Assembly (NCBI RefSeq): GCF_020177575.1
Contig: NZ_JAHTBK010000001.1
Coordinates: 248,001-312,000 of the forward strand
Source: Hasllibacter sp. MH4015
Lineage (GTDB): Bacteria > Pseudomonadota > Alphaproteobacteria > Rhodobacterales > Rhodobacteraceae
Length of the DNA: 64,000 nucleotides
Direction: 5' to 3'
The notes under the pieces were generated by a model. The model worked only from the letters and a program-made list of their open reading frames with translations, was not told where the DNA came from and made no database searches. Below, in pieces: positions 1-64,000 of this stretch (position 1 is its first letter; the number at the start of each line of letters is the position of its first letter). The translations under genes were made by a program, and so were the position numbers.

Positions 1-762
1 GCGCTCATCCCGATCTTCCGCCATCACGGCGGCCTGGCGCGGCCCGCCTTGCCCGACATGGCGCTGGACCTGCGCCCGATTCTGGGCCTGGCCGCGCCCG
101 CGATCCTCACGCAACTGGCCACGCCCATCGGGCAGGCCTACGTCACACGCTCCATGTCGGAATTCGGCGAAGACGCCGTGGCGGGCATGGCCATCGTCGC
201 GCGCCTGACGCCCGTAGCCTTCGGCGTGCTCTTCGCGCTCAGCGGCGCGGTCGGCCCGATCGTGGGGCAGAATTTCGGCGCGGGCCTGCAAGATCGCGTG
301 CGCCGCACCTATACCGAGGCGCTGCTGTTCACCGCCATCGTGGTTGTCGTCATGGCTGCCCTGCTCTTCGCGCTGCGTGCCCCCATTGCCAACATGTTTG
401 GCGCCGAGGGGGAGGCGCGCGACCTGGTCTTCCTCTTCTGTGGCCCCCTGGCGCTTGCGTTCTTCTTCAACGGAATGCTGTTCGTCTCCAACGCCAGCTT
501 CAACAATCTGGGCCACCCCTTCACCTCCACCTGGGTGAATTGGGGGCGGCACACGATCGGCACGATCATCCCGGTGATCCTCTTCTCCGCGTGGCTGGGG
601 GCGGAGGGGGTGCTGATCGGCCAGGCGGTCGGCGGCGTGGTCTTCGGGCTCCTGTCCGCCGTGCTGGTGCGCCGGATCATGGACCGCGCGCCCGACGCCC
701 CGCCGCGTGATCCCTTCGCCCGCCAGATCCGCCAGATCACGCTCTTCCACCACCGGCGCTAG
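1..762 (+). CDS. MATE family efflux transporter, C-terminal part (5' end outside window)
   Basis: The frame is open from base 1 without a convincing start, so about 253 C-terminal residues of a longer protein are seen; MATE proteins are usually about 450 aa. The visible part has repeated hydrophobic segments, roughly six membrane helices, and a GPIVGQNFGAG stretch like the GQxxGA motif opening the second MATE half. The family exports cationic drugs or metabolites across the inner membrane in exchange for Na+ or H+. The Arg/Asp/Pro-rich tail is cytoplasmic by inference. Substrate cannot be told from sequence. Confidence 0.85.
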   Translation, partial: ALIPIFRHHGGLARPALPDMALDLRPILGLAAPAILTQLATPIGQAYVTRSMSEFGEDAVAGMAIVARLTPVAFGVLFALSGAVGPIVGQNFGAGLQDRVRRTYTEALLFTAIVVVVMAALLFALRAPIANMFGAEGEARDLVFLFCGPLALAFFFNGMLFVSNASFNNLGHPFTSTWVNWGRHTIGTIIPVILFSAWLGAEGVLIGQAVGGVVFGLLSAVLVRRIMDRAPDAPPRDPFARQIRQITLFHHRR

Positions 763-844
763 AACGGGGTTAACAAATTAATTGGAACCTTTTGTGTCAC
801 CGGGCGGTTGACCCAACAGACATGACACACAGGAGCTAAATCCA

Positions 845-1033
845 ATGGAATATGGTATCTTCGGCTTGATCGTCCTGATCGCCAACATCTACGCGATCTT
901 CAAGACCTGGACCTCTGCCGCCTCCACGCTGGCCAAGGTCATCTGGACCGTCGTTATCCTGGTCCTGCCGATCCTGGGCTTCATCGCCTGGCTGATCGCC
1001 GGTCCCAAAGGCGGCGACTCGATCAACGTGTAA
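845..1033 (+). CDS. Small PLDc_N-type membrane protein (62 aa)
   Basis: Starts at ATG behind an AGGAG ribosome site about 9 bases upstream. Two hydrophobic helices (about residues 4-19 and 30-50) are joined by a short polar linker, ending in a short Gly/Lys tail. This two-helix layout with a WxxxxLxxPxxG-like second helix matches the PLDc_N (phospholipase D-nuclease N-terminal) domain, which often stands alone as a small inner-membrane protein of unknown role. It is convergent with the GNAT gene, with a strong terminator between them. Confidence 0.75.
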   Translation: MEYGIFGLIVLIANIYAIFKTWTSAASTLAKVIWTVVILVLPILGFIAWLIAGPKGGDSINV

Positions 1034-1042
1034 ACGCCTGAC

Positions 1043-1095
1043 ACGCAAATCAAAGGCCATCCGCGGCGGAAAAGCTGCGGGTGGCCCTTTTGCGT
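1043..1095. terminator. Bidirectional terminator between convergent genes
   Basis: Long imperfect inverted repeat: the left part ACGCAAA...AAAGGCCATCCGC pairs with GCGGGTGGCCC...TTTTGCGT on the right. The outer A-run and T-run make it a plausible intrinsic terminator on both strands, serving the PLDc_N gene (+) and the GNAT gene (-). Confidence 0.75.
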
Positions 1096-1143
1096 GGGCG
1101 GTCCGGCTCGGGCGTCGATGCCATTCCTCCAAGCCCGCTTTCG

Positions 1144-1659
1144 CTATGAACCGGGCGTCTGCACGCCCATCGGCAGGACACGGCCCCACCGGGTTTCCAT
1201 CTCAGGGCCGATCGCACGGAACCCGGCCTTCTCGTAGGCACGGATCGCGCGCGTGTTGTCGGGATGCGGATCGGTGGCGACCATCGGCACGCCCTCGCGG
1301 AACAGCATCTCGGTGAACGCGCGAAGGAAACCGGGACCGTGCCCTTGCCCAAGGTGATCCGGCGGCCCGATGAACTGGTCCACCCCGCGCGATCCCTCCG
1401 GCAGATGGTGGAAGTGATGGTCGAAATCCCATCCCCGGACCGTGTAGGCTTGCAGGTAGGCGAACGGTGCGCCGTCGGTTGAGACGACCCACAATGCAAG
1501 GCGCGGATCGTCCAGATCGTCCTGGTCGAACAGCACGTCCTTGTCCCACCATTGCGCGACATGGGGCAGGGCCTTCCACCCCTCCAGCATCGGCAAGTCT
1601 TCGAGTTTCGCGGCAGTGAACGTATAGGCGGGCGGCACGATCGGGGCGTCCGCGCTCAC
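1144..1659 (-). CDS. GNAT family N-acetyltransferase
   Basis: About 171 aa from a GTG at 1659 that overlaps the dacB stop as GTGA, implying translational coupling; a GTG at 1677 is the alternative. The N-terminal LPHVAQWWDKD segment and the C-terminal PDNTRAIRAYEKAGF stretch are typical of GNAT proteins of the aminoglycoside 6'-acetyltransferase-like group; the loop around GPPDHLGQGHGPGFL is the acetyl-CoA-binding motif A. It should transfer acetyl from acetyl-CoA to an amine, possibly an aminoglycoside, but the acceptor cannot be fixed from sequence. Confidence 0.8.
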   Translation of the reverse strand: MSADAPIVPPAYTFTAAKLEDLPMLEGWKALPHVAQWWDKDVLFDQDDLDDPRLALWVVSTDGAPFAYLQAYTVRGWDFDHHFHHLPEGSRGVDQFIGPPDHLGQGHGPGFLRAFTEMLFREGVPMVATDPHPDNTRAIRAYEKAGFRAIGPEMETRWGRVLPMGVQTPGS

Positions 1660-3137
1660 GCGAAAACCACGCCCCACCGCTCGATCAGCGCCTGTTGCAG
1701 GCGTTTAGCGGCGCGGTTGTAGGTGCGGGTGCCTTGGGGCCGTTCCCTGTCGCCTTCGGGGATCGCATCGCGCCGGTCCATATCCGCACAGAAGATCGTG
1801 AAGGCCAGGTCGCGGCCCGATGGCGCGCGGGCATATCCGGCCAGCGTGGAGACGAAATTGAGCGTGCCGGTCTTGGCCACGACCTCGATCGGGTGATTTT
1901 CGATCACGTTGCCGCCCTCGTCCCGCATGGGGATGTCTTTCATCAGGTTGCGCAAGCGGCTGGACGGCCCGGCATTGATAAGTGCATGGGTCATGTCCTG
2001 TGGCCGGATGCGAGAGCCGACGCCAAGCCCGGAATGATCCACGAAGCTCACATTGCGCGCGCCCAGGCGTTCGCGCATCCACGCGCCCATGGCCGCACCC
2101 GATTCGGGCAGGCTCGATGGTCGCGTCCCGCCCGCCTGCGTCGCCATCAGCCCGATGACCTCCGCCGTCAGGTTGGTGGACCAACGCATCATCCCGCGCA
2201 GGATCTCGTCCAGCGGGGCGGATGTATGCTCGACCAGCACAAGCGCGGTCTCCGGCGCGGCGGTCTCGTAGGTGGGGGAGGACAGGCGCACGCCCTGATC
2301 GGCCATCAGCGTCTGGAACACCTCCGCCATGTAGGCCGCTGGACGCCGGACGGGGAGCCAGCGGGATCCGGCATTGCCCAATGCGCCGCGCGCGACGGTC
2401 CACGCATCGTGGCTTTCGGCGTCGGTATAGGTATAGACCGGCACCGTCCGCTCCTCGATCCGCATCCGCGACACGCGCACGGCGGGCCGCAGGCTGGCCG
2501 AGCGGGCATCCATCGAAATCGTGTAATCCTCGCCTTCCCGCTCCCACTCGAAATGGACGCGGTTGAAGTTGAGGTTCAGGGCGGAGATTGCGGGATTGTA
2601 CCCCACATGGGGTAGCTGCCCCGGGTCGATCTGCCATATCTCGGGCAGGGCGCCCGTGGCCACGCGGAACCGGCCCGTCACTTCCGTGACGCCCGCCGCC
2701 GCCAATTGCTGCGCCATCCCGGCCAGCGCATCGGTGTCGAAGATCGGATCGCCCGACCCGACCAGCCACAAGTCGCCGTCCAGCCGCCCCTCGCTCAACA
2801 CGCCGTCCGAGACCAAGCGCGTGCGGAACCGATATCCCGGCCCCAACCGGTCCAGCGCATAGGCGCAGGACACCGCCTTGGCCACGGAAGCGGGTGGCAA
2901 CGGGTAAAGCGGGTTCACGACCTCCAGCATTTCGCCGGTCAGCGCATCGGCCACGGCGAAGCCGACCCGCCCGCCCAAGCCCGCCTCCCGGATCAGGTCG
3001 GCGGCGTCGGGGATAGTGCGCGCCTCGAATCCCAGCGGGCGCACCAACGGGCGCAACGATCGCTCCGGCGCGGCGGCCCAAGCGGTCGTCGCGGTACTTG
3101 CTAATAGTCCGCCGGCAAAGAATCGTCTGGAAATCAT
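1656..3137 (-). CDS. dacB: D-alanyl-D-alanine carboxypeptidase/endopeptidase (PBP4, peptidase S13)
   Basis: 493 aa with an N-terminal RRFF signal peptide (possible Tat type) cleaved near AWA-AAP. The three penicillin-binding motifs are present: SVAK (Ser84/Lys87), STN (320-322) and KTG (422-424). The long stretch between the first two is the extra domain typical of the S13 class. Known family role: periplasmic removal of the terminal D-Ala and cleavage of D-Ala-mDAP cross-links in peptidoglycan. First gene of a two-gene unit with the GNAT gene. Confidence 0.93.
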   Translation of the reverse strand: MISRRFFAGGLLASTATTAWAAAPERSLRPLVRPLGFEARTIPDAADLIREAGLGGRVGFAVADALTGEMLEVVNPLYPLPPASVAKAVSCAYALDRLGPGYRFRTRLVSDGVLSEGRLDGDLWLVGSGDPIFDTDALAGMAQQLAAAGVTEVTGRFRVATGALPEIWQIDPGQLPHVGYNPAISALNLNFNRVHFEWEREGEDYTISMDARSASLRPAVRVSRMRIEERTVPVYTYTDAESHDAWTVARGALGNAGSRWLPVRRPAAYMAEVFQTLMADQGVRLSSPTYETAAPETALVLVEHTSAPLDEILRGMMRWSTNLTAEVIGLMATQAGGTRPSSLPESGAAMGAWMRERLGARNVSFVDHSGLGVGSRIRPQDMTHALINAGPSSRLRNLMKDIPMRDEGGNVIENHPIEVVAKTGTLNFVSTLAGYARAPSGRDLAFTIFCADMDRRDAIPEGDRERPQGTRTYNRAAKRLQQALIERWGVVFA

Positions 3138-3272
3138 GTTGTCACAATGTCTGGCAGCACGGCACAGAATACCTTGACCCGACCATGACGCTCAACCCCC
3201 GGATGTGACACGATTTTGTGCAGGCCCCTTCGGGGTTTCCAGACTTGCACCGGCGCGATAGGGCGTTGATCC

Positions 3273-4133
3273 ATGGACGCTCCGACCCCGCATAGCGCAA
3301 CCCTGCGCGCGCTGCCGCTGATGCTGGTGGCGATGGCTTTTATCCCCGCAGGCGATAGCGCGGGAAAATTACTGACCGATGAATTGGGTGTCGCGCCAGT
3401 TTTCGTGGCGTGGACGCGCTTTGCGCTCGGTGCGCTGATGATCGCGCCGTTCGCGTGGTCCGCCACGCAGGCGCGGCTCTTCACCGATTGGCGCGTCTGG
3501 TTGCGCGCGCTGATGCTCGTGGGTGGCATCACCTCCATCCTCACCGCGCTCGGGACGGAGCCCGTGGCGAATGTCTTCGGCGCCTTCTTCGTGGGGCCCA
3601 TCGTGTCGTGGCTCCTGTCCGTGTGGCTTCTGCGAGAGCCGTTTTCGGCCCGTCGCCTCGGCCTGATCTGCCTCGGATTCGTGGGCGTGATCCTTGTGGT
3701 CAAACCGGGCTTCGGCATGACGCCGGGCCTCGGTTTTGCGGTTCTCGCGGGGCTTTTCTACGGCCTTTATCTGGTGATGAGCCGCTGGATGGCCGATGTC
3801 GCGCCGCCCCGGGCGCTGCTGCTGTCGCAACTGGCCATAGGCGGGGTGGTCCTTGCACTGCCCGGTCTGCTGACAGTGCCGGAAATCACGGGCCGCGTCG
3901 CTGTCCTGACACTGGTATCGGCGTTCTGCTCCATGGCGGGGAATTTCCTGCTCATCATCGCCTACCGGTGGGCGCAGGCAAGCCACATGGCCCCCTTCGT
4001 CTATACGCAGCTGATCTGGGCCACCCTCTTTGGATGGGTGATCTTCGCCACGCTCCCGGACGGTCTGTCACTGGTAGGGCTGGCGCTTCTGGTGGCGTCG
4101 GGCCTTGCGTCGCTGGCGGTGCGCCGCGGGTAG
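3273..4133 (+). CDS. DMT family (EamA) transporter
   Basis: 286 aa and strongly hydrophobic, with about ten predicted membrane helices in two EamA repeats of five. The conserved end of the first repeat is seen (SVWLLREPFSARRLGLICLG, then VGVILVVKPG), and in the second repeat YTQLIWATLFGWVIF. Inner-membrane metabolite exporters of this type move amino acids, nucleobases or related compounds; the substrate here is unknown. Divergent from dacB across about 135 bases that must hold both promoters. Confidence 0.87.
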   Translation: MDAPTPHSATLRALPLMLVAMAFIPAGDSAGKLLTDELGVAPVFVAWTRFALGALMIAPFAWSATQARLFTDWRVWLRALMLVGGITSILTALGTEPVANVFGAFFVGPIVSWLLSVWLLREPFSARRLGLICLGFVGVILVVKPGFGMTPGLGFAVLAGLFYGLYLVMSRWMADVAPPRALLLSQLAIGGVVLALPGLLTVPEITGRVAVLTLVSAFCSMAGNFLLIIAYRWAQASHMAPFVYTQLIWATLFGWVIFATLPDGLSLVGLALLVASGLASLAVRRG

Positions 4134-4153
4134 CGAACGGACCGGGGCCGCCC

Positions 4154-4756
4154 CTATCCCCAATCGCCCCGCGCGCGGATCGCGGAACTGGACACGTCCA
4201 GCATCGGCACGTTCAGGAAACACCACGCCGGCGCCTCCATCCGTCCCAGAAGATGCGCGGCGGCGGCGGGCAGCTTCGCCCCGCGAAACCGCTGTGCCGC
4301 CACCGAAGTCCGCGCCGAGATCCGCTGACCGGGGCGCGCCAGAACTCCAACCGGCACCCGCTGCATGATCTGGTCCCAATCCTGCCAATGGTGGAACTGC
4401 GCCAGGTTATCCGCCCCCATGAGCCAGACGAAATGCACGCCGGGATAAAGCGCCTGCAAACGCGCGATCGTCTGGGCCGTGTACCTCGTGCCAAGCCGCG
4501 CCTCGATATCCGTGACCTCCACGCGCGGATGGCGCACCAGCGCGCGGGCGGCCTCCATCCGGCGGGGCAGGGCGACGGGGCCACGGGATTTCAGCGGATT
4601 GCCCGGAGAGACAAGCCACCACACCCGGTCCAGCCCGAAGCGTTTCAACGCCTCCCGGCTGACATGGACATGACCCCTGTGGGGGGGATCGAACGACCCC
4701 CCGAACAGGCCGATCACTTGACCCGGCAGGGCAAGGGGCAGGGTGTGGCGCAACAC
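4154..4756 (-). CDS. nadD: Nicotinate-nucleotide adenylyltransferase
   Basis: 200 aa from GTG at 4756, with a GAAAGG ribosome site seven bases upstream. The nucleotidyltransferase signature [11 protein letters not shown] is at residues 19-29 with the HxxH histidines 26 and 29, and the C-terminal SSSAIRAR matches the ISSTxIR adenylate-binding motif. It converts nicotinate mononucleotide plus ATP to deamido-NAD in NAD synthesis. Ends only about 20 bases from the convergent DMT gene. Confidence 0.93.
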
Positions 4757-4837
4757 TTCACGGCCTTTCGCGACGGTCGCGTCTTGATGGGGACAATGGG
4801 GGAAGCTGTCAATCGACGCGCCCCCCGCCCCCTCCGG

Positions 4838-5047
4838 TCACAACAGGCGGAATGGATCGCGCAGGTTGGGCGGATCCTTGGCGCTGTGTCGGGCCGTCTC
4901 GTCGGGCAACAGGCCGATATCACGCCGCAGGTAATCGGGCACATCCTGCGCCCGAACGCGCGGTCCCTTGCTCTTGGGACGCGCGCGCAGGGTCAGCAAG
5001 GCGCGCAGCCGCGCCAAGGGGGACAGTCTCGTGAACTTGGTATGCAT
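4838..5047 (-). CDS. DUF1127-like small basic protein (69 aa)
   Basis: ATG at 5047 preceded by AGAGGAAAG. The basic N-terminal half is rich in Arg/Lys; the second half carries VPDYLRRDIGLLPDE, which resembles the DUF1127 core ending in RRDIGL. DUF1127 proteins are short alphaproteobacterial proteins linked to RNA turnover and stress in a few species; the assignment rests on this one motif. It lies 80 bases upstream of nadD in the same direction and may share its transcript. Confidence 0.65.
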   Translation of the reverse strand: MHTKFTRLSPLARLRALLTLRARPKSKGPRVRAQDVPDYLRRDIGLLPDETARHSAKDPPNLRDPFRLL

Positions 5048-5477
5048 CGTGCTTTCCTCTGGATGGGAAAGCCGCCGCGCAAATCGGACATTCGTTCAGC
5101 ACAAGACCTTGCAGGAGATGGACAAAAGAAAAGGCCGCTTGCGGGCGGCCTTCGGGGTTGGATGCCATGCATCCGCCGTTGACCGCGCCTTCAGGGGGCG
5201 AGCACTGCGCCAGACGCGCAGATCGGGAACGGACGGAGGGTCATCATGGCAATCACTTTCATACAGTCGGTTTCGTGTGGCCGTACCGCTATCGCCTTGG
5301 CTGTCGTAGGGTCAACCTGTTCCTTACCGGTTCCTCCAATCGGCGATGTTCCACCTGCCGCATCCCGACGATCGGGCCAATTTGACCGAAATCCTTGGCA
5401 GTTTGTCGGTCCGCAATCCCACGCCCTTAACCCTCGCTTTGCGTCACGGCGCCTAGATTGCGCATCTGCGAAATGCT
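5048..5477. other. Gene-free stretch of about 430 bases between divergent genes
   Basis: Apart from the minus-strand terminator at 5131-5152 I see no convincing gene. A 23-codon minus-strand ORF (5191-5262, product beginning MKVIAMMTLRP) ends about 40 bases before the terminator but has no clear ribosome site. The right part must hold promoters for the c-di-GMP gene (+). Plus-strand ORFs here look like chance reading frames with poor composition. Confidence 0.5.
5131..5152 (-). terminator. Intrinsic terminator on the minus strand, upstream gene unknown
   Basis: Perfect 8-bp stem AAGGCCGC/GCGGCCTT with a 6-base loop. On the minus strand it is followed by TTTTCTTTTG, a proper U-tract. No recognised gene ends there, so it may close a short RNA or a very short ORF started further right (see 5048-5477). 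Confidence 0.65.
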
Positions 5478-7445
5478 GTGTCGGGGCCGGATCGAATGCA
5501 TCAAATGTTCAGTGTGCCGTGGTCTCTCGCGCCGAATTTCCTCGGGCTCGATCCGCGTGAACAACTGATCGGCCTGGAACTGATGCTGATCGTGCTGCTG
5601 GCGACGAATATCGTCGTGCTTTTGATGAAGCTGCGCGTCACCCGCAATGCCCGTCTGTCCTTGCAGGAGGTTGAGGACACGCTCGAAGATGTCTCGGCGC
5701 AGGAGGCGGTTCTGCGCGAAGTGGCAAAGCACGCCAATGACGGGCTGGTCTACCAGGACATGAACGCGCGTATCCTGTGGGCCAACCCCGCCTATTGCCG
5801 GACCATGGGGTGGGAGCTTGAGGATATTCTCGGCCGCCGCCCGCAGGAATTCTGCTTCCCCGAAGAGGTGCGCCCGACCGCTGAAGAGGTGGAGAATTTC
5901 GTCTTCGACCCGGAAAGCTACGAATTCAAGCAACTGGTTCGCCGCCTGAATATCCGCAAGAACGGCGAACGGTTCTGGCATGAATTCAACCTGTCGCTGG
6001 TGGAGCCGCGACCGGGGGATCGCCGCGTGATCCTCGTGTCACGGGATGTGACCCCTCAGGTGCTGCGGGAACAGGAACTCGAACGCGCGCGCGCGGAATT
6101 GCACCACGCCGCCCATCACGATGCATTGACCGGGCTGAACAACCGCACGGCCTTTCTCGATGCGACCGACAGGATTCTTTCCGCACCCCGCGCGCAGGAT
6201 CGGACGATGGGGCTGCTCTATATCGACCTCGACCATTTCAAGGCGGTCAACGACACCCATGGCCACGGGGCCGGGGACAGGCTTCTGTGCCATGTCGCCG
6301 CCGCCATTCGCGCCATGTTGGGGGAGCGGGATCTGGCCTGCCGCATGGGCGGGGACGAATTTGTCGTGGCCTGCCCGGGCGTGACGGATTTCGACACGCT
6401 GCAACACGTGGCCGATGGCCTGCTTGACCGCATTCGCACGCCGATCCCTTGGGGTGAAACGACGCTTGTGTGCAACGCCTCACTCGGTATCGCGCTCAGC
6501 GACGGCATGGCCATGACGGCGGAAGATCTGATCCGCTCCGCCGATTTCGCATTGTACGAGGCAAAGCGCCCCGGCGCGCCCAATATCGCGCGCTACGACG
6601 CCGAACTGCACAGCCGTCAGGAGGCCGAGAATGCCCTGATGGAGGAATTCGCCACCTGTCTGGACCGCGATGCGGTCGATTTCGTCTATCAGCCGATCCT
6701 CGATGCGCGCACCGGCAAGATCCGCTCTTTCGAAACGCTCGCCCGCTGGACCCGCGAAAGCGGAGAGGTCGTGGCCCCCGACCGGTTCCTGCCCTACGCC
6801 GCCCGGCTCAATCGCATGGCCGATATCGACTTCGCCGCGATCCGCGCGACCTCCGCCCTCGTGGCCGACCTGGAAAAGCGCGGCCATCGCATCCGCGGCG
6901 CCTTCAACACCTCGTCCGAGGCTTTGGCCCACCCCGATTTCATGGCGCGCCTGGAATTCGAGGCGCGGGAGGCCGGCCTGTCGTCCGAGGCGCTGGTGGC
7001 GGAGGTTCTGGAGACCACCTTCTTCGGCCCCGACACCACCGACTCCCTCGCCGCCGCGCGCATCAACGAACTCCGCAAGCAAGGCTTCTCCGTCTATCTC
7101 GACGATTTCGGCGTCGGTTACGCGGGCCTCGCCCATCTCGGCCAACTGGATGTCAGCGGCGTCAAGCTGGACCGCAGCCTTGTCGCCAATGTCGTCCACG
7201 ACCGCTCCGCCCGCATCATCACCACCTCCATCCTGCGGCTCTGTGACGAGCTTGGCGTCGGCACCCTGGCCGAGGGGATCGAGACCGCCGAACAGGCCGA
7301 ATTCCTCTATCGCCACGGCTGCTATCGCCTCCAGGGCTTCGGCATCGCCCGCCCCATGCCGCGCGACGACGTCATCGCCCTCGTGGAATCCGGCGCCCCC
7401 ATCGTCATCCCCTCCGAAGGCAGCCAGATCCCCCGCAGCGCCTGA
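5478..7445 (+). CDS. PAS-GGDEF-EAL c-di-GMP turnover protein, membrane anchored
   Basis: 655 aa if GTG 5478 is the start; ATG 5496 is equally possible because neither has a strong ribosome site. One membrane helix (about 32-50), a coiled linker, a PAS domain (about 75-190), a GGDEF domain with intact GGDEF at 291-295, and an EAL domain. The EAL motif reads ETL (419-421), but the metal-binding and catalytic residues seem kept (NTSSEAL, EVLET, DDFGVGY, VKLDR, AEGIET, QGF). The protein could therefore both make and degrade c-di-GMP; which activity dominates is not visible. Confidence 0.9.
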   Translation: MSGPDRMHQMFSVPWSLAPNFLGLDPREQLIGLELMLIVLLATNIVVLLMKLRVTRNARLSLQEVEDTLEDVSAQEAVLREVAKHANDGLVYQDMNARILWANPAYCRTMGWELEDILGRRPQEFCFPEEVRPTAEEVENFVFDPESYEFKQLVRRLNIRKNGERFWHEFNLSLVEPRPGDRRVILVSRDVTPQVLREQELERARAELHHAAHHDALTGLNNRTAFLDATDRILSAPRAQDRTMGLLYIDLDHFKAVNDTHGHGAGDRLLCHVAAAIRAMLGERDLACRMGGDEFVVACPGVTDFDTLQHVADGLLDRIRTPIPWGETTLVCNASLGIALSDGMAMTAEDLIRSADFALYEAKRPGAPNIARYDAELHSRQEAENALMEEFATCLDRDAVDFVYQPILDARTGKIRSFETLARWTRESGEVVAPDRFLPYAARLNRMADIDFAAIRATSALVADLEKRGHRIRGAFNTSSEALAHPDFMARLEFEAREAGLSSEALVAEVLETTFFGPDTTDSLAAARINELRKQGFSVYLDDFGVGYAGLAHLGQLDVSGVKLDRSLVANVVHDRSARIITTSILRLCDELGVGTLAEGIETAEQAEFLYRHGCYRLQGFGIARPMPRDDVIALVESGAPIVIPSEGSQIPRSA

Positions 7446-7524
7446 CCGCGCGCCCCCGATTGCCGATCCCCGCGCGGCCCGATAGAACCCCGGCAGTCAC
7501 GTCATTCGCAAGGGGAAGCGCGCC

Positions 7525-9180
<1,656 letters not shown>

Positions 9181-9254
9181 GGATCTCAATTCTTGGAGCT
9201 GCCAGCGTGGGTCATGCCGCCAGCTGCGCATAACTGATTGGTGAGGATTGCATA

Positions 9255-9266
9255 CGATTGCAATCG
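9255..9266. repeat. 12-bp perfect palindrome CGATTGCAATCG
   Basis: Perfect inverted repeat in the AT-richer stretch after ettA. It could be a protein-binding site; no adjacent gene start supports this directly. The remainder of 9181-9348 shows no gene. Confidence 0.4.
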
Positions 9267-9348
9267 ACTGCCATTGAATCCCGAGCGATGTGATTGCTTT
9301 GCAGCCGACGTCAGTGGTCAGTAGACAAAAACAGAGGAGCCGAGTCCT

Positions 9349-9389
9349 AACAAAAGACGGCAAAACACCCAATATCGGGTTCTTTTGTT
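9349..9389. repeat. Hairpin with two-part stem (AACAAAAGA ... TCTTTTGTT)
   Basis: Outer arms AACAAAAGA (9349-9357) and TCTTTTGTT (9381-9389), inner arms ACCC (9367-9370) and GGGT (9377-9380). It reads as a hairpin followed by a partly T-rich right arm. It could end a transcript from the left or fold in the leader of the 25-codon ORF downstream. Confidence 0.5.
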
Positions 9390-9406
9390 GCGCACCTAAA
9401 TCGGTA

Positions 9407-9440
9407 TTGTGAGGGTGTTGTTGACGCAACACCCTCACAA
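9407..9440. repeat. Perfect 14-bp inverted repeat in the leader of a 25-codon ORF
   Basis: TTGTGAGGGTGTTG (9407-9420) and CAACACCCTCACAA (9427-9440) pair without mismatch around a 6-base loop TTGACG. The right arm ends two bases before the GGAGA ribosome site of the ORF at 9453, so the structure is well placed as an operator or as a leader RNA hairpin. There is no T-run after it, which argues against a simple terminator. Confidence 0.65.
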
Positions 9441-9452
9441 CTGGAGACACCC

Positions 9453-9530
9453 ATGTTCTACGCGATCGTTGGATGCCTCTATCTGGCGTTGGGCTTGGCA
9501 TACGTAGCCCACTTCGCCGGATTCTTTTGA
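9453..9530 (+). CDS. Predicted 25-aa single-helix membrane peptide
   Basis: ATG at 9453 behind TGGAGAC, stop TGA at 9528-9530. The product (MFYAIVGCLYLALGL then AYVAHFAGFF) is one continuous hydrophobic helix with aromatic ends, as expected for a membrane micropeptide. It is framed by a perfect 14-bp hairpin before and a perfect 11-bp hairpin after, so it has the look of a self-contained transcription unit. No family is recognised; translation is inferred from the ribosome site and composition. Confidence 0.5.
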   Translation: MFYAIVGCLYLALGLAYVAHFAGFF

Positions 9531-9539
9531 TGGTATCCT

Positions 9540-9564
9540 CAGGGGTCGCCGTCGGCGACCCCTG
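9540..9564. terminator. Hairpin after the 25-codon ORF (perfect 11-bp stem)
   Basis: CAGGGGTCGCC (9540-9550) and GGCGACCCCTG (9554-9564) around a GTC loop. It begins nine bases after the ORF stop. The following bases (AAACCGTCC) lack a T-run, so termination may be Rho-assisted or the hairpin may protect the 3' end. Confidence 0.55.
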
Positions 9565-9657
9565 AAACCGTCCTAAAAGCGGTTGCATTATACCATATAC
9601 TTATTTACCGCCATTATGAAGGATTTGTGATGACTTGCAACGATAGCGAAACAACAT

Positions 9658-10011
9658 ATGGCGGATACGACAAACGAGGTTCGGTTCCTGAGTGCAGTCG
9701 AGCTGACCGAAGAAATCACAGATCATAATGGTATTCAGACGACCCTTAAGCTATTTCAATGTGGAGTGTTCCACGTCTACAAGCTTGGTGGTCCGACTGG
9801 AAAAACCAAACTCACAGAAGAGCGATCTGCAAAAATCAGGTATCGTTTGTGTAGCTTGCTTCGAAGCCGCGGCATGACCATTGCGCAGGCCGGTGGGCAG
9901 ATTGCTACGGTGTGCGGAGATGAGGATGTAGTGATCACTACGTTTCTTGAGAATGGCGAAGACGACGACGATATTTATGACGCCTTAAAGGCAGAGATAG
10001 CCAAGTTGTAA
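9658..10011 (+). CDS. Orphan hypothetical protein, AT-richer than neighbours (117 aa)
   Basis: ATG at 9658; no strong ribosome site, and the nearest upstream ATGs are in other frames. The product is soluble, with a probable N-terminal beta-rich part (VRFLSAVELTEEITDHNG) and an acidic C-terminal segment (ENGEDDDDIYDALKAEIAKL) likely to be helical. No family is recognised. Codon choice and base composition are clearly less GC-rich than surrounding core genes, which with the REP/transposase debris just downstream suggests acquired DNA. Confidence 0.55.
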   Translation: MADTTNEVRFLSAVELTEEITDHNGIQTTLKLFQCGVFHVYKLGGPTGKTKLTEERSAKIRYRLCSLLRSRGMTIAQAGGQIATVCGDEDVVITTFLENGEDDDDIYDALKAEIAKL

Positions 10012-10029
10012 TTGATCCAATTTTGTAAA

Positions 10030-10080
10030 CCGGGGCCTTGGCCGGGGATCCAACCGTTGCAAACCCGGGCCAAGGCCCGG
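10030..10080. repeat. REP-like pair of GC-rich palindromes in inverted orientation
   Basis: CCGGGGCCTTGGCCGGGG (10030-10047) and CCGGGCCAAGGCCCGG (10065-10080) are near reverse complements of each other and each can form its own hairpin. They lie just beyond the stop codon of a REP-associated transposase remnant, the usual position of REP elements. Confidence 0.65.
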
Positions 10081-10098
10081 TCTACGCTCTCACGCCAT

Positions 10099-10233
10099 CT
10101 ACCCAAACGCCCTCATCGGCTCATCCCCACACCATTCCGCCTCAACCCGCCGCAACCGCATATCCCGATGAATCGACGACGCCGCCCAATCGGCAGGCCT
10201 CTCGACATACCCATGCTTCACCGGGTTCAACCA
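10099..10233 (-). pseudogene. C-terminal remnant of a REP-associated tyrosine transposase (RAYT, IS200-like)
   Basis: On the minus strand a 44-codon frame ending in TAG at 10101-10099 encodes WLNPVKHGYVERPADWAASS and then IHRDMRLRRVEAEW. The NPVKHGYVxRPxDWxxSS pattern is the conserved C-terminus of RAYT/Y1 transposases. An in-frame TAA just upstream and the lack of the catalytic HUH and Tyr parts show it is a fragment. RAYTs mobilise REP sequences, and REP-like hairpins lie on both sides. Confidence 0.75.
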
Positions 10234-10385
10234 GCATTAGCAAATATGCGCCCCCAGGTCGTGATCATGGCCAAGCACAGCCACCGACGGGCCTGGGCGC
10301 GGCGATCGAAACCTCTCTTCGTGGCACTTTATCCCAGCCACACCAGCACTCCCCAACAATGCAGCACCAAGCCCAACCAAATCGC

Positions 10386-10429
10386 CGGGCCCGGGGCAGG
10401 CCCGTCGATGGCGGGGCGGGCAAGCCCGC
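10386..10429. repeat. Second REP-like hairpin cluster
   Basis: CGGGCC (10386-10391)/GGCCCG (10399-10404) and GCGGGC (10416-10421)/GCCCGC (10424-10429) form two closely spaced GC hairpins, the second with an AA loop. Together with 10030-10080 they bracket the transposase remnant. Between 10234 and 10385 I see no gene. Confidence 0.55.
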
Positions 10430-10501
10430 TGTTAACCCGCTTGCGCACTACCGAATGAACGTTGAGATTGCGCACCGAAATACACCAGCTACGCTGCCCC
10501 C

Positions 10502-10957
10502 ATGCGCCACCTCCTCCCACTCCTCCTCGCCTTGACCCTCACCCACCCGGCCCACGCCGACGACACCCCCACCGTCGCCGACGACATCAACGCCCTGAAC
10601 GAGGCGCTCCAGATCCTCCTCACTGACCCCGGAGACACCTTCGCGGACCCAGATGGCACGCCGCCCGACATCACCATCTCCCTCCGCGCCCAAGCTGGCA
10701 CCTGGTCCACCGACGACGCGCCCCTCACCGATGGCCGCCTCTCCCTCCCCGTCGACACCGCAATCGCCCTGCACATCATGGCGATGGACCTGATATACGA
10801 GATGTCCTTCCCCGACCTCCAACTGGAATTCGAGGCCATCCCCGGCCGTCTGGAGGTCGTCTACATCCGCTTCGCCCAGACCGGCCAATATGCCGGAAAT
10901 TGCGCCTATACCTGCGGTTCCGCGGGTGCGCCCCTCGTTTTCGACGTGCGCAACTAA
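10502..10957 (+). CDS. Secreted COX2-like cupredoxin with incomplete CuA site (151 aa)
   Basis: Signal peptide MRHLLPLLLALTLTHPAHA. Residues about 84-139 align by eye with the CuA region of cytochrome oxidase subunit II: VDTAIALHIMAMDLIYEMSF corresponds to the V(N)TxVRLHxxxxDVIHSFWVP strand pair, EAIPGR to DAVPGR, and AGNCAYTCG to RGQCxELCG. Only the two CuA cysteines (134, 138) remain. The first His is Tyr99, the Glu is Tyr136, and the downstream His and Met positions are Gly142 and Leu145. No membrane anchor follows the signal. It probably cannot hold a normal CuA centre; a copper-chaperone, redox or structural role is inference. Confidence 0.6.
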   Translation: MRHLLPLLLALTLTHPAHADDTPTVADDINALNEALQILLTDPGDTFADPDGTPPDITISLRAQAGTWSTDDAPLTDGRLSLPVDTAIALHIMAMDLIYEMSFPDLQLEFEAIPGRLEVVYIRFAQTGQYAGNCAYTCGSAGAPLVFDVRN

Positions 10958-11047
10958 GGGCCGACCCACCCGAAAAACGGCTGGCAAATCCTTACCAAAG
11001 CCTTAACAGAGTCCCTCATTCCAAACAAAAACAATCACTTAACCCCA

Positions 11048-11063
11048 TTATCACGCGTGATAA
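11048..11063. promoter_or_regulatory. 16-bp perfect palindrome TTATCACGCGTGATAA upstream of cspA
   Basis: Perfect inverted repeat flanked by CCCCA and CCCC in the 302-base gap between the COX2-like gene and cspA. Its size and symmetry fit a dimeric regulator site. The cognate regulator is unknown. The rest of 10958-11259 has no gene and probably forms the long cspA leader. Confidence 0.5.
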
Positions 11064-11259
11064 CCCCTCGGCTCCATTCCGCCGACCGGTCTCATTTTCC
11101 TTGCCTTTCGCCGCGATCCGCCCCATATGCAGCCCTGCGACCGTTACCGCACCTCGTCCGCTGTCTCCTCTACCAAGGCCTCAGTCTCGATCTGCTACCC
11201 AACTGACGCCACGCCGCCGCACGCACGCGGGCGGAACTAAATGACTTAGGAGACACACG

Positions 11260-11466
11260 ATGGCCAATGGCACCGTGAAATGGTTCAACTCTACCAAAGG
11301 CTTCGGCTTCATCGCACCCGAGACGGGCGGCAAGGACGTGTTCGTGCACATCTCGGCCGTTGAGCGTTCGGGCCTGACCGGCCTCGCCGACAACCAGAAA
11401 GTGACATACGATCTGGAAGCCGGCCGTGACGGTCGCGAAAGCGCGGTGAACCTGCAGCTCGTCTGA
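11260..11466 (+). CDS. cspA: Cold-shock protein (CspA family)
   Basis: 68 aa single cold-shock domain with RNP1 KGFGFI and RNP2 VFVHI motifs and the N-terminal GTVKWFN strand. Binds single-stranded RNA/DNA and melts RNA structure. A TTAGGAGAC ribosome site precedes ATG. The long untranslated leader and a strong terminator after the gene indicate a monocistronic unit. Confidence 0.95.
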   Translation: MANGTVKWFNSTKGFGFIAPETGGKDVFVHISAVERSGLTGLADNQKVTYDLEAGRDGRESAVNLQLV

Positions 11467-11491
11467 GCCCGCAGCTTCATGCGAAACGATT

Positions 11492-11523
11492 GGCGCGCCC
11501 GGCTTCGGACGCGCCTTTTTTTT
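11492..11523 (+). terminator. Intrinsic terminator of cspA
   Basis: GGCGCG...CGCGCC stem (with inner CCG/CGG) followed directly by eight T residues, about 25 bases after the cspA stop. Confidence 0.92.
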
Positions 11524-11554
11524 GACCGGACGTCCGGGGGGGGCGAAAACCCGT

Positions 11555-12967
11555 TCAGGTCCGGTCGTAGATATCCTCGTAACGGGTGATGTCATCCTCA
11601 CCCAGATAGCTGCCGGTCTGCACCTCGATTAGGTACATCGGCAGGTGGCCACGATTGGCCATGCGGTGTTTCGCGCCGAGGGGGATGTAGACGCTCTCGT
11701 TCTCGGTGACGAGCTTCACGTCGTCCCCGATCGTGACTTCTGCCGTCCCCTCCACCACGATCCAATGCTCCGACCGGTGCATATGACTTTGCAGTGACAA
11801 CACGCCGCCGGGTTTGACCTTGATGCGTTTGACCTGGAACCGGCCCCCGGCGCACAGCGTCTCATACCAACCCCACGGTCGGTGAAAGCGCGGGTAATCG
11901 TCGGCTTGAGCCGTCTTGGCCGCGCGCAGATTTGCCACGATCGCCTTGACGTCCTGCGCACGAGATTTGTCCGCGACCAGCACCGCATCGCGCATCGCAA
12001 CGGCGACCGTGTTCGTCAGACCAAGGCCCACGAGATGGATATTCTCATCCTCCGAGCGAAGGTAGGATTCCGAGCAGTCGAGCGCGGTGACGGACCCATC
12101 CGTGACCATGCCGTCCGCGTCCGGCTCCAATGCCTGCCACAGCGCGTCCCAGGAGCCGAGGTCGGACCAGCCGCCGTCGAAGGGGACCGCCGCGACACGG
12201 GCCACGTTTTCCATGATCGCATAGTCGAAGGAGATTGCGCGGGCCTCCGAATAGGGGCCGGGGGCGAGGCGCAGGAAGCCCAGGTCTTCTTTCCCCTGCG
12301 CCACGGCGGCGGTGCAGGGCTCCACGAGGTCCGGCGCATGGTCCGCGAAGGCTGCCAGCACGTCGCGCACGGTGAAGGCGAAAATGCCGCCGTTCCAGAG
12401 GTAACGTCCCGCCGTCACCATCTGCTCGGCGGTCGCACGGTCGGGCTTTTCGCGGAAGCTGCGGACGAGGTTGGGACGTTCCGGATCGGGTGGGCCGGTC
12501 AGTTCGAGATAGCCATAGCCCGTTTCGGCCCGTGTCGGCGGGATGCCGAGCGTGACCATGGTGCCGTCCTGCGTGGCCCCGACGGCAACATCCAATGCCC
12601 TGTGGAAGGCAGCCAGGTCGCCGATCACGTGATCGGACGGGGCCACCAGCATCACGGCATCTGGCGTGTCCTTTAACAGCAGGGCCGCCGCAAGGATCGC
12701 GGGTGCGGTATCGCGGGTATCCGGTTCGATTACCACGCGCGCGTCGGTCAGGCCAATCGCGGCCGCCTGCTCCGTCGCCATGAAGCGGAATTCGTCGCCC
12801 GTCATCACCAAGGGGGCGGAGAATTGCGGGCCGGTCAAGCGCCGCAGGGTCATCTGGTAAAGGCTCTCGTCGCCAAGAAGATTGGTGAATTGTTTGGGAT
12901 ACGCCTTGCGCGACGCTGGCCAGAGCCGGGTTCCCGAACCGCCGCACAAAATGACCGGTACAATCAT
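11555..12967 (-). CDS. manC: Mannose-1-phosphate guanylyltransferase/mannose-6-phosphate isomerase
   Basis: About 470 aa from ATG 12967; the N-terminus MIVPVILCGGSGTRLWPASR contains the nucleotidyltransferase signature. The first about 350 residues are the GDP-mannose pyrophosphorylase domain (FREKPD motif visible). The C-terminal about 120 residues are a type II mannose-6-phosphate isomerase cupin (SLQSHMHRSEHWIVVEGTAEV, then NESVYIPLGAKHRMAN). It makes GDP-mannose for surface polysaccharide. No polysaccharide genes adjoin it here. Convergent with cspA. Confidence 0.93.
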   Translation of the reverse strand: MIVPVILCGGSGTRLWPASRKAYPKQFTNLLGDESLYQMTLRRLTGPQFSAPLVMTGDEFRFMATEQAAAIGLTDARVVIEPDTRDTAPAILAAALLLKDTPDAVMLVAPSDHVIGDLAAFHRALDVAVGATQDGTMVTLGIPPTRAETGYGYLELTGPPDPERPNLVRSFREKPDRATAEQMVTAGRYLWNGGIFAFTVRDVLAAFADHAPDLVEPCTAAVAQGKEDLGFLRLAPGPYSEARAISFDYAIMENVARVAAVPFDGGWSDLGSWDALWQALEPDADGMVTDGSVTALDCSESYLRSEDENIHLVGLGLTNTVAVAMRDAVLVADKSRAQDVKAIVANLRAAKTAQADDYPRFHRPWGWYETLCAGGRFQVKRIKVKPGGVLSLQSHMHRSEHWIVVEGTAEVTIGDDVKLVTENESVYIPLGAKHRMANRGHLPMYLIEVQTGSYLGEDDITRYEDIYDRT

Positions 12968-13155
12968 GACAACGGGTCCCTCTGGCTGGATCGGCCACGC
13001 TTGCAACTTGTCGCAAAGGCGCGCCGATGGCTAGTCACCGGGCGACGGTCGTCCCCCGCATGGCCAGCACCTTCACGCAATCGAAACAATATAAGGTTAA
13101 TGCGGGGAAAATGAGCCACCCCGCCCGACGCGCTGGCGACGAACGGGGGTGGAGG

Positions 13156-13359
13156 TCAATCGTCGAGGACGAATGTAACCTTCAAGGTCACGCGATACTC
13201 GTCGATCTTGCCCTTCTTGACCGTGACCTTCTGGTCCTGAACCCAGGCACCTTGCACCTTGTTGAGGGTCTTGCAGGCGCGGGCGATTCCCTTCTGGACG
13301 GCGTCGTCGAAGCTTTTGCTGGACGAGGCGATGATTTCCGTGATGCGAGCAACGCTCAT
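13156..13359 (-). CDS. Dodecin family flavin-binding protein
   Basis: 67 aa from ATG 13359, chosen because GGAGA sits about six bases upstream, whereas the ATG at 13365 would be too close. The whole length is the dodecin fold (VARITEIIASSSKSFDDAVQ, KTLNKVQGAWVQDQKV, VTLKVTFVLDD); the conserved Trp in GAWVQDQ stacks on flavin in known dodecins. Dodecamers store or sequester riboflavin/FMN. It stands alone, reading toward manC. Confidence 0.92.
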   Translation of the reverse strand: MSVARITEIIASSSKSFDDAVQKGIARACKTLNKVQGAWVQDQKVTVKKGKIDEYRVTLKVTFVLDD

Positions 13360-13593
13360 TTTCATTCTCCGATCTGGTGAATTCAGGCCCGATACGCGGG
13401 CCGAAGGGGGCCATCCTAGCACGATTGGCCATTTTGCGCCTAGCCCGGCATGCAATCGGCCAACTTCCGCCAAGCGCCTGAAATTGGGGAGGAATGTGCG
13501 TCAGCTATCGGATAGCAGGGCGCCGATATTGTGTGGCGAAACCCAGGCGAGTGATGGTGGAGCCACATTGAAACCAACCCACTGGATCACATT

Positions 13594-13701
13594 ATGACCC
13601 GCCCTGCAAAAGCGCCCAAGAAAGTCCTTCGCCCTGCATCCCCGATCCCCGGACGCCCGATGCCCGCACCGTTCAAGTTTACCGATTGGGCGGCCATCTG
13701 A
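13594..13701 (+). CDS. FTDWAAI microprotein, copy 1 (35 aa)
   Basis: ATG 13594 to TGA 13699-13701. The N-terminal part is basic and Pro-rich (TRPAKAPKKVLRPASP), ending PFKFTDWAAI exactly at the stop. A second ORF 104 bases downstream ends in the same motif, PFRFTDWAAI. Between the two copies the shared codons differ mainly at third positions (TTT/TTC, GCG/GCC, GCC/GCG) with one Lys/Arg change, which supports translation. No known family is recognised. The ribosome site is weak (GGATCAC). Confidence 0.6.
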   Translation: MTRPAKAPKKVLRPASPIPGRPMPAPFKFTDWAAI

Positions 13702-13804
13702 GTTCACGCCGATATGCGCCGGGGGGCCATGTCAAGTGGGCAGACCTGCCACAGACAGGGACGGGCCCGCGGCGTAAGTTGGGATCACGAAAGGACCCCT
13801 CACC

Positions 13805-13888
13805 ATGACTCCGCGCCACACCGTTCCGCATAAGCAACGCAAGCCCCGTCCGACCCCGTTCAGGTTCACCGATTGGGCCGCGATCTGA
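13805..13888 (+). CDS. FTDWAAI microprotein, copy 2 (27 aa)
   Basis: ATG 13805 behind AAAGGAC, TGA 13886-13888. The product starts MTPRHTVPHKQRKPRPTP and ends FRFTDWAAI: a basic, Pro-rich N-terminus and the same C-terminus as the ORF at 13594. Strongly basic with one Trp; no signal peptide or membrane helix. Likely a tandem paralogue. Possible roles include binding nucleic acid or docking to a partner through the invariant C-terminus; this is inference only. Confidence 0.6.
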   Translation: MTPRHTVPHKQRKPRPTPFRFTDWAAI

Positions 13889-13980
13889 GACCCTGACGGG
13901 TTTGCTACACGAACTTTCCCCGTGCACCGGCACGCAGGACGCCCCATCTTTCTCCCGTTGCCGCGATCCATGCGGTCCGA

Positions 13981-14166
13981 TCAGAAGCGGAAAGAGACGA
14001 CGAGGGCCACGGCGATGATCATGATTGCCCAGATGCAGAAGATCATCGCGATCCGGCCGAAGAACAGCCATTCGCGCACATCCTCGTCGTCGGACACGCG
14101 CGCGACCTTGCTGTTGGCCGCCATCGCGGAAATCCGCGCCTTGATCTTCTCGTCCATATTGGCCAT
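13981..14166 (-). CDS. Small single-helix membrane protein (61 aa)
   Basis: Start at ATG 14166 because GGAGG lies six bases upstream (TTTGGAGGCTCGAAATG). A charged amphipathic N-terminus (MDEKIKARISAMAANSKVAR, then SDDEDVREW) is followed by one helix (about residues 34-58, FFGRIAMIFCIWAIMIIAVAL) and a short SFRF tail. Family unknown; the layout suggests an inner-membrane protein with a cytoplasmic N-terminal helix. Confidence 0.7.
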   Translation of the reverse strand: MANMDEKIKARISAMAANSKVARVSDDEDVREWLFFGRIAMIFCIWAIMIIAVALVVSFRF

Positions 14167-14307
14167 TTCGAGCCTCCAAACCTCTGTCATCTCAGGAATT
14201 AGGGCAAGTGACCGCCCTTTCCACGGCTGGGGATCAAGATTGTTTTGCGCAATCTGAAAATCCCACTACCCTCCATCCCGACACATCCGCATAGGAGTTC
14301 CCGAACC

Positions 14308-14853
14308 ATGCGCAAGATTACCGCGACCCTGACCACGCTGGCCACCCTTGCCGCGCTCGCGACTGCCCCCGCTGCCCACGCGCAGGACGCGCGGGAGACG
14401 GCGTTCGTGATGGGCCTGATGGAATCGATGAACCAGCTGAGCGTGCGCTTCAATCGGGAGGTCTGTGGCTTCATCTTGCAAGATGCGGAGGGCAATTATT
14501 CGTCCACCAAGGTGTCGTGGGGCGGGGAGGCCAGCTGCGCCTCCCTCCCGCTGGAGCCGGGGATGCGCGCGGTGTCATCGTGGCACACCCATGCGGCCTG
14601 GGGCCTGGGCTATGACGGGGAGGTTCCGTCGATCCAGGACGTCGAAGGCGACATGCGGTTCGGCGTGAATGGCTGGGTCGGCACGCCGGGCGGGCGGTTG
14701 TGGTTCGTGGACGGCACGACCGGGTTCATGCGCCAGGTCTGCGGACGCGATTGCCTGCCGGTGGACCCGAATTTCTTCCCCGAAGAGCACGGCCCGGTGG
14801 CCGAGACCTACACGCTTGACGGCCTGTACCAGAGATTTGGCCGGTCGCGGTAA
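14308..14853 (+). CDS. Periplasmic DUF4329/JAMM-like putative metalloprotease (181 aa)
   Basis: ATG 14308 with AGGAG 10 bases upstream; signal peptide ending AAHA-QDA. The core carries an isopeptidase-like set of residues: Glu51 (REVCGF), HTH at 93-95, then PSIQD with Ser108 and Asp111, close to the JAMM pattern E...HxH...SxxD. A Cys pair (VCGRDC) lies near the C-terminus. This is the layout of DUF4329 domains in the JAB clan. A zinc hydrolase acting in the periplasm is inferred; the substrate is unknown. Confidence 0.65.
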   Translation: MRKITATLTTLATLAALATAPAAHAQDARETAFVMGLMESMNQLSVRFNREVCGFILQDAEGNYSSTKVSWGGEASCASLPLEPGMRAVSSWHTHAAWGLGYDGEVPSIQDVEGDMRFGVNGWVGTPGGRLWFVDGTTGFMRQVCGRDCLPVDPNFFPEEHGPVAETYTLDGLYQRFGRSR

Positions 14854-14862
14854 GGTTGGCGC

Positions 14863-14913
14863 TTGGGGGCCAGCCCCCAAACCCCCGAGGTATTTTTGAA
14901 GCAAAGATGGGCC
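14863..14913 (+). repeat. Intergenic hairpin repeat, copy 1
   Basis: TTGGGGGC/GCCCCCAA hairpin (14863-14880) followed by ACCCCCGAGGTATTTTTGAA and GCAAAGATGGG. The same about 50-base unit lies in the opposite orientation at 18218-18272. The stem and downstream TTTTT fit a terminator for the DUF4329 gene, but the conserved flank shows it is a dispersed repeat. Confidence 0.8.
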
Positions 14914-14946
14914 GTTACGGGGGACGTGGCGGCCCCTCTTCGTGGA

Positions 14947-15315
14947 TCATGGGAACGGCGCACCGATTTCGAGAATATGGCCGTCTGGATCGGTGGCGCG
15001 GAACAGGCGTCCACCCCAGGCCTGGATGCGGATCGGGTGGAGGATGTCGGTGGCCGCGGAGAGGCGGGTGAAGGCCCCGTCGAGGTCGCGCGTCTCGAAA
15101 TAGAAGATCGTGCGCGGATGCCCGGGCCTGTCCTGCATCGGGGCTGCACCGAAAATGTCAGCATGCAGGGCCTCTGCATCGTGAATGGCAAAGCCGGTCT
15201 CAAAACGCACAAAGGTGGGGTGGGCTTCCGCCACGCGGAGGCCCATCACATCTTCATAGAACCGAGTGGCGCGGTCGATGTCTGAAACGTAGGCCAGCGG
15301 ATTCGCGAAGCGCAT
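14947..15315 (-). CDS. VOC (glyoxalase/bleomycin-resistance) family protein
   Basis: 122 aa, one vicinal-oxygen-chelate domain of two beta-alpha-beta-beta-beta units: FANPLAYVSDIDRATRFYED at the start and RATDPDGHILEIGAP at the end, with a metal-ligand-type Glu in LEIG. Such small VOC proteins act as lyases, dioxygenases or resistance proteins; the substrate is not predictable. It follows gcvP by about 40 bases in the same direction and may be the last gene of that transcript. Confidence 0.82.
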   Translation of the reverse strand: MRFANPLAYVSDIDRATRFYEDVMGLRVAEAHPTFVRFETGFAIHDAEALHADIFGAAPMQDRPGHPRTIFYFETRDLDGAFTRLSAATDILHPIRIQAWGGRLFRATDPDGHILEIGAPFP

Positions 15316-15356
15316 CGGTTCATCCCGGCCAGTTTTCTGGTGTTCCGCAATCGCAG

Positions 15357-18191
15357 CTACTCCGCCGCTTCCATGTAATCCTCCACCGGGGGGCAGGTGC
15401 AGACAAGGTTGCGGTCACCGGCGACATTGTCCACGCGATTGACCGGCGGCCAGTATTTGTCGACCCGGAATGCGCCCGGCGGGAAGCAGCCCTGTTCCCG
15501 GCTATAGGCGCGGTCCCAGGTCTTGATCAGGTCCTCCATCGTGTGGGGGGCGTGGTGCAGCGGGCTGTCCTCGGGCGGGGTGCCGGCTTCCACCTCAGCG
15601 ATCTCGGCCCGGATCGCCCGCATCGCGGTGATGAACCGGTCCAATTCTGCCTTGGTCTCGGATTCCGTGGGCTCCACCATCAGGGTGCCGGCTACGGGCC
15701 AGCTCATCGTCGGCGCGTGGAAGCCGTGGTCCATCAGGCGCTTGGCGATGTCGTCCACGGTGATCCCCGCCTCGGCGAAGGGCCGGGTGTCGAGGATGCA
15801 TTCATGGGCCACGCGCCCCGTCTTGCCCTTGAAGAGGATGCCGTAGCCGTCCGACAGCCGGGCGGCGATGTAATTGGCGTTCAGGATCGCGACCTTGGTG
15901 GCCTGGGTGATGCCCACACCGCCCATCAGATGCACGTAAGCGTAGGAGATCGGCAAGATCGAGGCAGAGCCATAGGGGGCCGCCGAAACCGGCCCCTCCG
16001 TGCCACCGGTTTCCGGGTGGCCGGGCAGGTGCGGGGCCAGATGCGCCTTCACCCCGATGGGCCCCATGCCGGGGCCGCCGCCGCCATGGGGAATGCAGAA
16101 CGTCTTGTGGAGATTCAGGTGGCTGACATCCGCCCCCAGATCGCCGGGCTTCGACAGCCCCACCATGGCGTTGAGGTTCGCGCCATCGAGATAGACCTGG
16201 CCGCCGAATTCATGGGTGATCGCGCAGACATCGCGCACCGTCTCCTCGAACACGCCATGGGTGGAGGGATAGGTGATCATGCACGCGGCCAGCTTGTCAC
16301 CCGCCGCCTCCGCCTTGGCGCGGAAATCGTCCAGGTCGATATCCCCGTTTTCCGCCGACTTCACCACGACCACCTGCATCCCCGCCATCTGGGCGGAGGC
16401 CGGATTGGTGCCGTGGGCTGAGACCGGGATGAGGCACACATTACGCTCCGCATCGCTCTGCGACCGGTGATAAGCCGCGATGGTCAGAAGCCCCGCATAT
16501 TCGCCCTGCGCGCCGGAATTAGGCTGCATGGACATGGCGTCGTAGCCGGTGATCTCGCACAGTTTGGCGGAAAGATCCTCCAGCATCTCGGCATAGCCCT
16601 CAGCCTGATCGGCGGGGGCAAAGGGGTGCAGGCCCCCGAATTCCGGCCAGGTGATCGGAATCATCTCCACCGCCGCGTTCAGCTTCATGGTGCAGGAGCC
16701 GAGCGGAATCATCGCGCGATCGAGCGCAAGGTCGCGGTCCGACAGGCGGCGCATGTAGCGCATCATCTCGGACTCGGCGCGGTTCATGTGAAAAATCGGG
16801 TGGGTCAGGTAATCGGATTGGCGCAGCAGGTCGTCGGGGATGGCGTGAGCCTTGAGCTTGGGCGCGACAAGCACCCCGAAGGCGCGGCAGACGGCCTCGA
16901 TATGTGCATCGGTCGTGACCTCGTCCACAGCAATGCCGATCCGGTCCGCGCCCACGTCACGCAAGTTGATGCCCCGGGCCACAGCGGCGGCCATGATGCG
17001 CGACTGCTTGTCCCCGACCTCCACCGTGATCGTGTCGAAGAATGTGTCGTTCAGCGGCGCGAAGCCACCGGCGCGCAAGGATGCGGCCAGCCACGCGGCG
17101 CGCGTATGGACCCGCTCCGCGATAGCGCGCAGGCCGAGGGGGCCATGGAAGACTGCGTAGAAGCTGGCCATGACGGCCAGAAGCGCCTGGGCCGTGCAGA
17201 CATTCGAGGTCGCCTTCTCGCGGCGGATATGCTGTTCCCGCGTTTGGAGCGACAGGCGGTAAGCCTTGTGCCCGTGGCTGTCGATGGACACGCCGACGAT
17301 GCGCCCGGGCAGGGACCGCTTGAGCGCATCGCGGCATGACATGAACGCGGCATGCGGCCCGCCATAGCCAAGCGGCACGCCGAAACGTTGTGCCGAACCC
17401 ACCGCTATGTCCGCCCCCATGGCACCGGGCTCCTTCAGCAAGGTAAGCGACAGGAGGTCCGTCGCCACAATGGCCAGCGCGTTGGATGTGTGCAGGGCGT
17501 CGATCTGCGCCGATGGATCGGACAGGCCACCCAGCGTGCCGGGATACTGGAAGATCGCGCCAAAGACTGCCTCCGCCTCCAGCGCGTCGAGCGCGCCGGT
17601 GATGATCTCGATCCCGAGGGGGGCCGCGCGGGTCTCGATCACGGCGATCGTCTGGGGGTGGCAGTTTTCATCCACGAAAAACGCGCGCGCCTTGGATTTG
17701 GACGCGCGCTGCGCCATCACCATCGCCTCCGCCGCCGCGGTGCCTTCATCGAGCAGCGAGGCGTTGGCGACGTCGAGCCCAGTCAGGTCCGCCACCATGG
17801 TCTGGAAGTTCAACAAGGCCTCCAGCCGACCCTGCGCGATCTCGGGCTGATAGGGGGTGTAGGCGGTGTACCAGGCCGGGTTCTCCAGCACGTTGCGCTG
17901 GATTGCGGGCGGGGTGTGGGTGTTGGAATAGCCCTGTCCGATCATCGAAATCATCGGCTTGTTCTTGGCCGCGATCGCGCGCATATGCTCCAGCAATTCC
18001 GCTTCCGACAGGGCCGGCCAATCCAGCGCGCCTGCCTGCCGGATGGAGGCGGGCACGGTGTCGTCGATCAACGCATCGAGGCTTTCGGTCCCCACCACGG
18101 CAAGCATCTCCTCCATCTCGGACGGGGACGGGCCGATATGGCGGCGATTGGCGAAATCGGTCGGGTCGTAATCGGTGGTCGTCCAGGGCAT
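15357..18191 (-). CDS. gcvP: Glycine dehydrogenase (decarboxylating), P protein of glycine cleavage
   Basis: 944 aa from ATG 18191 with AAGGAG upstream; a longer frame reaching into the intergenic repeat is not credible. Both halves of the fused P protein are present; the PLP-binding lysine is in [15 protein letters not shown] (about Lys696). Catalyses PLP-dependent glycine decarboxylation with transfer of aminomethyl to the lipoyl arm of GcvH. Third gene of gcvT-gcvH-gcvP, separated from gcvH by a hairpin repeat. Confidence 0.96.
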
Positions 18192-18217
18192 GGGGCGCTC
18201 CTTGGGACGGGCATGGG

Positions 18218-18272
18218 CCCATCTTTGCTTCAGAAATACCTCGGGGGGTTTGGGGGGCTGGCCCCCCATGGA
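18218..18272 (-). repeat. Intergenic hairpin repeat, copy 2
   Basis: On the minus strand: GGGGGGCCAGCCCCCC hairpin, AAACCCCCCGAGGTATTTCT and GAAGCAAAGATGGG, matching copy 1 at 14863-14913 with a few changes. It lies between gcvH and gcvP inside the operon, so it may attenuate or stabilise the transcript rather than simply end it. Confidence 0.8.
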
Positions 18273-18282
18273 TCAAACGGGT

Positions 18283-18645
18283 CTATTCCCCGATATGGTC
18301 CTTGTATTCATCCTCGGTCATGTAATCGTCGACGCTGGCCGGGTTCTCGACCTTGATCTTGAAAAACCACGCGGCGCCCATCGGATCCTCGTTGACGAGC
18401 GCGGGCGTGGCCACGAGCGCCTCGTTCACCTCCACGATTTCCCCGTCGAGCGGGGCCACGATGTCGGAGGCGGCCTTCACGGATTCGATGACAACAACCT
18501 CGTCACCCTTGGACACTTGCGTCTCCAGTTCCGGCAATTCGACATAGACGACATCGCCCAGTTGTTCGGAGGCATGGGCGGTGATGCCCACGGTCACGAT
18601 GTCGGCGTCGGGGCTGAGCCATTCGTGGTCTTCTGTGAATCTCAT
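18283..18645 (-). CDS. gcvH: Glycine cleavage system H protein
   Basis: 120 aa lipoyl-domain protein. The lipoylated lysine is Lys57 in VIESVKAASD; the N-terminal FTEDHEWL and C-terminal acidic helix are typical. Carries the aminomethyl group between GcvP and GcvT. Starts 18 bases after the gcvT stop. Confidence 0.96.
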   Translation of the reverse strand: MRFTEDHEWLSPDADIVTVGITAHASEQLGDVVYVELPELETQVSKGDEVVVIESVKAASDIVAPLDGEIVEVNEALVATPALVNEDPMGAAWFFKIKVENPASVDDYMTEDEYKDHIGE

Positions 18646-18663
18646 TTGGTGTCTCCGTCGTGA

Positions 18664-19776
18664 TCAGCGTTTGTAGCCGGGGGGTGTGAAAGGCAGTTTG
18701 GTTTGGGTGACGTGCAGGCGCTTGCCACGGACCTCGCCGAACAGGGGCGCGTCCTTGGGCGTTGCCGCGTCGATCAGGGCCAGAGCCATCGGCGCGCCGA
18801 GCGTCGGGCCGAAGCCGCCGGATGTTACAGTGCCGATGGGCGTGACTGACGTCTCATCAGCGAAAATCTGAACTCCCGCCCGCATCGGCGCGCGACCTTC
18901 CGGGCGCAGGCCTACGCGGCGGCGCGGCGCGCCGTTCGCGATCTGGTCAAGGATGATATCCGAACCGGGAAATCCACCCTCCCGGTCCCCGCCCGCGCGC
19001 CGCACCTTGCCGACGGCCCAGGCCTGTCCAGCCTCCACCGGGCTGATCGTGGTATCCATGTCCTGCCCGTAAAGCGGCAATCCCGCCTCCAGCCGCAGGG
19101 AATCCCGCGCGCCAAGGCCGATGGGCTCCACCCGTTCGTCCGCCAGAAGCGCGCGGGCGAAGGCGTCGGCACGATCATTGGGAACGGAGATCTCGAACCC
19201 GTCCTCCCCGGTATAGCCGGAGCGGCTGATCCACAGCTCCGCCCCGGTCCAGTCGTGCCGTTGGCTGTCCATGAACCGCATAGCCGCGACGGCGGGGACC
19301 AGATCGGCCAGGGCCGCCTCGGCCTTGGGGCCTTGCAGTGCCAGAAGGCACCGGCCTTCGATGTCTTCCACCCCGTCGATATGGGCGCGCAGATGCGCGA
19401 GGTCGGCGTCCTTGCAGGCGGCATTCACCACGAGGAACAGACCGCCCGGCACACGCGCGATCATCAGGTCGTCGAGTATGCCGCCCAGATCATTGGTAAA
19501 AAAGCCGTAGCGTTGTCGCCCTTCCGCCAGCCCGATCACATCGACGGGCACCAGCGCCTCCAGCGCGGCGTCGGAGCCGTCCGGCAGCATCACCTGGCCC
19601 ATATGCGAGACGTCGAAGAGCCCCGCGTTTTCCCGCGTCCATTGGTGTTCGCCCATCACACCGCGGGCGTATTGCACGGGCATCGAATGACCGGCGAACG
19701 GCACGAATTTCGCCCCAAGCTCGGCATGGAGCGGCGCAAGCGCCAGTTCGATCGGATTGCTGTCCCCGGCCATCAT
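18664..19776 (-). CDS. gcvT: Aminomethyltransferase (glycine cleavage T protein)
   Basis: About 370 aa. Start at ATG 19776 (or the adjacent ATG 19773), with GGAG seven bases upstream. Typical features: FVPFAGHSMPVQY near the start, FDVSHMGQV, the folate-binding SRSGYTGEDGFEI and the C-terminal FTPPGYKR-type end. Transfers the methylene group to tetrahydrofolate, releasing ammonia. First gene after the glycine riboswitch. Confidence 0.94.
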   Translation of the reverse strand: MMAGDSNPIELALAPLHAELGAKFVPFAGHSMPVQYARGVMGEHQWTRENAGLFDVSHMGQVMLPDGSDAALEALVPVDVIGLAEGRQRYGFFTNDLGGILDDLMIARVPGGLFLVVNAACKDADLAHLRAHIDGVEDIEGRCLLALQGPKAEAALADLVPAVAAMRFMDSQRHDWTGAELWISRSGYTGEDGFEISVPNDRADAFARALLADERVEPIGLGARDSLRLEAGLPLYGQDMDTTISPVEAGQAWAVGKVRRAGGDREGGFPGSDIILDQIANGAPRRRVGLRPEGRAPMRAGVQIFADETSVTPIGTVTSGGFGPTLGAPMALALIDAATPKDAPLFGEVRGKRLHVTQTKLPFTPPGYKR

Positions 19777-19812
19777 GTCCCTTCTCCGGGATCTACGACC
19801 CGGCACCATTCC

Positions 19813-19830
19813 GACGCCGAAAATCGGCGC
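19813..19830 (-). promoter_or_regulatory. Hairpin between riboswitch and gcvT (possible expression platform)
   Basis: CGCCGA/TCGGCG stem with a three-base loop (on the minus strand the loop region is T-rich). It lies just after the second glycine aptamer and about 40 bases before the gcvT start, so it may be part of the switching structure. No long U-tract follows, which favours control of translation over termination. Confidence 0.45.
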
Positions 19831-19838
19831 GGTGTGAT

Positions 19839-20010
19839 GCCCCCTCTGTCCTTTGGCCTGAGATCGTTATCCCTTCGGCGGAGGGGATCGCCCCCTCACT
19901 CTCCAGAGTATATTCGCGACCGCAGGTCCTTTTGCCTGAGAGATTACCGGGGCGGTTGCTCCTTCGGCCCAGGGGTATCCGTCTGCCGGATGCCCGAGAG
20001 TCTCCCTGCG
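19839..20010 (-). promoter_or_regulatory. Tandem glycine riboswitch
   Basis: Minus-strand sequence shows two glycine aptamers in tandem. The first (about 19919-20010) runs from GCAGGGAGACTCTCGGGC through CCGAAGGAGCAA to CTCTCAGGCAAAAGGACCTG. The second (about 19839-19910) runs from CTCTGGAGAGTGAGG through CCGAAGGGATAACG to ATCTCAGGCCAAAGGACAGAG. The CCGAAGG and CTCAGGxxAAAGGAC blocks are the class signatures. Sits directly upstream of gcvT-gcvH-gcvP; in known cases glycine binding turns expression on. Confidence 0.95.
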
Positions 20011-20092
20011 ATTGCATGCGAAAGAATACATGGCTTCACACCGCGTTCAAGAGGGCTTGATAGCGATCCTGAATTGCCCCATTCCGGGGCCC

Positions 20093-20647
20093 ATGAATGC
20101 CCCGTTTTTCTTCGGCTATGGCAGCCTTGTGAACCGCGAGACCCACGCCTATCCGGACGTGACCCATGCCCATGTCGCGGGCTGGTCGCGGCGCTGGCAG
20201 GGGACTGGATTGCGCAAGCTCGCGTTCCTGACGGCGCAACCCGATTCGGGCGGCGAGATCCGGGGCCTGATCGCCGCCGTACCAAATGCCGATTGGGCGG
20301 CTCTGGACGAAAGGGAACGCGCCTATGCGCGCCATGGTGTCGCCAGCATAGCCCACGATCACCCGGCTGCAACGGACATTCAGATCTACGCGGTCGAAAA
20401 GCTTCACGCGGAGGAGGGGACGCATCCCATCTTGCTGAGCTACCTCGACACGGTGATCCAGGGCTACCTGACGGAATTCGGGGAAGCCGGCGCGGTGGAG
20501 TTCTTCGAGACGACGCAGGGCTGGAACCGGCCGGTCATGAATGACCGGAACGCACCCCTCTACCCCCGTGCGACGGGCGTGTCAGCGGCGGAGCGATCCT
20601 TCGTGGACGAGAACTTGCAGCGGGTTCAGGCCGCGCTGGCCGGTTGA
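20093..20647 (+). CDS. Gamma-glutamylcyclotransferase-like protein
   Basis: About 184 aa from ATG 20093 (MNAPFFFGYGSLVNR); an earlier start at 20012 would run into the riboswitch region and is less likely. The GYGSL motif binds the gamma-glutamyl moiety and the downstream LDERERAYAR supplies the expected acidic catalytic residue. Family members release 5-oxoproline from gamma-glutamyl peptides or glutathione. Divergent from the gcv operon. Confidence 0.78.
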   Translation: MNAPFFFGYGSLVNRETHAYPDVTHAHVAGWSRRWQGTGLRKLAFLTAQPDSGGEIRGLIAAVPNADWAALDERERAYARHGVASIAHDHPAATDIQIYAVEKLHAEEGTHPILLSYLDTVIQGYLTEFGEAGAVEFFETTQGWNRPVMNDRNAPLYPRATGVSAAERSFVDENLQRVQAALAG

Positions 20648-20663
20648 CGGCGTTGCGGCGCGA

Positions 20664-21080
20664 TCAGACCGTCATGTGCCGCGCGCGGGCGCCGCGTTCG
20701 ATTGCGGCGGCATGCAGGCGGTCGATGTTGAAGACGTGGCGCATTTCCTGAAGGAACCGCAATTCCGCCTGGGCCAGCGCGCCATCGGCGGCGGCGACAT
20801 CACAGGCGAGCGCGTAGGCGGTCTCGAACAGATGCTCCGGCAAGCCTTCCTTCACAAGCCCGAACAACGCGTCGATGCCGTCCTCTTCCTCGAACAGATC
20901 GAAGACGATGTTGGCGATGCGACGCATCCGGTCGGCGTCATAGGCCCCGAATACCGGCAGGAAATTTACCATCTGCTCGATCGACAGCAATTCAGACGTG
21001 CGGATCGTCTCATCCGAGACGGAGATGCCGACCATGATGGCCACAAGCGCGTCTTCGGGTGTGAAGGTATGGTCTGTCAT
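20664..21080 (-). CDS. TerB family (tellurite-resistance type) protein
   Basis: 138 aa from ATG 21080. All-helical, with the TerB pattern of two repeats: TPEDALVAIMVGISVSDE and VAAADGALAQAELRFLQEM, the latter being the DGxxxxxE acidic motif that binds metal in TerB structures. Role uncertain; many stand-alone TerB proteins are not tied to tellurite. Convergent with the cyclotransferase-like gene. Confidence 0.75.
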   Translation of the reverse strand: MTDHTFTPEDALVAIMVGISVSDETIRTSELLSIEQMVNFLPVFGAYDADRMRRIANIVFDLFEEEDGIDALFGLVKEGLPEHLFETAYALACDVAAADGALAQAELRFLQEMRHVFNIDRLHAAAIERGARARHMTV

Positions 21081-21186
21081 GGGCGCTCTCTCATGTCCTG
21101 CTCTCCCGCTCATTTATTGACGCGGCGCTGCCAAAACAATAGGTGCGGGCGCGGGCAATTCGGCCCGCCTTTCCGGGAATCGTACC

Positions 21187-22767
21187 ATGACCGATCTGCG
21201 TGACGCTGCAATGACCTCCAAGGCCTGGCCTTTCGAGGAGGCGCGCCGCATCCTGAAACGGTACGAGACTGCGCTGCCGGACAAGGGATATGTCCTGTTC
21301 GAGACGGGCTACGGCCCTTCCGGCCTACCCCATATCGGCACCTTCGGAGAGGTCTTGCGCACGACGATGGTGCGCCGCGCGTTCGAGGTTTTGTCGGACA
21401 TTCCCACCAAGCTGATCTGCTTCTCCGACGATCTGGACGGGATGCGGAAGGTGCCGGGCAACGTGCCCAACGCCGAGGGTCTGCACGAACACTTGCAAAA
21501 GCCCCTGACCAAGGTGCCCGATCCGTTCGGCACCCACGAGAGCTTTGGCCACCACAACAACGCCATGCTGCGGCGGTTCCTCGATACCTTCGGGTTCGAA
21601 TACGAGTTCATCTCGGCCACCGAGTTCTACGGCACGGGCCGGTTCGACGAGACGCTGAAGCGCGCGGTGGAACGCTATGACGACATCATGGCGGTGATGC
21701 TGAAAAGCCTGCGAGAGGAGCGGCGGAAAACCTATTCCATCTTCCTGCCGATCCACCCCGAAACGGGGCGCGTCCTTTACGTTCCGTTGAAGTCCGTGAA
21801 CGCAGCCGACCACACGATCACCTTCGATGACGAGGACGGCCGTGAATGGACGATCCCCGTGACCGGCGGCAAGGTGAAATTGCAGTGGAAGCCCGATTTC
21901 GGCGCGCGGTGGGCCGCGCTTGGCGTGGATTTCGAGATGTATGGCAAGGACCATTCCACCAACACGCCGATCTACAGCCGGATCTGCGAAATCCTTGGCG
22001 CGCCCGCGCCGGTGACATTCAATTACGAGCTGTTTCTCGACGAACAGGGCCAGAAGATCTCCAAGACCTCCGGCAACGGGATCAGCATGGATGAGTGGCT
22101 GACCTATGCTTCCACCGAAAGCCTGTCCTATTTCATGTTCGGCAAGCCCAAGACGGCCAAGCGGATGCATTTCGACGTGATCCCCAAGGCGATGGATGAA
22201 TATCACCAGCAACTGCGCGCCTATGCGGGGCAGGATACGGCGCAGCGTTTGGCCAACCCGGTCTTCCATATCCACGGCCACAACGTGCCGGCGTCGAGCA
22301 TGATCGTCAGCTTCTCCATGTTGCTCAACCTCGCCTCCGTCGCGTCGGCGGAGGACAAGGAAACGCTGTGGGGCTTCATCCGCCGCTACGCGCCCGATGC
22401 CACCGCCGAAACCCACCCCGACCTGGATCAGGCAGCCGGTTTCGCGGTGCGCTACTTCAACGATTTCGTGAAGCCGGGGAAGGTCTTCCGCCTGCCCGAC
22501 GACAAGGAACGCGCGGCGCTGGAGGATCTGGCCGGGCGGCTCAGGGCCTATGACGGACCGTTGGAGGACGAGGCGTTGCAGACGCTGGTGTTCGCCGTCG
22601 GCAAGGAGCACGGGTTCGAGCCTTTGCGCGATTGGTTCAAGGCGCTTTACGAGGTGCTTCTGGGCGCGTCGCAGGGCCCGCGGTTTGGCGGATTCATCGC
22701 GCTCTACGGCGTGGATGAGACGGTGCAGTTGATCGAAGACGGCCTGGCAGGCAAACTTCTGGGCTGA
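21187..22767 (+). CDS. lysK: Lysyl-tRNA synthetase, class I
   Basis: 526 aa. A class I synthetase by its signatures: PHIGTFG (about 48-54) as the HIGH box and KISKTSGN (about 290-297) as the KMSKS box, with no class II motifs. Charges tRNA-Lys with lysine. Alphaproteobacteria are one of the few bacterial groups using this archaeal-type enzyme in place of class II LysS. Single gene, divergent from the TerB-like gene. Confidence 0.95.
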
Positions 22768-22832
22768 AACCTTCGGCCTGCGCCCTACGTGTCTGGCAGG
22801 ATCACTGGTCGACACCTGCAGGAGATGCCCCC

Positions 22833-23276
22833 ATGACCCGCGCCATTGCCCTTTCCGTATTCTTGGCCGTCGGCCTTGCCTTGATCGCCGCTTTCGTCGC
22901 GCCGCGCCCGGTTGCGGCGCAGGAGGTTGTGGCCCCCAATCCCGCGATCGAGGCCGTGATCGGCAGCCAGTTCGACGCCTTCCGCGCCGAAGACGTGCAG
23001 GAGGCCTGGCGTTATGCCAGCCCGAACATTCAGGGCATTTTCGGCGATCCACAACGGTTCGGCGCGATGGTGCAGCAGGCCTTCCCGATGGTGTGGTCGC
23101 CGGGCCAGGTGAATTTCGTCGATCTGCAAGCCTTGGGCGGGCTTCTCGTACAGCGGGTGGAGGTCGTGGATCAGGCGGGCAACCTCCACTACCTTGGCTA
23201 CGCCATGGTCGAAACCGATGACGGCTGGCGGATCAACGGGGTGCAGATCCTGCGCGCGCCGTCCTTCGGGGCCTAG
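22833..23276 (+). CDS. DUF4864 secreted protein
   Basis: 147 aa with a signal peptide/anchor helix (residues 6-30, ending VAAQE). The remainder is an NTF2-like fold by pattern (IEAVIGSQFDAFRAEDVQEA, then YASPNIQGIFGDPQRFGAMV) typical of DUF4864. Function unknown, probably periplasmic. Its stop overlaps by four bases the stop of the convergent nucleoside permease gene. Confidence 0.8.
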   Translation: MTRAIALSVFLAVGLALIAAFVAPRPVAAQEVVAPNPAIEAVIGSQFDAFRAEDVQEAWRYASPNIQGIFGDPQRFGAMVQQAFPMVWSPGQVNFVDLQALGGLLVQRVEVVDQAGNLHYLGYAMVETDDGWRINGVQILRAPSFGA

Positions 23277-24448
23277 CGTTCCTTCACGTAGGGCTCCCCA
23301 CCTGCGCGCGGCGGGATCGCGCGACCGACGAAGCCTGCCAGGATCACCACGGTCAGGATGTAGGGCAGCGCCTGCATGAACTGCACTGGCAGAACGATCG
23401 CGTTCAGCAGCGCGCCCACGCCTGCCGAGGTGTCAAGCTCGGGCAGGCCGATGGCGAAGACGAGCCCTGCAATAAGTGTGATGACGGGAATGGCGAGGTC
23501 GCTGGCGCTGGCCTTGCCGCGCAGAAGCGCCACGAGGCGCAGCACGAGCAGGATGCCCCCGATCAATACGACGAAAAGGAAGGTCAGGCTGAGGAAGGTC
23601 AGAAGCTCGATATTCTGGAAGCGGTTGCCGACAGCATCGAGGAAACCGAACAGCAGGCACGCACCGAGCGCCTCCCACGGACGCCATTTGGCGAAGATGA
23701 GCGCGGCCAGCGCGATGAAGCCGCGGCCCGCGCTCATGTCTTTCACGAAACCCGCCGAAAGGCCGGTGGCAAGATAGGCGCCCGCAAGGCCACACAGCAC
23801 ACCGCAGATGACCACGGCGGCATAGCGCAGACCAACGACGCTGATGCCAGCGGTATCGACGGCGGCGGGGTTTTCGCCCACGGCGCGCAGGCGGAGGCCG
23901 AAGCGGGTGCGGTAAAGGACCCACCAGGTCAGGGGCACGATCACAAGCGCGATGTAGACAAGGATCGAATGGCCCGACAAAAGCTCGGAATAGACCTGCC
24001 CCACAGGCTCCTGCTGCGCGATATCGCGAATGCGGGAGGCGGCGCCGGGCAAGACAATCTCGGAAAAACGCGCATCGCCGGTGAGCGCGGGGGTGCGTCC
24101 GCCCTGGCTGAACCACGTCTGGGAGATCACGACGGTAAGACCGGCAGCAAGGAAGTTGATGGCCACACCCGAGATCAGCTGATTGCCCCGGAAAGTGATG
24201 GAGGCCAACCCGTGAAGCAGGCTGAGCACGACGGAGGCGATGATCCCGATTCCAAGGCCGATCCAGACATTGCCGGTGGAAAAAGCGAAGGCGGCCGAGA
24301 AGAAGGCGGCGGCGAGCATCTTGCCTTCCAGCCCGATGTCGAAAATCCCCGCCCGTTCCGAAAACAGCCCCGCGAGGCAGGCCAGCAAAAGCGGCGTCGC
24401 CAGGCGGAGCGAGCTGTCGGAGAGTTGCAGGATGGTCATGAAATCCAT
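23273..24448 (-). CDS. Nucleoside-type ABC transporter permease (second permease)
   Basis: 391 aa, about nine to ten membrane helices, of the BPD_transp_2 family used by BMP-type nucleoside importers (FSERAGIFDIGLEGKMLAAA near the start is the hallmark, followed by AGLTVVISQTWFSQGG). It should pair with the permease at 25090-26247 to form the channel. Last gene of the operon; it starts three bases after the lysE-type gene. Confidence 0.88.
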   Translation of the reverse strand: MDFMTILQLSDSSLRLATPLLLACLAGLFSERAGIFDIGLEGKMLAAAFFSAAFAFSTGNVWIGLGIGIIASVVLSLLHGLASITFRGNQLISGVAINFLAAGLTVVISQTWFSQGGRTPALTGDARFSEIVLPGAASRIRDIAQQEPVGQVYSELLSGHSILVYIALVIVPLTWWVLYRTRFGLRLRAVGENPAAVDTAGISVVGLRYAAVVICGVLCGLAGAYLATGLSAGFVKDMSAGRGFIALAALIFAKWRPWEALGACLLFGFLDAVGNRFQNIELLTFLSLTFLFVVLIGGILLVLRLVALLRGKASASDLAIPVITLIAGLVFAIGLPELDTSAGVGALLNAIVLPVQFMQALPYILTVVILAGFVGRAIPPRAGGEPYVKER

Positions 24449-24451
24449 GGC

Positions 24452-25093
24452 TCAGATCCTCGACGTGGCAAGCTTGAAGGCGGCGAAGGCGAAGAACGCG
24501 CCAAGCGCGCCTTCAACGTAGCGGCGCGCGCGGAGATAGGCGGCGCGGACCGGTGTGGCAGAAAGGGCCAAGGCCCACGCGGCGTGGCACGCAAAGCTGA
24601 GGACCGCGCAGGAGGCGACGAACAGCGCGATGATCCACAACGGCGCATTCGCGGTCGCGCCGATTGCCGCGATCGCAAGCCAGAAGGCGATCGCCTTTGG
24701 GTTGGTAACTTGCAGCAAGTAGCCCTTGGCGAAGAGCGCGGGCGAGGATTGTCGCGCGACAGTCTGGGCAGCGATCTCTGGCGGGTGGATCGCCTTCCTG
24801 AAGGCGCCATAGGCGAGATACGCGAGGTAGGCCGAGCCTGCCAGTTTCAGCAGCATCATGGCCCAGGCTGCCTGGCTGAGGAACAGGCCGACGCCGAGGA
24901 TGGTGAGGACATTGATCGTGGCGGAGCCGAGCGCGATGCCGAGACACGCGATCAGCGCGGGGGTGCGCCCCTGGCCGAGCGCGAGACCCATGAGCATCGC
25001 GACGGCGGGACCGGGGGAGGATGCGCCGACGAAAAGAATGCCCCAGGCAACGGCGAAGGCAGGCAGGAACGGCAGAAGCGTGTCGATCATCAT
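24452..25093 (-). CDS. LysE family amino-acid exporter, inside the nucleoside ABC operon
   Basis: 213 aa with about six membrane helices and the LysE signature SSPGPAVAMLMGLALGQGR near the N-terminus, and YLLQVTNPKAIAFWLA in the middle. Its ATG overlaps the stop of the upstream permease as ATGA and it ends three bases before the next permease, so it is translationally embedded in the operon. Substrate unknown (amino acids or related amines are usual). Confidence 0.88.
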   Translation of the reverse strand: MMIDTLLPFLPAFAVAWGILFVGASSPGPAVAMLMGLALGQGRTPALIACLGIALGSATINVLTILGVGLFLSQAAWAMMLLKLAGSAYLAYLAYGAFRKAIHPPEIAAQTVARQSSPALFAKGYLLQVTNPKAIAFWLAIAAIGATANAPLWIIALFVASCAVLSFACHAAWALALSATPVRAAYLRARRYVEGALGAFFAFAAFKLATSRI

Positions 25094-26247
25094 CCGTCTC
25101 CTGCCGTCGATTGATCGGCGCGTGTCGGTTTCGGGTTGGGTGCCGCCGCCGTTGCCGGCGCCGCACGCCGGAGCGACAGGAACAGCTTCTCCATCGGCAT
25201 CCGCACCATGTTGTCGAGCGCGCCGGTGAACAGGATCACCAGCGCCTGGATGACAAGGATCATCTCGCGGCTGACGGCAGGCATCTCGAACGCCAACTCA
25301 GCCCCGCCCTGGTAGAGCATCCCGAAGAGAAGCGCGGCAAAGCAGACGCCCACCGGATGGGATCGGCCCATCAGCGCCACCGCGATGCCGACAAAGCCCG
25401 CGCCCGCAACGAAATCGAGCCGCAACTGCTCACTTTCGCCCTGCACGGCGTTGATGGCCATCATGCCGCAAAGCGCGCCAGAGATCAGCATGGCAATCAT
25501 GGTGATCTTGACCGGACTGATGCCTGCATAGACGGCGGCTGTCTCCGAATGGCCGAAGGCGCGGATCTCGTACCCAAGCCGGGTGCGCCAGATCAAAAGC
25601 CAGACACCGACGGCGGCCATCAGGGCAATGAAGAAACTGACATTGAGCGGCGTCGAGGAGCGGAAGCCGAGGAAGCCCGCGAAGGCGCCTGCATTGGGCA
25701 GGTGCGTCGCCTCAGGGAAGCGGACGGAGGCGGTTTCAGCCGAGCCGGGGATCGTGAAGACGTTGTTCAAGACGTAAATCATCAGCGAGGCGGCGATGAA
25801 GTTGAACATGATCGTCGTGATCACGATATGGCTTCCGCGTTTGGCTTGCAGGTAGGCGGGGATCGCGGCCCAGGCCGCGCCGAAAAGGGACGTCAGGATC
25901 GTGACGGCCAGAAGCGCGAGCGTCCAATGCGGCCACGGGATCAGCAGGCAGGCGATGGCCGCTCCGATCCCGGCGACATAGGCTTGACCCTCCCCCCCGA
26001 TATTGAAGAGCCGCGCGTGGAAAGCGACGGCAACGCCGAGCCCGGTGAAGATGAAGTTCGTGGTGTAGAACAGCGTGTAGCCCCAGCCATAGGCCGAGCC
26101 GAACGCCCCGTTGACCATGATCGCCATCGCCCGGAACGGGTTTTCGCCGATCACGAAATAGACCACGAGGCCCGAGGCAAAGAGCGCAAGGACGACGCTG
26201 ATGAGCGGGATCAGCAGGACGTCGGCCCATTTCGGCATTTTGTCCAT
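25090..26247 (-). CDS. Nucleoside-type ABC transporter permease (first permease)
   Basis: 385 aa, about eight to ten membrane helices. BPD_transp_2 family; LFNIGGEGQAYVAGIGAAIA is the conserved cytoplasmic loop contacting the ATPase. Forms the membrane channel with the permease at 23273-24448. The Pro/Ala-rich C-terminal tail (AAPATAAAPNPKPTRADQ) is low complexity. It lies 18 bases after the second coiled-coil micro-gene. Confidence 0.9.
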   Translation of the reverse strand: MDKMPKWADVLLIPLISVVLALFASGLVVYFVIGENPFRAMAIMVNGAFGSAYGWGYTLFYTTNFIFTGLGVAVAFHARLFNIGGEGQAYVAGIGAAIACLLIPWPHWTLALLAVTILTSLFGAAWAAIPAYLQAKRGSHIVITTIMFNFIAASLMIYVLNNVFTIPGSAETASVRFPEATHLPNAGAFAGFLGFRSSTPLNVSFFIALMAAVGVWLLIWRTRLGYEIRAFGHSETAAVYAGISPVKITMIAMLISGALCGMMAINAVQGESEQLRLDFVAGAGFVGIAVALMGRSHPVGVCFAALLFGMLYQGGAELAFEMPAVSREMILVIQALVILFTGALDNMVRMPMEKLFLSLRRAAPATAAAPNPKPTRADQSTAGDG

Positions 26248-26265
26248 ATCAAATGTACTCGTCAG

Positions 26266-26442
26266 CTATGTCAGGAAAAGACGGATTACTGCGGCAACAG
26301 CGAGAGTTCCGCTGATACCCAAGACTAGCGGATAGAACTGAGATTCCATTCGAATTTTCGGAATTTCCAACCGCAATTTCTCTACCTCCAGTCGCAACTT
26401 CTCTAATTCTAATGCGTGTCGATCGCCATCTTTCCGCTCCAA
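26266..26442 (-). CDS. Predicted coiled-coil plus membrane-helix microprotein, second of a pair (58 aa)
   Basis: Read from TTG 26442, five bases after the stop of the 89-aa gene, to TAG 26266-26268. Residues about 2-33 form a charged heptad helix (LELEKLRLEVEKLRLEIPKI), then one membrane helix (FYPLVLGISGTLAVAAVIRL). This frame has clear amphipathic and membrane logic, unlike the overlapping alternative frame. No ATG or GTG is available, so start and translation are uncertain; coupling to the upstream stop is assumed. Base composition is much AT-richer than the operon. Confidence 0.5.
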   Translation of the reverse strand: MERKDGDRHALELEKLRLEVEKLRLEIPKIRMESQFYPLVLGISGTLAVAAVIRLFLT

Positions 26443-26447
26443 CTTCG

Positions 26448-26717
26448 CTAACCGAGGAATGAGGCAAGAATCCCGCCTCCTATTGCAATCAATACGCCTG
26501 CTAGAAGTGGTAGAATAAAGAGCCGGGAAGCAGTCTTTGCTTCTTTGAGTTCGGCCTCAAGCTCGGCAACCCTGTGATGTGCTACGTCCGCCTGCCGGTC
26601 CAAGTCCTCCTTGATAGCCTCAAGCAGCTCCAAAACTTTTGCACGCTCCTTCTCTAAACGCTCAACACTTTGTTCGAGTTCTATTTCCCGCTCACTCCTG
26701 CTTTCTGAGCTGTTCAA
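26448..26717 (-). CDS. Coiled-coil plus membrane-helix protein, first of a pair (89 aa)
   Basis: Starts at TTG 26717, which overlaps the ATPase stop as TTGA. Residues about 8-62 are a continuous charged coiled coil (EREIELEQSVERLEKERAKV, later RVAELEAELKEAK), followed by one hydrophobic helix (residues 67-89, FILPLLAGVLIAIGGGILAS) at the very C-terminus. This is a tail-anchored layout with a cytoplasmic coil. No family is recognised. The gene is visibly AT-richer than the flanking ABC genes, suggesting later insertion into the operon. Confidence 0.65.
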   Translation of the reverse strand: MNSSESRSEREIELEQSVERLEKERAKVLELLEAIKEDLDRQADVAHHRVAELEAELKEAKTASRLFILPLLAGVLIAIGGGILASFLG

Positions 26718-28273
26718 GCCACCACCCCTCGAGGTCTCACCTTTTCGTTGGTCTCGTTCACGCCGGCCATCAACAGGCCGAGGTCGCCCTCGTTCGTTTC
26801 AGACGGCAGGCGTTCACCAGAAATGACGCCATCGAACATCACGGCGATACGGTCGGACAGGCCCATGATCTCGTCGAGTTCGACCGAGACCAGAAGCACG
26901 GCCTTGCCCGCATCCCGCAGCGCGATGATCTGCTTGTGGATGAATTCGATGGCGCCGATGTCGACGCCCCGCGTCGGCTGGCCGATCAGCAGAAGCTCGG
27001 GCTGGCGGTCCATCTCCCGTGCGACGACGATCTTTTGCTGGTTGCCGCCCGAGAAGTTGCGGGCGGGCAGGCGCGGATTGGGGGGGCGGACGTCGTAACG
27101 TTCCATCTTCTCGGCGCAATCGGCCTTGATCGCGGCGTTGTTCATCAGCGGGCCGGATTGGTATTTCGGGTCGTGGTGATAGCCGAAGGCCACGTTTTCC
27201 CAAGCCTCGTAGGGCATGATGAGGCCCTCCACCTGCCGATCCTCGGGCACATGGCCGATGCCGCGCATCCGGCGGGACTGACCATCGCTTTCGCGGCCCG
27301 TGAGGTCGATCTCTTGCCCGTGCAGTTTCACGGTTCCGCCCTGGGCCGGGATCATGCCGCCAAGCACTTCTAGCAGCTCGGTCTGGCCATTGCCCGCCAC
27401 TCCCGCGATGCCCAGGATTTCGCCCGCGCGGATCTGGAAGGAAATGCTTTTCACCCGCTCCACCCCGGTCGGATCGACGACGCGGAGGTTCCGGACGTCA
27501 AGCACCACTTCGCCGGGTGTGGCCGGCGTTTTGTCGACTTGCAGCAGGACCTTGCGGCCCACCATCAACTCCGCGATCTGCGCGGGCGAGGTCTCGGCCG
27601 TCTTTACCGTCGCCGTCATCTCACCGCGGCGCATGACCGAGACGGTATCGGTGATATCCATGATCTCGCGCAGCTTGTGGGTGATGAGTATGATCGTCTT
27701 CCCTTCCTCCTTCAGCCGGCCGAGGATTCGGAAAAGCTGGTCAGCCTCGGACGGCGTCAGAACGCCCGTGGGTTCATCGAGGATCAGGATGTCGGCTTCA
27801 CGGTAGAGCTGCTTGAGGATTTCGACCCGCTGCTGATGCCCGACGGAGAGGTCTTCGACGATGGCATCGGGGTTCACCTCCAGCCCGTATTCCTTCTCCA
27901 GATCAATCAGCACCTTGCGCGCCTTGGAGATGGAGGGGCGCAGCATCGCGCCGTCTTCTGCCCCGAGGATGACGTTTTCCACAACGGTGAAATTCTCGAC
28001 CAGCTTGAAGTGCTGGTGGACCATACCGATGCCCGCGCGGATCGCGGCCTGGCTGTCGGGGATTTGGGTCTGCTTGCCGTTGATCCAGATCTCGCCCTTA
28101 TCGGCCTTGTAGAAGCCGTAGAGGATCGACATCAGCGTGGACTTGCCCGCGCCATTTTCACCCACGATCCCGTGGATCGCCCCCTTGGCGACGGAAAGTG
28201 AGATGTCCTTGTTGGCCTGCACGGGGCCGAAGGCCTTGGAGATGCCTTTGAGTTCGATGGCAGGGGCTGTCAT
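26714..28273 (-). CDS. Nucleoside-type ABC transporter ATP-binding protein (two NBDs)
   Basis: 519 aa with two fused ABC domains like RbsA/NupO. N-terminal domain: Walker A GENGAGKST, signature LSVGHQQRVEIL, Walker B ILILDEPT. C-terminal domain: degenerate Walker A GVAGNGQTELLE, signature FSGGNQQKIVVARE, and LLIGQPTRGVD in place of a normal Walker B, as is usual for this class. Powers import with the BMP-type binding protein and the two permeases. Confidence 0.93.
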   Translation of the reverse strand: MTAPAIELKGISKAFGPVQANKDISLSVAKGAIHGIVGENGAGKSTLMSILYGFYKADKGEIWINGKQTQIPDSQAAIRAGIGMVHQHFKLVENFTVVENVILGAEDGAMLRPSISKARKVLIDLEKEYGLEVNPDAIVEDLSVGHQQRVEILKQLYREADILILDEPTGVLTPSEADQLFRILGRLKEEGKTIILITHKLREIMDITDTVSVMRRGEMTATVKTAETSPAQIAELMVGRKVLLQVDKTPATPGEVVLDVRNLRVVDPTGVERVKSISFQIRAGEILGIAGVAGNGQTELLEVLGGMIPAQGGTVKLHGQEIDLTGRESDGQSRRMRGIGHVPEDRQVEGLIMPYEAWENVAFGYHHDPKYQSGPLMNNAAIKADCAEKMERYDVRPPNPRLPARNFSGGNQQKIVVAREMDRQPELLLIGQPTRGVDIGAIEFIHKQIIALRDAGKAVLLVSVELDEIMGLSDRIAVMFDGVISGERLPSETNEGDLGLLMAGVNETNEKVRPRGVVA

Positions 28274-28313
28274 GGGCGCGGTCTCTGCTTGGGTCTCGGG
28301 CCGGATATGGAGC

Positions 28314-28341
28314 GGGCCGCACCTTGAGGAAGGCGCGGCCC
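28314..28341. repeat. Inverted repeat between binding-protein and ATPase genes
   Basis: GGGCCGC (28314-28320) and GCGGCCC (28335-28341), extended inward by a CCTT/AAGG pair. It lies 30 bases after the binding-protein stop with no T-run. A hairpin here commonly lowers downstream expression so that the binding protein is made in excess; this is inference. Confidence 0.55.
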
Positions 28342-28370
28342 GTCTGTTTCGTTACAGTCTGGCCAAGACC

Positions 28371-29366
28371 TTACTGCATTTCCACCGGGCAAGAGCCATC
28401 GTCGGTGAAGTTGTGCACCGACAGGTCGCCAGCGATGATCTGCTCGCGTGCCGCGTCGACGGCCGCAATCATCTCTTCGGTCACAAGCTCGGCGTTGAAC
28501 TCGTCCATCGCGTAGCCGACGCCGTCTTCGGCAAGGCCGTAGACAAAAATGCCGGGTTCGATCGTGTCGGCGGAGAAGCTGTCATAAACCGCCACGTCCA
28601 CGCGCTTGACCATGGAGGTCAGGACCATGCCGGGATGCAGGTAGTTCTGGTTGGCGTCCACGCCGATCGACAGGATGCCTTCATCGGCTGCGGTTTGCAG
28701 CACGCCAAGGCCGGTGCCGCCCGCGGCTGCGAAGACGACGTCAGAGCCTTGGCCGATCTGGCCGCGCGTCAGTTCACCACCACGCACCGGGTCGTTCCAG
28801 GCGGCAGGGGTCGTGCCGGTCATATTGGCGATGACGGTGACATCGGGGTTGGCCGCCGCCGCGCCCTGGGCGTACCCGCAGGCAAAGCGAGAGATCAGCG
28901 GAATGTCCATGCCGCCCACGAAGGACACGGTGCCCGTCTCGGACGCCATCGCGGCCATCATGCCGACGAGGTAGGAACCTTCATGCTCGGAAAAGATGAT
29001 CGACTGCACGTTGGGGGCATCCACGACACCGTCGATGATGACGAAGGTGGTGTCGGGGTAGTCGGGCGCAACCACTTCCAGGGCGGAGGCCTGGCTGAAG
29101 CCCGCCATCACGATGGGGTTGGAGCCTGCCTCGGCCAGACGGCGCATCGCCTGTTCGCGCTGCGCGTCGTTCTGAAGCTCGATTTCGCGATAGGTGCCGC
29201 CGGTTTCCTCGGCCCAACGCTCAGCACCATTGAAGGCGGATTCGTTGAAGGAACGGTCGAACTTGCCGCCCAGATCGAAGATGATGGCGGGGCCGTCGGC
29301 CAGCGCGCCCGCGGCGGACATGGCGAGTACGGCGGCAGCGCCAAGAAGCGATTTCATTGTGGTCAT
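28371..29366 (-). CDS. BMP family ABC transporter substrate-binding protein
   Basis: 331 aa from ATG 29366 behind GGGAGA. Signal peptide ends near GALA-DGP. The mature start IIFDLGGKFDRSFNESAFNG is the PnrA/BMP (TmpC-like) signature, and GSYLVGMMAAMASETGTVSF the hinge segment. BMP proteins bind purine nucleosides in the periplasm. No Cys lipobox is seen, so it is probably soluble. First gene of the seven-gene minus-strand operon. Confidence 0.92.
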   Translation of the reverse strand: MTTMKSLLGAAAVLAMSAAGALADGPAIIFDLGGKFDRSFNESAFNGAERWAEETGGTYREIELQNDAQREQAMRRLAEAGSNPIVMAGFSQASALEVVAPDYPDTTFVIIDGVVDAPNVQSIIFSEHEGSYLVGMMAAMASETGTVSFVGGMDIPLISRFACGYAQGAAAANPDVTVIANMTGTTPAAWNDPVRGGELTRGQIGQGSDVVFAAAGGTGLGVLQTAADEGILSIGVDANQNYLHPGMVLTSMVKRVDVAVYDSFSADTIEPGIFVYGLAEDGVGYAMDEFNAELVTEEMIAAVDAAREQIIAGDLSVHNFTDDGSCPVEMQ

Positions 29367-29536
29367 GGGTAGTCTCCCGGTTGGTGGCGGGGCGCTTGGC
29401 CTTATGCCGGCCTGCGTCCCCAAACGCAGAAACTCCGCACGGGGTGCGGAATCCTCATGGGGAATAAGGGCAAAGGGTGCGCGGGGGGTCAAGCCGATTC
29501 CCCTGTGTTTCGCCTTAGGAGGGCGGCAAGGTGACG

Positions 29537-29953
29537 CTACGTGCCCTGATTCAAGGCGCGCGACATGACGATCGCGTCGCTGCGGCGGCCATCTGCGTGG
29601 CGGTAATAGTCCTGCCGCACGGCGATGCGCTGGAACCCCTCACTGTCATAGAGGGTGAGGGCAGGGGCGTTTCCGGCGTCGACTTCCAACACGATCGTGT
29701 CCGCGCCGCTTCGGGCCGCGTCCTGCATGGCTTGTTGGAGCAGGGCTCGGCCCAACCCGTGTCGACGTTGGTCGGGCTCCACGGCGAGCGTCAGAAGCTC
29801 CGCCTCCGGCACGATGATCTGCAGCAGAGCGAACCCCGTCTCGCCGACAACCGCGCGCGTTGTCGGTTGATCAAGAAGCGCGCGCATTTCGTCCACGCTC
29901 CAGCCTCGGCCGAAACAACGCCCGTGTAACTGCGCCATCTGCTCCGGTGTCAC
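29537..29953 (-). CDS. rimI: Ribosomal-protein-alanine N-acetyltransferase
   Basis: About 138 aa from GTG 29953, which overlaps the tsaB stop as GTGA. GNAT fold with LLTLAVEPDQRRHGLGRAL (acetyl-CoA loop Q/RxxGxG/A) and EVDAGNAPALTLYDSEGF, the classic RimI-type end. Acetylates the N-terminal alanine of S18 in the best-known case. The tsaB-rimI pairing is common. Confidence 0.88.
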   Translation of the reverse strand: MTPEQMAQLHGRCFGRGWSVDEMRALLDQPTTRAVVGETGFALLQIIVPEAELLTLAVEPDQRRHGLGRALLQQAMQDAARSGADTIVLEVDAGNAPALTLYDSEGFQRIAVRQDYYRHADGRRSDAIVMSRALNQGT

Positions 29954-30585
29954 AGCAATCTCGGCCCGGTTTCGCGCGACGGGGCCGCGTCGGCGGGCTT
30001 GAGATATAAGGGGGTCGGGCGTGGCTGCTCGGTGCCGATCCGCGTCGCCGCGATCCGCGCGATGGCAGCCGCCGGGGCATAGGCCGCCGGGGCGTGAGGG
30101 ATGCCGAATTCTTCCTCCAACACGGGCGAATCCTGCCCGATCAGGGTGATCCCTGGCACTGTCCATAATGGAAGGTCGTCCCGTGCGATCAGGGCAGGCC
30201 CCTTTGCCACCCCGTCCCCATGGCGTTGCACGTAAAGCTGGTCGCGGGGGGCGGCTAGCACCGTCAATGTCGGCTGCGGCGCATCGAAGGCCAAGGCCTC
30301 CAACCCCGAAACGCCGATGGCCGGCACACCAAGCGCCAGCGAAAGGCCCCGCGCGGCGGAGACGGAGATGCGGATGCCGGTGAAATTGCCCGGCCCGATG
30401 CCGACCCCGATCGCGGTGAGATCTGCGAGGCTTGCATCGGCATCCGCAAGTGTCCGTTCGATCAACGGCATGAGATGTTCGGCCTGACCTTTCGCCATAT
30501 TGACGTAGTGGGACGCGCGGATATCGCCGTCGCTGTAAAGCGCCGTGCCAAGCCAAGGGCCGGATGTGTCGAAGCCGAGGATCAT
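29950..30585 (-). CDS. tsaB: tRNA t6A synthesis protein TsaB (YeaZ)
   Basis: 211 aa, ASKHA-fold protein starting MILGFDTSGPWLGTALYSDG, with GIGPGNFTGIRISVSAARGL as the conserved loop. Works with TsaD, TsaE and TsaC to put threonylcarbamoyl on A37 of ANN-decoding tRNAs; TsaB itself is a non-catalytic scaffold. First gene of a two-gene unit with rimI. Confidence 0.92.
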   Translation of the reverse strand: MILGFDTSGPWLGTALYSDGDIRASHYVNMAKGQAEHLMPLIERTLADADASLADLTAIGVGIGPGNFTGIRISVSAARGLSLALGVPAIGVSGLEALAFDAPQPTLTVLAAPRDQLYVQRHGDGVAKGPALIARDDLPLWTVPGITLIGQDSPVLEEEFGIPHAPAAYAPAAAIARIAATRIGTEQPRPTPLYLKPADAAPSRETGPRLL

Positions 30586-30684
30586 GGGGAGGGGTTAGAG
30601 CCAGTCCTTTGGCGGTGCAAGGGGAGCGGACGCGGGGGCGCCTTCGCCCACCGCCGCGGACTTCGGGGCGACCTATTGCCAGGA

Positions 30685-31089
30685 TCAGCGTTTCAGGCGG
30701 TCGCGTCCCGATGCGGAATCCCGCGGCAGGTCGTCGGCGATATGAAGCCACGGCAGCGCGCTGTCGGCGTGGCTATGGCTGGCGGGGGCAAGCTCGGCGG
30801 CCTGGTCCAGAAGCCCGATCGGAACATAGAGCTGATCCGGCAGGTAATCGTACGTGGCGCAAAGCGCGGTGCCGCAATCGGGGCAAAACCAGCGGCTCAC
30901 CCCCTTGGCGAAGCTCTTGCGGGGGCCGCGGGAGGGGGTGAACGTCACTTGGTGAGGGGCGAACGAGGCAAAGGCCGCAACCGGCGCGCCGGACAGGCGG
31001 CGGCAATCGGTGCAGTGGCAATAGGTAACGGTCCTCGGGCGGGCGGTGGCGCTTACCTGCGTCCGCCCGCAATAGCACCGGCCCGTGAT
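30685..31089 (-). CDS. GFA (Mss4-like, DUF636) family protein with no normal start codon
   Basis: The frame encodes a full-length GFA protein: ITGRCYCGRTQVSATARPRT, TVTYCHCTDCRRLSGAP and RWFCPDCGTALCATYDY give the expected zinc-binding cysteine sets. No in-frame ATG, GTG or TTG lies before the first CxC pair. The nearest GTG (30948) would remove half the zinc site. Candidates are ATC at 31089 (10 bases after the NFU gene stop) or CTG at 31113. Family members were named for glutathione-dependent formaldehyde activation, but most have unproven roles. Confidence 0.7.
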   Translation of the reverse strand: MTGRCYCGRTQVSATARPRTVTYCHCTDCRRLSGAPVAAFASFAPHQVTFTPSRGPRKSFAKGVSRWFCPDCGTALCATYDYLPDQLYVPIGLLDQAAELAPASHSHADSALPWLHIADDLPRDSASGRDRLKR

Positions 31090-31099
31090 CGGGGGCGTA

Positions 31100-31663
31100 T
31101 CAGACCGCGACAGGGCGCACCTCGACCACTTCGGGGATGTAATGGCGTAGCAGATTCTCGATGCCCATCTTGAGCGTCAGCGTGGATGACGGGCATCCCG
31201 CGCACGCGCCCTGCATATGCAGGTAGACAACGCCGCGGTCGAACCCGTGGAACGTGATGTCGCCGCCATCCTGGGCCACGGCAGGGCGCACGCGGGTATC
31301 GAGCAGCGTCTTGATCTGGCCTACGATCTCTCCGTCCTCGCCGCTATGTTCCGCATGGCCACCGTTGGCGTCGGCTTCGCCTTCCATCACCGGGGCGCCG
31401 GATTGGAAATGCTCCATGATCGCGCCAAGGATGGCGGGTTTCACGTGATCCCATTCCACCGCGTCAGCCTTGGTCACGGTCACGAAATCGGTGCCGAAAA
31501 AGACGCCGGTGACGCCGTCGACCGCGAAGATGCGCGTGGCGAGGGGGGATTTATCCGCCGTCTCCGCCGAGGGAAAATCGGCTGTGCCCGCCTCCAACAC
31601 CGTCTGGCCGGGCAGGAATTTCAGCGTTGCGGGGTTGGGTGTGGATTCGGTCTGGATGAACAT
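31100..31663 (-). CDS. NFU-type iron-sulfur cluster carrier (NifU family)
   Basis: 187 aa: N-terminal Nfu_N domain (MFIQTESTPNPATLKFLPGQ) and C-terminal NifU-like domain with the cluster-binding CAGCPSS motif. This is the mitochondrial/alphaproteobacterial NFU1 layout; it passes Fe-S clusters to targets such as lipoyl synthase, which fits a genome with a lipoyl-dependent glycine cleavage system. Followed closely by the GFA-family gene. Confidence 0.93.
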   Translation of the reverse strand: MFIQTESTPNPATLKFLPGQTVLEAGTADFPSAETADKSPLATRIFAVDGVTGVFFGTDFVTVTKADAVEWDHVKPAILGAIMEHFQSGAPVMEGEADANGGHAEHSGEDGEIVGQIKTLLDTRVRPAVAQDGGDITFHGFDRGVVYLHMQGACAGCPSSTLTLKMGIENLLRHYIPEVVEVRPVAV

Positions 31664-31820
31664 GGGCGCATATCCTTACTGGTTCCCTCAGATATGCGGT
31701 CGCGGCGGGGCGGAGTCAAGCCAACTGGAATCATTCTAAAGAGCGGAGACGCCATCCCACGGAACGATTGGCCCGCCACCGGGTTGATCCGTCTTGGGAA
31801 CCTGAAGGACGGAATTCGAG

Positions 31821-33164
31821 ATGAGCGATCGCCAGCAACTTGTGGACACAATCATGGAAGAGGTGACGGCGGGGGCCGCGGGACAGGAGGAATTCCTGCA
31901 AGCGGTCCGCGACGTGGCCGAGGATGTGCTGACCGTGGAGAAGGCGGATGCGGGATACGCCGCGGCGCGCGTGCTGGCACAAGTGACGGTGCCCGACCGG
32001 ATCATCGAATTCCGGGTGCCCTGGATGGACGATAGCGGTGCCGTTCGGATCAATCGCGGTTGGCGCGTGCAAACCTCCAACGCGATCGGCCCCTACAAGG
32101 GGGGCATCCGGTTTCACCCGTCGGTCACGCCATCGGTCCTGAAATTCCTCGGGTTCGAGCAGGTGTTCAAGAACGCGCTGACGGGCCTGCCGCTGGGGGG
32201 TGGCAAGGGCGGATCGGATTTCGACCCCAAGGGATGCAGCGATACGGAGATCATGCGCTTCTGCCATGCCTTCATGGCCGAATTGGTGAAATATATCGGC
32301 CCGGATCACGATATCCCGGCCGGTGACATCGGCGTCGGAACGCGCGAGATCGGTTACCTTTTCGGGGCCTACAAGCGCCATCGCGGCCAGTTTCACGGCG
32401 CGCTGACCGGCAAGGGGGAAGCCTTCGGCGGCTCCGCCATGCGGGTGGAGGCCACGGGATACGGGCTCATCTACTTCGTGTCGTGCATGTTGGGGCAAAA
32501 GGGCCGCGCGTTGGAGGATCAGCGGATCGCCATCTCTGGCATGGGCAACGTCGCCGTCCACGCGGCGGAGAAGGCGATTTGCGAAGGCGCTACGGTTGTC
32601 ACCTTGTCTGACACGTCCGGAACGGTGGTGGCGGAAGACGGCTTGGACCTGGAAATGCTGGAGCGGCTGCGCACTCAAAAGGATGCCGAGGGCGACTTGG
32701 CCTCCGTCTCCCTGCCCAAGGGCGTGACGTTTCGCGAGGGCGCGGTGCCGTGGGGCGTCGAGGCGGATATTGCGCTGCCCTGCGCCACACAGAACGAGAT
32801 GTCCGGCGACCACGTGGACGCGGCAATCGACGCGGGCGTGGGTTTGATCGCCGAGGGCGCCAACATGCCGTTGACGAAGGAGGCCGCCGAGAAGGTCGGG
32901 GCCTCGGACGTGCTCTATGCGCCGGGCAAGGCAAGCAATGCAGGCGGCGTCGCGATTTCGGGTCTTGAGATGTCCCAGAATGCCCACGGGCGGTCCATGA
33001 CGTCGGACAATGTCGACGAGGCGCTGAAGGAGATCATGCAGTCGATCCACCGCACGATCATCGACGAGGTTGGCGGCGGCGATCGCCCCGATTACAAACG
33101 TGGGGCCAACGTGGCGGGCTATCGGAAAGTGGCCAAGGCGGTTGCTGCCTTCGGGCCGATCTGA
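31821..33164 (+). CDS. gdhA: NADP-type glutamate dehydrogenase
   Basis: 447 aa hexameric-type enzyme. Substrate-binding PYKGGIRFHPSV, the LPLGGGKGGSDF segment with catalytic Lys (about 129), and the nucleotide-binding ISGMGNVAVHAAEKA are visible. Aminates 2-oxoglutarate to glutamate. Coenzyme choice (NADP) is inferred from overall similarity to the assimilatory class. Convergent with a UspA gene. Confidence 0.94.
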   Translation: MSDRQQLVDTIMEEVTAGAAGQEEFLQAVRDVAEDVLTVEKADAGYAAARVLAQVTVPDRIIEFRVPWMDDSGAVRINRGWRVQTSNAIGPYKGGIRFHPSVTPSVLKFLGFEQVFKNALTGLPLGGGKGGSDFDPKGCSDTEIMRFCHAFMAELVKYIGPDHDIPAGDIGVGTREIGYLFGAYKRHRGQFHGALTGKGEAFGGSAMRVEATGYGLIYFVSCMLGQKGRALEDQRIAISGMGNVAVHAAEKAICEGATVVTLSDTSGTVVAEDGLDLEMLERLRTQKDAEGDLASVSLPKGVTFREGAVPWGVEADIALPCATQNEMSGDHVDAAIDAGVGLIAEGANMPLTKEAAEKVGASDVLYAPGKASNAGGVAISGLEMSQNAHGRSMTSDNVDEALKEIMQSIHRTIIDEVGGGDRPDYKRGANVAGYRKVAKAVAAFGPI

Positions 33165-33180
33165 GGACGCCGGTGCGACT

Positions 33181-33636
33181 TTAGGTGATGGCCTCAAGCT
33201 GTTCCTTGCTCAACTCCACCGGCACGATGGTCAGGGGCACCGGCAGGTTGCCCGCCTGTTTCGTGAGGGCCGTGACCAACGGTCCCGGTCCGCCCTTGCC
33301 GGTATTGGCGCCGAGCACCAGGACCCCGATCTCCTCTGATTCCGCGATATGGGCGAGGATCTGTTCCTCCGGCACGCCTTCGCGGATCACGAGGGTCGGC
33401 TCGATGTCCTGTTTGTCCTGCATCCACTTGGCGAACACGTTGAAATGCGCCTCGATCCGTTCGCGCGCCTCGGCGCGCATCACTTCGCCCACGCCGATCC
33501 AGTGATTGAATTCATCGGGCGGGATGACCGAAAGGATTTCGACCCCGCCACCGGTGTTGTGAGCGCGCATAGCGGCGAAGCGCATGGCGTTCAGGCATTC
33601 GCGGGTGTCGTCGAGAATGACGAGAAACTTGCGCAT
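33181..33636 (-). CDS. Universal stress protein (UspA family)
   Basis: 151 aa single Usp domain: KFLVILDDTRECLNAMRFAA at the start and VLVLGANTGKGGPGPLVTAL carrying the GxxxxGxGxxxxGS-like ATP-binding loop (G-T-G-K-G-G-P-G-P form). Likely a nucleotide-binding cytosolic stress protein. A perfect 18-bp palindrome lies about 80 bases upstream. Confidence 0.9.
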   Translation of the reverse strand: MRKFLVILDDTRECLNAMRFAAMRAHNTGGGVEILSVIPPDEFNHWIGVGEVMRAEARERIEAHFNVFAKWMQDKQDIEPTLVIREGVPEEQILAHIAESEEIGVLVLGANTGKGGPGPLVTALTKQAGNLPVPLTIVPVELSKEQLEAIT

Positions 33637-33714
33637 CGGATTGGTCCCTTTCCCGATGGGGGAGGATGACGGAGGGGGGCGAGGCTGTCCAGCGGAAGAT
33701 GGCGTAGGTGCGCT

Positions 33715-33732
33715 GGTTGCACGCGTGCAACC
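33715..33732. promoter_or_regulatory. 18-bp perfect palindrome GGTTGCACGCGTGCAACC upstream of uspA
   Basis: Perfect inverted repeat in the gap between the aminotransferase stop and the uspA start, followed by an AT-rich stretch (33733-33800) likely to hold the uspA promoter. Shares the core CACGCGTG with the palindrome upstream of cspA at 11048-11063. The regulator is unknown. Confidence 0.55.
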
Positions 33733-33804
33733 ATGGGTTAAGTCTTTGATTTAAATGATAACCAAAGAATTTCTTTACCAAATTTTAACGCATCCAGAAT
33801 TGAC

Positions 33805-34668
33805 TCAAGCCGCTGATGCCGCCCAATCCCAATAGAGCGTGCGGGCGCGTTTGGTCACCGGGCCATGCTGGTAATGGGTGCCGTCAAACTCCAACACCGG
33901 CGTGACCTTGTTGAGGTTGCCGGACATGAACACCTCGTCCGCCGCGCGGAAATCGTCGAAGGACAGAACGGCCTCCGTCACGGTGTAGCCGTCGGCGCGC
34001 AGGTTCTTGATGTGCCGCTGGCGGGTGATCCCGTTGAGGAACGTGCCGTTGGGCATGGGCGTGAAGACCTCTCCATCGCGGACCATGAAGATGTTGGCGG
34101 TTGCCGTTTCGGCCACGTTGCCGAGTGCGTCGGTCACAAGGGCGTTGTCGTAGCCCTTGGACCGCGCCTCCATCAGCATCCGTGCGTTGTTGGGGTAGAG
34201 GCACCCCGCCTTGGCATCGAGCACGGCAGTGTTCAGCACCGGGCGGTGAAAGCGGGTGGTGGCGAGGCGTGAGGCGGCCTCCGCCGGGGCGATCGGGACT
34301 TCTTCGAGGCAGACGAAAAATCCGGCCTCCACCTCCGCCGGGACGATGCCGTAATGGCCGCCGTCGATGCCGAAGAAATTCGGTCGGACATAGACCGGCG
34401 TGTCCTTGGGATAGCGTTTCAGCCCCTCCCACACGATGTCGAAAATCTCTTCCCCCGTCTTGCCGGGCGTGAGCGACAGGGCCTTCGCGGAGCGCACGAC
34501 ACGGTCGCAATGGGCGCGCAGATCGGGGGCGAGGCCGTTCACGTAGCGCGCGCCGTCGAAGACGGTTGTGGCCTGCCACGTGCCATGGTCGCCCGCACGC
34601 ATGACCGGGATATCCGCATCATGCCAGGCGCCGTCGAAATAGGTTTTGATATTGGTGCCGGTGGCCAT
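33805..34668 (-). CDS. Branched-chain amino acid aminotransferase-like, class IV
   Basis: 287 aa from ATG 34668 with GGAGG upstream. Fold-type IV PLP enzyme: PLP lysine in LDAKAGCLYPNNARMLMEA (about Lys153), and NVAETATANIFMVRDGEVFT, the ETxxxNIF motif. Closest in pattern to BCAT (ilvE), converting Leu/Ile/Val and 2-oxoacids; D-amino acid or ADC-lyase-type relatives cannot be fully excluded. Confidence 0.85.
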   Translation of the reverse strand: MATGTNIKTYFDGAWHDADIPVMRAGDHGTWQATTVFDGARYVNGLAPDLRAHCDRVVRSAKALSLTPGKTGEEIFDIVWEGLKRYPKDTPVYVRPNFFGIDGGHYGIVPAEVEAGFFVCLEEVPIAPAEAASRLATTRFHRPVLNTAVLDAKAGCLYPNNARMLMEARSKGYDNALVTDALGNVAETATANIFMVRDGEVFTPMPNGTFLNGITRQRHIKNLRADGYTVTEAVLSFDDFRAADEVFMSGNLNKVTPVLEFDGTHYQHGPVTKRARTLYWDWAASAA

Positions 34669-34709
34669 CGTGCCCTCCCCCGTTCGGATGGGGGGAGGGT
34701 AGTGCCTAT

Positions 34710-34928
34710 TCAGACACCGGGTCCAGAGGTGAACCCCTGCTGATAGGACATTGTGGCGCCGATGGCCTTTGCGGGCCGGGGCGCAATGCGGATCGGTTTG
34801 TGGTCCGAGCGCACGGATTTGGCCGCCTTGATGCGGCACGTGGTCTGGGTCGCCGCGACGCGATCACTGACGCGGTCGGTCGTGGAAACGGTCGGCGTAT
34901 CCGACCGAGAGGTGAGACGACTGGACAT
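34710..34928 (-). CDS. Small basic hypothetical protein (72 aa)
   Basis: ATG 34928 with GGGGGAAC about five bases upstream. The product is rich in Thr/Ser/Arg in its first half (SSRLTSRSDTPTVSTTDRVS) and basic in the middle (RIAPRPAKAIGATMSYQQG). No signal, helix or known domain. A promoter-like AT-rich stretch precedes it. Chosen over the opposite-strand 80-codon frame because it has a ribosome site. Confidence 0.5.
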   Translation of the reverse strand: MSSRLTSRSDTPTVSTTDRVSDRVAATQTTCRIKAAKSVRSDHKPIRIAPRPAKAIGATMSYQQGFTSGPGV

Positions 34929-35008
34929 GCAGTTCCCCCCATTTCTGGTGCTGTCGATTTCTGAAGTATCGAGGAAGATAGCGACAAAAATGTGAATGTA
35001 AAGTTAAT

Positions 35009-35033
35009 GCCCCGCAGCATTCTGTGCAGGGGC
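35009..35033 (-). terminator. Hairpin after the VOC gene
   Basis: GCCCCGCA (35009-35016) pairs with TGC-A-GGGGC (ending 35033), leaving one bulge, starting about 15 bases after the VOC gene stop. On the minus strand it is followed by ATTAACTTTACATT, a loose T-rich tract. Confidence 0.5.
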
Positions 35034-35047
35034 GCACAAACCCTGCG

Positions 35048-35560
35048 TCAACTCAGGGCACCGTTGGCCAAAAGTGCTTCGGTTTCAGCCACATAGTCCG
35101 GAATGGAAAAGCGGGTATTGACCATCGCAAGGTGACCATCAGCAGCGCGGGGCCATTCCGCGCGGGGCAGATCGACGTAAAGCTCGACCCCGTTCTGGTC
35201 CGGATCGCGCAGGTAGACGGCGGTGCTGACCCCGTGATGGGCGGCCCCGTCGAAGGGAATGCCCGCGTTCTGAACGCGCTTGATGACCTCCACCAGGGCC
35301 GCGCGGTCGGGGTAGAGGAAGGCGCTGTGATAGAGCCCGGTATGCCCCGGCGGCGGCGGGCTGGCGTTCTCGCTGTCCCACACATTCAGCCCGATGTGAT
35401 GATGATAGCCACCCGCGCCCAGAAACGCGGCGCTGTCGGCGTATTTCACGTTCAGCGTGAAGCCGAGAACACCTTCGTAGAACGCGATGGACCGGTCGAG
35501 GTCGGACACGCGTAGGTGAACGTGGCCGACATGGGTTCCGGCGGGGGCGGTATAGGGCAT
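35048..35560 (-). CDS. VOC family protein (catechol dioxygenase/CatE-like)
   Basis: 170 aa from ATG 35560 with GGAG upstream. VOC metal-site pattern: HVGHVHLRVSDLDRSIAFYE at the start, YHHHIGLNVW (His ligands) in the middle and DPDQNGVELYVDLP with the Glu ligand. Similar to extradiol-dioxygenase-like proteins; the substrate is unknown. Follows trpS on the same strand. Confidence 0.85.
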   Translation of the reverse strand: MPYTAPAGTHVGHVHLRVSDLDRSIAFYEGVLGFTLNVKYADSAAFLGAGGYHHHIGLNVWDSENASPPPPGHTGLYHSAFLYPDRAALVEVIKRVQNAGIPFDGAAHHGVSTAVYLRDPDQNGVELYVDLPRAEWPRAADGHLAMVNTRFSIPDYVAETEALLANGALS

Positions 35561-35596
35561 GGGCGCAGGCTCCGTTGACGATGGGGCCTTATCCCA

Positions 35597-35616
35597 TGGC
35601 GCGCGCATGCGCGCCA
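35597..35616. repeat. Inverted repeat TGGCGCG/CGCGCCA after trpS
   Basis: Perfect 7-bp arms around CGCATG, in the 89-base gap between trpS and the VOC gene. It may be a weak terminator or read-through attenuator; no T-run. Confidence 0.4.
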
Positions 35617-35649
35617 ATCTGCGCGGGCGCAGGGGTTCTGTGCGGCGGC

Positions 35650-36675
35650 CTAGCTGCGCAGCATTCCGACGATGTCATAGGTGCGTTCGAGGATCGGGAC
35701 AGCGATTTCGCGCGCCCGTTCGGCGCCGCGGCCCAGGATGCGGTCGATCTCCGCCGGGTCGTCCATCAGGCGGCTCATCTCCGACGAGATCGGAGAGAGC
35801 TTGTCGACCGCGACATCCGCCAGGGCGACCTTGAAATGGCCGAACAGAGATCCGGCATGTTGATCCAGTACAGCCTGCGGTGTGATGTCGGCCAAGGCAG
35901 CGTAGATGTTCACCAGGTTGCGGGCATCGGGCCGTTCCGACAGGCCATCAACACTATCAGGCAGCGGGTCGGGGTCGGTCTTGGCCTTCTTGATCTTCTT
36001 GGCAATCGCGTCGGCGTCGTCGGTCATGTTGATCCGCGTCTTGTCGGACGGATCGGATTTGGACATTTTCTTCGTGCCGTCCTGAAGGTTCATCACGCGG
36101 GTCGCCGCGCCTTCGATCACCGGCTCGGTGATGGGGAAGAATTCGACGCCGTAATCGTGGTTGAACTTCGCGGCGATGTCGCGCGTCAGCTCAAGATGCT
36201 GCTTTTGGTCATCGCCCACGGGGACATGAGTGGCGTGGTAGAGCAGGATGTCGGCGGCCATCAATGCGGGATAGGCAAACAGGCCGAGCGACGCGGCCTC
36301 CGCATTCTTGCCGGCCTTGTCCTTCCACTGGGTCATGCGCCCCATCCAGCCCATGCGCGCCACGCAATTGAAGATCCACCCAAGTTGCGCGTGTTCCGGC
36401 ACCTGGGACTGGTTGATGAGGATGCTCTTTTCCGGGTCGATCCCGGAGGCGATGAAGCCCGCGCACAGCTCCCGCGTGTTGTTGCGCAATTCGTCCGGGT
36501 CCAGCAGCTTGGCGGTGATCGCGTGCAGATCGACCATGCAATAGACTGTCTGGTGCGTGCCCGCGTCCTGCATCTCCACGAACCGCTTGATCGCACCGAG
36601 GTAGTTGCCGAGGGTCAGGCCGCCCGAAGGTTGGATGCCGGAAAACACGCGGGGTTTGAACTGGGTCTCGGACAT
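35650..36675 (-). CDS. trpS: Tryptophanyl-tRNA synthetase
   Basis: 341 aa from ATG 36675. Class Ic synthetase: [15 protein letters not shown] is the HIGH-box equivalent (TLGN) and [10 protein letters not shown] the KMSKS loop; VDLHAIT is also conserved. Charges tRNA-Trp. Divergent from the rhomboid-like gene. Confidence 0.96.
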
Positions 36676-36771
36676 GATCGGGTTCCTTTTGCGCCGATGC
36701 CACACTGGCCAAGCCGCGCGCAACCGCTTACCCACGGGGGAAAGGGTCGTCAACCGAGGGGCCGGGCCGCC

Positions 36772-37455
36772 ATGGAAAACAACAACGTCTCGCCGTTCAA
36801 CACCCTGCCGCCGGTCGTCGTGGCGCTGGCCGTCGTGATCCTGGGGCTGGAGCTGATGTTCCAGGCGGCCATGGCGGGGCTGATCGGGGGGCAGGCGGGG
36901 GTCGGCTGGCGGCTGGCCGCGATGCAGGATTACGCGGTGCTGGACCAGGTCTGGTCCTGGATGGTGGAGGTGCAACGCTATCCGCCGCAGCACCTGGTGC
37001 GGTTTATCACCTACCCCCTGATCCACGGCAGCCTGATTCATGCCGGTTTCGTCGTCGTTTTCATCCTCGCGCTCGGCAAGATGGTGGCGGAGGTTTATTC
37101 GCCGCTGGCCTTCATCGCGGTCTTCTGGGTGTCGGCCATCGTCGGCGGATTGGGCTACGTGATAATCCTCGATGCCGAGTTCCCGCTGATAGGCGGCTAT
37201 CCCGGCGTCTACGGCCTGATCGGGGCGTTCACGTTCCTGATGTGGATGCGCGCGGATGCGGAGGGCACGGGGAGGTTGCGGGCATTCGCCCTGATCGGGG
37301 CGCTGCTGGCGGTGCAGTTGATCTTCGCGGTGATCAACGGGGAATTCGGGACCGTGGTTGCCGATCTGTCGGGTTTCGTCGCGGGGCTTTCGCTGTCCTT
37401 CGTGGTGAGCCCGGGGGGATGGCGGCGTATGTTGGCCCGGATGCGGCAACGCTGA
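36772..37455 (+). CDS. Rhomboid-like membrane protein lacking the catalytic Ser and His
   Basis: 227 aa, about six membrane helices in the rhomboid arrangement ([20 protein letters not shown] matches the HGxxxHxxxNMxxL helix). The active-site GxSG loop reads GYPG (Pro144 in place of Ser) and the C-terminal HxGG helix reads ADLSGF (Asp198 in place of His). Both members of the Ser-His dyad are therefore missing. It resembles inactive rhomboids (iRhom/derlin type), which bind and steer membrane proteins rather than cut them. Function here is unknown. Confidence 0.75.
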
Positions 37456-37499
37456 GCGGTCAGATACGACTTATAAAACAACAGAGCAGGAGCGAGAAT

Positions 37500-37907
37500 A
37501 TGACAGTCAAGACTTGCGCCGTGGCCCTTTCCCTTGCCGTGGCGACGATCACGGCGCCGGCTTTCGGACAGACGCGCGACGAGATCCTGGATCGGTTCAC
37601 CGGCCAGCGGCTGACGGTCAACGAATTCCGCAGCCCCGACGCCTCGTCCAGCTTTACGATGGTCGTCGAGTTTCGCGACGGCAACGTGGCGCGCTTTGTC
37701 GCGGACGGGGAGGCCTATTGGGCGATCTGGCGGGTGAGCGGGCGGCAGATCTGCACGCGGATCGCGTCGTTGCAGGGCGGCACGCTGCGCCCGACGGAGG
37801 AAGAGGATTGCCTGCGCGTGCGGTTCAACGGCGATCAGGTGCAACTGAACTTCGAGACGAACAGCGGCAGCACGATCTACTATGTCGGAACGCTCAGTCC
37901 CCTCTGA
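37500..37907 (+). CDS. Secreted hypothetical protein (135 aa)
   Basis: ATG 37500 with CAGGAG upstream. Signal peptide ends near TAPAFG-QTR. The mature domain looks like a beta-rich lipocalin-type barrel (FTMVVEFRDGNVARFVADGE, YWAIWRVSGRQICTRI) with two cysteines (ICTRI and DCLRV) likely to form a disulfide. No family recognised with confidence. It follows the rhomboid-like gene by 44 bases in the same direction. Confidence 0.75.
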   Translation: MTVKTCAVALSLAVATITAPAFGQTRDEILDRFTGQRLTVNEFRSPDASSSFTMVVEFRDGNVARFVADGEAYWAIWRVSGRQICTRIASLQGGTLRPTEEEDCLRVRFNGDQVQLNFETNSGSTIYYVGTLSPL

Positions 37908-37913
37908 CAGGGA

Positions 37914-39497
37914 TCAGGATTTGCGCATGGCGGATACGATGTCGGCCATGCGGAACGCCCCGAAGAGGCGTGCAAACCCGAAATAGCTGAATATGCCAAG
38001 GGCGACCAGAAGAGCCAGGGCAAGGTAGCGCAGGGCCGGGTCCCCCAGGAACGGACCGAGGATCAACTCCCCCCCCATCAGAACAAGCCCCATCGCGAGG
38101 GATGCCGCGACCATGCGCCAGATGCGGGTACGGAAGCGGTCGTCGAACTGCGCGACCTCCCCCAGATCACGCCGCCCGCGCGACAGGAGCGCCACCATGA
38201 CCCAGGCCGCGACGCTGGTGGCAATGGCGGCGCCCAGAAAGCCGATCACCATCGCGAGGCCAATGGCCACCACGGCATTCACGACCATGGCCACGACGGC
38301 AAAGCGAAACGGGCTGCGTGTGTCCTCCCGCGCGAAATAGAGCGGTTGAAGCACCTTTTGCAGCACGAAGGCAGGCAGCCCGACGCCATAGACTGCAAGC
38401 GCGAGGGCCGTCGCAGCGGTGTCGTCGGCGGTGAACGCCCCCCGTTGAAACAGGACGGAGACCAGCGGGACGGGGATGACGATAAGCGCCACCGCCGCAG
38501 GCAAAGTCAGGGCCAACGCGAATTCGCCCGCGCGAGAGAAGGCGTGGCGGCCCCCGTCGCTGTCCCCCGCGCGCAGGCGACGCGACAGGTCCGGCAGAAG
38601 CACGACACCGATGGCAATGCCCACGACACCGAGGGGCAGCTGGTAGAGGCGATCGGCATAGCTGAGCCACGCGATCGCCCCGTCGAAGAAGCTGGCGACC
38701 TGGCGGCCCACCAGCAGGTTTACCTGGACCACGCCACCGGCCAGCATGGCGGGCAGGGCAATGACGGCCAGTTTCTTCATGTCCGGTGTCAGCCGTGGCA
38801 GGCGTGGGCGCAGGGGGAAGCCCGCGCGACCCGCCGCGACCCAGACCAGTGCCAGCTGCGCGATCCCGGCTAGGGGCACCCCCCAGGCCAAGGCGCGTCC
38901 GTACGGCACGGCGGGATCGGCCAGGGTCGTCAACTTGCCCACCGGTGTCGTCATCTGCACCCACAGGATCGAACCCACGAGGACGATGTTGAGCAGGATC
39001 GGCGCCGCCGCCGCCGCCGCGAAACGGCCCGTGGCGTTCAGCACGCCGGAAAAGAGCGCGGCGAGCGAGATGAACAGGATGTAGACGAACGCGATGCGCC
39101 CGTATTCCACCGCCAGGTCCAGCCGTCCGTCGCCCGCGAAACCGCCCGCCATCGCCAGCACCAGCCACGGCATGATGAGTTGCGCGACAAGCGTGAGGAG
39201 GATCAGGATCGACGCCAATCCCGCGAAGGCATCTTGCGCGAATTCGCGCGCCCCTTCGCCGCTTTCCAGTTTCTTGGAGAAGAGCGGCACAAAGGCGGTG
39301 TTGAACGCACCCTCTGCGAAAAAGCGGCGGAACATGTTGGGCAGCGAGAAGGCGATCAGGAACGCTTCGGCCACTGGACCCGCCCCCATGAAGGCCGCGA
39401 TCAGGATGTCGCGCACGAATCCCATCACCCGGCTGCCGAGGGTCCAGATACCGACCGTCGCAAAGCCCCGGATCAGACGGATGGGGCGCGCGGCCAT
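37914..39497 (-). CDS. murJ: Lipid II flippase MurJ
   Basis: About 527 aa from ATG 39497, four bases after the glnD stop. MOP-superfamily protein with about 14 membrane helices; the N-terminal GSRVMGFVRDILIAAFMGAG and FFAEGAFNTAFVPLF motifs are the MVIN/MurJ hallmark. Flips undecaprenyl-linked peptidoglycan precursor to the periplasm. Its position downstream of glnD is typical of alphaproteobacteria. Confidence 0.94.
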   Translation of the reverse strand: MAARPIRLIRGFATVGIWTLGSRVMGFVRDILIAAFMGAGPVAEAFLIAFSLPNMFRRFFAEGAFNTAFVPLFSKKLESGEGAREFAQDAFAGLASILILLTLVAQLIMPWLVLAMAGGFAGDGRLDLAVEYGRIAFVYILFISLAALFSGVLNATGRFAAAAAAPILLNIVLVGSILWVQMTTPVGKLTTLADPAVPYGRALAWGVPLAGIAQLALVWVAAGRAGFPLRPRLPRLTPDMKKLAVIALPAMLAGGVVQVNLLVGRQVASFFDGAIAWLSYADRLYQLPLGVVGIAIGVVLLPDLSRRLRAGDSDGGRHAFSRAGEFALALTLPAAVALIVIPVPLVSVLFQRGAFTADDTAATALALAVYGVGLPAFVLQKVLQPLYFAREDTRSPFRFAVVAMVVNAVVAIGLAMVIGFLGAAIATSVAAWVMVALLSRGRRDLGEVAQFDDRFRTRIWRMVAASLAMGLVLMGGELILGPFLGDPALRYLALALLVALGIFSYFGFARLFGAFRMADIVSAMRKS

Positions 39498-39501
39498 GGC
39501 C

Positions 39502-42333
39502 TCAGGCCCCCGCCCGTTCCGCGACACGCGCGATGGCGTCCCGCAGCTTGCGCTCAAGGCTGGCGCGGCGGTTTTCGGAATGCAGTTTCAAGCCGAACAT
39601 GTCTTTGACGTAGAAGGTATCGACCACCTGCACACCATAGGTCGCGATCACGGCGCTGGCGATATAGACGTTGGCGGCGGCGAAGGTTTTGGTCAGGTCA
39701 TAGAGCAGGCCGGGACGGTCGCGGGTATCGACCTCGATAATCGTATATATCTCGGAGCCTTCATTGTCGAAGGTGATCGTGGTGGGCACGTCGAAAGGGC
39801 GTTCGCGCTTCTTGATCTTGTCGCGCCGCTCCATCGCCTCGGATGTGACCACTTCGCCTTTGAGGGTCTTCTGGATCATGCCGCGCAGGCGGGGCAGGCG
39901 CGCCCGTTCATAGGGGTGTCCGTCGTGGTCCTGCACCCAGAAGACGGCGGTGGCATAGCCGTCTTTTGACGTATAGGTGCGCGCATCGACGACATTGGCC
40001 CCGACAAGCGATAGCGCACCGGCGAGGCGGCAGAAGATGCCGGGGTGATCCACGAGGGCGAAGCAGACCCGCGTGGCGTCGCGATCTTCGTCCTGCTTGG
40101 TGTCGATGCGGATTTCATCGTCGTCCAGACCCTGCACCATCTTGGCGAACGTGACCTGTGTACCGAGGTCCAGGCCCTGCCAGTAGGGGCCGTAATGGCG
40201 GTCGATCTCTGCCTTGATGTCGGATTTCGACCAATCGGACAGCTCCGCACGCAGGGCTTTCTTTGCCTCGCTTTCGAGCTGTTCGCGGTTAAGATCCTCC
40301 AAACCCGTTTCCAGAGCGGCGGCGGTCGTCCGGTGCAGGCCGCGCAGAAGCGTTGCCTTCCAGTTGTTCCAGGTGTTCGGCCCCACGCCGCGGATGTCGC
40401 AGACGGTCAGCACGGTCAGCAGATCCAGCCGCTCGCGCGTTTTCACCGCCTTTGCGAAGTCGCGCACGGTGCGGGGGTCGGCGATGTCCCGCTTCTGCGC
40501 CATGTCGGACATCAGCAGGTGATAGCGGACCAGCCATTCGACCGTTTCGCATTCGGCAGGTTTCAGGCCCAGGCGCGGGCAGATGGACCGCGCCATGCGG
40601 GCCCCGAGGATTGAATGATCCTCGTTCCGCCCCTTGCCGATATCGTGGAGCAGGCAGGCCACGAACAGGACCTTGCGATTGACCCCGCGCTTGAGGATGC
40701 CGGAGACGAGGGGAAGCTCCTCCAGCAACTCCTCCCGCTCGATCTGGGCGAGGGTGGAGACGACCTGTATCGTATGCTCGTCGACCGTGTAGCTGTGATA
40801 CATGTTGAACTGCATCATCGCGACGATGGGTGCGAATTCCGGCAAGAAGGCCGCGAGGACCCCAAGCTCGTTCATCCGGCGAAGGCCCCGTTCGGGATTG
40901 CCGTGTTTCAGCATCAGGTCGAGAAAGATCCGGTTGGCTTCCGGATCGCGGCGCAGATCGTCGTCGATCAGGTCCAGCCGGGCCGAGATTTCCCGCATCG
41001 CGTTGGGGTGGATGAGGTAGCCGGTGCGCAACCCCTCCTCGAACAGGCGCAGAATGTTCAGCGGATCCTCGAAGAAGGTTTCGGGGTCGCGGATATTCAG
41101 GCGGTTCTGAATGACCTCGTAGCCATCCTTGAGCTTCTTGCGCCGTGTGCGGCCGCGCAGGAAGCCGAGGATCGCGGGCTCCTGCTTGACGTGGCGCGCC
41201 TCCAGCCCGGTCAGGAAGATGCGGGTCAGCTCGCCCACCTGCGTGGCGTGGCGGAAGTAGTCCTGCATGAAATGCTCGACCGCGCGACGACCGGAATGAT
41301 CGGCGTAGCCAAGGCGTTCCGCGACTTCCACCTGCATGTCGAAGCTGAGCATGTCCTGCGCCCGGTTGGCAATCAGGTGGAGGTGGCAGCGCACCGCCCA
41401 GAGGAACCGTTCGGCGGCGTCGAAGCTGGCGAATTCCTCGGGCCGAAAGACGCCGAGCGCGACAAGCTCTGCCGCGCGGGTGACGCCGTGTTCGTATTTG
41501 GCGATCCAGTAGAGCGTTTGCAGATCGCGAAGGCCGCCTTTGCCTTCCTTGACGTTCGGCTCCAGCATATACCGCTGACCGCCCTGCTTCTTGTGGCGGC
41601 TGGAGCGTTCTTCCAGCTTGGCCTCGACGAATTCGCCCGTGGACCCATCGAACAATTGCGCGCGCAAAGTGTCGGTCAGGTCTTGGCCCAGGCTTTCATC
41701 CCCTGCCAGGTGGCGCATTTCCAGAAGCGAGGTGCGGATCGTGTAATCCTCCCGCCCCAGGCGCATGCAATCCTTTACGGTCCGGCTGGAATGGCCCACT
41801 TTCAGGCGCAGGTCCCAAAGCATGTAGAGCATGCTTTCAATGACGCTCTCGATCTTGCCCGTCACTTTCCAAGGGGTGAGGAACAACAGATCGACGTCGG
41901 AAAACGGCGCCATTTCTCCACGGCCGTACCCGCCCACCGCCATCACGGCGAGGCGTTCGCTGTCGGTGCGGACATTGGTGGGATGCAGATAGGTTTCCGC
42001 CACCCGCAACACCTCCTTCACCAACATGTCGGTGAGGAACGTGTAGGACCGTGTGGCCCGCCGCGCGGCGAGGGGGTGGTCGGTGAAGGCGGCGGCAAGG
42101 GCGGCGCGCCCCGCCTCCTGCGCGCGGTTCAGCTCGGCGACGGCGGCGTTGCGGATGGCACCCGCATCGCCAAGACCCGCGCAGGCGTCATCCACCCGGG
42201 CCGCGAGTGCTGCGCGGTCGGCAAACTCCGCCGCCGGAAGCAGTAGCGTTCCCGGTTCGGTTGCGTTGGAAAGGCTCGGGTTCCTGGGCCGGTCAGAAAC
42301 CGGCACCGCCGAGACGTCTTGGGGCGGGGTCAA
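39502..42333 (-). CDS. glnD: Bifunctional uridylyltransferase/uridylyl-removing enzyme
   Basis: 943 aa from TTG 42333 (GTG 42306 is an alternative), overlapping the upstream lipoprotein gene by 41 bases. Nucleotidyltransferase site GGYGRGEMAPFSDVDLL with Asp146/Asp148; HD phosphohydrolase LLHDIGKG with His563/Asp564; two C-terminal ACT domains (CFALVDHPGIFCRLAGALS and TIIEVDTRDRPGLLYDLT). It uridylylates and deuridylylates PII proteins in response to glutamine, controlling nitrogen assimilation. Confidence 0.96.
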   Translation of the reverse strand: MTPPQDVSAVPVSDRPRNPSLSNATEPGTLLLPAAEFADRAALAARVDDACAGLGDAGAIRNAAVAELNRAQEAGRAALAAAFTDHPLAARRATRSYTFLTDMLVKEVLRVAETYLHPTNVRTDSERLAVMAVGGYGRGEMAPFSDVDLLFLTPWKVTGKIESVIESMLYMLWDLRLKVGHSSRTVKDCMRLGREDYTIRTSLLEMRHLAGDESLGQDLTDTLRAQLFDGSTGEFVEAKLEERSSRHKKQGGQRYMLEPNVKEGKGGLRDLQTLYWIAKYEHGVTRAAELVALGVFRPEEFASFDAAERFLWAVRCHLHLIANRAQDMLSFDMQVEVAERLGYADHSGRRAVEHFMQDYFRHATQVGELTRIFLTGLEARHVKQEPAILGFLRGRTRRKKLKDGYEVIQNRLNIRDPETFFEDPLNILRLFEEGLRTGYLIHPNAMREISARLDLIDDDLRRDPEANRIFLDLMLKHGNPERGLRRMNELGVLAAFLPEFAPIVAMMQFNMYHSYTVDEHTIQVVSTLAQIEREELLEELPLVSGILKRGVNRKVLFVACLLHDIGKGRNEDHSILGARMARSICPRLGLKPAECETVEWLVRYHLLMSDMAQKRDIADPRTVRDFAKAVKTRERLDLLTVLTVCDIRGVGPNTWNNWKATLLRGLHRTTAAALETGLEDLNREQLESEAKKALRAELSDWSKSDIKAEIDRHYGPYWQGLDLGTQVTFAKMVQGLDDDEIRIDTKQDEDRDATRVCFALVDHPGIFCRLAGALSLVGANVVDARTYTSKDGYATAVFWVQDHDGHPYERARLPRLRGMIQKTLKGEVVTSEAMERRDKIKKRERPFDVPTTITFDNEGSEIYTIIEVDTRDRPGLLYDLTKTFAAANVYIASAVIATYGVQVVDTFYVKDMFGLKLHSENRRASLERKLRDAIARVAERAGA

Positions 42334-43462
42334 TGATGCTCACCTGCTGGTTGACGATCTCGGCAATCGCCAAGGCCCGTTCGATTGTCCCGTCGGCAAG
42401 GAAGCGGAACGCACCGCCGGCCCCATCGATCTGCCCGGTGGCGACCAGATCACCGGCCCCCATCCGGCCCGATCCCGCGGTCTGGGCCACGGCACGGATG
42501 GCATCGTAGCCAAGGCTGCCAAGGGCATGCGGCGCACCGCCGTTGGTGGCCGCGTATCGCGCGTTGAATGCGGCGGCGGCACCGGAATCGGGCATCGCGA
42601 ACCAGCCGCCCTGGAGCCCGGAGAATTCGAGCGTGGCGGGCGGGATATCCCACCGGGTCAGGCCCATCATCTGCACGCTGGCGGTGTTCAGGCCGTTCTC
42701 GGGCAGCAATTGCGCGAAAAGCGGCAGGGCCCCGGCACTGTCGGAGGTCAGCATCACCGCGTTGGCCCCGTTGTTGCGCACAGCGCTGGTGACCTGCGGG
42801 ACGACATTGACCACGCCGACCTGGCTGAACTCATAGGGGATCGTCGCGGAAATCGTGGCGCCCGAGCGGGAGGCGGCGGTGCGCACGGCGTCGCGCGCGA
42901 CTTCACCGGCGAGGTTGGAGGCGTGGACAAGCACGATGTTGCCACGCCCCTGGCGTGCCGAATAGCTGATGATGCGGTTGGCGGTGTTGGCGAAGGTGTA
43001 ACCCAGGACCAGCACGTTGCCGCCCGCGATCTCCGTATTGTTGGAGAAGCTGAGCACGGCGATGTTCGAATTGGCCACGGCAACGCCCACGGCTGCGGCC
43101 GCGTCGGAGCGCAACGGGCCGACGATCACGTCCGCGCCCGCCGACACGGCCTCCTGCGCGCGGGCCGCGGCGGTCGCGGCATCCCCGGCAGTGTCGTAGA
43201 CCGTGATCTCGATGGTCGCGGAATTCGCCACGTCGGCGGCGGCAAGGCGCGCGGAATTCTCAAGGCTGCGTGCCACAAGCGCATCGCCGCCCTCGCCACT
43301 GATCGGCAGAAGCATCGCCACCTGAACCGTCTGCCCCGAAATGCGCGGACCGTTCAGGCCGATCGGGCCGCCGCCGATCTGACACGCCGTCAGAACCAAC
43401 GTCATCAGAAGGGCCACAAGGATGCGCAACGGGTTGCGAAGACCAAAGAAACCGGAAACCAT
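42293..43462 (-). CDS. LpoA/LppC-like penicillin-binding protein activator, lipoprotein
   Basis: 389 aa. Lipobox LVLTAC with lipidated Cys27 after a membrane-targeting helix; the remainder is a type I periplasmic-binding fold (VQVAMLLPISGEGGDALVAR, then GADVIVGPLRSDAAAAVGVA). This C-terminal LppC domain without the TPR half is the alphaproteobacterial form. Expected to sit in the outer membrane and stimulate a bifunctional PBP, fitting its place beside murJ. Activator role is inferred from the family. Confidence 0.85.
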   Translation of the reverse strand: MVSGFFGLRNPLRILVALLMTLVLTACQIGGGPIGLNGPRISGQTVQVAMLLPISGEGGDALVARSLENSARLAAADVANSATIEITVYDTAGDAATAAARAQEAVSAGADVIVGPLRSDAAAAVGVAVANSNIAVLSFSNNTEIAGGNVLVLGYTFANTANRIISYSARQGRGNIVLVHASNLAGEVARDAVRTAASRSGATISATIPYEFSQVGVVNVVPQVTSAVRNNGANAVMLTSDSAGALPLFAQLLPENGLNTASVQMMGLTRWDIPPATLEFSGLQGGWFAMPDSGAAAAFNARYAATNGGAPHALGSLGYDAIRAVAQTAGSGRMGAGDLVATGQIDGAGGAFRFLADGTIERALAIAEIVNQQVSIIDPAPRRLGGAGF

Positions 43463-43659
43463 AAGCAGTGTGCCCCCCCTTGAGGCGCGTTAGACCTTTA
43501 CGTGGCGGGAGACCCGCAGATGCAGGCTACGGTGATCCGCAGATCAAGTAAACGTCATGTCCGTGCAAGGACTTCCCCCGAACCCGCACATGGACCAGGT
43601 TGGCCCCGTGACGCAAGCACTTGCTTCACGAACCCGTGTGCAGCGGCGGTAGAACGCGC

Positions 43660-44517
43660 ATGAGCGCACCGGTTCGCATCGCGCCAGGTCTGCACTTCGT
43701 CGCCACCCCGATCGGATCGGCAAGGGACATCACCTTGCGGGCGCTCGATGTTCTGGCCGGGGCCGACGTGATCGCGGCGGAGGACACGCGGACCGCACGG
43801 AAGCTGATGGAAATCCACGGCATCGCCGTGGGGCAACGCGTGATGATTCCCTACCACGACCACAACGGGGCGGAGGCGCGCCCGCGTATCCTGGCCGCCC
43901 TCGAGGAGGGTAAATCCGTCGCCTACGTGTCGGAGGCCGGGACGCCGTTGGTGGCCGATCCGGGATACCAGCTGGGGCGCGCGGCGATCGAGGCTGATCA
44001 CCGCGTCTTTTCCGCGCCCGGCGCGTCCGCCGTCCTGGCGGCACTTACGGTTTCGGGCCTGGCTACGGATCGCTTCCTGTTCGCGGGATTTCCCCCGTCC
44101 CAGGCCGGGCGGCGCAAAACATGGCTCCGGGACCTCGACGCCGCCGCCGCCACAATTGTCCTTTATGAGAGCCCGAAACGCGTTCACCGATTGTTAGATG
44201 AATTGTGCGAGATCTTGGGCAGTGATCGGGAGGTGGCGCTGTGCCGCGAATTGACCAAACGCTTCGAGGAGGTTCTGCGCGGGCCCTGTGGAACGGTCCG
44301 CGACGCGATCTCGGACCGGGTGTTGAAGGGCGAAATCGTCCTGTTGATCAGCCGGGCGACGGCCACGGCACCCGATGCGGACGACGTGGAAGCGGCCCTG
44401 CGCGCGGCGATGGCGGACATGCCTCTGAAGGCGGCCTCGACGCAAGTGGCCGACGCGATGGGCCTGCCGAAAAGAGACGTCTACCAGATGGGGCTTCGCC
44501 TGAAAAACGACGGCTGA
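43660..44517 (+). CDS. rsmI: 16S rRNA (cytidine(1402)-2'-O)-methyltransferase
   Basis: 285 aa from ATG 43660. Tetrapyrrole-methylase fold: LHFVATPIGSARDITLRALD, AEDTRTARKLM, and VSEAGTPLVADPGYQL are the RsmI signatures. Uses S-adenosylmethionine to modify C1402 in the ribosomal P site. Divergent from the lpoA-like gene; yraN follows with a four-base overlap. Confidence 0.95.
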   Translation: MSAPVRIAPGLHFVATPIGSARDITLRALDVLAGADVIAAEDTRTARKLMEIHGIAVGQRVMIPYHDHNGAEARPRILAALEEGKSVAYVSEAGTPLVADPGYQLGRAAIEADHRVFSAPGASAVLAALTVSGLATDRFLFAGFPPSQAGRRKTWLRDLDAAAATIVLYESPKRVHRLLDELCEILGSDREVALCRELTKRFEEVLRGPCGTVRDAISDRVLKGEIVLLISRATATAPDADDVEAALRAAMADMPLKAASTQVADAMGLPKRDVYQMGLRLKNDG

Positions 44518-44867
44518 CGGGGCTTCGCGCCTATCAATCGGGAAAGGCGGCGGAGGACATAGTCTTGCGCGCCTATATCGCGCACGGGCATCGGCTTGTC
44601 GCGCGGCGTTGGCGTGGACCGGCGGGCGAAATCGACCTTGTCCTTGATCGGGATGGGGAGGTCGTGTTCGTCGAAGTCAAATCTTCCCGCAGCCATGACC
44701 AGGCGGCGCAAAGCCTGACGAAACGCCAGATCAGGCGGTTGCTGCAAAGTGCGGAACATTGCCTTGGCACTTTCCCGAAAGGCGCGATGACACCGATGCG
44801 GTTCGACGTGGCGCTTGTCGACGGGCAAGGCAAGATCGCGGTCATTCCCAATGCGCTAGTCGCCTGA
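44514..44867 (+). CDS. YraN (UPF0102) family protein, probable CTG start
   Basis: About 117 aa. The family core is complete: AYQSGKAAEDIVLRAYIAHG, GPAGEIDLVLDRDGEVVFVE and VKSSRS, a nuclease-like D...ExK arrangement. No in-frame ATG, GTG or TTG lies near the expected start; a CTG at 44514 overlaps the rsmI stop as CTGA and gives a protein of normal length. Function unproven; family members are linked to Holliday-junction-type nucleases by fold. rsmI-yraN-gshB order is common in this group. Confidence 0.82.
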   Translation: MTGLRAYQSGKAAEDIVLRAYIAHGHRLVARRWRGPAGEIDLVLDRDGEVVFVEVKSSRSHDQAAQSLTKRQIRRLLQSAEHCLGTFPKGAMTPMRFDVALVDGQGKIAVIPNALVA

Positions 44868-44934
44868 TCCCCATTGCACCCGGACCTGCGCCACGCCAAG
44901 TAAGACGGGCTGAGCGGTAATTCGGAGGGCGGCG

Positions 44935-45876
44935 ATGCTGGTGGCGTTTCAAATGGACCCGATCGAGGATGTCGATATCGACGCCGATTCCTCGTTCCGG
45001 CTGGCGGAAGAGGCGCAGGCGCGCGGGCATGATCTGCTGGTCTACACTCCATCCGACCTAGCCTACCGCGAAGATCGGGTGATCGCACGGGCGCGGCCCG
45101 TCAAGGTGCAGCGCGAGCGCGGCAACCACGTGATCGCCGGTGCGCCGAAGATGGTCGATCTTGCGGAGGTGGACGTGATCTGGCTGCGGCAGGACCCTCC
45201 GTTTGACATGGGTTACATCACGACGACGCATCTGCTGGACCGCCTGAAGGGCCAGACACTCGTGGTCAACGACCCGTTCTGGGTGCGAAACGTGCCCGAA
45301 AAGCTGATGGTTCTGGATTACCCCGACCTGACGCCACCCACGATGATCGCCCGCGACCTCGAGATGCTGAAAGCGTTCAAGGCCGACCATGGCGACGTGA
45401 TCCTGAAACCGCTTTACGGCAATGGCGGGGCGGGGGTGTTTCGCCTGACGCCGGACGATCGCAACCTCAATTCGCTCCATGAGCTATTCACCGGCATCAA
45501 CCGCGAGCCGCTGATCATGCAAAAATTCCTGCCAGACGTCTCGGCGGGCGACAAGCGCGTGATTCTGGTCGATGGGGAGCCGGTGGGCGGCATCAACCGC
45601 GTGCCCGCGAAGGGAGAAACGCGGTCGAACATGCATGTGGGCGGGCGGCCGGAGGCGACCGAGCTGACGGAGCGGGAGCGGGAGATCTGCGCCATCATCG
45701 GCCCGCGTCTGAAGGAGATGGGGCAGGTCTTTGTCGGGATCGACGTGATCGGCGGCTGGTTAACGGAGATCAACGTCACCTCCCCCACCGGTATCCAGGA
45801 ATTGGAGCGGTTCGACGGGGTCAATATCGCGGCCCGGATCTGGGAGGCGATCGAGCGCAGGGCCGCCGCCGCGTGA
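44935..45876 (+). CDS. gshB: Glutathione synthetase
   Basis: 313 aa, ATP-grasp enzyme. N-terminal [20 protein letters not shown] and [16 protein letters not shown], plus the ATP-grasp segment [18 protein letters not shown] and the C-terminal [13 protein letters not shown], are all diagnostic. Adds glycine to gamma-glutamylcysteine. Its stop overlaps the next gene as GTGA. Confidence 0.96.
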
Positions 45877-46778
45877 GCCTGCGCCTCGCGATCCTGAACC
45901 TTGGCTGCCGGATGATCGGCAAACCGCGCCTGCGGACGGTCAAGACACCGGGCGCGCAGAGGGGAGATTTCGAGTGGGTCGGTTGGTTTTGCGGCGGGCG
46001 CGGGCGGGGATTGCGCGAGGCGGAGATGCCCGGCAACCCACCGGTGTCGATCATCGAGCCGGAACACAGCGCGGAGGGGACGATCCTTTATTTCCACGGC
46101 GGCGGATTCATTGCCGGGTCGGCCATGTCCCACCGGGCGCTGACACGGCAGCTTGCGCGCGACAGCGGGTGCCGGATCGTCGTGCCGGAATACCGGCTTG
46201 GCCCGGATGCGCCCTTGCCCGCGGCGCAGGACGATGCCCGCGCAGCGTGGGAGGCGCTGATTGGGGGCGGGACGAAGGCGGAGCACATCCTTCTGGCCGG
46301 TGACAGCGCGGGCGGAGGCATGGCCCTGTCGTTGATGGCGGAGCTGGGGCAGGCGGGGCAGCGCCCGGCCGGGTGCATCGCGTTCAGCCCGTGGACGGAC
46401 CTGACCGGATCGGGTGCGTCTATGGTTGAAAACGCGCGCCGCGATCCGTTATTGCCCGCAGAACGCTTGCCGGATCTTCTGTTCTTCGCGGCGGGGGACG
46501 CAGATCTGAGCGACGCCCGCGTCTCCCCGCTCTTCGCGGCGTTCACCGACCCCGCGCCGACGCTGATCCAGTATTCGGAAACGGAGATCGTGCGCGATGA
46601 TGCGACGCGGATGGCCAAGGTCTTGCGCGATGCAGGGGGCGAGGTGGAGATGCAATGCTGGCCGAACACGCCCCATGCCTGGCAGGTCTTCGGCAATGTG
46701 CTGCCCGAGGCGCGGGATGCTCTGGCCCGGGCCGGCGACTTCGCAAGACGCTGCCTAGCCGTTGCGCGCACCGATTAG
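45873..46778 (+). CDS. Alpha/beta hydrolase of the HSL family
   Basis: 301 aa from GTG 45873. Hormone-sensitive-lipase class: oxyanion motif [10 protein letters not shown] (from His75) and nucleophile GDSAGGG (Ser145); the acid and His follow in [18 protein letters not shown] and [11 protein letters not shown]. An esterase/lipase-like cytosolic enzyme of unknown substrate, translationally coupled to gshB. Its end overlaps the convergent yifB gene by 24 bases. Confidence 0.87.
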
Positions 46779-48296
46779 GCGATAGCCGATCGCCTCCGCG
46801 ATATGGGGCTGCCCGACCGACGCGGCACCGTCCAGATCGGCAATCGTGCGCGCCAGGCGCAGGACCCTGTGATAGCCCCGCGCAGTCAGGTTGAATTTCT
46901 CCGCTGCTTTGAGGAGCAATTCTTTGCCCGCTGCATCCGGTGTCGCGATCTGGTCCAGAAGCGCGCCTTCCACATCGGCATTGACAAGAGCGGGTGCGCC
47001 GAGGGAGGCGAAGCGATCGGCCTGAACGCGCCGGGCCTCCGCGACACGGGCGGCGATGACGACGCTCGTCTCTCCATCCGCGGGCAGGTCGAGGTCGGCA
47101 TAGGCCACGGGCGGAACCTCAAGGCGCAGGTCGAAGCGATCCATCAGGGGGCCGGAAATCTTGCCGATGTAATCCTCCCCACAGATGGGCGCGCGGGAAC
47201 AGGCGGCGCTGGCGTCATAGAGGTTGCCGCAGCGGCAGGGATTGGCGGCGGCGATCAACAGGAAGCGACACGGATAGGTGACATGGGCATTGGCGCGGGC
47301 GACGACGACATCGCCGGTCTCAATCGGTTGACGCAGGGTTTCCAGCACGGCCCGGGGGTATTCAGGGAACTCGTCGAGGAAGAGGACCCCGTTATGGGCG
47401 AGGCTGATCTCTCCCGGTTTGGCACCGCGCCCACCGCCGACAATCGCGGCCATGGAGGCGGTGTGGTGTGGCGCACGGTAGGGGCGGACACGCGAGATGC
47501 CGCCTTCGTTCAGCAGGCCGGAGAGGGAGTGGATCATGGAGGTGTCCAGCGCCTCCGCCGGGCTGAGCGGGGGCAGGATGCCGGGCAGGCGGGCGGCCAG
47601 CATGCTTTTGCCCGATCCCGGTGAGCCCACCATGAGCAGGTGATGCCGACCGGCGGCGGCGATTTCGAGCGCCCGTTTCGCGCGTTCCTGACCCCGCACT
47701 TCCGACATGCATTTGGTCGTTGGATCGCCCACGACCTCCCCGGGTTTGGCGGGCTCCAACGGCGCGCGGTCAGTGAAATGGGCGACCAGTTCGGCGAGGG
47801 ACGTGGCGGCGAAAACCGGTGTGGCGCCGACCCAAGCCGCCTCCGCCCCGCAACCGCTGGGGCACATCAGGGCGCGCCCGTCTTCCCCGGCGGCCAGCGC
47901 GGCGGGCAAGGCGCCCAGGACCGGCACCAGGCGTCCGTTGAGCGAAAGCTCCCCCAGGGACAGGGACGCCTCCACCCGTTCCTTGGGCAAGATGCCGAGC
48001 GCCGCCAGCAGAGCCAGCGCAATGGGCAGATCGAAATGCGAGCCCTCCTTGGGCAGGTCGGCGGGGGAGAGGTTCACGGTAATCCGCCGCGACGGCAGGG
48101 CGATGGCCATCGCCTGCAGCGCGGTGCGCACCCGTTCGCGCGCCTCGCTCACGGCCTTGTCGGGCAGGCCGACGATGGCGAATCCGGGCAATCCTGCGGT
48201 GACGGCGCATTGCACCTCAACCCGTCGCGCCTCCAACCCCTCGAAGGCGACGGTGTGGGTCAGGGACAGGGCTTCGGGACTTGCGGCTTCGAACAT
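46755..48296 (-). CDS. comM: YifB/ComM family Mg-chelatase-like AAA ATPase
   Basis: 513 aa. N-terminal Lon-like domain (VEVQCAVTAGLPGFAIVGLP), Mg-chelatase AAA core with Walker A MVGSPGSGKSMLA and Walker B NGVLFLDEFPE, and a C-terminal Mg-chelatase domain. ComM is a hexameric branch-migration helicase needed for integrating imported DNA. A CtrA-like box lies just upstream, fitting control of DNA-uptake genes in this order. Confidence 0.92.
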   Translation of the reverse strand: MFEAASPEALSLTHTVAFEGLEARRVEVQCAVTAGLPGFAIVGLPDKAVSEARERVRTALQAMAIALPSRRITVNLSPADLPKEGSHFDLPIALALLAALGILPKERVEASLSLGELSLNGRLVPVLGALPAALAAGEDGRALMCPSGCGAEAAWVGATPVFAATSLAELVAHFTDRAPLEPAKPGEVVGDPTTKCMSEVRGQERAKRALEIAAAGRHHLLMVGSPGSGKSMLAARLPGILPPLSPAEALDTSMIHSLSGLLNEGGISRVRPYRAPHHTASMAAIVGGGRGAKPGEISLAHNGVLFLDEFPEYPRAVLETLRQPIETGDVVVARANAHVTYPCRFLLIAAANPCRCGNLYDASAACSRAPICGEDYIGKISGPLMDRFDLRLEVPPVAYADLDLPADGETSVVIAARVAEARRVQADRFASLGAPALVNADVEGALLDQIATPDAAGKELLLKAAEKFNLTARGYHRVLRLARTIADLDGAASVGQPHIAEAIGYRLIGARNG

Positions 48297-48320
48297 GCCG
48301 CGACCCTAGCCGCGACATGG

Positions 48321-48336
48321 TTAGCGAAGGGTTAAC
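48321..48336 (-). promoter_or_regulatory. CtrA-like box upstream of comM/yifB
   Basis: On the minus strand TTAA-N7-CTAA (GTTAACCCTTCGCTAACC), one base off the CtrA consensus TTAA-N7-TTAA. Its near edge is 24 bases before the comM ATG. CtrA controls competence-type genes used by gene-transfer-agent recipients in Rhodobacterales. Confidence 0.5.
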
Positions 48337-48359
48337 GGGATCGCGGCAGTTTTTCCGGT

Positions 48360-49040
48360 TCACAGCGTCGGAAACGGGATGCGCTCCAGCGGGGCCATGT
48401 CGTAGTTAGACACTTCCGCGTCCTCGGCCAGCCCCTCCTCCCGCCAGGACGTAAAGGCCGGATGGGTCGTGACCGCGCGGGCATAGGCAGTGGCCATGTC
48501 GGACATCGGCAATTGATAGGTCAGAAGGCGCGTGACGACGGGCGCGAAGAAGGCATCGGTCAGCGTGAAATCGCCGTGGAGGAACGGCCCGCCGGACCGC
48601 GCCAGGGCGTTGGACCAGATCGCTTCCACCCGCGCGATATCGGCGAGGACGGCGTCGGAGGGTTGGAACCCGGCCCAGGCCGTGCGCAGGTTCATCGGGC
48701 AGGCGGACCGCAGGGCGGTGAAGCCGGAATGCATCTCCGCAATCGCGCTTTGGGCCTCGGCGCGCGCGACGGGATCGGACGGCAAAAGGCGCTTGTCCGG
48801 GAAGGCGTCCGCCAGATGCCAGGCGATTGCGATGGTATCGGTCAGCATCCCGCCCGCAGGCGTGCGCACGGCAGGGACGGTGCGGTGGGCGCCGAAGGCC
48901 GCGACATCGTCGTAGAACGTGTCGCTGTAGATGACGGCCGATTGGACATTCACCGGAATGTCGAAGGGCGCGAAGGACAGCCATCCCCGAAGGGACCAGC
49001 TGGAATAGGACTTTTGCCCGATAAGAAGCTCATAGGTCAT
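48360..49040 (-). CDS. Glutathione S-transferase
   Basis: 226 aa from ATG 49040. Thioredoxin-like N-terminal domain with YSSWSLRGWLSFA (catalytic Ser region) and the VPAVRTPAGGMLTDTIAIAW cis-Pro/glutathione-binding part; the remainder is the all-helical GST C-domain. Similar to the small cytosolic GSTs of alphaproteobacteria. Substrate unknown; the genome also carries gshB nearby. Confidence 0.9.
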   Translation of the reverse strand: MTYELLIGQKSYSSWSLRGWLSFAPFDIPVNVQSAVIYSDTFYDDVAAFGAHRTVPAVRTPAGGMLTDTIAIAWHLADAFPDKRLLPSDPVARAEAQSAIAEMHSGFTALRSACPMNLRTAWAGFQPSDAVLADIARVEAIWSNALARSGGPFLHGDFTLTDAFFAPVVTRLLTYQLPMSDMATAYARAVTTHPAFTSWREEGLAEDAEVSNYDMAPLERIPFPTL

Positions 49041-49098
49041 GGCCGCATCAAGCGCGGCTTTGGCGGGCGCGTCAAACGAAAGCCTGTGACGGGGGCGA

Positions 49099-49677
49099 TC
49101 ACGGTTGGTGATTGACCGCGCCGAGCGTCCAGCAATCGCCTGCCTCGACCAGTTCCGTGACCGAAAGCGGGTCGATCTTCTGGGCAAGGATCGCCTTGGG
49201 TGTCTGGCCGGTCGCGTGGGCGACATGGCACAGGATCGCGCCGAAATGAGCGACAAGGATCACGTCGCCAGGATTGTTGGCCAGGGCCCGGTCGACAGCG
49301 CGCGCCACGCGGTCGCGCACCTGGAACCAGCTTTCGCCGCCCGGTGCGGCGACGTCGCCCGGTTCGTCCCAGAACGACCAACTCAAATCCGGGTCGCGTT
49401 CTGCCACAACGTTGAAATGCAGCCCGTCCCACGTACCGAAATCGAATTCGCGCAAATCGGGATCGTGGGCCAGCCGTCTGCGCCCACCGGCGATGGCATC
49501 CGCCGTGGCCACGGCGCGCTTGAGGTCGGAGGACGCAATCGGCGCGTCGGCAGGCAGCCAATCGCGCATACGCATCACCGCGCCGGTATCGGACAGATCG
49601 GCGGGCACGTCACGCCATCCGGTGAAAGTCTTTTGGTGGGTGGGACCGTGGCGGACCCAGAAGATGCGCCTTACCAA
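49099..49677 (-). CDS. Histidine phosphatase family protein (possible alpha-ribazole phosphatase)
   Basis: About 192 aa from TTG 49677, overlapping the cobU stop by seven bases. The phosphohistidine motif VRHGPTHQ has His10; EFDFGTWDG and LVAHFGAI supply the other phosphatase residues. Its coupling to cobU suggests the CobC-type step of cobalamin nucleotide-loop assembly (alpha-ribazole-5'-phosphate dephosphorylation), but a general phosphatase role is possible. Confidence 0.83.
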   Translation of the reverse strand: MVRRIFWVRHGPTHQKTFTGWRDVPADLSDTGAVMRMRDWLPADAPIASSDLKRAVATADAIAGGRRRLAHDPDLREFDFGTWDGLHFNVVAERDPDLSWSFWDEPGDVAAPGGESWFQVRDRVARAVDRALANNPGDVILVAHFGAILCHVAHATGQTPKAILAQKIDPLSVTELVEAGDCWTLGAVNHQP

Positions 49678-50222
49678 GGATCGTCCACCGGTTCGAAATC
49701 CGGCTGTCCCTTGAGGACCTGCGGCAGGCCCGCCGTGACATAGACCACCAGGTCGCTTTGCGCGGCGAGGCGTTGGTTGATCTGCCCCTGGATGCGCTGG
49801 AACGACCGCGCCAGTGCATTCTCCGGCACCACGCCACCCGAGACGTCGTTGCTGACCATCACGACCGGCGACCGCATCTGGAGAAGCACGTCGAGAAGGA
49901 CATCGAATTCCTCCTCCCAATCGCCGTCATCGACCATCAGGTTCGTGAGCCAGAAGGTCACGCAATCCAGCAGCACCGCCTCGTCCGGTTCGATCCGCGA
50001 CAGGGCGGTGGCGGTGTCGTGGGGCGCCTCGACCGTGCGCCAATTGTGCCCGGCGCGTTGTGCCCGGTGGCGGGCGATCTTGTCGGTCATCTCACCGTCC
50101 AGGGCTTCGGCCGTGGCGAGGTAGACTTTGGCGAAGCCCGATTGCAGCACCATCTTCTCAGCGAAGGCCGATTTGCCGCTGGATGCACCGCCGAGAACGA
50201 GGGTCAGAGGGGGTAGGCGCAA
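49671..50222 (-). CDS. cobU: Adenosylcobinamide kinase/adenosylcobinamide-phosphate guanylyltransferase
   Basis: About 183 aa from TTG 50222; a longer TTG start at 50285 would run through the rpoH promoter region. P-loop GGASSGKSAFAEK, then RHRAQRAGHNWRTVEAPHD and VSNDVSGGVVPENALARSFQ complete the CobU fold. Phosphorylates adenosylcobinamide and then forms AdoCbi-GDP in vitamin B12 assembly or salvage. Confidence 0.92.
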   Translation of the reverse strand: MRLPPLTLVLGGASSGKSAFAEKMVLQSGFAKVYLATAEALDGEMTDKIARHRAQRAGHNWRTVEAPHDTATALSRIEPDEAVLLDCVTFWLTNLMVDDGDWEEEFDVLLDVLLQMRSPVVMVSNDVSGGVVPENALARSFQRIQGQINQRLAAQSDLVVYVTAGLPQVLKGQPDFEPVDDPW

Positions 50223-50239
50223 TTTAATGTCCCAAAAAG

Positions 50240-50269
50240 TGATCCGATTGGTTTTTAGCTGCGTATCCC
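50240..50269 (+). promoter_or_regulatory. RpoE-type promoter candidate for rpoH
   Basis: TGATCC at 50240-50245, an 18-base spacer, then TATCCC at 50264-50269. TGATCC is the -35 element of the Rhodobacter RpoE (ECF11) sigma factor, and rpoHII is a known RpoE target there. A start about 50275 would give a leader of about 50 bases before the rpoH ATG at 50326. Confidence 0.55.
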
Positions 50270-50325
50270 CTTCAAACACAGCCAAAATGGTGTGTCCAAG
50301 ACGTTAACAGAACCGGGGGGTCGTT

Positions 50326-51207
50326 ATGGCATTAGATATGGGTTCAGACCAGTCCCTTTCCCGCCGCGCGATGAAGGCGGAATTGCTGGATGCGGAGACG
50401 GAGTTGCGGCTTGCCTATGCGTGGCGCGATGACAGGTGCGAGGAAAGCCTGCATCGCCTGATCACCGCCTATATGCGCCTTGCGATCTCCATGGCCGCGA
50501 AGTTCAAACGCTACGGCGCGCCCATGAACGACCTTATTCAGGAAGCGGGCCTTGGCCTGATGAAAGCAGCCGACAAGTTCGACCCCGACCGCGGCGTGCG
50601 CTTTTCGACCTATGCCGTTTGGTGGATCAAGGCGTCAATCCAGGACCACGTGATGCGCAACTGGTCCATGGTGCGCACCGGCTCCACCTCCTCTCAGAAA
50701 TCGCTGTTCTTCAACATGCGCCGGGTGCAGGCGCGGCTGGAGCGCGAAGCGATGAAAGCCGGAGAGACGTTGGACAAGCACCAGCTGCGCCAGATGATAG
50801 CGACGGAAGTGGGCGTTCCGCTGCACGATGTGGAGATGATGGAAGGCCGCCTTGCCGGATCCGACTATTCGCTCAATGCCACCCAATCCGTCGAGGATGA
50901 GGGGCGCGAATGGATCGACACCCTCGAAGACGACAGCGACCAGGCCGCCGAGTTGGTGGAGCACAGCCACGACACCGCCCAATTGCGCGAATGGCTGATC
51001 ACCTCGATGAATGCCCTGAACGACCGGGAGCGATTCATCGTGCGTGAGCGCAAGCTGCGCGAAGACCCCCGGACGCTTGAAAGCCTGGGCGATGAGCTTG
51101 GCCTCAGCAAGGAACGTGTGCGCCAGTTGGAGGCCGCCGCATTCGGCAAGATGCGCAAGACGCTCGAAGCGCAGTCTAAGGAGGTCCGGTCATTCCTCGC
51201 CGTGTGA
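50326..51207 (+). CDS. rpoH: RNA polymerase sigma-32 factor, RpoHII-like
   Basis: 293 aa. Region 2 has AAKFKRYGAPMNDLIQEAGL and FSTYAVWWIKASIQDHVMRN; the RpoH box reads QKSLFFNMRR; region 4 ends LGDELGLSKERVRQLEAAAF. The RpoH-box form and absence of the RpoHI-type N-terminus fit the second RpoH of Rhodobacterales, which acts in singlet-oxygen and related stress. Preceded by a TGATCC promoter element. GGGGGTCGTTATG is the start. Confidence 0.92.
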   Translation: MALDMGSDQSLSRRAMKAELLDAETELRLAYAWRDDRCEESLHRLITAYMRLAISMAAKFKRYGAPMNDLIQEAGLGLMKAADKFDPDRGVRFSTYAVWWIKASIQDHVMRNWSMVRTGSTSSQKSLFFNMRRVQARLEREAMKAGETLDKHQLRQMIATEVGVPLHDVEMMEGRLAGSDYSLNATQSVEDEGREWIDTLEDDSDQAAELVEHSHDTAQLREWLITSMNALNDRERFIVRERKLREDPRTLESLGDELGLSKERVRQLEAAAFGKMRKTLEAQSKEVRSFLAV

Positions 51208-51320
51208 TCCTCCATGCGCCGTTGGCCGCATTGCTTTTGATGTTCGCCGCGACCCTCGCGACGAGCCTGCCGCCAGACGTCGCCGCGCGCGGGCTGGAGG
51301 TCGTGACATCCCTTCGCTGA
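51204..51320 (+). CDS. Predicted 38-aa hydrophobic peptide coupled to rpoH
   Basis: GTG 51204 overlaps the rpoH stop as GTGA, the coupling pattern seen elsewhere in this window; stop TGA 51318-51320. The product starts MILHAPLAALLLMFAATLAT, one hydrophobic helix, then a short polar tail (PPDVAARGLEVVTSLR). It could be a membrane micropeptide or a short secreted peptide. Small size and lack of a known relative keep confidence low. Confidence 0.45.
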   Translation: MILHAPLAALLLMFAATLATSLPPDVAARGLEVVTSLR

Positions 51321-51351
51321 GGGGTGTCGCGCGCTGCCAGCGACCCCGTTG

Positions 51352-52104
51352 ATGGCCAGACCCCTGACGCGAAAAATCGTCAACGCCCTCGCGCTGGTCG
51401 TCGGGGGCGTTTGCGCCTGCGCGATGGCGCTGGCGACGATCTTTACGGCCTTTCCCGCCTTGGCATTCGCGCATCAGGCGGGTGATCACCGCATCATGTT
51501 CCACGCGACGGACCCCTTGCCGCAGGACGCGGCGATCCGGGCTGCTGCAACAGCATGGGCCGACATGCAGGACACGCCGTTCGGCCAGCCCGACCATCAG
51601 ATCCATGTTTTTCTGGCCGAAGGCGGCTGGCGCAATTGGCTGTTCTTTCGCGGGGCACCCGGGGCGGGCGGGTTGACCTATCCGGCGTTCTGGCAGGACC
51701 GCATGTTCCTGAGCGGTGCGGATTTGGAGGCGGGGCTGCTTCTGAACGACGGCGCGCCGGTGCCGCCGCCCCGTGATCTGACTTATTACCTGGTCCACGA
51801 GATGACCCACTTGCGCCACGCCGAGGTGTTGGGCGGATTTGCCATGTTCCGTGCCGCGTTCTGGGTGCGTGAAGGCGTGGCGGATATTGCCGCGCTGGGA
51901 CCGGCCCACGGGGAGATGATCGCCCGGGCCATGGCGGGGGAGGGTCTGCCGCGCGCCGCCTACGGCTCCTACCCGTTGGAGCGCGTCTGCGCGACGATGG
52001 TGCTGGCGCAACCCGGCATGACGATGGACCGGTTTCTGACGATCCGGGCCGACATGCACTTGCCCACGACCTGCGCGACCCTGCCGCGCCCCGATTCCGA
52101 TTGA
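51352..52104 (+). CDS. Predicted membrane-anchored zincin metalloprotease (HEMTH)
   Basis: About 250 aa from ATG 51352 (TTG 51349 also possible). One N-terminal membrane helix or signal (residues 9-40), then a soluble domain with HEMTH (His149, Glu150, His153) and a downstream glutamate in WVREGVAD (Glu174), the gluzincin set. No close family is named. An extracytoplasmic protease is inferred; no inhibitor or substrate is visible next to it. Confidence 0.65.
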   Translation: MARPLTRKIVNALALVVGGVCACAMALATIFTAFPALAFAHQAGDHRIMFHATDPLPQDAAIRAAATAWADMQDTPFGQPDHQIHVFLAEGGWRNWLFFRGAPGAGGLTYPAFWQDRMFLSGADLEAGLLLNDGAPVPPPRDLTYYLVHEMTHLRHAEVLGGFAMFRAAFWVREGVADIAALGPAHGEMIARAMAGEGLPRAAYGSYPLERVCATMVLAQPGMTMDRFLTIRADMHLPTTCATLPRPDSD

Positions 52105-52156
52105 AGGGCGCGTGCTGCACGCCTAACCTGCGCAGCGGATGTCGAAAGGGGCCACG

Positions 52157-53359
52157 ATGCTGGCAGACAAGCGAATTCTCCTGATCATCGGGGGCGGCAT
52201 TGCCGCTTTCAAATCGCTCGACCTGATCCGGCGTCTGCGGGACGAAGGGGCCAGCGTGACGCCCGTTCTGACGTCGGCGGCAGAGGAATTCGTGACCCCG
52301 CTCAGCGCGTCGGCCCTGGCCGCACAGAAGGTCTATCGCGACCTTTTCGATCTGACCGACGAGGCGGAGATGGGTCATATCGAGTTGAGCCGCGCCGCCG
52401 ATTTGCTGGTCGTGGCGCCCGCGACGGCGGATCTGATGGCCAAGATGGCCCATGGCCATGCCAACGACCTTGCCTCCACACTCTTGATGGCGACGGACAA
52501 GCCCGTGCTGATCGCGCCCGCGATGAACGTGCGGATGTGGGAGCATCCGGCCACGCAACGTAACCTTGAAACCCTCAAAAGCGACAATGTTCTGGTCGTC
52601 GGACCGGATAATGGGAACATGGCGTGCGGCGAATTCGGCCCCGGGCGGATGGCCGAAGTGCCTGATATCGTGCGTGCCGTGGATGCCGCGCTTTCCGATG
52701 GTCCGCTGACGGGCAAGCACGTCATCGTCACCTCCGGCCCGACCCATGAACCGATCGACCCGGTCCGCTACATCGCCAACCGGTCCTCAGGCGCGCAGGG
52801 GACGGCGCTTGCGGCCGCTTTGCGAGACCTTGGCGCGCGGGTGAGTTTCGTGACCGGGCCCGCGACCGTGCCGCCGCCCGCCGGTGTCGACGTCATCGCG
52901 GTGGAAACCGCCGCGCAGATGGCCGAGGCCGTGGGCCGCGCCCATCCGGCCGATGCCGCAATATTCGCCGCCGCCGTGGCCGATTGGCGGGTGGAAAATG
53001 CGAGCCGGTCCAAGATGAAGAAGGATGGCAGCGGCAAGGCGCCGGCCCTGGAATTTGCGGAGAACGAAGACATTCTTGCGGGCGTATCGGCCATGGGCGC
53101 GGGGCGACCCGGCCTTGTCGTGGGATTTGCCGCGGAAACCGACGATGTCGTCGCCCATGCCAGCGCCAAGCGCCTGCGCAAGGGCTGCGACTGGATCGTT
53201 GCCAACGACGTATCGCCCGCGACGGGCATCATGGGCGGGACCGAGAACCGGATCGTCCTGATCTCGGATGACGGCGCGGAAGAGTGGCCTAGATTGCCGA
53301 AGGACGAGGTGGCCCGGCGGCTGGCGCGGCGCATCGCCGACGCAATCGGCGGCGCATGA
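52157..53359 (+). CDS. coaBC: Bifunctional phosphopantothenoylcysteine decarboxylase/phosphopantothenate-cysteine ligase
   Basis: About 400 aa from ATG 52157 behind AAAGGGG; ATG 52139 is less supported. CoaC half: flavoprotein motif [17 protein letters not shown] and [15 protein letters not shown]. CoaB half: [20 protein letters not shown] and [10 protein letters not shown]. Makes 4'-phosphopantetheine from 4'-phosphopantothenate and cysteine in coenzyme A synthesis. First of a coaBC-dut-E1 group. Confidence 0.94.
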
Positions 53360-53390
53360 TCCCTCGCGGGCAGAAAGAGGGGCATTGCTG

Positions 53391-53858
53391 TTGGACGTCG
53401 TGATCGAAGTTCTGCGAGAGCCGTGGGCCGACGTCGACGTGGCGCTGCCGGACTACGCCACCGCCGGTGCGGCAGGTGCCGATTTGCGCGCCAATCTGCG
53501 GCAAGAGGATCGGAACACGGGACTGATCCTTGCGCCCGGCGACCGCGCGCTTGTGCCGACCGGCCTGCGTATCGCGATCCCCGAGGGCTACGAGATGCAG
53601 GTCAGGCCCCGGTCGGGCCTCGCCCTGAAACACGGTGTGACGCTCGCCAATGCGCCCGGGACCATTGATTGCGATTACCGCGGACCGCTGGGCGTCATCC
53701 TTGTGAACCTCGGTCGGGACGCGTTTGCGGTGGACCACGGCGCACGCATCGCGCAGGCGGTGATCGCCCCGGTTGTGCAGGCGACATTCACGTCTGCAAC
53801 ACGGCTTTCCGAGACGGGCCGCGGTAGCGGTGGCTTCGGGTCCACGGGTGCCGACTGA
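53391..53858 (+). CDS. dut: dUTP diphosphatase
   Basis: About 155 aa. Start uncertain among TTG 53385, TTG 53391 and GTG 53400; an AGAGGGG ribosome site best fits 53391. Trimeric dUTPase motifs are seen: AGADLRA (motif 1), RPRSGLA (2), GTIDCDYRG (3), RIAQAVIAP (4) and the C-terminal [11 protein letters not shown] (5). Hydrolyses dUTP to dUMP. Its stop shares one base with the next start (TGATG). Confidence 0.95.
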
Positions 53859-54910
53859 TGCTGTTCGTCCTAATCCTTGCCGGTGCGATCTGGGGCCTGG
53901 GGGTGGTGATGAAGACGCCCGTTCAGGCGCGCCTCTACATGCTTGGCCTGCTCTACGTCGCGGTCCTGGGGCTACAGCTTGCTTTGCCCACGGGCCATCC
54001 CCTGCGCGAGGCGACGGGCGGGTCAGCGGCGCTTTGGCTTTTGCTGGGGGCGGCGCTGGCGCTGATCCTGCTCTATCGTCTCGTCCTGCTTCGTCTGCGC
54101 GGGCAGGCGGAGGCGCGGGAGGCTGAACGCGAAGAGGCTGCCCCGGTCGCCGACGGGCCATTTTCCGACGTCGAGATCGAGCGGTACGCCCGGCACATCA
54201 CGCTTCCCGATATCGGTGGCGGCGGGCAATTGGCACTCAAAAACGCCAAGGTGCTTTTGGTGGGCGCGGGCGGGCTTGGGTCACCGGCGCTGCTTTACCT
54301 CGCGGCGGCGGGCGTGGGGCGTATCGGCGTGGTGGACCATGACGCGGTCAGCCTGTCGAACCTGCAACGCCAGATCGCCCATACCGATGCGCGCATCGAC
54401 ATGCCGAAGGTGTTTTCCGCCCAGATCGCCGCCACGGCGCTGAACCCCCATGTGGACCTGCGTCCCTACCACAGGGAACTGACATCGGACATCGCGGCGG
54501 AGCTGTTCGCCGATTACGATCTGATCCTTGACGGCACCGACACATTCGCCGTGCGTGACGTCGTGAACCGGGCTGCGGTTGCCGCCGGTCGGCCCGTTCT
54601 GGCCGGCGCAATCTCCGCCTGGGAAGGGCAGGTGACACTTTATGACCCGGCGGGCGGCGTGCCTTGCATGGCGTGCGTCTTCCCCAGCGCCCCCGGCCCG
54701 GACCAGGCCGCGACCTGTTCGGAGACCGGTGTGATCGGGGCGCTTCCGGGCGTGATCGGCTCGATGATGGCGTTGGAGGCGATCAAGGAAATCACTGGCG
54801 CGGGCGAAGGCTTGCGCGGTCGGATGCTGATCTATGATGCACTTCACGCTGAAACCCGCCTCATCAAGGTGCAGCGCCGGGCCGATTGCGACATCTGCGG
54901 CGGCGTCTGA
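53858..54910 (+). CDS. Membrane-anchored E1-like (MoeB/ThiF/HesA) adenylyltransferase
   Basis: 350 aa. The first about 85 residues hold two to three membrane helices ([53 protein letters not shown]); the E1 domain follows. In it: [19 protein letters not shown] (ATP-binding), catalytic Cys287 in QAATCSETG, and zinc cysteines CMAC and CDIC. Soluble homologues adenylate the C-terminal glycine of MoaD/ThiS-type sulfur carriers. The membrane fusion is unusual for textbook MoeB. ATG overlaps the dut stop by one base. Confidence 0.85.
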
Positions 54911-54978
54911 CCGCGCGGCCCCTTGCCGTTGCGCGCCCGCACGTCATACTGCGACCAGTCAATTCAGGGAGATGTCAG

Positions 54979-55767
54979 ATGATCCGTTTTGCCGCCGTGG
55001 CCCTTGCCGCGCTCATGCCACTCACTGCCGCCGCCGACGGTCATTTGCCCGATCTCGAAGGGGCCGAGGTGGTCGTCGTCACTGAAAACGCCTACCCGCC
55101 GCTGCAATTCGTGGACCCCGTCACGGGCATGGCGATCGGGTGGGAATATGACGCGCTCGCGATCCTGGCGGAGCGTCTGAACTTCACCCCGGTGATCGAG
55201 AATATCAGCTGGGACGCGATGATCCCGGCGGTGTCCGAAGGCCAGTACGACATGGGCATGACCGGCATCACCATACGCGAGGATCGTGATGAGTTGGTCG
55301 ATTTCTCCGCCCCCTACATGGTCAGCCAGATGCGGATGCTTGTCGCCGCGGACGAGGACCGGTTCAGCGACGCGGAAAGCTTTGCCGCGGATGAGGAACT
55401 TCTGATCGGAACGCAGGCCGGCACGACACCGTTCTACGTGGGTGTCTACGACGTGCTGGACGGGGATGAGGCGAACCCGCGCCTGGTCCTGTTCGAAACC
55501 ATCCCCGCCGCGATCCAGTCGCTTCTGGTGGGCGATGTCGACATGGTTCTGGCCGATAGCGCCGGTGGACAGGGCTATGTCAGCGCCAATCCCGAACGCC
55601 TGCAGATGATCGGAGATCCGCTCGGCACCGAGGAATTCGGCTTCATCTTCCCCAACGACAGCGAATTGGTCGCCGCAATCGACGCGGGCATCGAAAGCAT
55701 GCGTGAGGATGGCACGCTGGAGGAGCTCGACCAGCGCTGGTTCGTCGACTACGCGCTCGGCGAATAA
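54979..55767 (+). CDS. Amino-acid ABC transporter substrate-binding protein (family 3)
   Basis: 262 aa from ATG 54979 behind GGGAG. Signal peptide ends near TAAA-DGH. Periplasmic-binding family 3 pattern: [20 protein letters not shown], the ligand segment [14 protein letters not shown] and the C-terminal [16 protein letters not shown]. Binds polar amino acids or related ligands and hands them to the permease encoded next. No ATPase gene for this system is present in the window. Confidence 0.88.
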
Positions 55768-55812
55768 GATCGAGAGCGCGCCGGGCCGTCCGGCGCGTTC
55801 GCTTCCCGCCCG

Positions 55813-56613
55813 ATGGGTCCCACCTCCGCAAATTCCGACAAGGATTTCCCGTATTGGCTGTTAGCCATTGCGGGGCTTTGGGTGTTCGCCGCATGGCAGA
55901 TCGCCATTGATGACGTCTATCTCCAGGTCCTCACCACGCTCCGCCGCGGCATCCTGATCACGATTTTCGTCACGCTCGTCGGGTTTTCGATGGCGGCGAC
56001 GATGGGCCTGGGCCTGGCCCTGATGAGCGTGTCGCGCAGTCTGTTCCTGCGGCAGGTCGCCCGGTTCTATATCGAGATCGTGCGCGGTGTGCCGATTATC
56101 GTGCTGCTGCTCTACGTCGCGTTCGTCTTCGCGCCGGGTGTCGTAGCCGCCTATAATTGGCTGGCGGAATCCCTGGGAGTGGACACCATCCGCACTCGGG
56201 ATTTCCCGCTGCTTTGGCGCGCGATCATCGCGTTGGCCATCGGCTATTCGGCCTTCATCGCGGAGGTGTTTCGCGCTGGTCTCCAATCGGTCGATCCGGG
56301 GCAGCTGGAGGCGGCAGATGCCTTGGGGCTCAGCCGGTGGAACCGGTTCCGGCATATCGTGTTCCCGCAGGCGATCCGAACGATCCTGCCGCCGCTCGGC
56401 AATGATTTCGTGGCAATGGTCAAGGATTCCTCGCTGGTCTCGGTCCTTGGCGTGCTTGACGTCACGCAATTGGGCAAGGTCACGGCGGCATCGAATTTCC
56501 GGTATTTCGAGACCTATAACGTGGTCGCGCTGATTTACCTGACCATGACCATCACGCTGTCGCTGGCCTTGGGTCAGTTGGAAATTCGGATGCGGCGCAG
56601 CGCGCGGCGATAG
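55813..56613 (+). CDS. Polar amino-acid ABC transporter permease
   Basis: 266 aa. About five to six membrane helices and the HisMQ-type core ARFYIEIVRGVPIIVLLLYV and YSAFIAEVFRAGLQSVDPGQ, with EAADALGLSRWNRFRHIVFP as the EAA loop contacting the ATPase. It lies 45 bases after the binding-protein gene, so they form an operon lacking its ATPase here. Confidence 0.9.
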   Translation: MGPTSANSDKDFPYWLLAIAGLWVFAAWQIAIDDVYLQVLTTLRRGILITIFVTLVGFSMAATMGLGLALMSVSRSLFLRQVARFYIEIVRGVPIIVLLLYVAFVFAPGVVAAYNWLAESLGVDTIRTRDFPLLWRAIIALAIGYSAFIAEVFRAGLQSVDPGQLEAADALGLSRWNRFRHIVFPQAIRTILPPLGNDFVAMVKDSSLVSVLGVLDVTQLGKVTAASNFRYFETYNVVALIYLTMTITLSLALGQLEIRMRRSARR

Positions 56614-56669
56614 CGGGGGGTGTTGGCGCGCCCGATTGCGCCTATGTGTTGAGCGAAGGAGATCTGACC

Positions 56670-58688
56670 ATGACAAACCCGCTGCTCAAGACCTGGGATA
56701 CGCCATTCGCTTTGCCGCCCTTCGACGCGATTTCGGATGAGGATTTTGGTCCGGCGCTGGATGCCGCCCTCGACGATGGGCGCGCAAGGGTGGCGGAGAT
56801 CGCGGATCAGGACGCGGCCCCGACCTTCGAGAACACGATCGAGGCGTTGGAGATGGCCGACGCGCTGCTGGACCGCGTGGCGGGTGTGTTCTTCAACCTC
56901 GCCGGTGCCGATGCAACGCCCGCGCGGGAGGCCCTGCAACGGGATTACGCGCCGAAATTCGCGGCCTATTCCTCGGAAATCACGAACAATTCCAAGCTGT
57001 TCGCCCGTATCGACGTTCTGTGGCAACGCCGCGACGACCTTGGCCTGTCCGACGAACAGGCGCGTGTCCTGTACCTGACCCACCGCAGTTTCGTGCGGTC
57101 CGGCGCGGCGCTGGAAGGGGCGGATCGCGACCGGCTGACGGAGGTGAAATCGCGCCTGGCCGTTCTTGGCACCAGCTTCATGCAGAACCTTCTGGCGGAT
57201 GAACGGGATTGGTCGATGCCTTTGGCGGAAGCGGATCTGGACGGCCTGCCGGATTTCGTGATCGACGCGGCCCGCGCGGCGGGGGCAGAATTGGGCGCAG
57301 ATGGGCCGGTTGTGACGCTGTCGCGGTCGCTGATCGTGCCGTTCCTGCAATTCTCGCCCCGGCGCGACCTGCGAGAGACGGCGTACAAAGCGTGGGCCGC
57401 GCGCGGCGCCAATGGCGGTGAGACGGACAATCGCGCCATCGCGGCGGAAACGCTGGCGCTGCGCGAAGAGCGGGCCAAGCTGTTGGGATATAAGGATTTC
57501 GCGGCCTTCAAGCTGGAGACGGAGATGGCGGGATCGGCGGACAACGTGCGCGATCTCCTGATGGCGGTCTGGGAACCGGCCAAGGCGCAGGCGGAGGCGG
57601 ATGCTGAAAAGCTGGCGGCGATGATGGCCGAGGATGGCGTGAACGGCCCGCTGGAGCCCTGGGATTGGCGCTATTATTCGGAGAAGCGGCGCAAGGCTGA
57701 GCATGACCTGGATGAGGCCGAGTTGAAGCCGTACCTGTCGCTTGACGCGATGATCGCGGCGGCCTTCGATTGTGCCAATCGGCTGTTTGGTCTGTCGTTC
57801 GAGCCACTGGACGTGACGCTCTACCATCCCGACGCGCGGGCGTGGGAGGTGACGCGAGATGGAAAGCATGTCGCTGTTTTCATTGGGGATTATTTCGCGC
57901 GCGGGTCCAAGCGATCTGGCGCGTGGTGCTCGGCCATGCGGTCCCAGAAGAAGCTTGGCGGCGACACGCGGCCCATCGTGGTGAATGTCTGCAACTTCGC
58001 AAAAGGCGCGCCGAGCTTGCTGTCCTACGACGATGCGCGGACCTTGTTTCACGAATTCGGCCATGCGCTGCACCAGATGTTGAGTGACGTGACCTATGGG
58101 TCGATTTCCGGGACATCCGTGGCGCGGGACTTCGTGGAATTGCCGAGCCAGCTTTACGAACATTGGCTGGAAGTGCCTGAAGTCCTTGAGAAATTCGCAA
58201 CCCATGTAGAAACCGGAGAGGCGATGCCGCGCGATTTGTTGGAGCGTCTTCTGGCGGCGCAGACCTATGACATGGGGTTCTCGACGGTGGAATACGTTGC
58301 CTCCGCCCTTGTGGATCTCGATTTCCACGACGGGGACGCGCCGGATAACCCAATGGAATTACAAGAAAAAACCCTTGAGCGGATCGGAATGCCCCACGCG
58401 ATTGAGATGCGGCACCGCACCCCGCAATTCGCCCATGTCTTTGCGGGCGATGGCTATTCCAGCGGTTACTACAGCTACATGTGGTCCGAAGTGATGGATG
58501 CGGATGCATTCGAGGCCTTCGAGGAGGCGGGTGGCGCATTCGATCCGAAGATGGCCAAGGCCTTGGAAACGCACATTCTTTCGGCGGGCGGCAGGGAGGA
58601 ACCGGACGTGCTTTACACCGCGTTCCGGGGCCGGATGCCGGGGGTCGAGGCGCTGTTGAAAGGGCGCGGGCTGGATAGCGCCGCGTAG
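56670..58688 (+). CDS. M3 family oligopeptidase (PrlC/Dcp type)
   Basis: 672 aa from ATG 56670 with GAAGGAG upstream. Zinc site LFHEFGHALHQM with His461, Glu462, His465 and a downstream glutamate region YTYGxx-like stretch in FVELPSQLYEHW. The N-terminal helical part DEDFGPALDAALDDGRARVA is typical of oligopeptidase A. Degrades small peptides in the cytoplasm. Confidence 0.92.
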   Translation: MTNPLLKTWDTPFALPPFDAISDEDFGPALDAALDDGRARVAEIADQDAAPTFENTIEALEMADALLDRVAGVFFNLAGADATPAREALQRDYAPKFAAYSSEITNNSKLFARIDVLWQRRDDLGLSDEQARVLYLTHRSFVRSGAALEGADRDRLTEVKSRLAVLGTSFMQNLLADERDWSMPLAEADLDGLPDFVIDAARAAGAELGADGPVVTLSRSLIVPFLQFSPRRDLRETAYKAWAARGANGGETDNRAIAAETLALREERAKLLGYKDFAAFKLETEMAGSADNVRDLLMAVWEPAKAQAEADAEKLAAMMAEDGVNGPLEPWDWRYYSEKRRKAEHDLDEAELKPYLSLDAMIAAAFDCANRLFGLSFEPLDVTLYHPDARAWEVTRDGKHVAVFIGDYFARGSKRSGAWCSAMRSQKKLGGDTRPIVVNVCNFAKGAPSLLSYDDARTLFHEFGHALHQMLSDVTYGSISGTSVARDFVELPSQLYEHWLEVPEVLEKFATHVETGEAMPRDLLERLLAAQTYDMGFSTVEYVASALVDLDFHDGDAPDNPMELQEKTLERIGMPHAIEMRHRTPQFAHVFAGDGYSSGYYSYMWSEVMDADAFEAFEEAGGAFDPKMAKALETHILSAGGREEPDVLYTAFRGRMPGVEALLKGRGLDSAA

Positions 58689-58739
58689 CGGGTCGGAGCG
58701 GCAAACCTGGTTAACAGGGCGCTCCAAACCGCGATGCAA

Positions 58740-58761
58740 GGTATATCAATGGTATATCAAT
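58740..58761. repeat. 11-bp tandem direct repeat GGTATATCAAT x2
   Basis: Two perfect adjacent copies in the 95-base gap between convergent genes (M3 peptidase and SH3 protein). No T-run or stem is associated; either a binding site or slippage product. Confidence 0.5.
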
Positions 58762-58783
58762 CGGATTCGCCTGCGTCGGCGGG

Positions 58784-59302
58784 TCAGTCGAACACCTCAC
58801 CCTGTTCGACACCCCAAAGCGCGCTTGCATCGACCCAGCCGCGATAGCCGCCAACCTCCATCAGGCACCAATCGGGCTGGCATTCGCGAAGTCGCCCGGT
58901 GACGCCAAGCTCGGCATAGGCGCGGATGGCGGTGCCGGTGTCGGGGCGGGCGTAAAGGGCGAGCATGTCCGTCTCCACGATGGCGGAGCGTTCGCCGCTC
59001 AACAGCGAATAATGCATCCAGCCGCCCGCGCCGTCGCGGTCCACGACGCGACGCCAATGGCCGTGTTCGGCGACGATCATCACCGGCATGTGGCGGCGGG
59101 TGAAGACCCAGTCGATCCGGTGGCTGCGCGACGGGCCGCGGCGGGCATTGCCTTCGGACGCGCGGATCGAGACGTAGCGCGGAATTGGGAAGCCGGTGAC
59201 CGGGCCGACGCGCGGCTCCGCGCCCTCGGATTGGGCGGCGGCGGGTAACGGCGCAAGCGCCAGCATACATAGGGAGAGAAATAGGAACGCATATCTGCGC
59301 AT
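58784..59302 (-). CDS. Secreted SH3-domain protein (172 aa)
   Basis: ATG 59302; the very long upstream frame is not coding. Signal peptide ends near PAAAQS. Two bacterial SH3-like repeats: RYVSIRASEGNARRGPSRSH with WVFTRRHMPVMIVAEHGHW and RVVDRDGAGGWMHYSLLSG, then a second repeat ending YRGWVDASALWGV. Such DUF1058-type proteins are periplasmic and may bind cell wall or peptides. Confidence 0.85.
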   Translation of the reverse strand: MRRYAFLFLSLCMLALAPLPAAAQSEGAEPRVGPVTGFPIPRYVSIRASEGNARRGPSRSHRIDWVFTRRHMPVMIVAEHGHWRRVVDRDGAGGWMHYSLLSGERSAIVETDMLALYARPDTGTAIRAYAELGVTGRLRECQPDWCLMEVGGYRGWVDASALWGVEQGEVFD

Positions 59303-59467
59303 GTCTGGTCTGCCTCGTCTCGTCACGGCCCGCCCCTTGCCGGAGATGCGCATTTGGTCGCGCGGCGGTGCCTTTGGTCTTGCCCGGCCCTGCGTGATCT
59401 TGCGCCCCGCAGTGCAATCGGAGAGTGTCACGGGGAGGCGCAGAAATCTATTGTTTGGAGGCTTCCC

Positions 59468-60454
59468 ATGCCAGGTCAGCGGTTGAGTGTTGTCGTAACG
59501 CGACGGTTGCCCGAAGCGGTGGAAACCCGGATGACGGAATTGTTCGACGTGGAGCTGCGCGAAAGCGACCGTCCGATGGACCGCGATGAATTGGTCGATG
59601 CGATGCGCCGGGCCGATGTTCTGGTGCCCTGCATCGCCGACCGGATCGAGGGCGGGATGCTGGGACAGGCCGGGGATCGCCTGAAGCTGATCGCCAATTA
59701 CGGGGCGGGGGTGGACCATATCGACGTCTCCACCGCGCGCCAGAGGGGGGTGTTGGTCAGCAACACGCCCGGCGTGATGACGGATGATACCGCCGACATG
59801 GTGATGGCGCTGATGCTGGGTGTCCTGCGCCGGGTCCCCGAAGGCATGGCCGTGATGCAGGAGGGGAATTGGCAGGGCTGGTCCCCCACGGCGTTCATGG
59901 GCGGGCGGATCGCGGGCAAGCGGCTGGGCATCCTTGGCATGGGCCGGATCGGGCAGGCGGTTGCCAAGCGCGCGGGCGCGTTCGGGATGCAGGTCCATTA
60001 CCACAACCGCCGACGCCTGCACGAAGACACCGAAGCGGAGTTGCAGGCGACCTATTGGGACAGCCTGGACCAGATGATCGCCCGGATGGATGTGATCAGC
60101 GTCAATTGCCCCCACACGCCGAGCACGTTTCACCTGATGAATGCCCGTCGCCTGAAGCTGATGAAGCCCGACGCGGTGATCGTGAACACGTCGCGCGGGG
60201 AGGTGATCGACGAAAACGCCCTGACCCGGATGCTGCGCGCGGACGAGATTGCAGGTGCGGGCCTTGATGTGTTCGAGAAGGGGCGGGAGGTGAACCCGCG
60301 CCTCAGGGAGCTGTCGAACGTGGTTCTGCTGCCCCATATGGGTTCGGCCACCCGCGAGGGCCGCGCCGAGATGGGGGAAAAGGTGTTGATCAACATCAAG
60401 ACCTTCGCCGATGGACACAGGCCGCCGGATCTGGTCGTGCCGTCGATGCTGTGA
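59468..60454 (+). CDS. D-isomer-specific 2-hydroxyacid dehydrogenase (glyoxylate/hydroxypyruvate reductase type)
   Basis: 328 aa from ATG 59468 behind TTGGAGG. NAD(P) loop LGILGMGRIGQAVAKRA, catalytic Arg in NTSRGEVID, Glu in the AGLDVFE segment and His in LLPHMGSAT. Reduces glyoxylate or hydroxypyruvate, or oxidises D-glycerate; the exact substrate is uncertain. Its stop overlaps the next gene as GTGA. Confidence 0.88.
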   Translation: MPGQRLSVVVTRRLPEAVETRMTELFDVELRESDRPMDRDELVDAMRRADVLVPCIADRIEGGMLGQAGDRLKLIANYGAGVDHIDVSTARQRGVLVSNTPGVMTDDTADMVMALMLGVLRRVPEGMAVMQEGNWQGWSPTAFMGGRIAGKRLGILGMGRIGQAVAKRAGAFGMQVHYHNRRRLHEDTEAELQATYWDSLDQMIARMDVISVNCPHTPSTFHLMNARRLKLMKPDAVIVNTSRGEVIDENALTRMLRADEIAGAGLDVFEKGREVNPRLRELSNVVLLPHMGSATREGRAEMGEKVLINIKTFADGHRPPDLVVPSML

Positions 60455-61440
60455 GCGACCGGGTCGAACCGCCGCTGGTCGCCCGCCCGCGCCCGCCGGA
60501 GCCTGAGCGCCCGGTGTTGCAGGGGGAGCGGCGGGCGGACGCGCCGGGTGGAACGGCGCGCGTCGGCAAACGGCGTGGGTTGCGGGCCTTGGGCTTCGTG
60601 TTGGCGGGGGCGCTGTGCCTGATTGTCGGGCTGCTGGACCTGGCCCGCGGCGGAGGGATCAATCCCGCCTTGCCGCCCGCCGTCGATGCGGCGGAAGAGA
60701 TCGCGCTGGTCACGGCGGGTGTCTACGTGTCGCTGAGGGCGATCAACGCGGCCTTGTCGGCGGCCCAAGAGGTTGAGATCGGGGCCTCCATCGGCGCGCA
60801 GGCGAGTTTGCAGCCCCTGAAAGTGCTGGAGCCGGTGGATGATACGGTGGAGCGGGTGGCGGACGTGGTCTTTGCCGTGGCCGCCGGTGCGGCGCTTGCC
60901 ACGGTGGGGCTGGAGCCGGTGGCGGCGCTTGGCCTTGTGGTGCTGGGCGTCGGATTGCTGGGGCTCGGCGGTGCGGGTGCAACGGGGCGCGAGAATGCGG
61001 CCGCGGCCAGCCTGCGGGCCGTGCGGCTGGGCGCGGCGCTTGGTCTGGTCCTTCCGCTGGTTTTTGCCGGGGGCGTGTGGCTGGGGGAGCGGGCCACGGC
61101 CCCGCAATGGGAGGCGGCGACGGCGGAACTGGACGCGGTCGCCAACGAGGCGCGCATCCTGATCCGCGACGGGGAGCAGGATTTGGTGGCCGAGGATGCC
61201 GAGGCCGATGGCCTGTTTTCCGGTTTCCTCACCGGCCTGTCGGACGTGGTGGGGGAGGTGCAGGACGCGGGCGCTGCAGTGAGCAATTACGTGGCCGCGG
61301 TGGAGGTTTTCATGACGCAGGCCGACGCGCTGTTCCGCGCGACGCTGACGATCATCGGGATCTTCGTGCTGCGCACGCTGGTTCTGCCCGCCGTGCTTTT
61401 GTGGTCGGTGATGGCGCTGCTGCGGCGCAGTGTAGCGTAG
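60451..61440 (+). CDS. Hypothetical inner-membrane protein (329 aa)
   Basis: GTG 60451 coupled to the dehydrogenase stop. About four to five hydrophobic segments (ALGFVLAGALCLIVGLLDLA, EPVAALGLVVLGVGLLGLGG, LGAALGLVLPLVFAGGVWLG, and a C-terminal TIIGIFVLRTLVLPAVLLW) with a long soluble loop of acidic, possibly coiled character (ATAELDAVANEARILIRDGE). No family recognised; a membrane scaffold or channel-like role is guesswork. Confidence 0.7.
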   Translation: MSDRVEPPLVARPRPPEPERPVLQGERRADAPGGTARVGKRRGLRALGFVLAGALCLIVGLLDLARGGGINPALPPAVDAAEEIALVTAGVYVSLRAINAALSAAQEVEIGASIGAQASLQPLKVLEPVDDTVERVADVVFAVAAGAALATVGLEPVAALGLVVLGVGLLGLGGAGATGRENAAAASLRAVRLGAALGLVLPLVFAGGVWLGERATAPQWEAATAELDAVANEARILIRDGEQDLVAEDAEADGLFSGFLTGLSDVVGEVQDAGAAVSNYVAAVEVFMTQADALFRATLTIIGIFVLRTLVLPAVLLWSVMALLRRSVA

Positions 61441-61530
61441 GGCGCTTTTTCGCGGGCGCGAATATTCACAGGTCGGGCAGCGGCGGGCAGAGTTGTTGCA
61501 TAGTCCAATACATTTCTGGAGATCTGCCCG

Positions 61531-61947
61531 ATGAGACTTGAGAAGATACTGATTGCGGCCCTTGCGGCCCTTTCCACGCTGGCCCCGACGCTGGCCGCCG
61601 CCGACAGTTGCTGGTGGCACAACGGATCCCTGATGCGGCTGAGTGCGAACGGGGAATACCGCTATTTCCATTATGAGCAGCCCCGCGCGGGATTGGAGCA
61701 GCTTGGCATCTATCGCGGCCAGCTTCTGTTCAGCGGCACCAATCGCGGCGGGTATTATCGCGGCAGCGCGAATGCGTTCAACGGGGGCTGCTTCAACCAG
61801 CCCCTGTCCTATGCGGTCGAGGGGCCGGTGGGCGCGGGGCAGACGAGCATCACGCTCTACGGTACGCGGCAGGTGCGGCAGGGCTGTAATTTCACCGGAC
61901 AGGTGACGCAAGACGTGCTGACCTTCACCTACGCCTATCAATGTTGA
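61531..61947 (+). CDS. Secreted cysteine-containing hypothetical protein (138 aa)
   Basis: ATG 61531 behind CTGGAGATC. Signal peptide ends near LAAADS. The mature part has four cysteines (DSCWWH, GGCFNQ, QGCNFT and the final QC) and several Gly/Tyr-rich stretches (FSGTNRGGYYRGSANAF), suggesting a disulfide-stabilised beta domain. No family recognised. Confidence 0.72.
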   Translation: MRLEKILIAALAALSTLAPTLAAADSCWWHNGSLMRLSANGEYRYFHYEQPRAGLEQLGIYRGQLLFSGTNRGGYYRGSANAFNGGCFNQPLSYAVEGPVGAGQTSITLYGTRQVRQGCNFTGQVTQDVLTFTYAYQC

Positions 61948-62202
61948 CGCGGCGGATGGCGGAGACGCTGGCCTGACGGCCTCGCCCTCCCGCCATCCCG
62001 CATTGGCGCATCGCGACGGGCGGACGTCTGACCTGGGCGCGATCGGGGCCGATCCACGGATAGGGACCGTGCAGGGCAGGGCAGAGTGCCGCTATGGCCG
62101 CTGCATGTCGCTTTTCCTCGGCGTTAGGTCGGGTGGGCGAGGCGCGTTGCGCGGCTTTGGGGCAGTTAGGGGCAAGACCTGACCTGCCGGAGCGCGTGCC
62201 CC

Positions 62203-64000
62203 ATGAAAACCCAAGTCAAAGCCCTTGTTGTTGGCGGCGGTGCCGTGGGCACCTCGATTGCGTATCATCTGGCCAAGGCCGGCTGGGACGATGTGATGCT
62301 GCTGGAGCGGGACGAGTTGACGTCGGGCTCCACCTGGCATGCGGCGGGTTTGCTGCCGCTCTTCAACATGTCCTACGCGACGACGCATATCCATGATTAC
62401 AGCGTGAAGTTCTACAAGACGCTGGAGGAGGAAACCGGGCTGAACGCGGGCTTTGCCGTGGTGGGCAATTTGCGGATGGCGCAGACCTCGGCGCGGATGG
62501 ATGAGTATATGCTCTATGCCAGCACCGCTGAGACAGTCGGCGTGCCTTTCGAATGGCTGACGCCGGAGGAGATCAAGGAACGCTGGCCCCTGATCCGGAC
62601 GGAGGATCTGAAAGGCGCGATTTACCACAATACGGACGGCTACATTAACCCCGCCGATGTCACGATGGCGATGGCCAAGGGCGCGCGGCAGCGGGGCGTG
62701 GAGATCGTGCGGAAGTGGCAGGCCGATGGGTTCGAGTGGAACGGCGAGGCTTGGGAGGTGACGGTCACGAAGATGGTCGAGAAGGGGGGCAATCTGGTGC
62801 CGTCCGACGAGACCCAGGTGATCACGGCGGAGCATGTGGTGACGGCGTCGGGCAACCATGTGCAGCGGACGGCGAGCATGCTCGGCATCAAGATGCCCGC
62901 GATCCCGGTGGAGCATCAGTTCATCGTCATGGATCAGGACCTGGCGCTGGTCGACTGGCGCGGGCAGGGGAATGCGGAGCATCCGGTGATCCGCGATGCG
63001 GATGCGCAATCCTATGTGCGTGAGGAGCGGGGCGGGTGGATCCTGGGCGTTTACGAGAAGGGCGCGCCTGCGGTGTTCGAGCATGGGGTGCCAGACAGCT
63101 TCCGGGCCGATCTGTTCCCGCTCGATCTGGAGCGGATCGAAGACCAATACATGGCGATGATCCACCGCATCCCGTCATGTGAGGAGAGCGGGCTGAAGGA
63201 CGATTTCAATGGCCCGATCTGCTACACGCCCGATGGCAATCCGCTGGTGGGGCCTGCGCCGGGCTTGCAGAATATGTGGCTGGCCGAGGGGTTTTCCTTC
63301 GGGATCACGGCAGCGGGTGGCACGGGCTATTACCTCGCGCAGATGATGGTCGAGGGTGAGGCCGAGATCGACATGGCAAGCCTCGATCCCAAGCGTTACG
63401 GGCAGGATTGGATGACGACGGAGTACGCCGCACGGAAGAACGAGGAGTGCTACGACCACGTCTATATCCTGCACCACCCCGATGAGGAGCGGGAGGCGTG
63501 CCGGCCTTTGCGCACGGCCCCGGCCTATGACCGACAAAAGGCGGCGGGGGCGCAGTTTGGCTGTGTGAACGGGTTCGAACGGCCGAATTACTACGGGCCG
63601 CTGGATGCGCCGGATTCATTTGATCGCGAGGCGCGGTCGTTCCGGCGCGGGGGCTGGTGGGATTATGCCAAGGCCGAGGCGGAGGCGATCCGGGAGGGTG
63701 TCGGCCTGATCGACGCGACGGCCTTTGCCAAGCACCGGATTTCAGGGCCAGGGGCGACGGCGTTCCTGGATTGGTTCACCACCAACAAGCTGCCCAAGGT
63801 CGGGCGGATCAACCTGACCTATGCGCTGACCGATGCGGGGACGACGCGGACCGAATACACCATCGTGCGGGTTGCGGAGGATGATTACTACCTCGTCAGC
63901 GCGGGGGCGTGGCACGCCTATGACGAGGACTTCTTATATAAGGCTGTGATGGCCAACGAGGATCGGTTCGGGCGGATCAACGCGGAAGATGTCACGACGA
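62203..64000 (+). CDS. Dimethylglycine/sarcosine dehydrogenase-like flavoprotein, 3' end outside window
   Basis: ATG 62203, open to the window end (599 codons seen; family length about 810-830 aa). N-terminal DAO domain: VVGGGAVGTSIAYHLAKAG (FAD loop) and SGSTWHAAGL with His46, the site of covalent flavin in DMGDH/SarDH. From about residue 455 the GcvT-like folate domain starts (YYGPLDAPDSFDREARSFRR, then GLIDATAFAKHRISGPGATA). Oxidises N-methylated glycines and passes the methyl carbon to tetrahydrofolate. Not reported by simple ORF calling because it has no stop in the window. Confidence 0.9.
   Translation, partial: MKTQVKALVVGGGAVGTSIAYHLAKAGWDDVMLLERDELTSGSTWHAAGLLPLFNMSYATTHIHDYSVKFYKTLEEETGLNAGFAVVGNLRMAQTSARMDEYMLYASTAETVGVPFEWLTPEEIKERWPLIRTEDLKGAIYHNTDGYINPADVTMAMAKGARQRGVEIVRKWQADGFEWNGEAWEVTVTKMVEKGGNLVPSDETQVITAEHVVTASGNHVQRTASMLGIKMPAIPVEHQFIVMDQDLALVDWRGQGNAEHPVIRDADAQSYVREERGGWILGVYEKGAPAVFEHGVPDSFRADLFPLDLERIEDQYMAMIHRIPSCEESGLKDDFNGPICYTPDGNPLVGPAPGLQNMWLAEGFSFGITAAGGTGYYLAQMMVEGEAEIDMASLDPKRYGQDWMTTEYAARKNEECYDHVYILHHPDEEREACRPLRTAPAYDRQKAAGAQFGCVNGFERPNYYGPLDAPDSFDREARSFRRGGWWDYAKAEAEAIREGVGLIDATAFAKHRISGPGATAFLDWFTTNKLPKVGRINLTYALTDAGTTRTEYTIVRVAEDDYYLVSAGAWHAYDEDFLYKAVMANEDRFGRINAEDVTT

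What the first reader, a model, noticed from the sequence alone, without database searches (positions are those of the whole stretch)
13594..13888. Two tandem microproteins ending in the identical motif FTDWAAI
Seen directly: ORFs of 35 codons (13594-13701) and 27 codons (13805-13888), 104 bases apart in the same direction, both end PFxFTDWAAI-stop. Across the shared tail the DNA differs at four positions: three synonymous (TTT/TTC, GCG/GCC, GCC/GCG) and one conservative Lys/Arg. The N-termini differ in sequence but are both basic and Pro-rich. I recognise no named family. Inference: a paralogous small-protein family whose C-terminus is the functional part, for example a docking or degradation signal.
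Basis: partly seen in the sequence, partly recalled or inferred. Interest (0 to 1): 0.75.

Follow-up and report, generated by a model that had tools for sequence, protein, structure and literature searches.

The report
Disordered microproteins sharing a fixed tail
Two tiny neighbouring genes belong to an apparently unnamed family of floppy bacterial microproteins whose bodies vary freely but whose last seven residues stay nearly the same across many Rhodobacteraceae, which suggests that the tail is a plug for a shared, still unknown partner.

Summary
The two ORFs (13594-13701, 13805-13888) end FTDWAAI-stop. All 13 genus genomes have the tandem set plus a copy elsewhere, 3-4 in all, with no reversed-pattern hits. 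Tail pN/pS is 0.15 and 0.09, bodies 0.38 and 0.34: both are coding and the tail is most constrained. Across Rhodobacteraceae the tail is [F/I/Y]xD[W/Y/F]A[S/A][I/L]-COOH: 49 of 295 genera by strict pattern, 99 of 295 by the union of three searches; outside the family 1 of 380 genomes, as many as the reversed control. A tail ORF lies just upstream of TfoX_C in 62 of 122 loci (controls 1, 0, 0, 0), also in the window's genome. Bodies are Pro/Gln-rich and poor in order-promoting residues. No credible Pfam, NCBIfam, PHROG or PDB relative; six written forms of the tail occur in no paper of the library. Best reading: a C-terminal docking motif on a disordered tether, binding an unidentified hub. Family and tail selection are shown; docking is inferred. 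Arrest peptide and degron remain possible.

The parts
13594..13701 (+). Microprotein ORF1, 35 aa, body RP..SPIPG.PAP type, tail FKFTDWAAI
   Evidence: orthologue in 13 of 13 genus genomes; pN/pS body 0.38, last 9 codons 0.15
13678..13698 (+). C-terminal motif FTDWAAI of ORF1
   Evidence: family form [F/I/Y]xD[W/Y/F/L]A[S/A/M/L/Q][I/L/F]-stop
13805..13888 (+). Microprotein ORF2, 27 aa, body TPR..K.QRKPRP type, tail FRFTDWAAI
   Evidence: orthologue in 13 of 13 genus genomes; pN/pS body 0.34, last 9 codons 0.09
13865..13885 (+). C-terminal motif FTDWAAI of ORF2
13790..13795 (+). Shine-Dalgarno-like AAAGGA, 9 nt before the ATG of ORF2
   Evidence: AAGGA invariant in the 13 aligned genus loci
13446..13473 (+). 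Weak match to the repeat element (unit about YGYCAYATTTN) found upstream of many family members
   Evidence: 11.6 bits; best plus-strand match in the 64-kb window 12.4, best minus-strand match 11.7; not consistent in relatives, so only suggestive here
13505..13538 (+). Block conserved upstream of ORF1 (ctatcggatagcagggcgccgatattgtgtggcg), promoter or operator candidate
   Evidence: Aligned and mostly invariant in 13 genus loci; fold of 13505-13545 not beyond shuffles (z -0.27)
13730..13757 (+). Block between ORF1 and ORF2 (TGTCAAG...CCACAGAC), promoter or operator candidate of ORF2
   Evidence: TGTCAA invariant in 13 genus loci, the rest partly conserved; fold of 13699-13804 not beyond shuffles (z -0.87)

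Best explanation
The two genes encode members of a Rhodobacteraceae family of apparently disordered microproteins (about 25-75 aa) made of a low-complexity Pro/Gln/Ala/Lys tether and one fixed C-terminal short linear motif, [F/I/Y]-x-D-[W/Y/F]-A-[S/A]-[I/L]-COOH. SHOWN: coding, purifying selection strongest on the tail, family-wide spread, several copies per genome in this genus with different bodies and different upstream regions, a recurrent copy beside tfoX_C. INFERRED: the tail plugs as a short amphipathic turn (Phe -7, Trp -4, Ala -3 and the terminal Ile on one face, Asp -5 near its start) into a groove of a conserved cytoplasmic protein. Because the body carries no known domain, the microproteins would act by occupying, recruiting to or shielding that groove, and copies under separate promoters would let different conditions act on one hub. 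The hub is unknown; TfoX_C is unlikely to be the only one, since some genomes keep the tail without TfoX_C.
For: Tail against body selection, no homogenisation between paralogues. Strict tail in 49 of 295 genera after dropping one TGG false hit, reversed control 0; 63 of 295 raw with a wider pattern, one reversed hit; union 99 of 295. 62 of 122 tfoX_C loci have a tail ORF ending within 350 nt upstream on the same strand; controls 1, 0, 0, 0. In 221 distinct tail ORFs the last position is I 210, L 8, F 3 and position -4 is W 198, Y 14, F 7, L 2; bodies are P 18%, Q 18%, Leu 0.9%, Trp 0.3%, Cys 0.1%. In 131 diversified members 90% of body residues are disorder-promoting on average and net charge runs from -8 to +9. 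AlphaFold2 of ORF1 alone: no fold, pTM 0.15, one helical turn at residues 29-32, FTDW. 3-4 copies in each of 13 genus genomes. 8 of 49 strict-tail genomes have no TfoX_C match; 7 of these 8 are at least 95% complete, one with the same protein as Cereibacter johrii (L039 and L112), where ndk but no TfoX_C follows.
Against: No partner, no expression evidence, no structure of a complex. D at -5 and A at -3 were fixed by my search expression, so their invariance is by construction; among 60 tfoX loci without a hit only two near-misses turned up, which argues for a tight motif without proving it. Disorder rests on composition; the single-sequence AlphaFold2 model has mean pLDDT 73.8, which is not very low. 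Start codons were chosen by a heuristic capped at 110 aa, and a few frames are open much further upstream (up to 597 codons in L095). A C-terminal heptapeptide next to a stop codon would also suit a termination-stalling peptide or a degron.
Confidence: 0.55

Rival explanations
1. Translation-arrest or leader peptide: the nascent tail stalls the terminating ribosome and so controls a downstream gene (tfoX_C in many genera, perhaps the DUF4329 gene in this genus).
For: Conserved residues end exactly at the stop codon; the ORF lies upstream of a same-strand gene (tfoX_C in 62 of 122 loci; DUF4329 in 13 of 13 genus loci). In the window genome an inverted repeat GACCTC-CTTG-GAGGTC covers the tfoX ribosome site just after the microprotein stop. 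Hairpins also occur between the two genes in other loci, as an attenuator would have (by eye). Arrest with the stop codon in the A site is known for other uORFs (passages of PMC10987492).
Against: Distance to tfoX_C ranges from -10 to 202 nt with a heuristic choice of its start; the stop codon varies; an opposite-strand gene lies between the pair and DUF4329 in 8 of 13 genomes; tandem copies; tails kept without TfoX_C. Bodies avoid Leu, Trp and Cys, which a leader would not need.
Confidence: 0.15
2. C-terminal degron: the tail is read by ClpXP or another AAA+ protease, alone or with an adaptor, so that the microprotein is short-lived or carries bound cargo to the protease.
For: Free C-terminal small-small-hydrophobic ending (ASI, AAI, ASL) is of the kind ClpX tolerates (recalled, no call).
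Against: Conservation of Phe at -7, Asp at -5 and an aromatic at -4 goes beyond simple C-degrons (Asp fixed by the search). No larger protein with the strict tail was recognised in the loci read, though starts were not proven.
Confidence: 0.12
3. Dedicated partner of TfoX_C: the tail binds the neighbouring TfoX_C protein.
For: Recurrent neighbourhood in 62 of 122 tfoX_C loci against 1, 0, 0, 0 in controls, including the window's genome and 5 of 6 further genus loci checked.
Against: 8 of 49 strict-tail genomes have no TfoX_C match, 7 of them at least 95% complete; Cereibacter loci keep the tail next to ndk without TfoX_C. By eye many tfoX_C genes seem to have their own -10 element and some loci a hairpin plus T-run in between.
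Confidence: 0.12
4. Precursor of a secreted signalling peptide whose mature part is the C-terminal heptapeptide.
For: Layout (variable front, fixed C-terminus) resembles Phr or PapR precursors (recalled, no call).
Against: Bodies are poor in hydrophobic residues, so no ordinary export signal (no signal-peptide program was run); the tail is nearly the same in dozens of genera, whereas such signals diversify (recalled).
Confidence: 0.03

Closest known systems
Small alphaproteobacterial DUF1127 proteins that bind the sensor kinase PhoR (PMC12501420, title and start of abstract seen in the listing)
   Same: Proteins often shorter than 50 aa, several in one genome, acting by protein-protein contact
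   Different: No DUF1127 or other credible Pfam or NCBIfam match; here the conserved part is the last seven residues on a disordered body
Tail-docking proteins such as SSB, with a disordered linker and a conserved C-terminal tip (recalled)
   Same: Disordered linker plus conserved residues at the free carboxylate
   Different: No known folded domain, a different tip, found so far only in Rhodobacteraceae
Translation-arrest peptides (SecM, ApdP, RAPP/RQH families; PMC10987492, passages read)
   Same: Short upstream ORFs with constrained C-terminal residues, some stalling at the stop codon
   Different: No R-A-P-P-like motif and no secDF or yidC neighbour seen; composition-biased bodies poor in hydrophobic residues
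TfoX_C (PF04994) neighbourhood
   Same: About half of the tfoX_C loci examined carry a family member just upstream (62 of 122)
   Different: Not required: copies occur in other contexts and in genomes without a TfoX_C match

Membership tests
Translation-arrest peptides (RAPP-like, SecM) | RAPP/RAGP-like residues near the C-terminus | tested here: not met
   The tail is [F/I/Y]xD[W/Y/F/L]A[S/A/M/L/Q][I/L/F]-stop in 221 ORFs
Translation-arrest peptides (RAPP-like, SecM) | Sits upstream of secA, secDF or yidC and carries a localisation signal | tested here: not met
   Neighbours read are tfoX_C, ndk, DUF4329 and varied others; bodies poor in hydrophobic residues. Not every locus was annotated
Translation-arrest peptides (RAPP-like, SecM) | The nascent chain stalls the ribosome | not testable with these tools
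   Needs in vitro translation or toeprinting
Curated protein families (Pfam-A, NCBIfam, PHROGs, PDB chains) | Profile match | tested here: not met
   NCBIfam 0 of 29 members; Pfam 1 of 29 at E 0.19; PHROGs 1 of 29 at E 0.046; PDB only outer membrane protein X at E 1.5; all taken as chance
Obligate TfoX_C operon partner | Always beside tfoX_C | tested here: not met
   8 of 49 strict-tail genomes have no TfoX_C match; the window pair is far from its tfoX_C at G000:C1:1036996
ClpX C-degron | Confers ClpXP-dependent turnover | not testable with these tools
   Needs a stability assay
SSB-type tail docking | Disordered linker | tested here: inconclusive
   Composition speaks for it; AlphaFold2 gives no fold but mean pLDDT 73.8
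SSB-type tail docking | Acidic DDDIPF-like tip (recalled) binding known partners | tested here: not met
   Tip sequence differs
Phage or plasmid gene family | Present in viral or plasmid records | tested here: not met
   0 exact tail-pattern matches in viral contigs; ORF2 no phage match; ORF1 one plasmid match at E 9, in a polyketide synthase

The most novel reading that the evidence does not exclude
Rhodobacteraceae possess a shared hub protein with a groove for [F/I/Y]xD[W/Y/F]A[S/A][I/L]-COOH, and genomes deploy one to four minimal 'tether plus plug' microproteins, under separate promoters and partly under a repeat operator of response-regulator type, to switch or recruit that hub: a lineage-specific regulatory layer that annotation has missed.
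Probability: 0.35. Interest if true: 0.78.

Novelty: new variant of a known kind. Interest (0 to 1): 0.62.

Why it matters
A microprotein family in about a third of the sampled genera of a major bacterial family (99 of 295), with members in Rhodobacter and Cereibacter, has no entry in the profile libraries searched. The tail is short and well defined, so a synthetic heptapeptide and tail point mutants make the search for its partner directly testable in Rhodobacter capsulatus or a Cereibacter laboratory strain.

Tried and rejected
Nucleotide repeat or gene conversion: rejected. Phage or plasmid origin: no support. Structured RNA: at Rfam's gathering thresholds only the glycine riboswitch at 19914-20017; three folds around the ORFs not beyond shuffles. 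RpoH-type promoter: CTTG-N17-19-CATA in 12 of 197 upstream regions against a shuffle mean of 1.1 and 1 on the reverse strand; a minority, not pursued. CenR: its published TGA-N8-TGA repeat (PMC9275681; section 11 part 1 and passages read) has the same kind of spacing but other bases, so I do not assign the operator to CenR. Upstream repeat element (units of 11 bp, about YGYCAYATTTN): 110 of 202 regions above 10 bits against 18 on the reverse strand and 4 shuffled, but a model retrained on shuffles also reached 53 of 202, so part of it is fitting. CGCC-N7-CGCC occurs in 22 of 202 (shuffle mean 5.2, maximum 10; 2 on the reverse strand), three exact units in only 6 of 202. With up to 3 mismatches the consensus has 10 places in the window's genome, reversed control 1; the single perfect one lies before the tfoX-linked copy, itself a training sequence. 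Against a family-specific element: in six other genomes 7 places with one mismatch turned up and only one of them (L322) lies before a tail gene. For the window pair the element is weak. Covariation of tail and TfoX_C was not attempted; PADLOC was not searched.

Mended on checking: I gave the dodecin gene one base out of frame, so its empty result was void (one search has the same slip), and one search used the same frame for that gene; repeat the Pfam scan and the genus comparison in frame. In one search a narrow expression missed TfoX_C in two loci; one search replaces it.

Rows dropped: duplicate or dummy loci L210-L216 and L225 before the count of 122. These 122 are not a random part of the 213 TfoX_C genomes: I fetched the best-scoring listed ones and a few others. 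G065 (TGG instead of a stop) was dropped from the 50 strict genomes. From I added 13 genomes by eye to the union and left out matches ending in TGG, with Cys at -4, or otherwise doubtful; the union lists were typed by hand, and not all pattern matches in it were read as ORFs. Loci L003, L004, L021, L055, L057, L090, L113, L124 and L152 were dropped before the count of 221.

Full report
What is there. Reading the window directly, two short ORFs lie on the plus strand between a dodecin gene (13156-13359, minus; PF07311, E 2.9e-25) and a gene for a 69-aa protein with a hydrophobic end (13981-14190, minus): 13594-13701 (35 aa) and 13805-13888 (27 aa). Both end PF[K/R]FTDWAAI-stop, and the tails differ by one Lys/Arg and three synonymous changes, as reported. 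The gap is 103 bases.

Is it more than chance? In the window's genome the tail pattern with up to one mismatch occurs only at these two places. With the tail written as [FY]xDWAxI-stop, 12 of 13 genomes of the genus have 3 hits and one has 4; the reversed pattern has none. The genus looks like Roseicyclus: two titles name it, and their contig lengths equal those of G009 and G010. Each genome has the tandem set; one genome has three copies in a row. The hit elsewhere is MPTQKPTPAKGQSPTKERPVPVRFSDWASI in the window's genome. In 6 of the 7 genus loci of this kind that I checked (the window's own included) a TfoX_C gene is close by, L328 being the exception.

Selection. Over 13 genomes, pN/pS (Nei-Gojobori counts) is 0.15 for the last nine codons of ORF1 and 0.09 for those of ORF2, with pS 0.55 and 0.66. 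For the bodies it is 0.38 and 0.34. The two ORFs form separate orthologous groups by sequence, and their tails are no more alike within a genome (0.80) than between genomes (0.79), so the likeness is not gene conversion. AAGGA before ORF2 is invariant in the aligned loci. These are protein genes, and the tail is the most constrained part.

Spread. A strict pattern for [FY]xDWA[AS]I-stop matched 50 of 295 genomes of the family, one per genus, with 0 reversed-pattern hits; one match (G065) ends in TGG and is dropped, leaving 49. A wider pattern matched 63 of 295 raw with one reversed hit. In a class-wide sample of 386 genomes, the 380 outside the family gave one match, a very short frame, while the reversed control also gave one. 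Of the 80 titled rows three carry other phyla (L090, L113, L124) and look like chance; the rest carry Rhodobacteraceae names (as I know the taxonomy) or unspecific labels, among them Rhodobacter capsulatus, Cereibacter, Thioclava, Tabrizicola, Jannaschia and Roseovarius. Exact matches of that pattern in 2.9 million viral contigs: none.

The recurrent locus. In many loci the gene directly downstream is a TfoX_C protein (PF04994), followed by a convergent gene that I recognise as nucleoside diphosphate kinase. I therefore took TfoX_C as an anchor: 213 of 295 genomes have it. Of 122 such loci fetched, mostly the best-scoring ones, 62 have a tail ORF ending within 350 nt upstream on the same strand. 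The same test gives 1 hit 350-700 nt upstream, 0 and 0 on the opposite strand, and 0 downstream. Here the tail shows its tolerated variants: FKDYASI, FTDFASI, IRDFASI, ITDYASL, FADWAMI. Among the 60 loci without a hit several have another long ORF there and two are near-misses, L257 (FFDWAMI, further upstream) and L303 (FTDWAAW). By the union of the three searches 99 of 295 genera have a match. Eight of 49 strict-tail genomes lack a TfoX_C match, 7 of them at least 95% complete; 6 of the 8 tails were read as ORFs. In Cereibacter the microprotein remains beside ndk without TfoX_C (L112). TfoX_C is therefore not an obligate partner.

What the protein is like. In 221 distinct tail ORFs the bodies are 18% Pro, 18% Gln, 10% Ala, 9% Thr, with Leu 0.9%, Trp 0.3% and Cys 0.1%. 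In 131 diversified members 90% of body residues on average are disorder-promoting and net charge runs from -8 to +9. So sequence and charge of the body are free, while its disordered character is kept. The last seven positions are F 200, I 15, Y 6; a mostly polar residue; D; W 198, Y 14, F 7, L 2; A; S 126, A 86, M 6, L 2, Q 1; I 210, L 8, F 3. D and A were required by the search expression. AlphaFold2 on ORF1 alone gives no fold (pTM 0.15, mean pLDDT 73.8) and one helical turn over FTDW, which would put Phe -7, Trp -4, Ala -3 and the terminal Ile on one face; this is suggestive only. No NCBIfam match for 29 members and no credible Pfam, PHROG or PDB match. Six written forms of the tail occur in none of 5.39 million open papers. 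Broader searches gave no title on such a family in what was listed (20 of 227 papers, 9 of 9, none, 12 of 347; only listings seen).

Regulation. Upstream regions of 202 members share an element of up to three units of 11 bp, about YGYCAYATTTN: 110 of 202 above 10 bits, 18 on the reverse strand, 4 shuffled. A model refitted to shuffled sequence also reached 53, so the figure is inflated by fitting. In the window's genome the consensus has one perfect match, before the tfoX-linked copy, and nine with 2-3 mismatches. In six other genomes 7 places with one mismatch were found, only one before a tail gene, so the element is not private to this family. The spacing is that of OmpR/PhoB-type response regulators in general; CenR of Rhodobacter sphaeroides binds TGA-N8-TGA (PMC9275681), which is not the same. 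The window pair has only a weak version but has two blocks of its own aligned in 13 genomes, 13505-13538 and 13730-13757. Different copies thus seem to have different controls.

How it most likely works. A body without a known domain, free in sequence but kept disordered in character, plus a tail fixed up to the free carboxylate, repeated in several copies with different upstream regions: this is the anatomy of a docking motif on a tether. I infer that the tail fills a groove on a conserved cytoplasmic protein and that the microproteins act by occupying, recruiting to or shielding that groove. Against the arrest-peptide reading stand the biased bodies, the changing stop codon, the loose distance to tfoX_C (-10 to 202 nt), the tandem copies and an opposite-strand gene between the pair and DUF4329 in 8 of 13 genomes. 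For it stand the position at the stop codon, the upstream location, hairpins between the genes and, in the window genome, an inverted repeat over the tfoX ribosome site. The degron reading explains a small hydrophobic C-terminus but not Phe -7, Asp -5 and Trp -4. I found no bench test of any of the three in the listings named above.

Limits. Counts come from patterns that favour the motif. The TfoX_C set is a fetched, mostly best-scoring part of the 213 genomes. The family sample is one genome per genus and some are incomplete. Starts were chosen by a heuristic. No expression data were available, and the partner is unknown.

Noticed in passing
window 19914-20017, minus strand: Glycine riboswitch aptamer (RF00504, 55.2 bits), the only Rfam hit of the window at gathering thresholds; the ORF at 15357-18269 (minus) reads to me like glycine dehydrogenase (recalled, no family search).
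   Followed up: no
window 14308-14853, plus strand: DUF4329 protein (PF14220, E 1.3e-42) lies downstream of the pair, same strand, in 13 of 13 genus genomes (187-427 nt), with the opposite-strand 69-aa gene in between in 8 of 13; the dodecin gene lies upstream in 8 of 13.
   Followed up: partly
window 11260-11466, plus strand: Cold-shock gene (PF00313, E 3.6e-23) about 2.1 kb before the pair; similar ORFs lie near unlinked tail genes in some other loci (for example L064, L085, L128, L143).
   Followed up: no
loci L319, L310, L321, L324: Places resembling the repeat element lie before ORFs that read like lipoprotein, DacA-type carboxypeptidase and secreted-protein genes, hinting at an envelope regulon; too few to count.
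   Followed up: partly
loci L186, L200, L272, L274: By eye, a G+C hairpin with a short T-run lies between microprotein and tfoX_C, and many tfoX_C genes have a TAGGCT-like -10 just before the ATG.
   Followed up: no
L209, reverse strand, between microprotein stop and tfoX_C start: Inverted repeat GACCTC-CTTG-GAGGTC over the tfoX ribosome-binding site in the window's own genome, a possible sign of translational coupling.
   Followed up: partly
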